This document shows, piece by piece, positions 1 to 38,673 of a DNA stretch of 38,673 nucleotides; position 1 is the first letter of the stretch, and each line of letters starts with the position of its first letter. The translations under genes and the position numbers were made by a program. Location of the stretch: contig VBBY01000006.1 in assembly GCA_005881595.1 (NCBI GenBank), positions 1 to 38,673 of the forward strand, written 5' to 3'. The notes under the pieces were generated by a model. That model was not told where the DNA came from and did not search any database. It was given only the letters and a program-made list of their open reading frames with translations. The stretch is from Betaproteobacteria bacterium (GTDB lineage Bacteria > Pseudomonadota > Gammaproteobacteria > Burkholderiales > SG8-39).

Positions 1-115
1 CGACGGTGCAATCAGTATTGGCGACCCTTCCCTCGCTCGGCCAGAGCCATATTGCTGCGCTCGCTACCAAAATAAGCGTGACGGCCAGTAGTGCAAACGT
101 CGGTACTTTAGTCAT
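1..115 (-). CDS. Unidentified exported or membrane-anchored protein, N-terminal fragment
   Basis: An ATG at 115 (minus strand) opens a frame that runs off the left edge of the window. The visible 38 residues start Met-Thr-Lys and contain one hydrophobic stretch (about residues 6-26, rich in Leu/Ala/Val/Ile and ending in Trp-Leu-Trp-Pro), followed by a polar segment with one Cys. This is the pattern of a signal peptide or single N-terminal membrane anchor. A weak purine-rich stretch (GGAAG) lies about 10 bases upstream of the start. The family cannot be recognised from so short a piece. The gene is in the same direction as the next four genes but separated from them by about 160 bases. Confidence 0.5.
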   Translation of the reverse strand, partial: MTKVPTFALLAVTLILVASAAIWLWPSEGRVANTDCTV

Positions 116-273
116 GCGCTCTAACTTCCAATAGTCAGAAGAAGTTCTGTCTATCATAGCTAACGACCCAAGCGCGCAGGTAATCAAGATGCTTTGAATC
201 GTGAGGTTGTGTCACTGGATACTCATTCGGTCGCCACGTTATTCAGAACGCTCTTGGTCAACTAGGAAGTGAT
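116..273. other. Intergenic region with no recognised feature
   Basis: About 158 bases of clearly lower GC than the flanking genes, lying between the end of the amino-acid-binding protein gene and the start of the fragment at the window edge. It should hold the promoter of the edge gene. TATGAT- and TTGATT-like hexamers are visible on the minus strand, but their spacing is not convincing. I see no strong terminator hairpin. Confidence 0.4.
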
Positions 274-1266
274 CTAGCGCAGCGGCGGCGCGTACATCAG
301 CCCGCCCTGGTTCCACAGGCGGTTCAAGCCTCGCTCGAAGCCGAGCGGCTTGAGGTTCGCGTCGAAGCTCTCGCCGTAATTGCCGACCTGCTTCACGATC
401 TGGTAGGCCCACTTGTTGTCCACGCCGAGCAGGGTGCCGAGGTCGCCGCTCGCGCCGGCGAAACGCTGGATCGCCGGGTTCGGGCTTTTCGCCTGCGCGT
501 CGATGTTCCCCGAGCTCAGGCCGAGCTCCTCGGCCTCGAGCATGGCGAACAGCGACCACTTCACCACGTCGAACCAGCGGTCGTCGCCGTGCCGCACGGC
601 CGGTCCCAGCGGCTCCTTCGAGATGATCTCGGGCAGGATCAGGTGCTCGTCGGGCTTCGGCGCGCGCGAAGCGCGCAGCGCGACGAGGCCCGAGTGGTCG
701 GTGGTGAACGCGTCGCAGCGCCCCGCGAAGTAGGCGTTCAGCACCTCTTCCAGCTTCTCGATCACCACCGGCTTGAACTTCATGTTGTTGGCGCGGAAGT
801 AGTCGGCGAGGTTGAGCTCGGTCGTCGTCCCGGGCTGCAGGCAGATGGTGGCGCCGTTCAGCTGCTTCGCGCTCCTGACGTTCGCCTTCTTGGGCACCAT
901 GAAGCCCTGGCCGTCATAGTAATTGACGCCGACGAAGTTGAGCCCGAGGCTGGTGTCCCTCGACAGGGTCCAGGTGGTGTTGCGCGCGAGGAGGTCCACC
1001 TCGCCCGACTGCAGCGCGGTGAAGCGCTGCTGGGTGGTGAGCGGCGTATAGCGCACCTTGGTCGCATCGCCGAATACGGCCGCGGCGACCGCGCGGCACA
1101 GGTCGACGTCGATGCCGCGCCACACGCCCCTGGAGTCGGGCTGCGAGAACCCGGCAATGCCCGTGCTTACGCCGCACTGCAGGTAGCCCTTCGAGCGAAC
1201 GGAGTCGAGCGTGGACTGGGCGGCAGCGCTCGAGGCGATAAAAAACAACAGGACGCACTTCTTCAT
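274..1266 (-). CDS. Periplasmic amino-acid-binding protein of an ABC transporter (AapJ/BztA-like), orphan
   Basis: 330-residue extracytoplasmic solute-binding protein (SBP family 3). Residues 1-16 form a signal peptide (MKKC followed by a Leu/Phe/Ile core and an Ala-rich cleavage site). The mature part has the family pattern: an early GVSTGIAGFS segment, the GIDVDLCRAVAAAVFG motif, TTQQRFTALQSGEVDLLARN and YYDGQGFMV. These are typical of general L-amino-acid-binding proteins of the Aap/Bzt type. Such proteins normally sit next to two permease genes and an ATPase gene; none are in this window. The ATG overlaps the stop of the upstream alpha/beta hydrolase (ATGA), so the two are probably co-translated. 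The family is secure; substrate and transporter partner are unknown. Confidence 0.9.
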   Translation of the reverse strand: MKKCVLLFFIASSAAAQSTLDSVRSKGYLQCGVSTGIAGFSQPDSRGVWRGIDVDLCRAVAAAVFGDATKVRYTPLTTQQRFTALQSGEVDLLARNTTWTLSRDTSLGLNFVGVNYYDGQGFMVPKKANVRSAKQLNGATICLQPGTTTELNLADYFRANNMKFKPVVIEKLEEVLNAYFAGRCDAFTTDHSGLVALRASRAPKPDEHLILPEIISKEPLGPAVRHGDDRWFDVVKWSLFAMLEAEELGLSSGNIDAQAKSPNPAIQRFAGASGDLGTLLGVDNKWAYQIVKQVGNYGESFDANLKPLGFERGLNRLWNQGGLMYAPPLR

Positions 1267-2099
1267 CGCACCTCTCCTTCGAGCAGAAAATCGCGCACGA
1301 TGGCGATCTGGTCGGCGTGCATCAGGGTGGGCGCGTGGCCGACCCCGGCGATCTCGACCAGCCTCGCCTTCGGGCCGCGTCGCGTCATCTGCGCCGCGGT
1401 TTCGGGGCTGAGCAGGTCGGAGAGCTCGCCGCGCAGCACGAGCGTCGGGCAGCGCACCGCATCGTAGATCAGCCAGAGCTCCAGGTCCTTTTCCGGAACC
1501 GCAAAAGCCGCCGCGATGCCCGGGTCATAGCGCGGCCGATAAATGCCGTCGTCGCCTTTGCGCACCCAGCTCTCGGTAAGCAGGCGCCACTCCGCATCGC
1601 TGTGCCGCCCGAAGGGCGCCGAGATGCGCCGCACGTACTCTTCTGCCTGCGCCATGTCCGGGAACTCGGGCTGCAGGCCGACGTAGGCCGCCATGCGCTC
1701 GAGCGCCGCCCTGCCGATTACCGGGCCGGCCTCGTTCAGCACGAGCTTGCGCACCGGAGTGGCGGCCAGCGCGGCGAGCGCCATGCCGATCAGCCCGCCC
1801 ATCGAGGTGCCGACCCAGTGCACCGCCTCGACGTCGAGCCGCGCGATCAGCGTCACCATGTCGGCGACGTACTGCGGCACGGCGTAGAGCATCGGGTCGG
1901 CGAGCCGGTCGGAGTCGCCGCGGCCCGCGACGTCCGGGCAGACGACGCGGAACTGGCTACACAGCTCGCGCGCGAGGCTGTCGAAGTCCTGCGCCGAGCG
2001 CGTCAGGCCGTGCACGCAGACCAGCACGTCGCGGTTGCGCGGGTCGCCCCACTCGAGGTACGCGATGCGGTGCAGGCCTTTCGGCGAGGCGCACTGCAC
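1263..2099 (-). CDS. Alpha/beta hydrolase
   Basis: 278-residue cytoplasmic alpha/beta-hydrolase-fold protein. Visible: the oxyanion HG in VCVHGLT (about residue 30), the nucleophile elbow GTSMGG with Ser at about 99, a candidate acid in the LRGELSDLLS region, and the catalytic His in GVGHAP near the C-terminus. The open frame extends further upstream, but that part is the shadow of the dodecin gene. I chose the GTG at 2099 because it gives the usual start just ahead of the ASPKGLHRIAYLEWGD segment; the ribosome-binding site is weak, so the start is uncertain. It follows dodecin by 26 bases and overlaps the downstream binding-protein gene by 4. Substrate unknown; esterase or C-C hydrolase are both possible. 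Confidence 0.85.
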   Translation of the reverse strand: MQCASPKGLHRIAYLEWGDPRNRDVLVCVHGLTRSAQDFDSLARELCSQFRVVCPDVAGRGDSDRLADPMLYAVPQYVADMVTLIARLDVEAVHWVGTSMGGLIGMALAALAATPVRKLVLNEAGPVIGRAALERMAAYVGLQPEFPDMAQAEEYVRRISAPFGRHSDAEWRLLTESWVRKGDDGIYRPRYDPGIAAAFAVPEKDLELWLIYDAVRCPTLVLRGELSDLLSPETAAQMTRRGPKARLVEIAGVGHAPTLMHADQIAIVRDFLLEGEVR

Positions 2100-2125
2100 C
2101 GAGCGGCGCCGCGCCTGGAGCAGGC

Positions 2126-2347
2126 TCAGCCCTCGTACTTGAATGACAGAGCGAGGCGGGCGCGGAACTGCACTACCTTGCCTTCCTCGATCTTGACGTC
2201 GAGCTTCTCGATCTCGGCGATGCGCAGGTCGCGCAAGGTGCCTGCCGCCGTCTTGACCGCGTTGCGCGCCGCATCCTCCCAGGAGGTGCCGCTGGTGCCG
2301 ATCACTTCGGTGACGCGATAGACGGTGTCGCCTTCCTTCTTGGCCAT
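2126..2347 (-). CDS. Dodecin (flavin-binding, dodecameric)
   Basis: 73-residue small protein with the full dodecin pattern: VYRVTEVIGTS, then the flavin-stacking Trp in TSWEDAARNAV, and the C-terminal strand containing VVQFRARLALSFKYE with the conserved Gln. Dodecins assemble as hollow dodecamers that store or buffer FMN/riboflavin-type flavins (some also bind CoA). The start at 2347 is supported by an AGAGAGG ribosome-binding site 6-7 bases upstream; a longer in-frame version from 2401 would add 18 unrelated residues. A promoter -10-like TACAAT lies at 2404-2409 on the same strand, overlapping the end of comEC. First gene of a small unit with the hydrolase and binding protein. Confidence 0.93.
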   Translation of the reverse strand: MAKKEGDTVYRVTEVIGTSGTSWEDAARNAVKTAAGTLRDLRIAEIEKLDVKIEEGKVVQFRARLALSFKYEG

Positions 2348-2401
2348 GACTCGCCTCTCTTCTGGTGTGGGTTGCGCTAGGGTTGCGGAGGATCCGCGCA
2401 A

Positions 2402-4699
2402 TCATTGTAGCCAATAGCGCGCGCGGCGACGCCGCTCGGTCTGCACTTCGATGCCCGCCGCCGCGAGGCGCACCAGGACGGCGCCGTCCAGATCGGTGCG
2501 CAGGACTTCCGCGCCCGCGGCGCGATAGCGCTCCAGCACTTCCCGGCTCGGGTGGCCGAAGCGGTTGCGGTATCCGACCGGCACCACCGCCCAGCGCGGC
2601 GCCACGGCCTGGATGAATTCAGCGGACGAGGATGTGCGGCTGCCATGATGCGGCACCAGGAGCACGTCCGTGCCGGGAAACTTGCTGGTCTGAATGATCT
2701 GGCTCTCGGCAAGGCGCTCGATATCGCCGGTGAGCAGCATCGAGCCGCCGCTGCTCGCCACGCGCAGCACGCAGCTTTGATTGTTGCGCCGCGTCGTTTT
2801 CTCGAGGGACACCGGATGAACGAACTCGAAGCGCACGCCATCCCACTCCCAGGGTCCCGCCGCGAGGCAGCGCCGCGGGGCCGCCACCCAGGCGTTCAGC
2901 GTGTGCCCCGGCGGAAGCGAAGAAGCCAGGGCCTCCGCCTCGAGGCTCTCCAGCACGGTGAGCGCGCCGCCGAGGTGGTCGCTGTCTTCGTGGCTGAGGA
3001 CCACGAGGTCCAGGCGGGTGAGCCCGGCGGCGCGCAGATACGGCACGATCACCCGGTCGCCGCTGTCGGTCTCGGCGCCGAACGCCGGGCCGGCGTCGTA
3101 GAGCAGCGCGTGGCTCGTAGTACGGACCAGCACGGCGAGTCCCTGGCCGACGTCGAGCGTCGTGATCCAGGCTTCGCCGGGCGGCGGTGCCGGCGGCGCG
3201 AGCATGAACGCCGGCGCCATCAGCGCCAGCCCGCCGCTGCGCCACGGCACGCCGCGCGGCGCGAGCAGCCACGCCGCGCCGCCCAATGCGAGCAGCACGC
3301 ACCACAGCGGCGGCACATGCTGCTGCCACAGCGCGCCGGGCAGCGCCGCGCACCACTCGAGAAACTGCAGCAGCAACTCGACCAGCCACGACGCGAGCTG
3401 GACAAGCGCATCGACCGGAATCAGCGCGGCGACGAGGGCGAGCGGCGTGATGACCGCCGAGACCGCCGGGATCGCGACCGCATTGGCGAGCGGACCGGCG
3501 ACCGAGACCTGCCCGAACAGCAGCAGCACCGCCGGCGCCAGCCCGACGGTAATCGCCCATTGAATGCGGCCCCACTGCGCAAGGAAGGCTCCGGCCGAAG
3601 TCCAGCCGGAGGCGACATAGAAGATCAGCATCACCGCGCCGAACGAGAGCCACAGGCCCGGCGCGAGCGGCGCCCAGGGATCGAAAATCACCACCGCCGC
3701 AAGCGCGAGCGCAAGCGTGCGGCCCGGCGAGGCAATGCGCCCCGACCACAGCGCGATGGCGACGACCGTCACCATGTAGAAGGTGCGCTGTGCCGGCACC
3801 GCGAAGCCCGCGAGCAGCGTGTAGCCGAGCGCGCCGACAATCGCCGCAGCCGCTGCCGCTTTCCTGGCGGGAAGACAAAGGGTCAGTGCCGGCACGCGTC
3901 GCCATCCAGCCGCCACCAGCCATGCGAACAGGCCGGAAATCAGCGTCACGTGCAGGCCAGAGATGCTCATCAGGTGAGTGACCCCGGTGCGGTTGAAGAG
4001 CCGCCATTCCTCGCCGGAGATGGCGCGCTGGTCGCCGACGGCGAGCGCGGCCAGGATGCCCGCTGCGGGCGTAGCGCCGAGCACGCTCCGGAAGCGGTCG
4101 CGCACCGCCTCGCGGGCTTTCTCGATCCAATCCATGAGACTGTTGCGCTCGCCGAGCCTTAGCTGCTCGCCGCGCGAGCGGACGTAGCCGGTGGCGCCGA
4201 TGCCGCGCTCGAGCAGCCAGGCCTCGTAGTCGAAGCCGTGGGGATTGACGGTGCCGTGCGGCCGGCGCAGCCGCACCGTGAAGCGCCAGCGCTCGCCGGG
4301 ATGAACCATGTCGGCGAGGAGCGCCGGCTGGTCTTCGTCCGCGCTGCCGCGATACCAGGACAGCAGGATCTTCGACGGCAGCTTCTGCTCTGCGGATTCG
4401 ACGTCGAATTCAAACCGCGCACCGCGCTCGCCGAGGGCCGGCAGGGCGGCGACGACGCCGACCACCTGGAGGTCGCGTCCTTCGAGCTCGGGCGAGAGCC
4501 AGTCCGCCATGCGCCAGTGCGCGCAAGCCGTCGCCCACAGGAACCCGCTCGCCAAGGCAAACACCGCGGCGCCTCGCCAGCGCAGCGCCGCGAGGCCGAT
4601 GCACAGCGGCAGGAACGCGAGCCAGGCGAGCCAGGGGAGCTGCGCCTGCTGCTGAAGCAGCGCCGCGCCAGCCGCGAACGCGAGCGCCGCCAGGGTCAT
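2402..4699 (-). CDS. comEC: ComEC/Rec2 family DNA-uptake channel
   Basis: 765-residue inner-membrane protein, the expected length for proteobacterial ComEC. Order: N-terminal membrane segments and a soluble DUF4131/OB-like part (to about 200), the competence domain with many hydrophobic helices (about 200-480, including the conserved HLMSISGLHVTLISGL), and a C-terminal metallo-beta-lactamase-like domain (about 505-750). In the last domain LDVGQG, YDAGPA, LSHEDSDHLGG, LLTGD and PHHGS are visible. ComEC transports single-stranded DNA into the cytoplasm during natural transformation, and the C-terminal domain is thought to degrade the other strand. It diverges from the DUF2062 gene with a 40-bp gap. 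No other competence genes are present. Confidence 0.95.
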   Translation of the reverse strand: MTLAALAFAAGAALLQQQAQLPWLAWLAFLPLCIGLAALRWRGAAVFALASGFLWATACAHWRMADWLSPELEGRDLQVVGVVAALPALGERGARFEFDVESAEQKLPSKILLSWYRGSADEDQPALLADMVHPGERWRFTVRLRRPHGTVNPHGFDYEAWLLERGIGATGYVRSRGEQLRLGERNSLMDWIEKAREAVRDRFRSVLGATPAAGILAALAVGDQRAISGEEWRLFNRTGVTHLMSISGLHVTLISGLFAWLVAAGWRRVPALTLCLPARKAAAAAAIVGALGYTLLAGFAVPAQRTFYMVTVVAIALWSGRIASPGRTLALALAAVVIFDPWAPLAPGLWLSFGAVMLIFYVASGWTSAGAFLAQWGRIQWAITVGLAPAVLLLFGQVSVAGPLANAVAIPAVSAVITPLALVAALIPVDALVQLASWLVELLLQFLEWCAALPGALWQQHVPPLWCVLLALGGAAWLLAPRGVPWRSGGLALMAPAFMLAPPAPPPGEAWITTLDVGQGLAVLVRTTSHALLYDAGPAFGAETDSGDRVIVPYLRAAGLTRLDLVVLSHEDSDHLGGALTVLESLEAEALASSLPPGHTLNAWVAAPRRCLAAGPWEWDGVRFEFVHPVSLEKTTRRNNQSCVLRVASSGGSMLLTGDIERLAESQIIQTSKFPGTDVLLVPHHGSRTSSSAEFIQAVAPRWAVVPVGYRNRFGHPSREVLERYRAAGAEVLRTDLDGAVLVRLAAAGIEVQTERRRRARYWLQ
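2404..2409 (-). promoter_or_regulatory. Candidate -10 element for dodecin, overlapping the comEC stop
   Basis: TACAAT on the minus strand, formed by the last codons of comEC (CTA CAA TGA). It lies 56 bases upstream of the dodecin ATG. No good -35 is visible at 16-18 bases. The same hexamer precedes the HugZ-like and GST genes in this window, which makes it a plausible sigma-70 site. Confidence 0.4.
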
Positions 4700-4700
4700 C

Positions 4701-4706
4701 TAGAAT
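4701..4706 (+). promoter_or_regulatory. Candidate -10 element for the DUF2062 gene
   Basis: TAGAAT in the 40-bp gap between comEC and the DUF2062 gene, 33 bases ahead of the GTG start. No convincing -35 is seen, as with other candidate promoters in this window. Confidence 0.3.
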
Positions 4707-4739
4707 GCAACGCACCCGCTTCCTGCAGGCTGACAGCCA

Positions 4740-5291
4740 GTGCCGCGCAAGTATTTCCGCAAGTACCTGCCCGATCGCGACACCGTGCGCTCTAGCCGCC
4801 TGGCAAGACCCTTCGGCAGCTGGCTGCACCAGCCGAATCTCTGGTGCCTGAATCGCCGGTCGGTGTCCGGCGCGGTGGCGATCGGGCTGTTCTGCGGCCT
4901 GATTCCCGGGCCGCTGCAGATGCTGGGCGCGCTGCTGCTCGCCATCCCGCTGCGCAAGAATATCCCGGTGGCGCTGATCGTGACGCTCTACACCAATCCG
5001 CTGACCATCGTGCCGCTCTACGTGATCGCCTTCGAGTACGGGCGGCTGCTTCTCGGCCTGGACCACGCCGCAGCCGGGATCACGCCGTTCGCGTTCGACT
5101 GGTCGGACTGGCTGGGGTCGATGCTCGCGCTCGGCGACTGGATGCTCGCGCTCGGCAGGCCGCTCGCGCTCGGGCTGGTGGCGCTAGCGCTTACGCTTGC
5201 TGCGCTGGGCTACGCCGCAGTCGAGCTCGCCTGGCGCGCCCACGTTCGGGCCGCGTGGCGCGCCCGCAAACTGCGGCGCAGCAGACCTTAG
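4740..5291 (+). CDS. DUF2062 domain membrane protein
   Basis: 183 residues starting at GTG 4740, beginning MPRKYFRKYLPD, the usual opening of this family. The DUF2062 core is visible: LWCLNRRSVSGAVAIGLFCG, then IPGPLQM, RKNIPVAL and YTNPLTIVPLY. These are helices interrupted by conserved Pro/Asn motifs, followed by two more hydrophobic segments and a basic tail. It is an inner-membrane protein of unknown molecular function. Its stop codon overlaps the end of the convergent pilin-like gene by 4 bases. Family assignment is firm; the role is unknown. Confidence 0.88.
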   Translation: MPRKYFRKYLPDRDTVRSSRLARPFGSWLHQPNLWCLNRRSVSGAVAIGLFCGLIPGPLQMLGALLLAIPLRKNIPVALIVTLYTNPLTIVPLYVIAFEYGRLLLGLDHAAAGITPFAFDWSDWLGSMLALGDWMLALGRPLALGLVALALTLAALGYAAVELAWRAHVRAAWRARKLRRSRP

Positions 5292-5977
5292 AACGCGCGG
5301 CAGAGCACGTAGACGTTGGTTCCCGTTTCCGTGTAGCTGGGCGTTGCGACCTGTCCAGCGCCGACGTTCGGGTTGGGCGCGCTCTGAATCAGGGCCCGCA
5401 CGCTGCCCTGGTTCGAGGCGCCATCATCCATTTGGGTGTCGACCGCGATGGCGATCTTGTCGGGCAGGTTCGCCGAGCAGATGATCAGCCCGACGAAGCC
5501 GTTGCCGGCGGCGACATTGAGCAGCGTCGGCCCCGGCGTAGCCGCCCCGTCGCCGGTTTGCACGCCGACCTGGCCGGTGACCGCATTGAAGGGCTGCTGC
5601 GCGCCGTTGCCCGAGACGAAGCCGGCCTTGCGGAGGTGATCCCACCAGCTGCACGACTCCACCGCCGTGGTGCACGCTGCCCCGCCATTGTTGTAGGTGC
5701 CCGCCACGATGCCGTCGCCGTTGCCCGGCACCGGCACCGGGTTGGTCATCGCGGCCCAGCGCGTCAACGCGTTGGGGTCGTCGCCAGGAATGGCGCGATA
5801 GCGGTCCTGGTAGCCGTGGTAGGCCGCCGAGACGCCGGAGAAATCCGCGATCACGTTCTTGATCTTCGCCTGGGTGATCATTTCCTGCCCTTTCAGGATG
5901 CCGCCCAGCAGCAGCCCGATGATCACCAGCACGATCGCGATTTCCACCAGCGTGAAGCCCTGCTGCCTCTTGGTCAT
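5288..5977 (-). CDS. Type IV pilin / pseudopilin-like protein
   Basis: 229 residues from ATG 5977, chosen because a GGGAGAG ribosome-binding site precedes it and it gives a standard class III leader: MTKRQQG, cleaved before FTLVEIAIVLVIIG, with Glu at position +5 of the mature protein. The hydrophobic N-terminal helix (to about residue 33) would anchor it in the membrane and pack it into a filament. The rest is a globular domain with Cys pairs (CTTAVESCSW and later single Cys) and a C-terminal Cys-Arg-Ala-Phe. It is longer than a major pilin and closer to minor pilins or pseudopilins. No other pilus or secretion genes are nearby. It lies 19 bases downstream of the antiporter gene. Confidence 0.88.
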   Translation of the reverse strand: MTKRQQGFTLVEIAIVLVIIGLLLGGILKGQEMITQAKIKNVIADFSGVSAAYHGYQDRYRAIPGDDPNALTRWAAMTNPVPVPGNGDGIVAGTYNNGGAACTTAVESCSWWDHLRKAGFVSGNGAQQPFNAVTGQVGVQTGDGAATPGPTLLNVAAGNGFVGLIICSANLPDKIAIAVDTQMDDGASNQGSVRALIQSAPNPNVGAGQVATPSYTETGTNVYVLCRAF

Positions 5978-5996
5978 GGGTCGCTCTCCCTTGTTG

Positions 5997-7556
5997 TTAG
6001 AGCCGAGATTCCTCATAGTCTAACTCTTCCTCGAGATGGTGCAGGACGTCGTCGCTGACCTCGGCGTTGCGCCACATGCGGATCAGCTCGTCGCGCTCGG
6101 CGCGCACCGCGGCGAGCCGCAGGCGCTTCGCCAGCGCAGGGATGCTGTCGGGCTGCTGTGCCAGCGGCGATGCGGCCGCCATGCGGTCGCCGAACTCGGC
6201 GCAGACGCGCTCCGCCAGTACCAGCGGCATGCCGTCATCGACGGCGCGCCGCTCGATCGCCGCGAGCGCGGCGCGGCCCATCGACAGGCGCGCCTTGCGC
6301 TGCTCGGCCCGCGCGCCGGGATCGGAGCCCAGCTTGAGGCGCCCGATGAGGGGCGCGAGCGTAAGGCCCTGCACCACCAGGGTGACGGCGATGACCGCGA
6401 AGGTCAGGAAAATGATCAGGTCGCGGTAAGGGAACGCGCCGCCCTCGGGCGTCTCCACCGGCAGCGCAAGCGCGGCGGCGAGAGACACGATGCCGCGCAT
6501 GCCGCACCAGCCGGCGATGAACGCCTCGCCCGGGAGCGGCGGCGCGACCCGGCGATGGAACAGCCGCCCGAGCCATGCCGGCAGGTACTCGGCGAAATAT
6601 ACCCAGGCAAAGCGCACCAGGATCGCGATCATGCTGATCGCCAGCGCATACGTGACCAGGTCCCGGCCGGTGTAGCCCTGCAGGCGCGCGACGATGCCCG
6701 AGAGCTGCAGCCCGATCAGGATGAAGATCAGGCTGTTCAGCATGAAGACCAGGATGTTCCAGACCGAGCGCGCGAGGATGCGCATCTCGGCCGACACCAT
6801 GGCGGGCGAGTAGCGTCCGCGCAGCAGCCCGGCAGCGACCACCGCCAGCACGCCGGAGGCGCCCACCGATTCGGCCAGCACGTAGGCCATGTAGGGCACA
6901 GACAGCGACAGCAATACCTCGATGAACGGGTCGCCGAGGTAGCGGTGCAGCAGGACGAACAGGCCGCCCAGCAGCATGCCGATCGCGATGCCGCCGGCGG
7001 AGATCAGCACGAACTCGATGCCCGCGTCGGCGAGCGAGAACGTGCCAGAGAGCACCGCCGCGACGGCGAACTTGTAGAGCACCAGCCCCGACGCGTCGTT
7101 GACCAGGCTTTCGCCCTCGAGCACCGTGACGATGCGCCGCGGCATGTTGAGCCGGGAAAGGATCGCGGTGGCGGCGACCGCATCGGGCGGCGACACGATC
7201 GCGCCGAAGACGAAGGCCGCGGCCCAGGGAATCCCCGGGATCAGCGCCTTGAGCGCCGCGCCAAGGACGAGCGTGGTGGCAAGCACCAGGCCGATGGCGA
7301 GGAGCGAGATGGTGCGCAGGTTCGCCTTGAAATCGCGCCACGAGGTCAGCAGCGCCGCCTGGTAGAGGATCGGCGGCAGCACCAGGACCAGCAGGAACTG
7401 CGGATCGAAGTCGAGCTGCGGCAGCCGGGGGATGAAGCCGAGCAGGCCGCCGCCGACGACCAGCGCGATCGGATAGGGCAGGCCGAGGCGGCGCGAAGCC
7501 CAGCCGAGCGCGAGCGCGCACAGCAGCAGGAACAGCAGGACTTCCAGGAGAACCAT
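5997..7556 (-). CDS. Na+/H+ antiporter, CPA1 family
   Basis: 519 residues: about 12 hydrophobic segments over residues 1-410, then a hydrophilic C-terminal tail of about 110 residues. Diagnostic segments are FGAIVSPPDAVAATAI and ESLVNDASGLVLYKFA, the latter with the Asn-Asp pair typical of electroneutral CPA1 exchangers. The late FIAGWCGMRGIVSLAAALALP also fits NhaP/NHE-type proteins. It exchanges cytoplasmic Na+ (or K+) for H+ and contributes to pH and salt homeostasis. The ATG sits 1 base after the lolD stop, so it appears to be in the lolCD transcription unit, although the functions are unrelated. Confidence 0.93.
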   Translation of the reverse strand: MVLLEVLLFLLLCALALGWASRRLGLPYPIALVVGGGLLGFIPRLPQLDFDPQFLLVLVLPPILYQAALLTSWRDFKANLRTISLLAIGLVLATTLVLGAALKALIPGIPWAAAFVFGAIVSPPDAVAATAILSRLNMPRRIVTVLEGESLVNDASGLVLYKFAVAAVLSGTFSLADAGIEFVLISAGGIAIGMLLGGLFVLLHRYLGDPFIEVLLSLSVPYMAYVLAESVGASGVLAVVAAGLLRGRYSPAMVSAEMRILARSVWNILVFMLNSLIFILIGLQLSGIVARLQGYTGRDLVTYALAISMIAILVRFAWVYFAEYLPAWLGRLFHRRVAPPLPGEAFIAGWCGMRGIVSLAAALALPVETPEGGAFPYRDLIIFLTFAVIAVTLVVQGLTLAPLIGRLKLGSDPGARAEQRKARLSMGRAALAAIERRAVDDGMPLVLAERVCAEFGDRMAAASPLAQQPDSIPALAKRLRLAAVRAERDELIRMWRNAEVSDDVLHHLEEELDYEESRL

Positions 7557-7557
7557 G

Positions 7558-8230
<673 letters not shown>

Positions 8231-8238
<8 letters not shown>

Positions 8239-9472
8239 ACCGCAGGGCTTCGGCGGGATTCACGCGCGCGGCGCGCCAGCTCGGGTAGAGCGTGGCGAAG
8301 AACGACAGCCCGAGCGCCATCAGCACGATCGCGCCGACGTCGCCCGCCTGCAGGTCCGAAGGCAGCTCTGGAATCAGGTACACGTCCTTGGACAGGAACT
8401 TGATGTTGAACGCGCTTTCGATCGCCGGGACGATGACGTCGATGTTGAGCGCGGTGACGATGCCCAGCCCCGCGCCGATCAGCGTGCCGGCGATGCCGAT
8501 CACCATCCCCTGCACGATGAAGATCTGCATCACCGAGCCGGGGGCGGCGCCGAGCGTGCGCAGGATGGCGATGTCGGCCTGCTTGTCGGTCACCGCGACG
8601 ACCAGGGTGGAGATGATGTTGATCGCGGCCACCAGGATGATCAGCGTGAGGATGATGAACATCATCCGCTTCTCGATCTCGACGGCGCGGAAGAAATTGG
8701 CGTGGCTGCGCGTCCAGTCGGAGGCGAACACGTTCTGCGGGAGCCTCGTCATCAGCTCGCGCGCGACGCTGCGCGCGGCAAACAGGTCGTCGAGCCGCAG
8801 GCGCACCCCGCTCACCGCGTCGCCCAGCTGGTAGAGCGTCTGCGCGTCGCGCAGGTGCACCAGCGCGAGGCCGGCGTCCGCGTCGGCCATGCCGACCTCG
8901 AAGCTGCCGACCACGGTGAACTGCTTGAGGCGCGGAATGACGCCTGCAGGGGTGACGAGACCTTGCGGCGCCACCAGGGCTAGCTTGTCTCCCGGCAGCA
9001 CGCCGAGCCCGCGCGCCAGGTCGGCGCCGAGGACGACGCCGAACTCTCCCGGGCGCAGGTCGGCGAGCGAGCCGCTGCGCATGTGCTGGCCGATGTCGGC
9101 AACCTTCTCCTCTTCCTCGGGCAGGATGCCGCGCACCACGGCGCCGCGCACCGCCTGTCCCGCCGCGAGCATCGCCTGCGCCTGCACGAAAGGCGCGGTG
9201 GCTCGCACGCGCGGGTGCTGCGCGGCGAGCGCGGCGACCGAGCGCCAGTCGGGCAGCCGGTTGTCGATGCTGCTGATCTGCACGTGCGAGGCGACGCCGA
9301 GGATGCGGGTGCGGACCTCCTTCTGGAAGCCGTTCATCACCGAGAGCACCACGATCAGCGCCCACACGCCGACAAAGATCCCGATCATCGACACGAGGGA
9401 GTTGATTCCGATGAAGCGGTTGCGGCGCTTGGCGCGGGTGTAGCGCAGGCCGACCAGGAGCTCGTATCGCAC
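8231..9472 (-). CDS. lolC: LolC/LolE lipoprotein-releasing permease
   Basis: 413 residues from a GTG at 9472. It begins with the conserved cytoplasmic segment [18 protein letters not shown], then helix 1, a periplasmic domain of about 200 residues, and three C-terminal helices of the FtsX/MacB type ([38 protein letters not shown] and the last pair), ending PAEALRYE. It forms the membrane part of LolCDE. There is one permease gene here rather than separate lolC and lolE. No Shine-Dalgarno precedes the GTG; a -10-like TATTCT on the minus strand (9482-9487) ends 9 bases before it. Confidence 0.94.
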
Positions 9473-9481
9473 GATCGCGCG

Positions 9482-9501
9482 AGAATACTACAATCGACGC
9501 T
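9482..9501. promoter_or_regulatory. Back-to-back -10 elements of the divergent lolC / HugZ-like pair
   Basis: The 29-bp gap between the two GTG starts contains AGAATA (9482-9487, TATTCT on the minus strand) and TACAAT (9489-9494, plus strand), one base apart. TACAAT is followed by 7 bases and the HugZ-like GTG. TATTCT is followed by 9 bases and the lolC GTG. Neither start has a Shine-Dalgarno sequence, so both mRNAs could be leaderless or nearly so. Two RNA polymerases could not occupy these sites at once. The -35 regions are poor matches. Confidence 0.45.
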
Positions 9502-9960
9502 GTGGACGCCGAGACCGGACGCTCGCTCGCCGGGCTGATCCGCAAGGAGCGCATCGCGCATCTGGGCACGCTGCGCGGCGGCGCGCCGCTGGTCTCGATG
9601 ACCCTGTTCATGGCCGGGCAGGATCTCGCCGCTTTCTACGTGCACGTCAGCCGGCTCGCGTGGCACACCCAGGACATGCTGCAGGACCCGCGCGTCGCGC
9701 TGTCGATCGCCGAGACCGACGACGGGCGTGCCGATCCATTCACGCTGATGCGCGTATCGATCCGCGGCGAGGCTTTGAATCTCAAAAATGAAATCCCGGA
9801 ATTGAAAGCCGCCTGGCTGCAACGTTTCCCGCAGCAGGCCATCAACTTCGAGCTCGCCGACTTTTCCTTCTGGAAGATCGCGCCGCGCGACGCGCGCTTC
9901 GTCGCCGGTTTCGGGCGCATCCACAACCTCTCCGCGGCCGGCCTGCGTGCACTCGCCTGA
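9502..9960 (+). CDS. HugZ-like / pyridoxamine 5'-phosphate oxidase-family protein
   Basis: 152-residue split-barrel flavin/haem-type protein. It opens with the segment LAGLIRKERIAHLGTLRGG followed by APLVSMTLF and FYVHVSRLAWHTQDM, then PRVALSIAE, the usual order in HugZ-type members of the PNPOx-like fold. It ends with SFWKIAPRDARFVAGFGRIHNLS, which is also characteristic. HugZ proteins bind haem or flavin, and some take part in haem degradation, but this branch is mostly uncharacterised. The GTG start lies 7 bases after TACAAT with no Shine-Dalgarno. The next gene starts directly after the stop codon. Confidence 0.82.
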   Translation: MDAETGRSLAGLIRKERIAHLGTLRGGAPLVSMTLFMAGQDLAAFYVHVSRLAWHTQDMLQDPRVALSIAETDDGRADPFTLMRVSIRGEALNLKNEIPELKAAWLQRFPQQAINFELADFSFWKIAPRDARFVAGFGRIHNLSAAGLRALA

Positions 9961-10776
9961 ATGAAGATCTTCGGCGTTGATTTCACCTCGGCGCCTTGCC
10001 GCAGGAAGGCGATCACGGTCGCGGCAGGGAGATTGAAGGGCATGACCCTCGCGATCCAGGGAATCGAAAGGCTGGAAACGTTCAGCGCCTTCGAAGCCCT
10101 GCTCGCCAGACCCGGCCCCTGGATCGGCGGCTTCGATTTTCCCTTCGGGCTGCCGGCCGAGCTGTGCCGCGACCTCGGCTGGCCGCTCGAGTGGAAGGCG
10201 CTGGTTTCACATTGCTCCGGCCTTACCCGGCAGCAACTGCGCTGCGCGCTGGACGCCTATCGAAATTCCAGGCCGGCCGGACGCAAATATGCGCATCGCG
10301 CGACCGACCTTCCCGCCGGCTCGTCCAGCCCGATGAAGCTGGTGAACCCGCCGGTCGCGCTGATGTTCCACGAGGGTGCGCGGCGCATTGCCGGGGCGGG
10401 CGTGCATGTGCCTGCCCTGTGCGACGGCGACCCGCAGCGCGTTGCGCTCGAGGCCTATCCCGGCCTGCTCGCGCGCAGGCAGCTCGGTATGCGTGAGTCG
10501 TACAAGAGCGACACGCCCGCCAAGCAGAACGGGCCTCGGAAGGCGATAAGAAAGAAAATCGTCCAGGCTCTCCGCGCGGGCCATCCGCTCGGCATTCGCG
10601 TGCAGCTCGGGGATGGCCTCGAACGCGCCGTCGTCGGCGACGGCGCAGCGGACCTGCTCGATGCGGTGATCTGCGCGACGCAGGCGGCGTGGGCAGCGCT
10701 GCGCCCGCACTACGGTCTGCCTGCCGGCGCGTTCGGCGCTGAGGGCTGGATCGTCTCCGCCGGCACCAGCTCGTAG
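9961..10776 (+). CDS. DUF429 domain protein
   Basis: 271 residues. The N-terminus (MKIFGVDFTSAP) and the segment GPWIGGFDFPFGLP carry the two acidic motifs of the DUF429 family, which resembles RNase H-fold nucleases. Later VALEAYPGLLARR and GDGAADLLDAVICATQAAWAA complete the family pattern, including the conserved late Asp. The ATG begins the base after the stop of the HugZ-like gene, so the two form an operon. Function is unknown; a nuclease role is only inferred from the fold. The last 67 bases overlap the convergent lipoprotein gene. Confidence 0.82.
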   Translation: MKIFGVDFTSAPCRRKAITVAAGRLKGMTLAIQGIERLETFSAFEALLARPGPWIGGFDFPFGLPAELCRDLGWPLEWKALVSHCSGLTRQQLRCALDAYRNSRPAGRKYAHRATDLPAGSSSPMKLVNPPVALMFHEGARRIAGAGVHVPALCDGDPQRVALEAYPGLLARRQLGMRESYKSDTPAKQNGPRKAIRKKIVQALRAGHPLGIRVQLGDGLERAVVGDGAADLLDAVICATQAAWAALRPHYGLPAGAFGAEGWIVSAGTSS

Positions 10777-11087
10777 CCTTTCGAGCGCATGCAGAAGCTC
10801 GCCAGCCGCGCCTCCTCCATGAGCTGATCGCTGAAGGGATCGCCGAAAGGCGAGGCAGGCCACACGAAGAAGCGGCGACCCTGCGCGTCCTGCATTATCG
10901 TCGGCCCGATCGGGCGGTAAAGCCAGGCGCGGAAGCGCGCTTCGCGCCACGCTTCCTGCTGGCACTGCGCAGCGTCCTGGCTGAGCTGCTGCGGCGTCGC
11001 CTCCGGCTTCACCCACTGCATCGGCGTGCACGCAGCGACGGCGAGCGCAGCGCAAGCGATCGGACGGACAGCTACAATCGGCCGCAT
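10710..11087 (-). CDS. Small predicted lipoprotein of unknown function
   Basis: 125 residues from ATG 11087 (an alternative ATG at 11093 adds two). The N-terminus is a lipoprotein signal peptide, Arg-rich start then a hydrophobic stretch ending VAAC (Cys about residue 20) followed by TPMQW. The mature part has conserved-looking segments PQQLSQDAAQCQQEAW and EEARLASFCMRSKGYELVP, resembling small betaproteobacterial outer-membrane lipoproteins with two Cys. The function is unknown. Its start codon shares CATG with the GST start. A -10-like TACACT (11094-11099) lies 6 bases upstream, inside the GST coding region. The 3' end overlaps the DUF429 gene by 67 bases. Confidence 0.78.
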   Translation of the reverse strand: MRPIVAVRPIACAALAVAACTPMQWVKPEATPQQLSQDAAQCQQEAWREARFRAWLYRPIGPTIMQDAQGRRFFVWPASPFGDPFSDQLMEEARLASFCMRSKGYELVPAETIQPSAPNAPAGRP

Positions 11088-11099
11088 GCTCATAGTGTA
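11073..11099. promoter_or_regulatory. Overlapping divergent start codons with paired -10 elements (lipoprotein / GST)
   Basis: Plus strand: TACAAT at 11073-11078, 7 bases, then the GST ATG at 11086. Minus strand: TACACT at 11099-11094, 6 bases, then the lipoprotein ATG at 11087. The two ATGs overlap in CATG (11085-11088). Each -10 hexamer lies inside the other gene's first codons. No Shine-Dalgarno is present on either side, so the predicted transcripts would begin at or next to the start codon. Confidence 0.5.
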
Positions 11100-11691
11100 C
11101 GGAATGTCGGACTCGGGCAACTGCTACAAGGTCAAGCTGGCGCTCGAGCAGCTCGGCCTCGCCTACCGCTGGATCGAGGTCGATCCTGTCAAGGGGGAAA
11201 CGGCAAGCGCCGCATTCCTCGCCAAGAATCCGAACGGCAAGGTGCCGACGCTCGAGCTCGAAAACGGCGAATTTCTTCCCGAATCCAATGCGATCCTGAA
11301 CTACCTCGCCGACGGAACGCCGCTGCTGCCCGGGCAGCGGCTCGCTCGCGCGCGCGTGCTGCAATGGATGTTCTTCGAGCAGTACAGCCATGAGCCTTAC
11401 ATCGCGGTGGCGCGCTCGATCATGCGCTATACGGCGCCCGATTCGCCCGAGCGCGCCCAGCTTCCCCGGCTGCACAGCCGCGGCCAGCGCGCGCTTGGCG
11501 TCATGGAGCAGCACCTGGAGCGCGAGCCGTTCCTCGCTGCGGGCCGCTACACCGTCGCCGACATCGCGCTCTACGCCTACACCCATTGCGCCGCCGACGG
11601 CGGCTTCGACCTGGGGAAATACCCCGCGCTACTCGCCTGGCTCGACCGCGTCGCCTCGCAGCCGCGCCACGTGCCGCTGCATTTGCGGTAG
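11086..11691 (+). CDS. Glutathione S-transferase family protein
   Basis: 201 residues from ATG 11086. N-terminal thioredoxin-fold domain: LIVYGMSDSGNCYKVKLALEQLG (a catalytic-type Ser/Cys region), the cis-Pro motif GKVPTLEL at about residue 50, and the glutathione-binding PESNAILNYLA. The C-terminal helical domain contains YTVADIALYAYTH, the standard N-capping motif. It probably conjugates or reduces small electrophiles with glutathione; substrate unknown. The longer open frame from 11026 is rejected because it would run through the lipoprotein gene and adds non-family sequence. No ribosome-binding site is seen. Confidence 0.92.
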   Translation: MLIVYGMSDSGNCYKVKLALEQLGLAYRWIEVDPVKGETASAAFLAKNPNGKVPTLELENGEFLPESNAILNYLADGTPLLPGQRLARARVLQWMFFEQYSHEPYIAVARSIMRYTAPDSPERAQLPRLHSRGQRALGVMEQHLEREPFLAAGRYTVADIALYAYTHCAADGGFDLGKYPALLAWLDRVASQPRHVPLHLR

Positions 11692-11717
11692 AGTTCGGCA
11701 CTACTGGACGGATATCC

Positions 11718-13106
11718 ATGCTGCGGGACGCGCCGCTCGCGATCGTCGACCTCGAGACCACCGGCACGCATCCGGCCCGCGATCGCGTCACCGAGATCGC
11801 GGTATTGGAGGTGAACGGCTTCGAGCTCGCCGCCGAGTGGTCGACGCTGGTCAACCCCGAGACCGGCATCGAGCCCGGCATCCAGGCGCTCACCGGCATC
11901 AGCAACGAGATGGTCGCCGCCGCGCCGCGTTTCGCCGCGCTCGCCGCCGAGCTCTACGAGCGGCTCGACGGTCGCCTGCTCATCGCGCACAACGCGCGCT
12001 TCGATTACGGCTTCCTGCGGCGCGAGTTCGAGCGCGCCGGCCTGAAGTACCTGTCGAAGACGCTGTGCACCGTGAAGCTCTCGCGGCGGCTCTATCCCGG
12101 GCATGCGCGCCACAACCTGGACAGCCTGATCGAGCGCCACGGGCTCGCCTGCCCTGCCCGGCACCGCGCCCTGGCCGACGCCGAGGCGCTGTGGCAGTTC
12201 CTGCAGCTCGCCGCGCGCGAGCACGGCGAGGAGATCGTGGCGGTGGCGGCGCGCCAGATCGCTCGCCAGCCGACCCTGCCGCCGCATCTCGAGCGCGCGG
12301 CGATCGACGCCATTCCGGAGGCGCCCGGCGTCTACCTCTTCTACGGGGCAGGCGGGACGCCGCTCTATGTCGGCAAGAGCGTGGCCATGCGCACGCGGGT
12401 CCTCGCGCACTTCTCGGACGACATCCGCTCCCAGAAGGAGATGCAGCTGGCGCGCGAAGTCCGGCGCATCGATTGGCGGCGCACTGCCGGCGAGCTCGGC
12501 GCGCTGCTGGCCGAGGCGCGGCTGGTGAAGGAGCTTGCGCCCGCGTACAACCGCCAGCTGCGCAAGCCCGGCGAGCTGTGCGGCTTCGTCTTCGACTTCA
12601 AGCGCCTGCGCCTGGCCCAGGCGTGCGAGATCGATGCCGACACGCTGCCCTTCCTCTACGGCCTGTTTCGCTCGAAGCGCGCGGCGCACAGCGCTCTGCG
12701 GGCGATCGCCGACGAGCACCGGCTTTGCCTGCAGACGCTGGGCTTCGACACGGCCCGCCATGGGGCGTGCTTTCGCCACCAAATCGGCCGCTGCGCAGGC
12801 GTGTGCGCCGGCAAGGAGAATATTCATCAGCACCACGCGCGCCTGGCGAGCGAGCTGGCCAAGCTGAGGACGGCGCAGTGGCGGCATCGCGGCCCGCTCG
12901 GCATCGTCGAGCGCGACCCGGAAGGCGACGCTTCCGAGGTGCACGTGGTGCACCAATGGTGCTATCTCGGCACGGCGCGCTCAGATGACGAGCTCGCCGG
13001 GCTGCTGGAGGCCGGTCCGCGCCCGCGCTTCGACTACGACCACTACAAGATCCTCACCCGCCACCTCGGCCGGAAAGGCGTGCGGGTCGTCGAGCTCGGC
13101 GCCTGA
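11718..13106 (+). CDS. DEDDh 3'-5' exonuclease fused to a GIY-YIG (UvrC/Cho-like) nuclease
   Basis: 462 residues from ATG 11718 (GGACGGAT ribosome-binding site). The N-terminal exonuclease has all three motifs: IVDLETTGTHP (DxE), LIAHNARFDYGFL (Asp) and HRALADAEALWQF (HxxxxD). The GIY-YIG domain (about 190-275) shows GVYLFYG, PLYVGKS, the Arg helix and the acidic EARLVKE. The C-terminus carries a Cys-rich segment with H-x-x-C-FRHQIGRCAGVCAGKE. This fusion of a DnaQ-like proofreading exonuclease with a UvrC-type endonuclease is a known but little-studied family, presumably in DNA repair. Its stop overlaps the next ATG (TGATG). Confidence 0.9.
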   Translation: MLRDAPLAIVDLETTGTHPARDRVTEIAVLEVNGFELAAEWSTLVNPETGIEPGIQALTGISNEMVAAAPRFAALAAELYERLDGRLLIAHNARFDYGFLRREFERAGLKYLSKTLCTVKLSRRLYPGHARHNLDSLIERHGLACPARHRALADAEALWQFLQLAAREHGEEIVAVAARQIARQPTLPPHLERAAIDAIPEAPGVYLFYGAGGTPLYVGKSVAMRTRVLAHFSDDIRSQKEMQLAREVRRIDWRRTAGELGALLAEARLVKELAPAYNRQLRKPGELCGFVFDFKRLRLAQACEIDADTLPFLYGLFRSKRAAHSALRAIADEHRLCLQTLGFDTARHGACFRHQIGRCAGVCAGKENIHQHHARLASELAKLRTAQWRHRGPLGIVERDPEGDASEVHVVHQWCYLGTARSDDELAGLLEAGPRPRFDYDHYKILTRHLGRKGVRVVELGA

Positions 13107-14056
13107 TGCACTGCGAGCTGGTCATCCCCGGTCTTTTCTCCGCGCCGGCGGAAGCGCGCTTGCCGTCTTTGGAGCTGCTCCTGGCGCGAGGACGCGCTCG
13201 CAGCGGGGAATCGCAGCCGCTCGAGCGCTGGCTGGCCGAGGCGTTCGGACTGGAAGACGAGCCCATCGCCGCCGGCGCGCTGACCGCCCTGGCCGGCAAC
13301 CGGGACCCGGGAGAGGAGCGGTGGGTACGCGCCGATCCGGTGCATCTGCGGCTGATGCGCGACCGGCTGATCCTGGTGCCGGCCGCGGCCTTCGGCGTCT
13401 CGCGCGAGGAAGCCGAGGCGTTGTGCGAGACGCTGAACGAGCACTTTGCCGGCAGGCTCGACATTCTTCCCGTGCAGCCGCAACGCTGGAGCGCGCGCCT
13501 GCAAATGGAGCTGGAGGTTTCTGCAAGCTCTCCTTTCGACATGGCGGGCCGCGAGCTGCAGGTACCCCTGCCCGGCGACGCCCTGCTGAACGAGGCGCAG
13601 ATGGTGCTGCACGAGCACCCGGTCAACGAGGCGCGCGAAGCGCGCGGCGAGCCGGCAGTCAACAGCCTGTGGCTCTGGGGCGCGGGCTGCGTGCCCCCGA
13701 AAACGCAAAGCCGCTGGCAGTCGGTCGCCGCCGACGACCCGCTCGCAGTAGGTCTCGCCCGGGTCGCGGGAGCACGGCAGCGCGGCCTGCCGGCCTCGGC
13801 CGCAGCCTGGCTCGAGCGCCTGCCGCAGGACGGACGCCATCTGGTCGTGCTGGACGAACTGCGGGTCGAGCCGGAAAAGGCCGAGATGCTCGAGCGGGGG
13901 TGGTTTACGCCGCTTCTCGGCGCGCTGCGCGCCGGGCGCATCGGCATGGTGACGGTCCACGTCCCCGACTCCCCCGACGGCGCCTCGTTCGAGACCATCC
14001 GCGGCGACCTGCGCCGCTTCTGGCGCCGGCCGAAGGCGCTCGGGCATTACGCGTGA
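13106..14056 (+). CDS. RpfE-like conserved protein (COG4255-type), upstream of recJ
   Basis: 316 residues with no signal peptide or clear membrane segment. Visible landmarks are the start HCELVIPGLF, RADPVHLRLMRDRLIL, NEAQMVLHEHPVNEAR, the Trp-rich VNSLWLWGAG, HLVVLDEL and the late IGMVTVHVPD. This matches my recollection of the family annotated as RpfE regulatory protein in Xanthomonas or as a phosphoglycerate-mutase-like protein elsewhere, which commonly sits beside recJ. The biochemical role is not established, and the mutase name rests on distant similarity. It is coupled at both ends: TGATG with the exonuclease gene and GTGA with recJ. Confidence 0.72.
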   Translation: MHCELVIPGLFSAPAEARLPSLELLLARGRARSGESQPLERWLAEAFGLEDEPIAAGALTALAGNRDPGEERWVRADPVHLRLMRDRLILVPAAAFGVSREEAEALCETLNEHFAGRLDILPVQPQRWSARLQMELEVSASSPFDMAGRELQVPLPGDALLNEAQMVLHEHPVNEAREARGEPAVNSLWLWGAGCVPPKTQSRWQSVAADDPLAVGLARVAGARQRGLPASAAAWLERLPQDGRHLVVLDELRVEPEKAEMLERGWFTPLLGALRAGRIGMVTVHVPDSPDGASFETIRGDLRRFWRRPKALGHYA

Positions 14057-15726
14057 AGATCGTCGAGCGGACCTATTCCGAAGCGGACCGCCGCGCGCTG
14101 CTGGAGGCCGGCGTGCATCCGCTGCTCGCGCGCATCTTCGCCGCGCGACGCATTGCCTCGGCGGATGAATTGCGCTACGAGGCGGCAAGTCTCCTGCATC
14201 CCAATTTATTGAAAAATGCCGAGCACGCGGCGCAGCTTCTCGCCGACGCGATAGCGCGGCAGAAGCGCCTGCTGATCGTCGCCGACTACGATGCCGACGG
14301 AGCGACGGCGTGCGCGGTCGGCATGCGAGCGCTGCGCAGGTTCGGCGCCAATGTCGAATACCTCGTGCCGGACCGCTTCAAGCTGGGCTACGGGCTGTCG
14401 CCCGAGCTGGTCGACATCGCGGCGCAAAGCCGGCCCGATGTCCTGATCACGGTTGACAACGGCATCGCGAGCGTCGAGGGCGTCGCGCACGCGAGACGCC
14501 TCGGCATCGCCACGCTGATCACCGACCACCACCTGCCCGGCGCCGAGCTGCCGGACGCCGCCTGCATCGTCAACCCCAATCAGGCGGATTGCGCGTTTCC
14601 CTCCAAGGCGCTGGCCGGGGTCGGCGTGATGTTTTATGTGATGCTCGCCCTGCGCGCCGAGCTCAGGAGAAGAGGGGCCCTCGAGGAACAGCCCAATCTC
14701 GGTTCCCTCACCGACCTCGTCGCGCTCGGCACCATCGCCGACGTGGTGCCGCTCGACGCGAATAACCGCAACCTCGTGGCGCAGGGACTGAAGCGCCTGC
14801 GCGCCGGATACGGCAAGCCGGGGATCGTGCAGCTGCTTCGCGCCGCAGGCCGCGCACCGGACGAAGCGTCGAGCTTCGACCTCGGCTTCGTCGCCGGGCC
14901 GCGCCTCAACGCGGCGGGCCGGCTCGCCGACATGAGCCTCGGCATCGAATGCCTGGTCACCGACGACGAGGCGCGCGCCGCGAACTGCGCACAGGAGCTC
15001 GATCGCCTGAACCGGGAACGCAGGAAGATCGAGGCGGCAATGCTAGAGCAGGCGCTCGATGAAGTAAAAAAGCTTGCCGAAGAGGATCGGTCCACCTTCT
15101 TCGTTCCCGGCTGGCACGAGGGCGTGGTCGGCATCCTCGCCTCGCGCCTGAAGGACCGCCTGCACCGCCCGGTAGTGTGCTTCGCGCGGTCTGCCGCCGG
15201 CGGCCTGCTCAAGGGATCCGGGCGCTCGCTGCCGGGGCTGCACCTGCGCGACTGCCTCGATCTCGTCGCCAAGCGCGCGCCGGGCCTGATCCAGCGCTTC
15301 GGCGGCCACGCGCAGGCGGCAGGGCTGACGATCGCCGAAGCTGATTATGAGCGCTTCTGCGCGGTGTTCGAGCGCACGCTCGAGCAGCTGCTGCCGGCGG
15401 AAGCGCGGCTGCACACCGTCGAGACCGACGGCGCGCTCGAGGCGGCGCATTGCACGCTCGAGGTGGCGCGCCTGATCGAGGCGCAGATCTGGGGCCAGGG
15501 CTTTCCGCAGCCGCTCTTCTGCGATACATTCGCAGTCGAAAGCCAGCGCGTGGTCGGCGAGCGGCACCTGAAGCTGCAGCTGATCAAGGACGGCCGCCGC
15601 TTCGAGGCGATGCGCTTCGGCGCGCTCGACCCGGTCGCCGATCGCGTGCGCGCGGCCTACCGCCTCAGCGTGAACGAGTTCAACGGCCTGAAGAACGTCC
15701 AGCTCAACGTGGAGCACATCGAATGA
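14053..15726 (+). CDS. recJ: Single-stranded-DNA exonuclease RecJ
   Basis: 557 residues from GTG 14053, which overlaps the previous stop as GTGA; the longer open frame is a shadow of upstream genes. DHH phosphoesterase motifs are in order: IVADYDADGATA (motif I), ITVDNGIAS, ITDHHLPG (DHH), VALGTIADVVPLD and GPRLNAAGRL. The DHHA1 part follows with GWHEGVVGILASRL and RFGGHAQAAGLTI, and a C-terminal OB-type domain. RecJ degrades 5'-3' from ssDNA ends in recombination and mismatch/base-excision repair. The length is normal. Confidence 0.96.
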   Translation: MKIVERTYSEADRRALLEAGVHPLLARIFAARRIASADELRYEAASLLHPNLLKNAEHAAQLLADAIARQKRLLIVADYDADGATACAVGMRALRRFGANVEYLVPDRFKLGYGLSPELVDIAAQSRPDVLITVDNGIASVEGVAHARRLGIATLITDHHLPGAELPDAACIVNPNQADCAFPSKALAGVGVMFYVMLALRAELRRRGALEEQPNLGSLTDLVALGTIADVVPLDANNRNLVAQGLKRLRAGYGKPGIVQLLRAAGRAPDEASSFDLGFVAGPRLNAAGRLADMSLGIECLVTDDEARAANCAQELDRLNRERRKIEAAMLEQALDEVKKLAEEDRSTFFVPGWHEGVVGILASRLKDRLHRPVVCFARSAAGGLLKGSGRSLPGLHLRDCLDLVAKRAPGLIQRFGGHAQAAGLTIAEADYERFCAVFERTLEQLLPAEARLHTVETDGALEAAHCTLEVARLIEAQIWGQGFPQPLFCDTFAVESQRVVGERHLKLQLIKDGRRFEAMRFGALDPVADRVRAAYRLSVNEFNGLKNVQLNVEHIE

Positions 15727-16559
15727 AACTCGTTGGTTTTTTAACTCTCCTCGTCTTTACCGGGTTCGCTCAAGCCGCCGATGTAGAACCGATAAAGAAC
15801 GCCGGCCCGTATGTCCCGTCGCCACAGAGCGTGGTAGCCGACATGCTGCGCTACGCCGAAGTCGGGCCGAACGACTTCCTGATCGACCTCGGCTCGGGCG
15901 ACGGCCGCATCGTGCTGACCGCCGCGAAGCTGTTCGGCACGCGCGGCTTCGGCGTCGAGATCAAGGAGAATCTCGTCAGGCGGGCGAACGAGGCCGCGCA
16001 CAAGGAAGGCCTCGCCGACCGCGTCAAGTTCGTCAAGCAGGACCTGTTCAAGACCGACATCTCCAAGGCCACGGTCATCACCATGTACCTGCTGCCCGAT
16101 ACCGTGAACCTGCTGAAGGACAAGTTCCTGAGCGAGCTGCGGCCCGGTACCCGGATCGTGTCGCACGACTATCCGCTCACCGGCTGGATCCCGGAGAAGT
16201 ACGTGCAGATGGACCTGGAGGACAAGATCCAGATCAGCGGCGTCACCACCACGCTCATCTACCTGTACGTCGTGCCGGCGAAGGTGGCCGGGCACTGGAG
16301 TGCGCAAATGCCGCCGGCGGTGAGCAGGCAGCCCGCGACGCTGCGGCTCAGGCAGCAGCTGACGCGCGTATCGGGCAGCGTGGTGCTCGACGGCGAGGAG
16401 GTGCCCCTTGAGGACGTCAGGCTGCGCGGCGACCGCCTCAGCTTCAAGCTCGCCGGGCGCAAGGGCGAATTCACCGGGCAGGTGAAAGGCTCGAGCATCG
16501 AGGGCACGCTGGACGCCGGCGGCACGAAGACGCCGTGGAGCGCCGCGCTGAGCGGATGA
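15723..16559 (+). CDS. Exported SAM-dependent methyltransferase-like protein
   Basis: 278 residues from ATG 15723, overlapping the recJ stop (ATGA). The first 19 residues are a clear Sec signal peptide with an AQA cleavage site before ADVEP. It continues with a class I methyltransferase domain: motif I LIDLGSGDGR at residues 53-62, GFGVEIKENLV (acidic end of strand 2), VKFVKQDLF and MYLLPDTVN. After about residue 185 there is a beta-rich C-terminal domain of unknown type. SAM is not known to be available in the periplasm, so either export is real and the domain has another role, or the N-terminus acts as an anchor. Family real; function open. Confidence 0.85.
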   Translation: MKLVGFLTLLVFTGFAQAADVEPIKNAGPYVPSPQSVVADMLRYAEVGPNDFLIDLGSGDGRIVLTAAKLFGTRGFGVEIKENLVRRANEAAHKEGLADRVKFVKQDLFKTDISKATVITMYLLPDTVNLLKDKFLSELRPGTRIVSHDYPLTGWIPEKYVQMDLEDKIQISGVTTTLIYLYVVPAKVAGHWSAQMPPAVSRQPATLRLRQQLTRVSGSVVLDGEEVPLEDVRLRGDRLSFKLAGRKGEFTGQVKGSSIEGTLDAGGTKTPWSAALSG

Positions 16560-16768
16560 TGCAACGCAAGCGCGTCAATTCATCGAAGGTACTCTCGATC
16601 GGCTACGACGAAAAGACCCGCACGCTCGAAGTCGAGATGTCGAACGGAGAGGTCTTTCAGTACGGCGGCGTCTACCCCGAGGTCTACCGCCAGTTCATGG
16701 CGGCGCCCAACCCGAGCGCGTTTTTCGACGACAAGATCGCCGAAGAATATTCCGCCCGGCGCGTCTGA
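16556..16768 (+). CDS. KTSC domain protein
   Basis: 70 residues (69 if the second of two adjacent ATGs is used). It is almost entirely a KTSC domain: VNSSKVLSIGYDEKTRTLEVEM, then EVFQYGGVYPEVYRQFMAAPNPSAFF and a C-terminal YSARRV. KTSC was named for its occurrence at the C-terminus of some lysyl-tRNA synthetases and also exists as free small proteins. Here the free form lies two genes upstream of lysS, whose product lacks it. The start overlaps the methyltransferase stop. Function unknown. Confidence 0.85.
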   Translation: MMQRKRVNSSKVLSIGYDEKTRTLEVEMSNGEVFQYGGVYPEVYRQFMAAPNPSAFFDDKIAEEYSARRV

Positions 16769-16785
16769 CCGGTCGCGGCCTGCGC

Positions 16786-16791
16786 TAAACT
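16786..16791 (+). promoter_or_regulatory. Candidate -10 element for prfB
   Basis: TAAACT 12 bases before the prfB GTG, in the 35-bp gap after the KTSC gene. The same hexamer precedes rluD. If used, the leader would be only about 6 bases. Otherwise prfB is read through from the upstream operon, using the G-rich ribosome-binding stretch at 16793-16802. Confidence 0.3.
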
Positions 16792-16803
16792 CGGGGGCAG
16801 GAA

Positions 16804-17908
16804 GTGGAAGCCGAACGCATAAACCAGATCGCCTCCTCGCTCGCCGACCTGCTGACCCGGTCGGCCGAGCTGCGGAGGTATCTTTGACTTCGAGGCGAAG
16901 CAAAGCCGCCTCGCGGCGCTGAACCGCGAGCTAGAAGACCCGAAGCTGTGGGACAACCCGCAGCGCGCGCAGGCGCTCGGCAAGGAAAAAAAGGCGCTCG
17001 AGGCCGTGGTCGGCACGCTCGGCCGCGTCGGCAGCGGCCTCGCCGACGCGAAAGAGCTGTTCGACATGGCGCGCGCCGACGCCGACGAGGCGACGCTCGA
17101 GGAGATCGGGCGCGAGGCGTCGCGCCTGGAGAGGGACGTCGCGGCGCTGGAATTCCGCCGCATGTTCTCCAATCCGCTCGACCCCAACAACTGTTTCGCC
17201 GACATCCAGGCGGGCTCGGGCGGCACCGAGGCGCAGGACTGGGCGGCGATGCTCGAGCGCATGTACATCAAGTACTGCGACAAGAAGGGCTTCGCCGTCG
17301 AGGTGCTGGAGCGCACCGGCGGCGAGGTGGCGGGCATCAAGAGCGCGACGCTGAAGGTCAGCGGCGACTATGCGTACGGCCAGCTTCGCACCGAGACCGG
17401 CGTGCATCGCCTGGTGCGCAAAAGCCCGTTCGATGCCAATGCCAGGCGGCACACGTCCTTCGCCAGCGTGTTCGTGTACCCCGAGGTCGACGAATCGATC
17501 GAGGTGGAGGTCAACCCCGCCGACCTGCGCATCGACACCTACCGCGCCTCGGGCGCGGGCGGCCAGCACGTCAACCGCACCGACAGCGCGGTGCGCATCA
17601 CGCACCTGCCCAGCGGCATCGTCGTGCAGTGCCAGAACGACCGCTCGCAGCACCGCAACCGCGCCGAGGCGATGGCGATGCTGAAAGCGAAGCTCTACGA
17701 AGCCGAGCTGCGCAAGCGCCGCGCCGAGCAGGCGAAGCTCGAGGAGCAGAAGACCGACATCGGCTGGGGCCACCAGATCCGCAGCTACGTGCTCGACCAG
17801 TCGCGCATCAAGGACCTGCGCACCGGCGTCGAGACCGGCAACACGCAATCGGTGCTCGACGGCGATCTCGACGACTTCATCACCGCCAGCCTCAAGCAGG
17901 GAGTATAA
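16804..17908 (+). CDS. prfB: Peptide chain release factor 2 (programmed +1 frameshift)
   Basis: Two-part gene. The zero frame runs from GTG 16804 to a TGA at 16885-16887 (27 codons, starting [17 protein letters not shown]). After a +1 shift at CTT the frame continues from GAC 16886 to 17908, giving 367 residues, the normal RF2 length. RF2 hallmarks are the SPF anticodon-like tripeptide in [11 protein letters not shown] and the catalytic GGQ in [13 protein letters not shown]2 releases peptides at UGA/UAA and limits its own synthesis through the internal UGA. It is followed 2 bases later by lysS, the conserved prfB-lysS pair. Confidence 0.97.
16874..16888 (+). promoter_or_regulatory. RF2 autoregulatory frameshift site
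   Basis: GGAGG (16874-16878), TAT, then CTT TGA C (16882-16888). This is the canonical recoding signal: an internal Shine-Dalgarno 3 bases ahead of the slippery CTT, an in-frame TGA and the following C that weakens termination. Low RF2 gives slow termination, slippage to the +1 frame and more RF2. Confidence 0.96.
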
Positions 17909-17910
17909 AA

Positions 17911-19383
17911 ATGGAAGAAGACAACAGGCTGATCGAGGAGCGCCGGGAGAAGCTGAAGGCGCTGCGCGCCGCGGGGAGCGCCTACCCCAACGATTTCCGC
18001 AGGCGGGATCTGGCTTCCCAATTGAATGCATCTCACGGGGAAAAAACCAAGGCAGCGCTGGAACAAACCGCCGTGGCTGCCTCGATCGCCGGCCGCATGA
18101 TGCTCAAGCGCCCGATGGGCAAAGTGACCTTCGCCACGCTGCAGGACGGCTCGGGCCGGATCCAGATCTACGTGTCGAACGACCTGACCGGCGAGAGGGA
18201 GCACGAGGAATTCAAGCATTGGGACCTCGGCGACATCGTGGGCGTCGAGGGCACGCTGTTCAAGACCAACAAGGGGGAGCTGACGCTGCAGGCGAAGAAG
18301 ATCCGCCTGCTATCCAAGGCGCTGCGCCCGCTGCCGGAGAAATTCCACGGCCTGGCGGACCAGGAGACCCGGTACCGGCAGCGCTATCTCGACCTGATCG
18401 TCAATCCGCAGGCAAGAGAGGTGTTCGCCGTCCGCTCGCGCGTCATTCATGCGTTGCGAGAGGTTCTTCTGAAGGAAAGCTATCTGGAAGTCGAGACGCC
18501 GATGCTGCAGCCGATTCCAGGCGGCGCTGCGGCGCGACCCTTCAAGACGCACCACAACGCGCTCGACATGGACCTCTACCTGCGCATCGCGCCGGAGCTC
18601 TACCTCAAGCGCCTGGTCGTGGGCGGCGTCGAGCGCGTGTTCGAGATCAACCGCAATTTCAGGAACGAGGGCATCTCGACGCGCCATAACCCCGAGTTCA
18701 CCATGCTCGAGTGGTACTGCGCCTACGAGGACTGGAAGTACATGCTGGACATGACCGAGCGGCTGGTGCGCGCCGCAGGGCAGGCTGCAGTTGGAAAGCT
18801 GGTGGTGGGTTATCAAGGGAGACAAATCGATCTGGCGAAGCCGTTCTCCCGCCTCGGCCTCCCCGACGCCATCCGCAAGCAGGGCGTTCAGGGCGACCTG
18901 CGCGATCGCGGGTTGCTCTCGAAAAAGCTGACCGGGCTGGGGGTCGAGCACGGCAGCGGGCAGGGCTGGGGCGCTCTGCAGCTGATGCTCTTCGAGGCGG
19001 TTGCCGAAAAGCATCTCGTCGATCCGACCTTCATCGTCGATTTTCCGGCCGAGGTCTCGCCCCTCGCCCGCCGCCGCGATTCCGACCCGCAGCTCACCGA
19101 CCGCTTCGAGCTGTTCATCGATGCAAAGGAGATCGCCAACGGCTTCTCCGAGCTGAACGACCCCGAGGACCAGGCGGCGCGCTTCCTCGAGCAGGCGCGG
19201 CGCAAGGAGGCCGGCGACCAGGAGGCGATGTATTACGACGCCGACTACATCCGGGCGCTCGAGCACGGCATGCCGCCGGCCGCCGGCGCCGGCCTCGGCA
19301 TCGACCGCCTGGTGATGCTGCTGACCGACGCTCCGAGCATCCGCGACGTCATTCTGTTTCCCCAGCTGCGTCCCGAGGGCTGA
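17911..19383 (+). CDS. lysS: Lysyl-tRNA synthetase, class II
   Basis: 490 residues from ATG 17911 (AGGGAG ribosome-binding site). An N-terminal OB-fold anticodon-binding domain (about 55-165, with [21 protein letters not shown]) is followed by the class II catalytic core. Motif 2 is [21 protein letters not shown] and motif 3 is [15 protein letters not shown]. It charges tRNA-Lys. The length is slightly short of E. coli LysS, and it has no C-terminal KTSC extension; a free KTSC protein is encoded upstream. Confidence 0.97.
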
Positions 19384-19389
19384 TACATC

Positions 19390-19428
19390 CGGTAACAATT
19401 GCTCACGGTAACCGCCGGGGCGCCCCGG
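19390..19428. promoter_or_regulatory. Direct repeat plus 14-bp palindrome upstream of the glycine-zipper gene
   Basis: Between lysS and the next gene, CGGTAAC occurs twice (19390-19396 and 19406-19412), 16 bases start to start. It is followed by the perfect palindrome CCGGGGCGCCCCGG (19415-19428). The palindrome is not followed by a T-run and has little loop, so it does not look like a terminator. The layout suggests one or two regulator sites in the promoter region of the downstream gene. The regulator is unknown. Confidence 0.35.
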
Positions 19429-19468
19429 TAGCCTGCGGGCTGTCAGTCAACGCAAGGACAGGAAGATC

Positions 19469-20104
19469 ATGGACGCAATCAGACCCCGTCTTCATCCGCT
19501 GCTCACCGCGGCGGCCATTTCGGTCACCGTCTTCTCGGCAGCCGGCGTCGCCGCGCTGACCGGCCTGCTGCCCCACTCCCTAGGCTCCAGCAAGGAAGCC
19601 GAGCCGGTGGTCGCCGCGTCCACACCCGCCATGCCTGCGGCCGCGCCGCAAGCAACCCCAGTTGTCAAGCCGAAGCCAGCTCGTCGCGCAGCGAAGCCGC
19701 AGCCGACTCAACCAGTGCAGATCGCGGCAGCGGCCCCCATTGCGCAAGCGCCGCAGCCGGCCGTACCGGCCGGCGTCTTCGGCACGGTAGAATCCGTGAA
19801 GGAAGTGACCACGCCGGGCGATGGAAGCTCGGGCGTCGGCGCGATCGGAGGCGGGATCGCCGGCGCAGTGATCGGCAACCAGTTCGGCCACGGCACCGGC
19901 AGGTCGATCATGACCGTGCTCGGCGCTGCCGGCGGGGCGCTTGCCGGCAAGGAGATCGAGAAGCAGCATAACGCGACCAAGCGCTGGGACGTCACCGTGC
20001 GGATGGACGACGGCGCGTACCACACGCTGTCGAGCCCGAGCCTGCCCTACTGGCATGCCGGCGACCGCGTGCGCTTTCTCGACGGCAAGCTGCAGCCGGT
20101 CTGA
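19469..20104 (+). CDS. Glycine-zipper 2TM-domain protein
   Basis: 211 residues with an AGGAAG ribosome-binding site. An N-terminal hydrophobic segment (about 10-33) is either an uncleaved anchor or signal. It is followed by an Ala/Pro-rich linker (about 40-105) with a Lys/Arg patch, then VFGTVESVKEVTTPGDGSS, and the glycine zipper GVGAIGGGIAGAVIGNQFG with the second helix GAAGGALAGKEIEKQ. The C-terminal domain (WDVTVRMDDGAYHTL, GDRVRFLDGKLQPV) is as in SlyB/17-kDa-antigen-like envelope proteins. Probably an envelope-stress or structural protein in the inner membrane/periplasm. It has its own intergenic region with repeat motifs. Confidence 0.87.
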   Translation: MDAIRPRLHPLLTAAAISVTVFSAAGVAALTGLLPHSLGSSKEAEPVVAASTPAMPAAAPQATPVVKPKPARRAAKPQPTQPVQIAAAAPIAQAPQPAVPAGVFGTVESVKEVTTPGDGSSGVGAIGGGIAGAVIGNQFGHGTGRSIMTVLGAAGGALAGKEIEKQHNATKRWDVTVRMDDGAYHTLSSPSLPYWHAGDRVRFLDGKLQPV

Positions 20105-20106
20105 CG

Positions 20107-20937
20107 CTAGAGCCTGAGGACCGCCAGCCCCAGCACCACCGCGCCGGTGGCGAAGAGGCGCCGGCGCGTGAGTCTTTCCTTCAGCAGCAGCGCGCCGATG
20201 GCCGCGGCGAAGATCACCGACGTCTCCCTCAGCACCGCGACCAGCGCAATCGGCGCCCTGGTCATCGCCCACAGCGCTATGCCATAAGCCGCAGCCGAGC
20301 AGGCGCCGCCCACCGCGGCTCGTCCCCAGTGCTGGCGAAGATACGCCGGGACTCCCCGGCCGCGCTGCGCGAGGCCCACCGCGGTGATGACGATGCCGTT
20401 GGCGACGAAAAACCACAGCGCGTAGCTCACCGGTGCGCCGGAAGCGCGCGCGCCCTGCCCGTCGAGGAGCGTGTACGCCGCGATCACTACCGCGTTCGCC
20501 ACGGCGAACCACGTCGCCCGCCGGTCGTGCGAGCCGCTCGCGAAGCCGAGGATGCCGGCGCAGATCAGCGCGACACCCGAGATTTCTTCAAGGGAAAGGA
20601 TTTCATTGAAAGCCACGGCGCCCATCAGCGCGACGATCATCGGGCCGCCGCCGCGCATCACCGGATACGCATACGACAGCTCGCCGTGGCGGTAGGCGCC
20701 GGCGAGGAACAGGAAGTAAAGGATATGCACTGCGGCCGAGCCGGCGAGCCAGGGCCACGATGCGGGCGCCGGCGCCGGCAGCCACGGCGCGAGGGCCAGC
20801 GCGATGAGGCCTGCGCCGGCGGACACGGCGACGGTGTCGAGGCGCTTGTCCGCGCTCGCCTTGACGAGCGCGTTCCACCCGGCGTGCAGCAGCGCCGCCC
20901 CGAGCACCGCGAGCGTCACCGGCAGCGAGATTTCCAC
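20107..20937 (-). CDS. EamA/DMT-family transporter
   Basis: 276 residues with about ten hydrophobic helices arranged as two EamA repeats: the first from residue 5 to about 130, the second ending with the typical RETSVIFAAAIGALLLKERLT. Members export metabolites or drugs, and some are nucleotide-sugar or amino-acid exporters. The substrate is not predictable here. Last gene of the long pha-rimO-thiolase directon, 6 bases after the patatin-like gene. It ends 2 bases from the convergent glycine-zipper gene. Confidence 0.88.
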   Translation of the reverse strand: MEISLPVTLAVLGAALLHAGWNALVKASADKRLDTVAVSAGAGLIALALAPWLPAPAPASWPWLAGSAAVHILYFLFLAGAYRHGELSYAYPVMRGGGPMIVALMGAVAFNEILSLEEISGVALICAGILGFASGSHDRRATWFAVANAVVIAAYTLLDGQGARASGAPVSYALWFFVANGIVITAVGLAQRGRGVPAYLRQHWGRAAVGGACSAAAYGIALWAMTRAPIALVAVLRETSVIFAAAIGALLLKERLTRRRLFATGAVVLGLAVLRL

Positions 20938-20943
20938 GCCGCG

Positions 20944-21831
20944 TCAGCCGATCACTTGCTCGATGAGCGGTGCCATGCGCTCGACCGCGGCGCGCCCTTC
21001 CCGGATCGCCTCTTTCGCGCGGTGGAAATCCATGGTGGCGAAGTCGGGCAGCAGCGGCGCGAGCAGCACGTCGGCGGGATCGCCCGCCAGGCGGCTGCGC
21101 GCCACGCGCACCTCGACGATGTCGAGCGAGGTCATGAAGACGTTGAAGATCGAGGGAATCGACGCGCCTTCCCGCTTCGGCGTGCTTTGCGCCCAGCGCG
21201 AACGCAGCCGCCCCAGCCATCCCGGAACTTCGCGCGGCGCGACTTCCCGGTCCCGGCCGCGCTCGCGGTACGCGCCGAGCTTGCCCCAGCTCAGGTCGAC
21301 CGCGATCACCAGGTCGGCGCCGAGCGCGCGGCACATCGAGACCGGCACCGGGTTCACCAGCCCGCCGTCGACCAGCACCGCGCCGTTCCGGATGACCGGG
21401 GTGAACAGCCCCGGCATCGCGCACGAAGCGCGCACCGCGTCTAGAACTTTGCCTTCCCGCAGCCAGATCTCGCGCCCCGAGTCGAGCTCGGTGGCGATCG
21501 CGCCGTACGTCACCGGCATCTCGGAGATATCGCGGTCCTCGAAGATGCTGCGAAACAGCGTGAAAAGCCGCGTGCCGCGGATCAGGCCGCCGCGCCACGA
21601 GAGATCCATCAGCCGCACGACCGTGGTCCAGGCGAGCCCGGTGACCCAGTTCTCCAGCCGGTCGAGTTCGCCCGAGGCGTAGAAAGCGCCGACCAGCGCG
21701 CCGATCGACGTGCCGCACACCAGGTCGGGCTTCACGCCGCGCTCCTCGAGCGCGCGGATCGCGCCGATGTGCGCCCAGCCGCGTGCGCTGCCCGAGCCGA
21801 GCGCGAGTCCGAGGCGGGGTTTGCGGCGCAG
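20944..21831 (-). CDS. Patatin-like phospholipase (RssA-type), apparent CTG start
   Basis: About 295 residues. The Ser-Asp dyad lipase pattern is clear: oxyanion motif GLALGSGSARG, nucleophile elbow GTSIG and the catalytic Asp in LVDGGLVNPVPVS. The first motif is encoded upstream of the first conventional start (GTG 21735), which would remove the oxyanion hole. Between the upstream in-frame stop and that GTG there is no ATG, GTG or TTG. The only near-cognate start is CTG at 21831, with GAGAGGA 9 bases upstream, right after the thiolase stop. I therefore call a CTG start. It may act on membrane or storage-granule lipids; this is inference from family and location. Confidence 0.82.
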   Translation of the reverse strand: MRRKPRLGLALGSGSARGWAHIGAIRALEERGVKPDLVCGTSIGALVGAFYASGELDRLENWVTGLAWTTVVRLMDLSWRGGLIRGTRLFTLFRSIFEDRDISEMPVTYGAIATELDSGREIWLREGKVLDAVRASCAMPGLFTPVIRNGAVLVDGGLVNPVPVSMCRALGADLVIAVDLSWGKLGAYRERGRDREVAPREVPGWLGRLRSRWAQSTPKREGASIPSIFNVFMTSLDIVEVRVARSRLAGDPADVLLAPLLPDFATMDFHRAKEAIREGRAAVERMAPLIEQVIG

Positions 21832-21835
21832 GCTT

Positions 21836-23020
21836 CTAGATCCTCTCGAAGATCGCGGCGATGCCCTGGCCGCCGCCGATGCACATGGTCACCAGCGCGT
21901 AGCGCTTCTTCGTGCGCTCGAGCTCGTAGAGCGCCTTCACGGTCAGGATCGCGCCGGTCGCGCCGATCGGATGGCCCAGCGCGACCGCGCCGCCGTTGGG
22001 GTTGACCTTGGCCGGATCGAGGCCGAGATCCCTGGTCACCGCCATCGCCTGCACCGCGAACGCTTCGTTCGATTCGATGACATCCATGTCGGAAGGCTTG
22101 AGGCCGGCCTTTTCAAACGCGCGCTTCACCGCGGGAATCGGTCCGAGCCCCATCAGCTGCGGCTCTACGCCGGCGTGCGCGTAGGCCACCAGCCGCGCCA
22201 ATATCTTCAAATTCATTCTCTTTGCAGTCCCGGCTTCCGCCAGCACGACTGCTGCGCCGGCGTCGTTGATGCCCGAGGCATTGCCGGCGGTGACCGTGCC
22301 GTCCTTCTTGAACACGGTCTTCAGCTTCGCGAGGTCCGCCAGGCTTGCGTCCTTGCGCACATGCTCGTCGGTAGTGAATTGCTCGACGTCCTTTCGCGTC
22401 TTCAGCTCGATCGGCACGATTTGATTGTTAAAAACTCCGGTTTCTATCGCCCTCGCGGCCTTGCGGTGCGATTCCACGGCAAAATGATCCTGCTGCTCGC
22501 GCGTGAAGCCGTACTTCGCCGCGATGTTCTCCGCCGTCACTCCCATGTGGCCATGCCCGAAGGGGTCGTGCAGCGCGCCGGTCATCGCGTCGACGACCGC
22601 CGCGTCGCCCATGCGCTGTCCCCAGCGCCCCGAGGGCAGGAAATACGCCGCGCGGCTCATGCTCTCGGCGCCGCCGGCGACCGCGACGTCGCAATCGCCG
22701 AGCAGGAGCTGCTGCGCCGCCGAGACGATCGCCTGCAGCCCGGAGCCGCACAGGCGGTTCACGGTGAGGCACGGCGTTCCCACCGGCAGGCCGGCTTCGA
22801 CCGCCGCGACGCGCGCCAGGTACATGTCCCTCGCCTCGCCGTGGATCACGCTGCCCATCACCACGTGGCCGACGCTCGCCGGATCCACTTTCGCTCGCGC
22901 TACGGCTTCCTTGATGGCAACGGCGCCGAGGCGAGTCGCCGCAAGGTCCTTCAGCGCGCCGCCGTAATCGCCGATCGCGGTGCGCGTTCCCGAAACCACC
23001 ACTACCTCGCGGTTGCTCAT
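21836..23020 (-). CDS. bktB: Acetyl-CoA C-acyltransferase, BktB-like beta-ketothiolase
   Basis: 394 residues, complete thiolase. Active-site Cys is in [10 protein letters not shown] (about residue 90), the His in [14 protein letters not shown] and the second Cys in TMCIGGGQG. The C-terminal stretch from RYALVTM to GIAAIFERI resembles, from memory, BktB of Cupriavidus necator, a thiolase that accepts C5 substrates for hydroxyvalerate-containing PHA. A fatty-acid beta-oxidation role is also possible. ATG overlaps the rimO stop by 4 bases (ATGA), so the two are co-translated. Confidence 0.92.
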
Positions 23021-24309
23021 TGCAGCCTCCCGTGCAAATCGTGCTCGCCGGAGCGCTCGATCAGGACCGCGGCGAACTCGCCGACCCTGGCGCAGCCCTT
23101 GAAGCGCACTACGCCGTCGATCTCCGGTGCGTCGGCGCTGGAGCGGCCCAGCCCCGGCTCATCGACGATAACTTTCAGGGTCCTGCCTATTTTCGCCTGC
23201 AGCCGGGCGGCACTGATCGCCGCCTGCGCCTGCATCAGCCGGCCTCGCCGCTCTTCTCTCACCTCGTCGGGAACGGCGTCCGGCAGAGCGTTGGCTGCGG
23301 CTCCTGCCACCGGCGAGTAAGCAAAGCAGCCGACGCGATCCAGCTGGGCCTCCTTCAGGAATTCCAGCAATTCAGAAAACTCCGCCTCGGTTTCGCCCGG
23401 GAAACCGGTGATGAAGGTGCTGCGCAGCGCGATCTGCGGACAGATCTTGCGCCAGCCGCGGATGCGCGCCAGCACGTTTTCCGCGCGCGCCGGCCGCTTC
23501 ATCAGCTTGAGAATGCGCGAGCTGGCGTGCTGGAAGGGCACGTCGAGATACGGCAGGATTTTGCCTTCAGCCATCAACGGAACCACGTCGTCGACATGCG
23601 GATAGGGATAGACGTAATGCAGCCGCACCCACGCTCCCAGCTCTCCCAGGGTTTTGCACAAATCCAGCATCTTGGTCTTTACGGGGCGGCCGCCCCAGAA
23701 ACCGGTGCGGTACTTGAGATCGACACCATAAGCGCTGGTGTCCTGCGCGATGACGAGCAGCTCTTTCACGCCCGCCTTTACCAGGTTCTCGGCTTCCAGC
23801 ATCACCTCGCCGATCGGCCTGGAAGCGAGATCCCCGCGCAGCGATGGAATGACGCAGAAGCTGCAGCGGTGGTTGCAGCCCTCGGAGATTTTCAGGTAGG
23901 CGTAGTGCCGCGGAGTCAGTTTCACGCCGATATCTGGAATTAAATCAGTATACGGATCGTGCGGCTTGGGCAGATGGGCATGCACGGCATCCATCACCGC
24001 CGCGCTGTCGTGAGGACCGGTGACTGCGAGCACCGAGGGATGTGCTTTCTTGATAAACCCCTGTTTAGCGCCGAGGCAACCTGTCACCACGACTTTTCCG
24101 TTCTCGGCCAGCGCCTCGCCGATCGTCGCCAGCGATTCCGCCACCGCGGCATCGATGAAGCCGCAGGTGTTGACGATCACCAGGTCGGCGCCGGCGTAGG
24201 TCTTGCACGTGACGTAGCCCTCGGCGCGCAGCTGCGTCAGGATGCGCTCCGAGTCGACCAGCGCCTTCGGACAGCCCAGGGAGACGAAACCGACTTTACT
24301 GCTTCTCAG
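23017..24309 (-). CDS. rimO: Ribosomal protein S12 methylthiotransferase RimO, apparent CTG start
   Basis: About 430 residues, radical-SAM methylthiotransferase that modifies Asp in S12. The N-terminal UPF0004 domain has its three cluster Cys in [19 protein letters not shown] and GCLGA. The radical-SAM core has CNHRCSFC, and a C-terminal TRAM domain follows. The conserved [13 protein letters not shown] begins at 24300, well upstream of the first conventional start (GTG 24180), which would delete the first cluster Cys. No ATG/GTG/TTG exists in this frame before it; CTG at 24309 is the only near-cognate start. That puts the start 14 bases inside phaR. The ribosome-binding site is weak (AAGAACGAG). 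Confidence 0.9.
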
Positions 24310-24904
24310 GCTCGTTCTTGTGCGGCGAGGGGGGAGGGAAACCGGGGAACGACAGGCCGGAGAACATGTTGCGCGCCTGGCTCTGCATCTGCTCCTGGAA
24401 CTGCGAGAACATCTTCTGGCTCTGCTCCATGTACGCCTGCATCAGGCTCTGCATCGCCGGGCCCTGCAGGTTCATGAACTGCGCCCACAGCTCCTGCGAG
24501 GCGCGAGAGTTGTCGCCGTACATGCGATGCGACTGCTCCTGCAGCGCCTTCTGTATGTCCTGGAACGCGCGGATGTTCCGCTCCAGGTAGCTGCCCATCA
24601 TCCCCTGCATCGCGTTGCCGTAGGAGCGGATCAGCTGCGACAGCAGGTCGGAGGAGAACATCGGCACGCCGCCCGATTCCTCCTCGAGGATGATCTGCAG
24701 CAGGATCTGGCGCGTCAGGTCGTCGCCGCTCTTCGCGTCGATCACCTGGAAGTCCTCCTGCTTCAGGACCATCTGCTTCACGTCGGCCAGCGTGATGTAG
24801 CTGGACGTCTTGGTGTCGTACAGGCGCCGGTTGGGGTATTTCTTGATCAGCCGGACCTGGCTCTGCATCCTTGCCTCGCGGCTTTCCTGAGGTGACGCCG
24901 ACAT
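24296..24904 (-). CDS. phaR: PHA synthesis repressor PhaR
   Basis: 202 residues from ATG 24904 (ATG 24868, 12 codons later with a GAGG-like site, is an alternative). The N-terminal DNA/PHB-binding domain is unmistakable: [28 protein letters not shown], then [21 protein letters not shown]. The second half is a Gln/Met-rich helical stretch likely to form a coiled coil and to bind granules, ending [14 protein letters not shown]. PhaR represses phasin and sometimes pha genes until PHA granules titrate it. No phasin gene is in this window. Downstream of the tandem reductases; its 3' end overlaps rimO. Confidence 0.95.
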
Positions 24905-24921
24905 GTGGCCTAGTCTACTCC

Positions 24922-25665
24922 TTAATACATGTGCTGGCCGCCGTTGATGGAAATGTTCGCGCCGGTGACGAACGCGGCTTCCTCCGAGCACAGATAGATA
25001 ATCAGGCCGGCGACCTCCGCGGGCTTGCCGAGCCGCCCGAGCGGGATCTGCGGCAGGATCTTCGAGTCGAGAATTTCCTTCGGAATGGCGGTGACCATCT
25101 GCGTGCCGATGTAGCCCGGCGAGATGGTATTCACCGTCACGTTCTTGCGCGCCACCTCGAGCGCGAGCGCCTTGGTGAAGCCGTGGATGCCGGCCTTGGC
25201 CGCCGAGTAGTTGGTCTGCCCGAAGGCGCCTTTCTGCCCGTTGACCGACGACACGTTGACGACGCGGCCCCAGCCGCGCTCGATCATGCCGTCCATCACC
25301 TGCTTGGTCATGTTGAAGCACGAGTCCAGGTTGGTGCGCATCACCTCGTCCCAGGCCGCCTTGGTCATTTTCTTGAATGTCATGTCGCGCGTGATGCCGG
25401 CGTTGTTGACCAGGATGTCGATCGGGCCGCACTCGCCCTGGATCTGGGCGCACTTGCGCGCGCAGTCGTCGTAATTGACGACATCGACCGGGTACGCCGA
25501 GAAGCTGTGGCCGCGGCCTTTCATCTCCTCGAGCCAGGCCCGGTATTTGGTGTTCGACGGCGAGTAGGTGACGACGACGCGGTATCCGGCGCCGGCCATC
25601 TTCGTCGAGATGGTTTCGCCCAGGCCGCCCATGCCTCCGGTGACGACGGCGAGCCGTTGTTGCAC
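24922..25665 (-). CDS. phaB: Acetoacetyl-CoA reductase (second copy)
   Basis: 247-residue short-chain dehydrogenase from a GTG at 25665 with a strong GGGAGGAGG ribosome-binding site. NADPH-binding GGMGGLG is at residues 10-16, followed by NNAGITRD, the catalytic Ser in NVSSVNG and YSAAKAG with Tyr/Lys. The FGQTNYSAAKAG and SPGYIGT segments are typical of PhaB. It reduces acetoacetyl-CoA to (R)-3-hydroxybutyryl-CoA for PHA synthase. It is a paralogue of the adjacent upstream gene, from which it is separated by 29 bases. Confidence 0.94.
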   Translation of the reverse strand: MQQRLAVVTGGMGGLGETISTKMAGAGYRVVVTYSPSNTKYRAWLEEMKGRGHSFSAYPVDVVNYDDCARKCAQIQGECGPIDILVNNAGITRDMTFKKMTKAAWDEVMRTNLDSCFNMTKQVMDGMIERGWGRVVNVSSVNGQKGAFGQTNYSAAKAGIHGFTKALALEVARKNVTVNTISPGYIGTQMVTAIPKEILDSKILPQIPLGRLGKPAEVAGLIIYLCSEEAAFVTGANISINGGQHMY

Positions 25666-25694
25666 AATGCCTCCTCCCAGGGGGAGCGGTCAGT

Positions 25695-26498
<804 letters not shown>

Positions 26499-26508
26499 TT
26501 TTTCCTTT

Positions 26509-27684
26509 CTAGCGCTCAACGGCGAGGGCAACCCCCATGCCGCCGCCGATGCAAAGAGATGCCAGCCCGCGTTTCGCGTCGCGCTTCTGCATCTCGTGAA
26601 GAAGCGTGACCAGGATGCGGCAGCCCGACGCGCCGATCGGATGTCCGAGCGCGATCGCGCCGCCGTTGACGTTGACCTTCTTCGTGTCCCAGCCCATTTG
26701 CCGGTTCACGGCGATCGCCTGCGCGGCAAAGGCCTCGTTGATCTCCATCAGATCGAGGTCCTTCGGCTCCCAGCCTGCGCGCGACAGGCAGCGCTTGGAG
26801 GCCGGCACCGGCCCCATCCCCATGTACTTCGGATCGACGCCGGCGGAAGCGAAGGCCTTGATGCGCGCGATGGGCTTCAACCCCAGCTCTTTTGCTTTTT
26901 TTGATGAAGCGAGGACCACCGCCGCGGCGCCGTCGTTGATGCCCGAGGCGTTGCCGGCAGTGACGCTGCCGTTCTTGTCGAAGGCGGGCTTGAGGCCCTT
27001 CAGCGCATCGAGCGTCGTGCCGTGCCGCGGATACTCGTCGTCGGCGAAGACCAGCGTGCCCTTGCGGCTCGCGATCTCGACCGGGATGATCTCTTCCCTG
27101 AAGCGTCCCGCCTTCTGCGCCGCCTCGGTCTTCTGCTGGCTGGCGAGCGCGAACTGGTCCTGCTCCTCGCGCGTCACCGCATATTCCTTCGCCACGTTCT
27201 CGGCGGTGACGCCCATGTGGTACTGGTTGTACACGTCCCACAGGCCGTCGATGATCATGGTGTCCACCATCTTCGCGTCGCCCATGCGAAAGCCGTCGCG
27301 CGAGCCGTTGATCGCGTGCGGCGACATGCTCATCGACTCCTGCCCGCCGGCGACGATGAGGTCCGCGTCGCCGTGCGCGATCGACTGCGCGCCGAGCATG
27401 GCCGCTTTCAGGCCCGAGCCGCAGACCTTGTTGATGGTCATCGCCGGAATCATGTCAGGCAGGCCGGCGCGGATGGCCGCCTGCCGCGCCGGGTTCTGCC
27501 CGGTCGCGGCGGTCAGCACCTGGCCCATGATGACCTCGGAAACCTGCTCCGGGGCGACCCCGGCGCGCTCCAGCAGCTTGCGGATGACGAGAGCGCCGAG
27601 CTCGGAAGCCGGCAGTTTCGCCAGGCTGCCGCCGAACTTGCCGATCGCAGTGCGGGCGGCGCCGACGATGAGAATGTCTTCCAT
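26509..27684 (-). CDS. phaA: Acetyl-CoA acetyltransferase PhaA
   Basis: 391 residues, biosynthetic thiolase: nucleophile Cys in [10 protein letters not shown] (about 88), [17 protein letters not shown] near residue 60, His in [14 protein letters not shown] and the second catalytic Cys in SLCIGGGMG. It condenses two acetyl-CoA into acetoacetyl-CoA, the first step of PHB synthesis. The AGGAG ribosome-binding site overlaps the phaC stop codon (TAGGAG), so phaC and phaA are coupled. Confidence 0.96.
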
Positions 27685-27693
27685 GCAAGTCTC

Positions 27694-29406
27694 CTAGTTG
27701 GCCTTCTGCTTCACATAGCGGCCGGGCGCAGGCTCGATCGGCCTGTATCTAGCGCTGCCGGGCGCGCTCGGTGCCGCTCGCGTGCCGCCCGCCTGGCGCG
27801 CGAGCCACTCGCTCCAGAACGGCCACCAGCTGCCGCGCACCTCGCGCGCATCTTTCAGCCACGCATCGGGATCGTCCGGGTAGGGCTCCCCGACCCAGTA
27901 ACTGCGGCGCTTGTTGGCCGGGGGGTTAACTATGCCAGCAATGTGCCCGCTCGCGCCGAGCACGAACGTCTTTTCTTCACCCAGCAGCGAAAGCGTGCGA
28001 TAGGCAGAGCGCCATGGGACGATGTGGTCTTCGCGCGTCGACAGCACGAACACCGGCAATTTCACTTTCCCCAGATCGACCGGCACGCCGCAGTTCACCA
28101 GGGCGCCGGGCTGCTTCAGCCGGTTCTCGAGATAGGTGTTGCGCACGTAATAGCAGTACATCGGCCCGGGCAGGTTGGCGCTGTCGGAATTCCAGAACAG
28201 CAGATCGAACGCCGCAGGCCGGCCGCCAAGCAGATAGTTGTTCACGACGTAGGGCCAGACGAGGTCGTTGGCGCGCAGGCTCGAAAAGACGAACGCCAGG
28301 TCGGAGCCCGGCAGGATGCCGCGCTCGCCGATCGCCGCCTCGCGCGCCCGCACGCTCGCTTCGTCGACGAACACGCCGAGCTGCCCGGCTTCGGTGAAAT
28401 CCAGCATCGTCGTCAGCAAGGTGGCGCTCGCCACCGCGTCATCGCCCTTTGCGGCGAGCACCGCGAGCGCCGCGCCGAGCAGCGTGCCGCCGACGCAGAA
28501 CCCGAGCGCGTTCACTCGATCGCTGCCGCAGATCTCGCGCGCAGCGCGCGACGCCGTGAACACGCCCTTTTCCAGGTAGTCGTCCCAGGTGAGATGACTG
28601 ATCTCGGGCCCGGCGTTGCGCCAGGACAGCATGAATACCGTATTGCCGCTCGCGACGGCGTGCGCTACAAAGGAGTTCTCCGGCTGCAGGTCGAGGACGT
28701 AGTACTTGTTGATGCAAGGCGGTACGATCACGAGCGGACGCGTAGCGACCTGGGCGGTGGTCGGCGCGTACTGGATCAGCTGGATCAGCTCGTTTTCGTA
28801 CACCACCTGCCCCGGGGTGACGGCAAGGTTGCGGCCGACCTCGAAAGCCTGATCGTCGGTCTGGCTGATGCGGCCCTTCTGCACGTCGCCCATCAGGTTC
28901 GCCAGGCCGCGCGTCAGGCTCTCGCCGCGGCTCTCGAGCGCCTGCTGCATCGCTTCGGGATTGGTCGCCGCGAAGTTCGCCGGGCACATCGCATCGATCC
29001 ACTGCCGCACGGCAAAGCGGGCGCGCTCCTTCGCCTGCGCGTCGAGCTCGGCGCCCTCCACCAGCTCTTCCAGATAGCGCGACGCGAGAAGATACGATTG
29101 CCTGAGATAGTCGTAGTAGGCGTTGTCGCGCCATTGCTTCGCCGAAAAGCGCCGGTCGCCCGGAGCTGGATCGGCCAGCGACGCGGACTGCCCGGCGAGC
29201 AGGCCCGACCACAGCTTCGACTGCTTCTCGAAGTACGCGGCCTGCATCGCGCTCAGCTTTGCGCTGCTGCGCTGCAGGTCGGCCAGCCACGGCGCCGCGC
29301 CGGCCCAAGCAGGCGCGCTCGCCAGCAGCCGCATCCATCCCTGGGTCAATTCGTTGCTCGATTGCGCGATCGCGGCCAGGACGGCGTCGGGGGAGCCAGA
29401 TTGCAT
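27694..29406 (-). CDS. phaC: Class I polyhydroxyalkanoate synthase
   Basis: 570 residues from ATG 29406 (a TTG at 29430 is an alternative). An N-terminal domain of about 200 residues has the conserved LADPAPGDRRFSAKQWRDN. The alpha/beta hydrolase domain has the lipase-like box GFCVGGT with the catalytic Cys near residue 300, followed by the conserved YCYYVRNTYLEN, the Asp in STREDHIVPW and His in LGASGHIAGIVNPP. It polymerises (R)-3-hydroxyacyl-CoA on granule surfaces. First gene of the pha directon. No Shine-Dalgarno is seen; an imperfect -10-like CAAAAT ends 8 bases before the ATG. Confidence 0.95.
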   Translation of the reverse strand: MQSGSPDAVLAAIAQSSNELTQGWMRLLASAPAWAGAAPWLADLQRSSAKLSAMQAAYFEKQSKLWSGLLAGQSASLADPAPGDRRFSAKQWRDNAYYDYLRQSYLLASRYLEELVEGAELDAQAKERARFAVRQWIDAMCPANFAATNPEAMQQALESRGESLTRGLANLMGDVQKGRISQTDDQAFEVGRNLAVTPGQVVYENELIQLIQYAPTTAQVATRPLVIVPPCINKYYVLDLQPENSFVAHAVASGNTVFMLSWRNAGPEISHLTWDDYLEKGVFTASRAAREICGSDRVNALGFCVGGTLLGAALAVLAAKGDDAVASATLLTTMLDFTEAGQLGVFVDEASVRAREAAIGERGILPGSDLAFVFSSLRANDLVWPYVVNNYLLGGRPAAFDLLFWNSDSANLPGPMYCYYVRNTYLENRLKQPGALVNCGVPVDLGKVKLPVFVLSTREDHIVPWRSAYRTLSLLGEEKTFVLGASGHIAGIVNPPANKRRSYWVGEPYPDDPDAWLKDAREVRGSWWPFWSEWLARQAGGTRAAPSAPGSARYRPIEPAPGRYVKQKAN

Positions 29407-29478
29407 CGCGGCCGATTTTGCGACGCACAAGAGGCGCCGTCAATGATTATTAAGCTACTGAAATCTAGTACTTTTTGA

Positions 29479-30135
29479 CTATGTGAGCCAGACGAGCGCC
29501 GCCATCCGGCCGCTGGCGCGCTCGCGGCGGTAGGAGAAGAAGCGCTCCGGCTCCGAATACGTGCAGAACCCACCGCCATAAACGCCTTTGACTCCGCTCG
29601 ACTCGAGCCTCTGTCGCGCAACGGCGTACAGATCGAGCAGCCAATGCCCGGGGCGGGTGGCCACGAAGGCGCTTCGCTCCCCGGGGAGAAAGGCAGCGCG
29701 AACCTCGTCGCCCACTTCGTAAACGCGCGGCCCGATCGCCGGCCCGAGCCAGGCGATCAACGTCCTGGACCCCATGGCGCGCACCGTAGCCTCGATCACG
29801 CCGGAGGACAGGCCGCGCCATCCGGCGTGTGCGACGCCGACGACGCTCCCGCTCGCATCCGCGAGGATCACAGGCATGCAATCCGCAATCATGATCGAGC
29901 ACACCGTTCCGCGCCGGCGGGCTACGGCAGCATCCGCCTGCGGGTGCCCGCGAGCGCTGTCCGCATCGATCACCTCGTTGCCGTGCACCTGGCGCAGCCA
30001 CTTCGGTTCCGCGGGCAGATGCGCGCGCAGGCTCGCTCGCCCCGGCGCGCCTGCCGCCATATCGCCAAACGGGCGAGTCGTGACGAGCGCCTTCACGTTG
30101 GCGGGCGCCGGCCAGTCGGGTCGGATCAGTTCCAT
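29479..30135 (-). CDS. pgeF: Peptidoglycan editing factor PgeF (laccase-domain/YfiH family)
   Basis: 218 residues. Family metal-site residues are present in WLRQVHG, IADCMPV and AHAGWRG, and the ending CTYSEPERFFSYRRE with GRMAALVWL is standard. The protein cleaves wrongly incorporated residues from muropeptides in the cytoplasm (older name: polyphenol oxidase/laccase). The N-terminal loop between the TTR motif and QVHG is about 20 residues shorter than usual and lacks the conserved SLNLGxHxGD segment, so the total length is below the usual 240-250. The ATG lies inside the 3' end of rluD. Confidence 0.88.
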   Translation of the reverse strand: MELIRPDWPAPANVKALVTTRPFGDMAAGAPGRASLRAHLPAEPKWLRQVHGNEVIDADSARGHPQADAAVARRRGTVCSIMIADCMPVILADASGSVVGVAHAGWRGLSSGVIEATVRAMGSRTLIAWLGPAIGPRVYEVGDEVRAAFLPGERSAFVATRPGHWLLDLYAVARQRLESSGVKGVYGGGFCTYSEPERFFSYRRERASGRMAALVWLT

Positions 30136-31085
30136 TCGCCGTCGTCGCGCAGCTTGTCGAGCAGGCGCTTGAGGTCGCGCGGCAGCGGCGAGCGCCAGAT
30201 CATCAGCTTCCCGTCACGCGGATGCCGCAGCGACAGCTCGGCCGCGTGCAGCGCCTGGCGCGGGAAGGCAAAGCCATGGCGCGTGCCGCGACGGTACACC
30301 ACGTCGCCGACCAGCGGGTGACGGATATGCTGGAAGTGAACGCGGATCTGGTGCGTGCGCCCCGTTTCCAGCCTGCATTCGACCAGCGCCGCGCTGCCGA
30401 AGCGCTCCAGGACGCGAAACGCAGTGCGCGCCGGCTTGCCGCGGTGCGTCACCGCCATGCGAATCCGCGCGCGGACGTCGCGGCCCACCGGGGCATCGAT
30501 CACTCCGCTCGCCGGCGGATCGCCCTGCACGATCGCGAGGTACACGCGGCGCATCGTCCGATCGGCGAGCTGCTTCACCAGGTCGGCCTGCGCGCTGACG
30601 GTTTTCGCCACCACCAGCAAGCCGCTCGTGTCCTTGTCGAGACGGTGCACGATGCCGGCCCGCGGTACTCCGGCCAGCGCGGGCGCATGCGCCAGCAGCG
30701 CGTTGAGAAGCGTGCGGTCCGGCTGGCCCGCGCCCGGATGCACGACCAGGCCCGCCGGCTTGTCGATCACGATCAGCTGCGCGTCTTCGTGCACCACCTT
30801 GAGCGGCATGCGCTGCGCCTGCGGCGAGGCGAGCTCGGGGACCGGCGGGGGCTCGAGCACGATGCGTTCGCCGCCCGCGACCGGATGGCTGGGCTGCGCG
30901 CTCTTGCCGTCGAGAGTGATGTGGCCCGACCTGAGCCATGCCTGCAGGCGGTTCCTCGAGTACTGCGGGAACAGGCGCGCCAGCGCCTGGTCGAGCCGCA
31001 TGCCGCCGAGCGCGCTCGGCACGGCCGCGCTCATCGCCGCGACGAAGGCCGCGTCCCAGTCGGCGTTATAATTTTTCCTTCCCAT
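30126..31085 (-). CDS. rluD: 23S rRNA pseudouridine synthase RluD
   Basis: 319 residues from ATG 31085. An S4 domain (MRLDQALARLFPQYSRNRLQAW) is followed by the RsuA/RluA catalytic core with the conserved HRLDKDTSGLLVVAKT carrying the catalytic Asp, and ETGRTHQIRVHFQHIRHPLVGD near the end. It makes pseudouridines in helix 69 of 23S rRNA. The start is ambiguous: ATG 31085 overlaps the bamD start and has a TAAACT -10-like box 7 bases upstream, while ATG 31034 would start just before the S4 domain. Followed by pgeF with a 10-base overlap. Confidence 0.93.
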   Translation of the reverse strand: MGRKNYNADWDAAFVAAMSAAVPSALGGMRLDQALARLFPQYSRNRLQAWLRSGHITLDGKSAQPSHPVAGGERIVLEPPPVPELASPQAQRMPLKVVHEDAQLIVIDKPAGLVVHPGAGQPDRTLLNALLAHAPALAGVPRAGIVHRLDKDTSGLLVVAKTVSAQADLVKQLADRTMRRVYLAIVQGDPPASGVIDAPVGRDVRARIRMAVTHRGKPARTAFRVLERFGSAALVECRLETGRTHQIRVHFQHIRHPLVGDVVYRRGTRHGFAFPRQALHAAELSLRHPRDGKLMIWRSPLPRDLKRLLDKLRDDGEWN

Positions 31086-31098
31086 GCGTTCAAGTTTA
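31067..31098. promoter_or_regulatory. Overlapping divergent start codons with paired -10 elements (rluD / bamD)
   Basis: Plus strand: TATAAT at 31067-31072, 11 bases, bamD ATG at 31084. Minus strand: TAAACT at 31098-31093, 7 bases, rluD ATG at 31085. The two ATGs overlap in CATG (31083-31086). Each -10 lies in the other gene's coding region, and neither start has a Shine-Dalgarno. Same layout as the lipoprotein/GST pair. Confidence 0.5.
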
Positions 31099-31902
31099 CT
31101 TGGTGGCCTCGCCATCGTGACCACGCTGTCGTTCGCCGGCTGCGGACTGCTTTCCTCGGCGCAGGAGGACGAGTCGATCGGCTGGTCGGCGCAGCGCCTC
31201 TATGGCGAGGCGAAGGACGCGATGAACGCGAAGGAATGGCAGAAGGCGATCAAGCTCCTGGAGAAGCTGGAAGCGCGTTACCCCTATGGCCGCTTCGCGC
31301 AGCAGGCGCAGCTCGAGGTGGCGTATGCGCAATACAAGGACAACGAGCGCGCCCTGGCGATCGCCGCCGCGGATCGCTTCATCAAGCTGTATCCGAATCA
31401 TCCCAACGTCGACTACGCCCACTACCTGAAGGGGCTGATCAACTTCAACGAGCTGCAAGGCGGGCCGCTCGCGTTTCTCACCACGCCGGACATGACCGAC
31501 CGCGACCCGAAGGCCTCGCGCGAAGCATTTGAGGCGTTCAAGGAGGTAGTGACCCGTTTTCCGGAATCGAGGTACGCGGAGGACTCGGCGGCCCGCATGC
31601 GTTATCTCGTCAACGCGCTCGCCTCGCACGAGGTGCACGTGGCGCGCTATTACATGAAGCGCGGCGCCTACCTCGCCGCCGCGAACCGCGTGCAGTTCGC
31701 GATCCGGAACTACCCCCAGGCGCCGGCGATCGAAGAAGCGGTGTACATCCTCGCGCGCGCCTACGATTCGCTCGGCATCACCGAGCTGCGGGACGCCGCC
31801 GACCGCGTGATGCACAGCAACTTCCCCGACAGCCGCTACCTCACGCCCGACGGCCGCCGCAGGAGCGCCCCCTGGTGGCGGATCTGGGATCCGGACTGGT
31901 AG
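31084..31902 (+). CDS. bamD: Outer membrane assembly lipoprotein BamD
   Basis: 272 residues. The lipoprotein signal peptide ends LSFAGCG (lipid-modified Cys about residue 20). TPR-type helical repeats follow: LYGEAKDAMNAKEWQKAIKLLEKLEARYPYGRFAQQAQLEVAYAQYK and later repeats, with the conserved YPNHPNVDYAHYLKGL and RDPKASREAFEAFKEVVTRFPES. BamD is the essential lipoprotein of the BAM complex that inserts beta-barrel proteins. The last 67 bases overlap the convergent dinG gene. Preceded by a near-consensus TATAAT and a very short leader. Confidence 0.96.
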   Translation: MRSSLLGGLAIVTTLSFAGCGLLSSAQEDESIGWSAQRLYGEAKDAMNAKEWQKAIKLLEKLEARYPYGRFAQQAQLEVAYAQYKDNERALAIAAADRFIKLYPNHPNVDYAHYLKGLINFNELQGGPLAFLTTPDMTDRDPKASREAFEAFKEVVTRFPESRYAEDSAARMRYLVNALASHEVHVARYYMKRGAYLAAANRVQFAIRNYPQAPAIEEAVYILARAYDSLGITELRDAADRVMHSNFPDSRYLTPDGRRRSAPWWRIWDPDW

Positions 31903-33812
31903 TCCCGGAAGAAGCCTTCGACGTCCGCAAGGCGGCGCGTGAGTTTCATGGGCGGCAGGCTGCGCAGGATGCGCCGCCCGTACGGGCGGGCCACCAGGCG
32001 CGGATCGCAGAGCATCAGGATGCCGCGGTCGGTCTCGTCGCGGATCAAGCGCCCGGCGCCTTGCTTGAGCTGCAGGACCGCCTGCGGCAATTGCAGCTCC
32101 GTGAACGGGTTGCCGCCCTGTGCGCGGATGCTCTCGATGCGCGCGGCAAGCACGGGATCGTCCGGCGGCGCGAACGGCAGCTTGTCGATGACCACCACGG
32201 AGAGCGCCTCGCCGCGCACGTCGACGCCTTCCCAGAAGGACTGGCTGCCGAGGAGCACCGCGTTGCCGAGCGTGCGGAAGCGCGACAGCAGCTCGCTGCG
32301 CGATCCAGTCCCCTGCACTAGAAGCGGGAAACCGATGCGGCTGCGCAGCAGCTCGTGCGCGCGCCGCAGCGCGCGCAGCGTGGTGAAGAGCAGGAACGCG
32401 CGCCCTCCGCTCGCCTCGAGAACCGGCAGCGCCGCCTCGATCACCGCCTGCGTGAACGCAGGGTCGTTCGGGTCGAGCGGCAAGCCCTTGGGAACGTAGA
32501 GCAGCGCCTGGTGCGCGAAGTCGAACGGGCTTGCCCAGCGGCGCGTCTCGGCTTCCGGCACGCCGAGCTCGCGGGTGAAATGCCTGAAATCCTCGCCGAC
32601 GGCCAGGGTGGCGGAAGTGAAGATCCAGGCGCGCGGGTGGTCCATCATCTGCCGCCGGAACAGCTCCGCGGACGAAAGCGGCGTGACGTGCAGCTGCGCC
32701 GCGTGCCCGTAGACTTCCACCCAGCGCACCTCGGCCTGGCCCTCGCTCTCGCCCATGCGCGCAAGAACCGCCACCGCGCCGCCGGCCCTGCGCGCGCAGG
32801 AAGCGAGTCCCTCCGAGCGCTCGGCCTGCTCTGCAAGCGGCCGCTCCAGCTCCTTGAGGGAAGCCTGCAGCTTTTCAAGCGCGCCGGGGAAATCCGGCAG
32901 GCGCAATGCCTGCGTCCAGGCGAGGCGCGCGCCGGGCTCGCCGAGCGCCAGGCGCAGGTCGCGGGCGGCCTTGTCGAGCCGCGTCGCTACCCGGTCGAGC
33001 TCGGGAGACGCGCCGCCGGCGGCCCGCAGCTCGAGACGGGCATCGCGCGCCAGCTCGGTCAGCTGCGTGGTCGATACGCTTTCGCCGAAGAACATGCGCG
33101 CCGTCTCGGGCAACTGGTGCGCCTCGTCGAAAACTAGGGTGTTGCAAGCCGGCAGCAGCTCGGCGATGCCTTCGTCGCGCAGCACCACGTCGGCGAAGAA
33201 CAGGTGGTGGTTCACCACCACCAGGTCCGCCGCGAGCGCGTTCCTGCGCGCGCGCATCACGAAGCAGTCCCGGTAGTCGGGACACTCCTGCCCGAGGCAG
33301 TTGTCGCGCGTCGACGTGGCGTGCGCCCAGACCGGCGCGTCCTCGGGGACGTCGGCCAGGTCGGCGCGATCGCCGGTCGTGGTCATGGCGGCAAAGCGCT
33401 CGATGCGATGCAGCTGCGAAACTTCCTCCCGCGACGCGAGGCGGCCTTCGCCCGCCGCGCGCTTCATGCGGTAGAGGCATACATAGTTCGCGCGTCCCTT
33501 CAATAACGCCGCCGTGGTGCCGCAGGCGAGCGCTTCGCGCACCGCGGGAAGATCGCGGTCGTACAGCTGGTCCTGCAGCGTTTTCGTCCCCGTCGAGACG
33601 ATCACCTTGCCGCCGGCGAGCAGCGCCGGGACCAGGTAGGCGAAGGTCTTGCCGGTGCCGGTGCCCGCCTCGGCGACGAGCACGCCGGTCCGCTCGATCG
33701 CAGCGTGGATGGCCGCGGCCATCTCGAGCTGCTGGGGCCGCAGCCTGAATCCGGCGATGCGCGCGGCGAGCGGCCCGTCGGCTGCGAAAGCTCGTTGCAG
33801 CGCGCCGTTCAG
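31836..33812 (-). CDS. dinG: DinG-family ATP-dependent DNA helicase (XPD-like), apparent CTG start
   Basis: 658 residues. Superfamily 2 Fe-S helicase: Walker A AEAGTGTGKTFAY, the Fe-S cluster Cys in NYVCLYRM and in DNCLGQECPDYRDCF, DEAH box in LVFDEAHQLPE, and motif VI QGAGRLIRDETDRG. Members (DinG/YoaA) unwind damaged or R-loop DNA. The frame stays open far upstream, but that is a shadow of the secretin-like gene. CTG at 33812 overlaps that gene's stop as CTGA and has GAGGAG 8 bases upstream. The nearest conventional start is a GTG 41 codons further up, inside the other gene. Convergent overlap of 67 bases with bamD. Confidence 0.9.
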   Translation of the reverse strand: MNGALQRAFAADGPLAARIAGFRLRPQQLEMAAAIHAAIERTGVLVAEAGTGTGKTFAYLVPALLAGGKVIVSTGTKTLQDQLYDRDLPAVREALACGTTAALLKGRANYVCLYRMKRAAGEGRLASREEVSQLHRIERFAAMTTTGDRADLADVPEDAPVWAHATSTRDNCLGQECPDYRDCFVMRARRNALAADLVVVNHHLFFADVVLRDEGIAELLPACNTLVFDEAHQLPETARMFFGESVSTTQLTELARDARLELRAAGGASPELDRVATRLDKAARDLRLALGEPGARLAWTQALRLPDFPGALEKLQASLKELERPLAEQAERSEGLASCARRAGGAVAVLARMGESEGQAEVRWVEVYGHAAQLHVTPLSSAELFRRQMMDHPRAWIFTSATLAVGEDFRHFTRELGVPEAETRRWASPFDFAHQALLYVPKGLPLDPNDPAFTQAVIEAALPVLEASGGRAFLLFTTLRALRRAHELLRSRIGFPLLVQGTGSRSELLSRFRTLGNAVLLGSQSFWEGVDVRGEALSVVVIDKLPFAPPDDPVLAARIESIRAQGGNPFTELQLPQAVLQLKQGAGRLIRDETDRGILMLCDPRLVARPYGRRILRSLPPMKLTRRLADVEGFFRDYQSGSQIRHQGALLRRPSGVR

Positions 33813-34588
33813 TTTCCGATCTCCTCGACCTTCACCCAGACGCGCCGCGTCTCGGAGCCGCGCGACGCGCTCGCCGACCCGATGCCGCGCAGCTCGCGCG
33901 AGCCGGCCTCGCTTACCGCGCCAAGCGCGAACCACTCGCCGAGCGGCCCGCTCACCGTGCTGACAATTATCTGCGTTTCGCGCTGGGAACCGATGTCGAT
34001 AAAGACCCTGTCCCCCGCGACTCGCGGCATGACATCGAAGCCGGTGCCGATGTCCTGCATCACGATGGTCTCCTGCGCCACCACTCCGGCCGGGGTCTGG
34101 ATCCTCTGGCGCTGCATCACCGGCCTCGATTGTCCCGTGGTGATGAACGCGCGGCCGCCCTCGAGGACAACGAGCCGCTGCTCGACGCGGTCGGCGGAAG
34201 CAGACCGGGCGCCTTGCACGCGCGCATCGACGCGCGAGCCGCCGCCTCCGATTCTGCCGCCCGCCTCGATGCCCTGGCGAGCGGCCTCGAGCGCGTCGTC
34301 GAAGCGCACCGAGATCTGCAGGCGCCGCGGCGGCCGGTCGATCGCCTCCAGCGCGCGCTTGATCTCGGCCAGGTTCGCCGGGCTCGCCCGCACGATGAGC
34401 TGTCCGGACTGCCCGGTAAGCGCGCCGCCGGGCTCGACGAGCGGCTGCAATGCAGGCAGCACCTGGTCGACCGTCCGGTGCCGCAACGGAATGATCTCCA
34501 GCGCCTGCTGAGCGAGGCCATGCGCGGCCCAGGCCGCCAAGACCGCGGCCAGGACCGATCGGACCCATTGCATGCGGTTCATTCTCAT
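33809..34588 (-). CDS. Exported protein with a secretin/TonB short N-terminal-like domain
   Basis: 259 residues from ATG 34588, overlapping the TonB-like stop (ATGA). A signal peptide (to about residue 26, AHGLAQQ) is followed by a segment like secretin N domains: LEIIPLRHRTVDQVLPALQPLVEPG and LIVRASPANLAEIKRALEAID. The rest is beta-rich (VMQDIGTGFDVMPRVAGDRVFIDI) but ends before a pore domain, so this is not a full secretin. A periplasmic accessory of a secretion or TonB-type system is possible. Function not known. Confidence 0.78.
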   Translation of the reverse strand: MRMNRMQWVRSVLAAVLAAWAAHGLAQQALEIIPLRHRTVDQVLPALQPLVEPGGALTGQSGQLIVRASPANLAEIKRALEAIDRPPRRLQISVRFDDALEAARQGIEAGGRIGGGGSRVDARVQGARSASADRVEQRLVVLEGGRAFITTGQSRPVMQRQRIQTPAGVVAQETIVMQDIGTGFDVMPRVAGDRVFIDIGSQRETQIIVSTVSGPLGEWFALGAVSEAGSRELRGIGSASASRGSETRRVWVKVEEIGN

Positions 34589-35307
34589 CGGATCAACGCG
34601 CGATTCTCCGTTGCGTCTACCATCAGGTTGTAGATCGCCCGCAGCTCGAGGATGAACTCCTTCCCGAGCAGCGCCGACGGGATCGGCACCAGGGGCTTGG
34701 CCCGCCTGAACATCTCGACAGCCTGCGAATCGAGCACCTCGTGTCCGGAGCCGGCCTTCACGCTCACCGAGGCGATCATGCCGTCGGCGCCGATCGCCAT
34801 GCGCACCACGACGTCGCCTTCCCAGTTGTTGTCCACGGCAACGCGCGGGTAGCGCTTGTAGCGCTTCGCCGCGCTGATCAGCTGCAGCCGGTACTGATCG
34901 ACCGATCCGGCCTCCGCCGCCGGCTCGGCACTCGGCGCAACCGGGCCAGCCTCGGGCTCCGCCTCTGCGCCCGGCGCCGGTGCTGCGGGCGTGCTCTCGG
35001 CTGAAGCCGCGGGGGATGCCGGGCTGCTTGGAGCGAGCGGAGCGGCCGGCTCGAGTTGCGGCGCGGGTCTCAAAGCGGGCCTGGCAACCGGCGCCGGCGG
35101 CGCCACGGCAGGCGCGGCCGGCAAGGCCTGCGGCTGGACGAGCCGGGCGGTGATCAAGCTCGGAGCAATGCTCGGCCGCTTCGCATCCCTGGACCCCGGC
35201 AGGCCGAACAGCAGCAGCGCGTGAAGCAGCACCGAGAACGCGAGCGCGTAGTTGAACGCGCGGCTCTCCCGGTATCGGCGCAGCTCCCCTCGCATGACCG
35301 CGCTCAT
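34585..35307 (-). CDS. TonB-family energy transducer
   Basis: 240 residues from ATG 35307 (TTG 35319 and ATG 35295 are alternatives). A cytoplasmic start is followed by one membrane helix (FNYALAFSVLLHALLLFGL), a long Pro/Ala-rich periplasmic linker (about residues 50-140) and a C-terminal TonB domain with YPRVAVDNNWEGDVVVRMAIGADG and SQAVEMFRRAKPLVPIP. TonB couples ExbB/ExbD energy to outer-membrane receptors; no exbBD or receptor gene is in the window. Operon with the secretin-N-like and dinG genes. Confidence 0.88.
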   Translation of the reverse strand: MSAVMRGELRRYRESRAFNYALAFSVLLHALLLFGLPGSRDAKRPSIAPSLITARLVQPQALPAAPAVAPPAPVARPALRPAPQLEPAAPLAPSSPASPAASAESTPAAPAPGAEAEPEAGPVAPSAEPAAEAGSVDQYRLQLISAAKRYKRYPRVAVDNNWEGDVVVRMAIGADGMIASVSVKAGSGHEVLDSQAVEMFRRAKPLVPIPSALLGKEFILELRAIYNLMVDATENRALIR

Positions 35308-35327
35308 CGAGCCGGTCAATATATCAT

Positions 35328-37652
35328 CTACGCTCCGCGCAAAGCCCGCCAGACCTTCTCCGGGGTGAGCGGCATCTCAAGATGCAGCACGCCGCGCTCG
35401 TGGAGCGCATCGAGAACCGCGTGCACGACCGCCGGCACGGCGCCGATCGTGCCGAGCTCGCCGCAGCCCTTGACGCCGAGGAGGTTGGTCCTGCAGGGCA
35501 CGCCTTCATCGAAAGCATTGCGCAGCGGCGGCAGCTGGTCGGCGCGCGGCACGCAGTAGTCCATGAAGGATCCGGAAAGCAGCTGCCCGCTGTCCTGATC
35601 GTAGACCGCCTGCTCGTACAGGGCCTGGCCGACGCCCTGCGCAACGCCGCCCTGGATCTGTCCTTCGACGATCATGTGATTGATGATCCGGCCGATGTCG
35701 TCGCAACTGACGATGCGAGCGAGCCGGACCTCGCCGGTCTCCGGATCGACCTCGACTTCGCAGGCCTGGGCGCCGTTGGGCCAGGAAGGCGTCGAGGGGG
35801 TCTCGGTAGCCGAGACGCGGAACGCCTTCTCCGGCTGGCGCGCAGCGAGCTCGGCCAGCCCGATGGCGCGGTCGGTGCCGGCAATCCTGAAGGCCCCATC
35901 GCGATACTCGATGTCGCCCGGGGCCGTCTCGAGCGCCTCCGCGGCAAGCTCCTTGCCGCGCGCAATGGTCTTGCGGCCCGCCGCCACCACCGCCGAGCCG
36001 CCCACGAAAGCGGAGCGCGATCCCACGCTGCCTACGCCGTTCGCGAGGTCGGTGTCGCCCTGAACGATATGGATTTTCTCAGCAGAGATTCCCAGCACTT
36101 CGGCGAGCAGCTGCGTGTACGTGGTTTCCAGTCCCTGCCCCATCGCCTGCGTGCCGGAGAACGCCGTGACCGTGCCATCGGCGCCGACCCGGATGTCGAC
36201 CGTCTCGGTCGGAAGGGCACCGGTCCATTCCAGGTAGACCGACAGCCCCCGGCCCCGCAGCCGCCCGCGGCTGCGCGATTGCTCGCGCCGCGCCGCGAAA
36301 CCCCGCCAGTCGGCCAGCTCGACAAGCCGGTCGACGATGCGCGGGAAATTGCCGCTGTCGTAGACATCGCCGAGGTGCGTGCGATAAGGGAAATCCTCCG
36401 GCCGGATGAAATTGCGCCGCCGGATCTCTACGGGGTCGAGCCGCATCTCGCGCGCGGCCTTCTCCATCAGCCGCTCCATGAGATAGTTCGCCTCCGGCCT
36501 GCCGGCCCCGCGGTAGGCGCCGGTTGCCATCGTGTTGGTCAGCACCGCCTTGACGCGATAATCCACGACCGGAACGTCGTAGACAGTCGTCTGTACCTTC
36601 GGGCCCAGCGAGAGCGGAATGATCGCCGAGGAGCCGACCGGCGGCGCGCCGATGTTGCCAAGCATTTCCACGCGCAAAGCGAGGATGCGGCCGTCGCGGT
36701 CGAGCGCCAGCCTCGCCTTGAAATGCTGGTCGCGCCCCATGTGCGCCGCGAGGAACTCCTCGCTGCGCTCGCCGCGCCATTTCACCGGCCGCCCGAGCTT
36801 CTGCGCCGCGTAGCAGACCAGCGCGTCCTCGGGCGCGAGGCCGGTCTTCATCCCGAAGCCGCCGCCGATGTCGCCGACGACCACCCGGAACTCTTCAGGC
36901 CGCCTGCGGAACACCGCGCCCAGCAGCTCGCGCGCGCCGCTCGGGGTCTGGTTCTGCGTGTGGAGCGTCGTGCGGCCGCCGGCGAAGACGCCGATAGAGC
37001 AGCGCGGCTCGAGCGCCGCCGCGACCAGGCGCTGGTTGTGCAGCTCGAGCTCGGTAATGTGCGCTGCCGCCGCGAACGCCTTGTCGACCGCGGCCGCATC
37101 GCCGTAAGCCGCCTCGGCGGCGATATTTCCCGTCGCCTCCGGCCAGACGAGCGGAGCGCCCGCCTCTACCGCGCGGCGCGCGTCCACCACGCAAGGTAAT
37201 TCCTCATACTCAACTGAAACAAGATCGGCGGCATCTTCGGCCTGCCTGCGCGTTTCGGCGACGATAGCCGCCACCGGCTGCCCTGCGTAGTAAACCCTGT
37301 CCTCGGCAAGCAGGGTGCGCGGCGGCGCGGCCATCGGCGCGCCGTCGGCCCGCTTGAAGAGCGGCGGAAACGGAATAGGGGCCACGCCATCGGCGCGCAG
37401 CTCGGCCATGCTCCAGGCGGCGATCACCCCCGCGGCGCTCCTGCATCCCGACAAGTCCAATGCAGAGATATCTGCATGGGCATGCGGGGAGCGCGCCACC
37501 ACCAGCCACGCGAGACCCGCAAACTCCAGGTCGTCGCTATAGCGCCCCTTGCCGACCAGAAGGCGGTCGTCCTCCAGACGCTTCTGGGTGCGCGAGGCGC
37601 CGAAGCGCGCCGACGACGGATCGAACTGGACCTGAAGCGAGGGTGAGCCCAT
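35328..37652 (-). CDS. Molybdopterin-binding subunit of a xanthine dehydrogenase-family enzyme (form II CoxL-like)
   Basis: 774 residues, full-length large subunit. An N-terminal a/b-hammerhead domain (from RLLVGKGRYSDDL) is followed by molybdenum-cofactor domains with GDIGGGFGMKTG, the active-site loop AYRGAGRPE, GTQAMGQGLETTYTQ and the catalytic Glu in GCGELGTIG. The AYRGAGR loop is that of form II proteins; form I CO dehydrogenases have AYxCSFR. So CO oxidation is not implied, and the substrate is likely an aldehyde or N-heterocycle. The usual FAD and 2Fe-2S subunit genes are not adjacent. A tiny Lys-rich ORF and hairpins lie upstream; the Shine-Dalgarno is poor. Confidence 0.92.
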   Translation of the reverse strand: MGSPSLQVQFDPSSARFGASRTQKRLEDDRLLVGKGRYSDDLEFAGLAWLVVARSPHAHADISALDLSGCRSAAGVIAAWSMAELRADGVAPIPFPPLFKRADGAPMAAPPRTLLAEDRVYYAGQPVAAIVAETRRQAEDAADLVSVEYEELPCVVDARRAVEAGAPLVWPEATGNIAAEAAYGDAAAVDKAFAAAAHITELELHNQRLVAAALEPRCSIGVFAGGRTTLHTQNQTPSGARELLGAVFRRRPEEFRVVVGDIGGGFGMKTGLAPEDALVCYAAQKLGRPVKWRGERSEEFLAAHMGRDQHFKARLALDRDGRILALRVEMLGNIGAPPVGSSAIIPLSLGPKVQTTVYDVPVVDYRVKAVLTNTMATGAYRGAGRPEANYLMERLMEKAAREMRLDPVEIRRRNFIRPEDFPYRTHLGDVYDSGNFPRIVDRLVELADWRGFAARREQSRSRGRLRGRGLSVYLEWTGALPTETVDIRVGADGTVTAFSGTQAMGQGLETTYTQLLAEVLGISAEKIHIVQGDTDLANGVGSVGSRSAFVGGSAVVAAGRKTIARGKELAAEALETAPGDIEYRDGAFRIAGTDRAIGLAELAARQPEKAFRVSATETPSTPSWPNGAQACEVEVDPETGEVRLARIVSCDDIGRIINHMIVEGQIQGGVAQGVGQALYEQAVYDQDSGQLLSGSFMDYCVPRADQLPPLRNAFDEGVPCRTNLLGVKGCGELGTIGAVPAVVHAVLDALHERGVLHLEMPLTPEKVWRALRGA

Positions 37653-37686
37653 GGGAGAAGTCTGGCGGCGAGCCCACCGAGTCGAA

Positions 37687-37731
37687 CCCCGCGCGGGGCC
37701 TCGAGTTGAGCGACCTTTCTTTTTCGCGGGG
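37687..37731 (-). promoter_or_regulatory. Alternative-hairpin element between the Lys-rich ORF and the CoxL-like gene
   Basis: Read on the minus strand, CCCCGCG (37731-37725) is followed after 26 bases by CCCCGCGCGGGG (37698-37687). The first arm can pair with CGCGGGG (7 bp). Alternatively the second element folds on itself (CCCC/GGGG with a GCGC loop). The two structures exclude each other. It resembles an attenuator or leader regulatory region, but the function is inference. Confidence 0.3.
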
Positions 37732-37743
37732 ATCGGCGACTAT

Positions 37744-37782
37744 CTACTTCTTCTTTTTCTTGCCTTTCTTCTTTGCTGCCAT
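37744..37782 (-). CDS. Candidate 12-residue lysine-rich peptide
   Basis: ATG 37782 to TAG 37744 encodes MAAKKKGKKKKK, with GAGGAG 6 bases before the start, one of the best ribosome-binding sites in the window. Eight of 12 residues are Lys, encoded by six AAG and two AAA. It stands alone upstream of the CoxL-like gene (91 bases between). It could be a leader peptide, a small basic nucleic-acid-binding peptide, or the remains of a longer Lys-rich (histone-like) tail. No homology can be judged at this length. Confidence 0.4.
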   Translation of the reverse strand: MAAKKKGKKKKK

Positions 37783-38119
37783 AACAAGCTCCTCTGAGAG
37801 TTGAACAACACGCTCAATCCGATCATTCAGGAACGAGCTATGCAGACTAATACTCCGTTCTGGCGCGCAGTGCAACTGAGCTGCCGCCTCACTGCAACCA
37901 GAGCCGATGGATCATGAGCAGGATCTCAGGCTCACGATGTACCAGTCGACTCGCAGTGAATGCGATTTTCAGTTCGCGCAGTGACAGCCATAGGATGGAT
38001 ATGCGAAACCGCCGGCCATCTCCCGCGCGGATCCCATTGCGCTGATGCATCTCCTCGAAGGCGACGAGACGGTCGAGAACCTGAAAGAGATCTGGCTCGC
38101 CGCCTACGAAAGGCGCTGC
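37783..38119. other. Gene-poor stretch, possible gene remnant
   Basis: 337 bases of lower GC than elsewhere, with no complete recognisable gene, tRNA or convincing terminator. From 37994 to 38164 the plus strand has an open frame (57 codons) containing MHLLEGDETVENLKEIW and AAYERR, which reads like real protein, but it has no good start. It also runs into the convergent ZIP gene. It may be a decayed gene end. The promoter of the Lys-rich ORF must also be here. Confidence 0.35.
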
Positions 38120-38673
38120 TTATCCGGCTGCGCGAGCCGCGACGAACATAAACGCCGCCCCTAGGCAGGTGATCCCTATGAGGCTGATCGCGGCGCTGGG
38201 GCCGGCCTGGGAGTGCGCCTCCGGCAGGATGTCGGAAGCGCCGATATACAGCAGGAATCCCGCGAAGAACCCCAGGTAAAGGATCAGCACGGAAGGCGGC
38301 ACCTGAAACAGCAGGGTGGAAACCATGCCCAGGACTGGAGCAAGCGCATCCAGCGCCAGCATCGCCACCGAGCGCAAAGTCGTGTTCCGATGGACCAGCA
38401 TCAAGCTCACGGTGTTCACGCCGTCGCAGAAATCGTGCGCTATGACCGCGATGGCAACCGGGATCCCGACCGCTGGCGAAACCTTGAACGCCAGGCCGAT
38501 CGCGACACCGTCCATAAAGCTGTGGCCGACCAGGGCGAGCGCCGACAGGACGCCCACCCGGGGGTGGCGATGCGTCGCGTAATCGCCCTCGTGCCCGTGA
38601 TGGATCAGCACGAATTTTTCCAGCCCGTGAAATAGAAGAAATCCAGCCACCAGCGCGATCATTGCGCCCGTGG
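38120..38673 (-). CDS. ZIP-family metal transporter, 5' end cut by the window edge
   Basis: At least 184 residues of the C-terminal part; the frame continues past the right edge, so the true start is not visible. The His-rich cytoplasmic loop (LIHHGHEGDYATHRHP) is followed by the ZIP signature helices LVGHSFMDGVAIGLAFK and VIAHDFCDGVNTVSLML. The first carries the usual HSxxDG; the second has HDFCDG where ZIP proteins usually have HExP(H/Q). Probably zinc or other divalent metal import. Its last 45 bases overlap a doubtful plus-strand open frame. Confidence 0.88.
   Translation of the reverse strand, partial: TGAMIALVAGFLLFHGLEKFVLIHHGHEGDYATHRHPRVGVLSALALVGHSFMDGVAIGLAFKVSPAVGIPVAIAVIAHDFCDGVNTVSLMLVHRNTTLRSVAMLALDALAPVLGMVSTLLFQVPPSVLILYLGFFAGFLLYIGASDILPEAHSQAGPSAAISLIGITCLGAAFMFVAARAAG

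Follow-up and report, generated by a model that had tools for sequence, protein, structure and literature searches.

Leaderless genes of the TA-led kind carry a TANNNT box about 10-13 bp before the start codon and no Shine-Dalgarno sequence (Zheng et al. 2011, PMC3160421), and in beta-proteobacteria, where 9 of 71 genomes were found to have them, they average 6.8% of the genes in those nine (PMC3160421). Mapping of transcription start sites (TSSs) in C. metallidurans assigned 4.67% of primary TSSs to leaderless transcripts (PMC7563307), and the TSS map of B. cenocepacia likewise documents leaderless genes (PMC4603805).

Compact divergent arrangements have been described as well. According to the account of Warman et al. 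2021 given in PMC12825309, bidirectional promoters with a symmetric -10 element share the -11A and -7T positions across the two strands and have divergent starts 18 bp apart. Divergent gene overlaps longer than 60 bp, by comparison, were all judged to be start misannotations by Palleja et al. 2008 (PMC2478687). Neither leaderless genes nor bidirectional promoters are new; our literature searches found no specific report of overlapping divergent leaderless starts, which is weak evidence of their rarity.

Here we analyse a 38,673-nucleotide stretch of betaproteobacterial DNA (the window), taken from a fragmented assembly of 257 contigs, in which a glutathione S-transferase (GST) gene and a small lipoprotein gene diverge from overlapping start codons. 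The preliminary description of this junction had reported a shared CATG, TACAAT-N7-ATG on the plus strand, TACACT-N6-ATG on the minus strand and no Shine-Dalgarno sequence on either side, all of which direct reading of the sequence confirms. It had further proposed that both mRNAs are leaderless and that the two promoters act as a reciprocal switch.

The GST/lipoprotein junction

The features of the junction are as follows.
11073-11099: junction stretch by direct reading, with the letters given in the preliminary description, 11073 TACAATCGGCCGCATGCTCATAGTGTA 11099
11086..11691, plus strand: GST gene, 201 aa, ATG start; Pfam GST_N/GST_C; homologues align from M(L/F)TVYG
10710..11087, minus strand: small lipoprotein gene, 125 aa (ATG 11087) or 127 aa (ATG 11093); lipobox VAAC
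11085-11088, both strands: CATG common to both start codons, by direct reading
11073..11078, plus strand: TACAAT, likely GST -10, followed by N7 and the ATG at 11086-11088
11099-11094, minus strand: TACACT, -10-like, N6 from the lipoprotein ATG at 11087-11085
11091..11093, minus strand: alternative in-frame lipoprotein ATG (MSMRPIV...), by sequence reading
11066..11079, minus strand: block conserved among relatives, GATTGTAGCTGTCC in the window, GATTCTAGCTGTCC in G074, GATCCTAGCGGTCC in G076 and GATGTTAGCGGTCT in G075

The GST start is backed by homology, since its homologues have their N-termini at the same M(L/F)TVYG; a GTG upstream at 11026 was rejected because the extension that it would add is present in no homologue. 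On the other strand, the six bases between TACACT and the ATG at 11087 read ATGAGC and themselves contain a second in-frame ATG at 11093, so the choice between the two lipoprotein starts is not fixed, and the overlap with GST amounts to 2-8 bp depending on which is used. A TTG at 11120 was set aside as implausible, as it adds nine residues to the signal peptide before MSM. By sequence reading, a Shine-Dalgarno sequence is absent ahead of the GST ATG and of both lipoprotein ATGs, and a promoter scanner found no two-box sigma-70 promoter at the junction, only -10-like hexamers.

The lipoprotein matched no Pfam or NCBIfam family. Judged from its homologues in 21 of 98 family genomes and from purifying selection, it is a real gene: comparison with the congener G074 gave dN 0.27 and dS 1.09, a dN/dS of about 0.25; as a mean over all the time since the two lineages split, this value would not register a loss of very recent date. 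The same ratio lends no support to a gene decaying after loss of its start. At its other end, the lipoprotein gene (ending at 10710) overlaps a convergent DUF429 gene on the plus strand (ending at 10776) by 67 bp, at 10710-10776. In relatives, the gene also occurs in tandem, with two copies in G075 (L088, C111), where they sit between DUF429 and the exonuclease, and four in G076 (L109, C81).

The GST gene and its likely -10 box

The GST gene has a likely -10 box placed for a transcription start at the start codon and no Shine-Dalgarno sequence, and the box is retained as TAGAAT-N7-ATG in G074 and TAGAAT-N8-GTG in G081, the only two congeners with the GST/lipoprotein pair, so that statements about conservation rest on few sequences. 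An order-wide search for GST added merely two distant matches. In G040, TACAAT-N7-ATG also precedes GST; this case was rejected as independent conservation, since GST adjoins lolC there and its box is that of the lolC promoter, which also stands, in identical form, ahead of PPOX in the window.

Whole-genome pattern searches place this box in a wider context. In the window's own genome, TACAATN{k}ATG occurs at 54 sites, against 19 for the reversed-pattern control, with a spacing peak at k=6 (n=9) and k=7 (n=7) compared with about 1.3 per other spacing. In a 636-kb sample processed with a simple gene caller, which missed the lipoprotein gene itself and whose gene counts are therefore approximate, TANNNT stands at N5-8 before 49 of 575 called genes, roughly three times the level of most other spacings. 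By these patterns, predicted leaderless genes are a regular class in this genome.

The GST mRNA is thus likely leaderless, because TANAAT at N7-8 is kept in both congeners and the genome as a whole shows the spacing peak. In box position and in the lack of a Shine-Dalgarno sequence, GST agrees with the described TA-led genes (PMC3160421, PMC4603805, PMC7563307) and shows no difference from them.

Origin of the start overlap

In the two congeners, the lipoprotein starts at -31 (MSRLPFALGLLLFAAGC, G074) and -27 (MRIVFPALAALLLAAC, G081) relative to the GST start, and both starts carry good lipoprotein signal peptides. The conserved block, whose plus-strand reading is the GST -10, precedes the lipoprotein start as GATNNTAGCNGTCY in G074, G076 and G075 and partly in G081, while in the window it lies inside the lipoprotein frame. 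It is retained in G075 even though GST is absent there and the divergent partner is the exonuclease. The window has 49 nt between the block and the lipobox Cys, whereas G074 has 73, G081 65, G076 63 and G075 66; the window segment is therefore 14-24 nt shorter than in these four relatives, and the ancestral lipoprotein start codon is gone. The frame remains open back through the block to 11087 and 11093, with no start codon between the block and the lipobox Cys. A 14-24 nt deletion next to the GST box best explains these features, and the overlap would accordingly be derived, because the segment is shorter, the ancestral start is lost and the frame is open to 11087/11093. An overlapping start is also possible in G074, whose lipoprotein frame extends without a stop to an ATG at +2, although the better signal peptide begins at -31.

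The shorter segment could instead reflect a sequencing or assembly error, with 14-24 bp missing around 11050-11067 and the true lipoprotein start in a normal gap, as in the congeners. The segment is longer in four relatives and the assembly is fragmented, but the frame stays open, the window segment encodes a plausible lipoprotein signal and no other mark of error is present, which leaves this explanation very improbable. Like the overlaps discussed by Palleja et al. 2008 (PMC2478687), the one in the window is a 5'-end overlap set by upstream start-codon extension; unlike them, it spans only 2-8 bp, and no in-frame alternative to its upstream start remains before the lipobox.

The congeners also invite comparison with symmetric -10 bidirectional promoters. 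The GST TAGAAT and the lipoprotein GATTCT (TAGAATC/GATTCTA) share the -11A and -7T base pairs, with the lipoprotein ATG downstream in G074 and G081, so the conserved block may serve as a -10 on both strands there. In the window, a lipoprotein start driven by such a shared box would fall inside the reading frame, and the previously proposed TACAAT and TACACT differ further from the symmetric type, being 15 bp apart, face to face, and having no bases in common.

Nor is the partnership itself fixed. GST lies behind a same-strand gene and has a Shine-Dalgarno sequence in G041 and G042, it stands beside lolC in G040, and in G075 and G023 the lipoprotein occurs without GST at that place. The preliminary description had suggested comparing the junction in related genomes, and here the GST -10 is kept in G074 and G081 while TACACT and the start overlap are not. 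Separated, Shine-Dalgarno-bearing starts, which it had named as evidence against its reading, turned up in part, as separated starts in G074 and G081 and as a Shine-Dalgarno sequence ahead of GST in G041 and G042.

The TACACT hexamer and the proposed switch

In both pair-bearing congeners, the site of TACACT differs (TAGACC in G074, TAGACG in G081), and only the window has TACACT there. Its "TA" arises as the reverse complement of Tyr codon 5 in GST, a residue that 67 of 78 GST homologues share; TANNNT results in 3 of those 67. The final T stems from an ATA codon in GST, a codon that makes up 2.2% of Ile codons overall and 4.5% in codons 2-6, and the genome shows a mild excess of TACACT-N6-ATG sites (5 against about 1.5). 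The rare codon and the mild enrichment could mean that TACACT is under selection; they are the sole evidence for its function and keep the earlier reading alive at low probability. A leaderless lipoprotein mRNA, the second half of the claim made for both genes, is unsupported: no -10 is conserved at leaderless spacing, which sets the gene apart from the TA-led class, and the congener starts lie 27-31 bp from that of GST.

The lipoprotein might alternatively be transcribed with a leader from deeper within GST, starting at 11087 or 11093, with only GST leaderless. TACACT lacks a -35 partner at 16-18 nt in the promoter scan, and 5' leaders in B. cenocepacia peak at 21-30 nt, most exceeding 17 nt (PMC4603805). 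Neither ATG, however, has a Shine-Dalgarno sequence ahead of it, and across the 1.2 kb scanned there was no better promoter besides one weak site inside the lipoprotein gene; we regard this alternative as unlikely, if worth keeping in view.

A reciprocal switch would use both -10 boxes, so that leaderless mRNAs begin face to face at CATG, the polymerases exclude one another and GST and lipoprotein are expressed reciprocally. Both boxes do stand at leaderless spacing, and the TACACT-N6-ATG enrichment and the ATA codon fit this reading, as does the missing ancestral start, which would call for a new transcription start if the gene is expressed. If both boxes are used, the polymerase footprints overlap and exclusion is physically plausible, and polymerase competition has been shown at bidirectional promoters of E. 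coli under strong activation of one direction (PMC12825309). On the other side, neither TACACT nor the GST/lipoprotein partnership is conserved, no functional link or regulator is known, and basal transcription in E. coli was too low for competition at five of five bidirectional promoters tested (PMC12825309), so that geometry alone does not make a switch.

In the 636-kb sample, -10-like sites on both sides (TANNNT at N5-8) occur in only 1 of 78 divergent pairs. The mutual geometry TACAAT N5-8 CATG N4-8 ANNNTA matched 16 times in the 98 family genomes, while its reversed pattern matched 5 times; this excess would be accounted for by the general excess of TACAAT before ATG, which is of similar size (54 against 19 in the window's own genome). 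With neither the overlap nor the partnership conserved, the junction is not a conserved pair of mutually exclusive promoters; nothing beyond geometry speaks for a reciprocal GST/lipoprotein switch, which stands unsupported and which we consider improbable.

Other compact divergent starts and neighbouring genes

Between lolC (-) and PPOX (+), at 9472-9504 in the window, the -10 boxes TAGTAT (-, 9490-9485) and TACAAT (+, 9489-9494) overlap, and PPOX is leaderless-like (TACAAT-N7-GTG). The sequence GAGAATACTACAAT and the N7 to the plus-strand start are identical in the window, G023, G041 and G040, four genomes of three genera; G040 has GST in place of PPOX behind the lolC promoter. The promoter is conserved and probably bidirectional and, on this comparison, it is better conserved than the GST/lipoprotein junction 1.6 kb away.

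Elsewhere in the same genome, a divergent pair named nadK-like and hrcA-like by reading the sequence rather than by a family search has CATGCGCTCGAGTGTACAATGATTTTCATG at L175:9219-9248 (C194:19219-19248). Its TACACT (-) and TACAAT (+) share two bases and lie seven bases ahead of their respective ATGs, so that one symmetric promoter would yield two leaderless mRNAs. A second CATG start overlap, at L160:8408-8411 (C96), joins an ABC-transporter ATPase gene (-), whose start may be mis-called, to a kinase-like gene (+) with TACTAT five bases before its ATG.

Downstream of GST, at 11718-13106 in the window, lies an exonuclease fused to a Cho/UvrC-type nuclease domain. The gap before it in G081 (L004, near 3600-3640) contains TACTGTATAAAAATCC, which resembles an SOS (LexA) box; the window version is degenerate.

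Discussion

The junction is probably best explained by a leaderless GST gene and a start overlap left by a deletion, a by-product rather than a conserved switch. GST would be transcribed from TACAAT, with the 5' end of its mRNA at the ATG or within a base or two of it. In the congeners, the GST box lies within the 27-31 bp gap and is probably also the source of a divergent lipoprotein mRNA with a very short leader, as the symmetry of the -10 would permit: TAGAATC reads backwards as GATTCTA, so one box could serve both strands. In the lineage of the window, 14-24 bp between the box and the lipobox Cys would have been lost along with the original start codon and, with the frame happening to be open upstream, the lipoprotein would now most likely start at 11087 or 11093, touching the GST start. 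Its current transcription may come from TACACT inside GST, from another start deeper in GST, or be poor. The TACACT/TACAAT arrangement thus looks like an ordinary local rearrangement, not a built-in switch.

There is a slim chance that the lipoprotein, having lost its start, captured a new start codon and promoter in the first codons of the leaderless GST gene, which would place face-to-face, mutually exclusive leaderless promoters within 27 bp. Were this true, the locus would offer a modest natural experiment on polymerase exclusion, and nothing more.

On the favoured explanation of deletion beside the GST box, the case cautions against inferring a switch from a pair of -10-like hexamers if the coding sequence of one gene itself dictates the hexamer assigned to its neighbour, and it would illustrate how a small deletion beside a compact leaderless promoter can bring two head-to-head starts into overlap.
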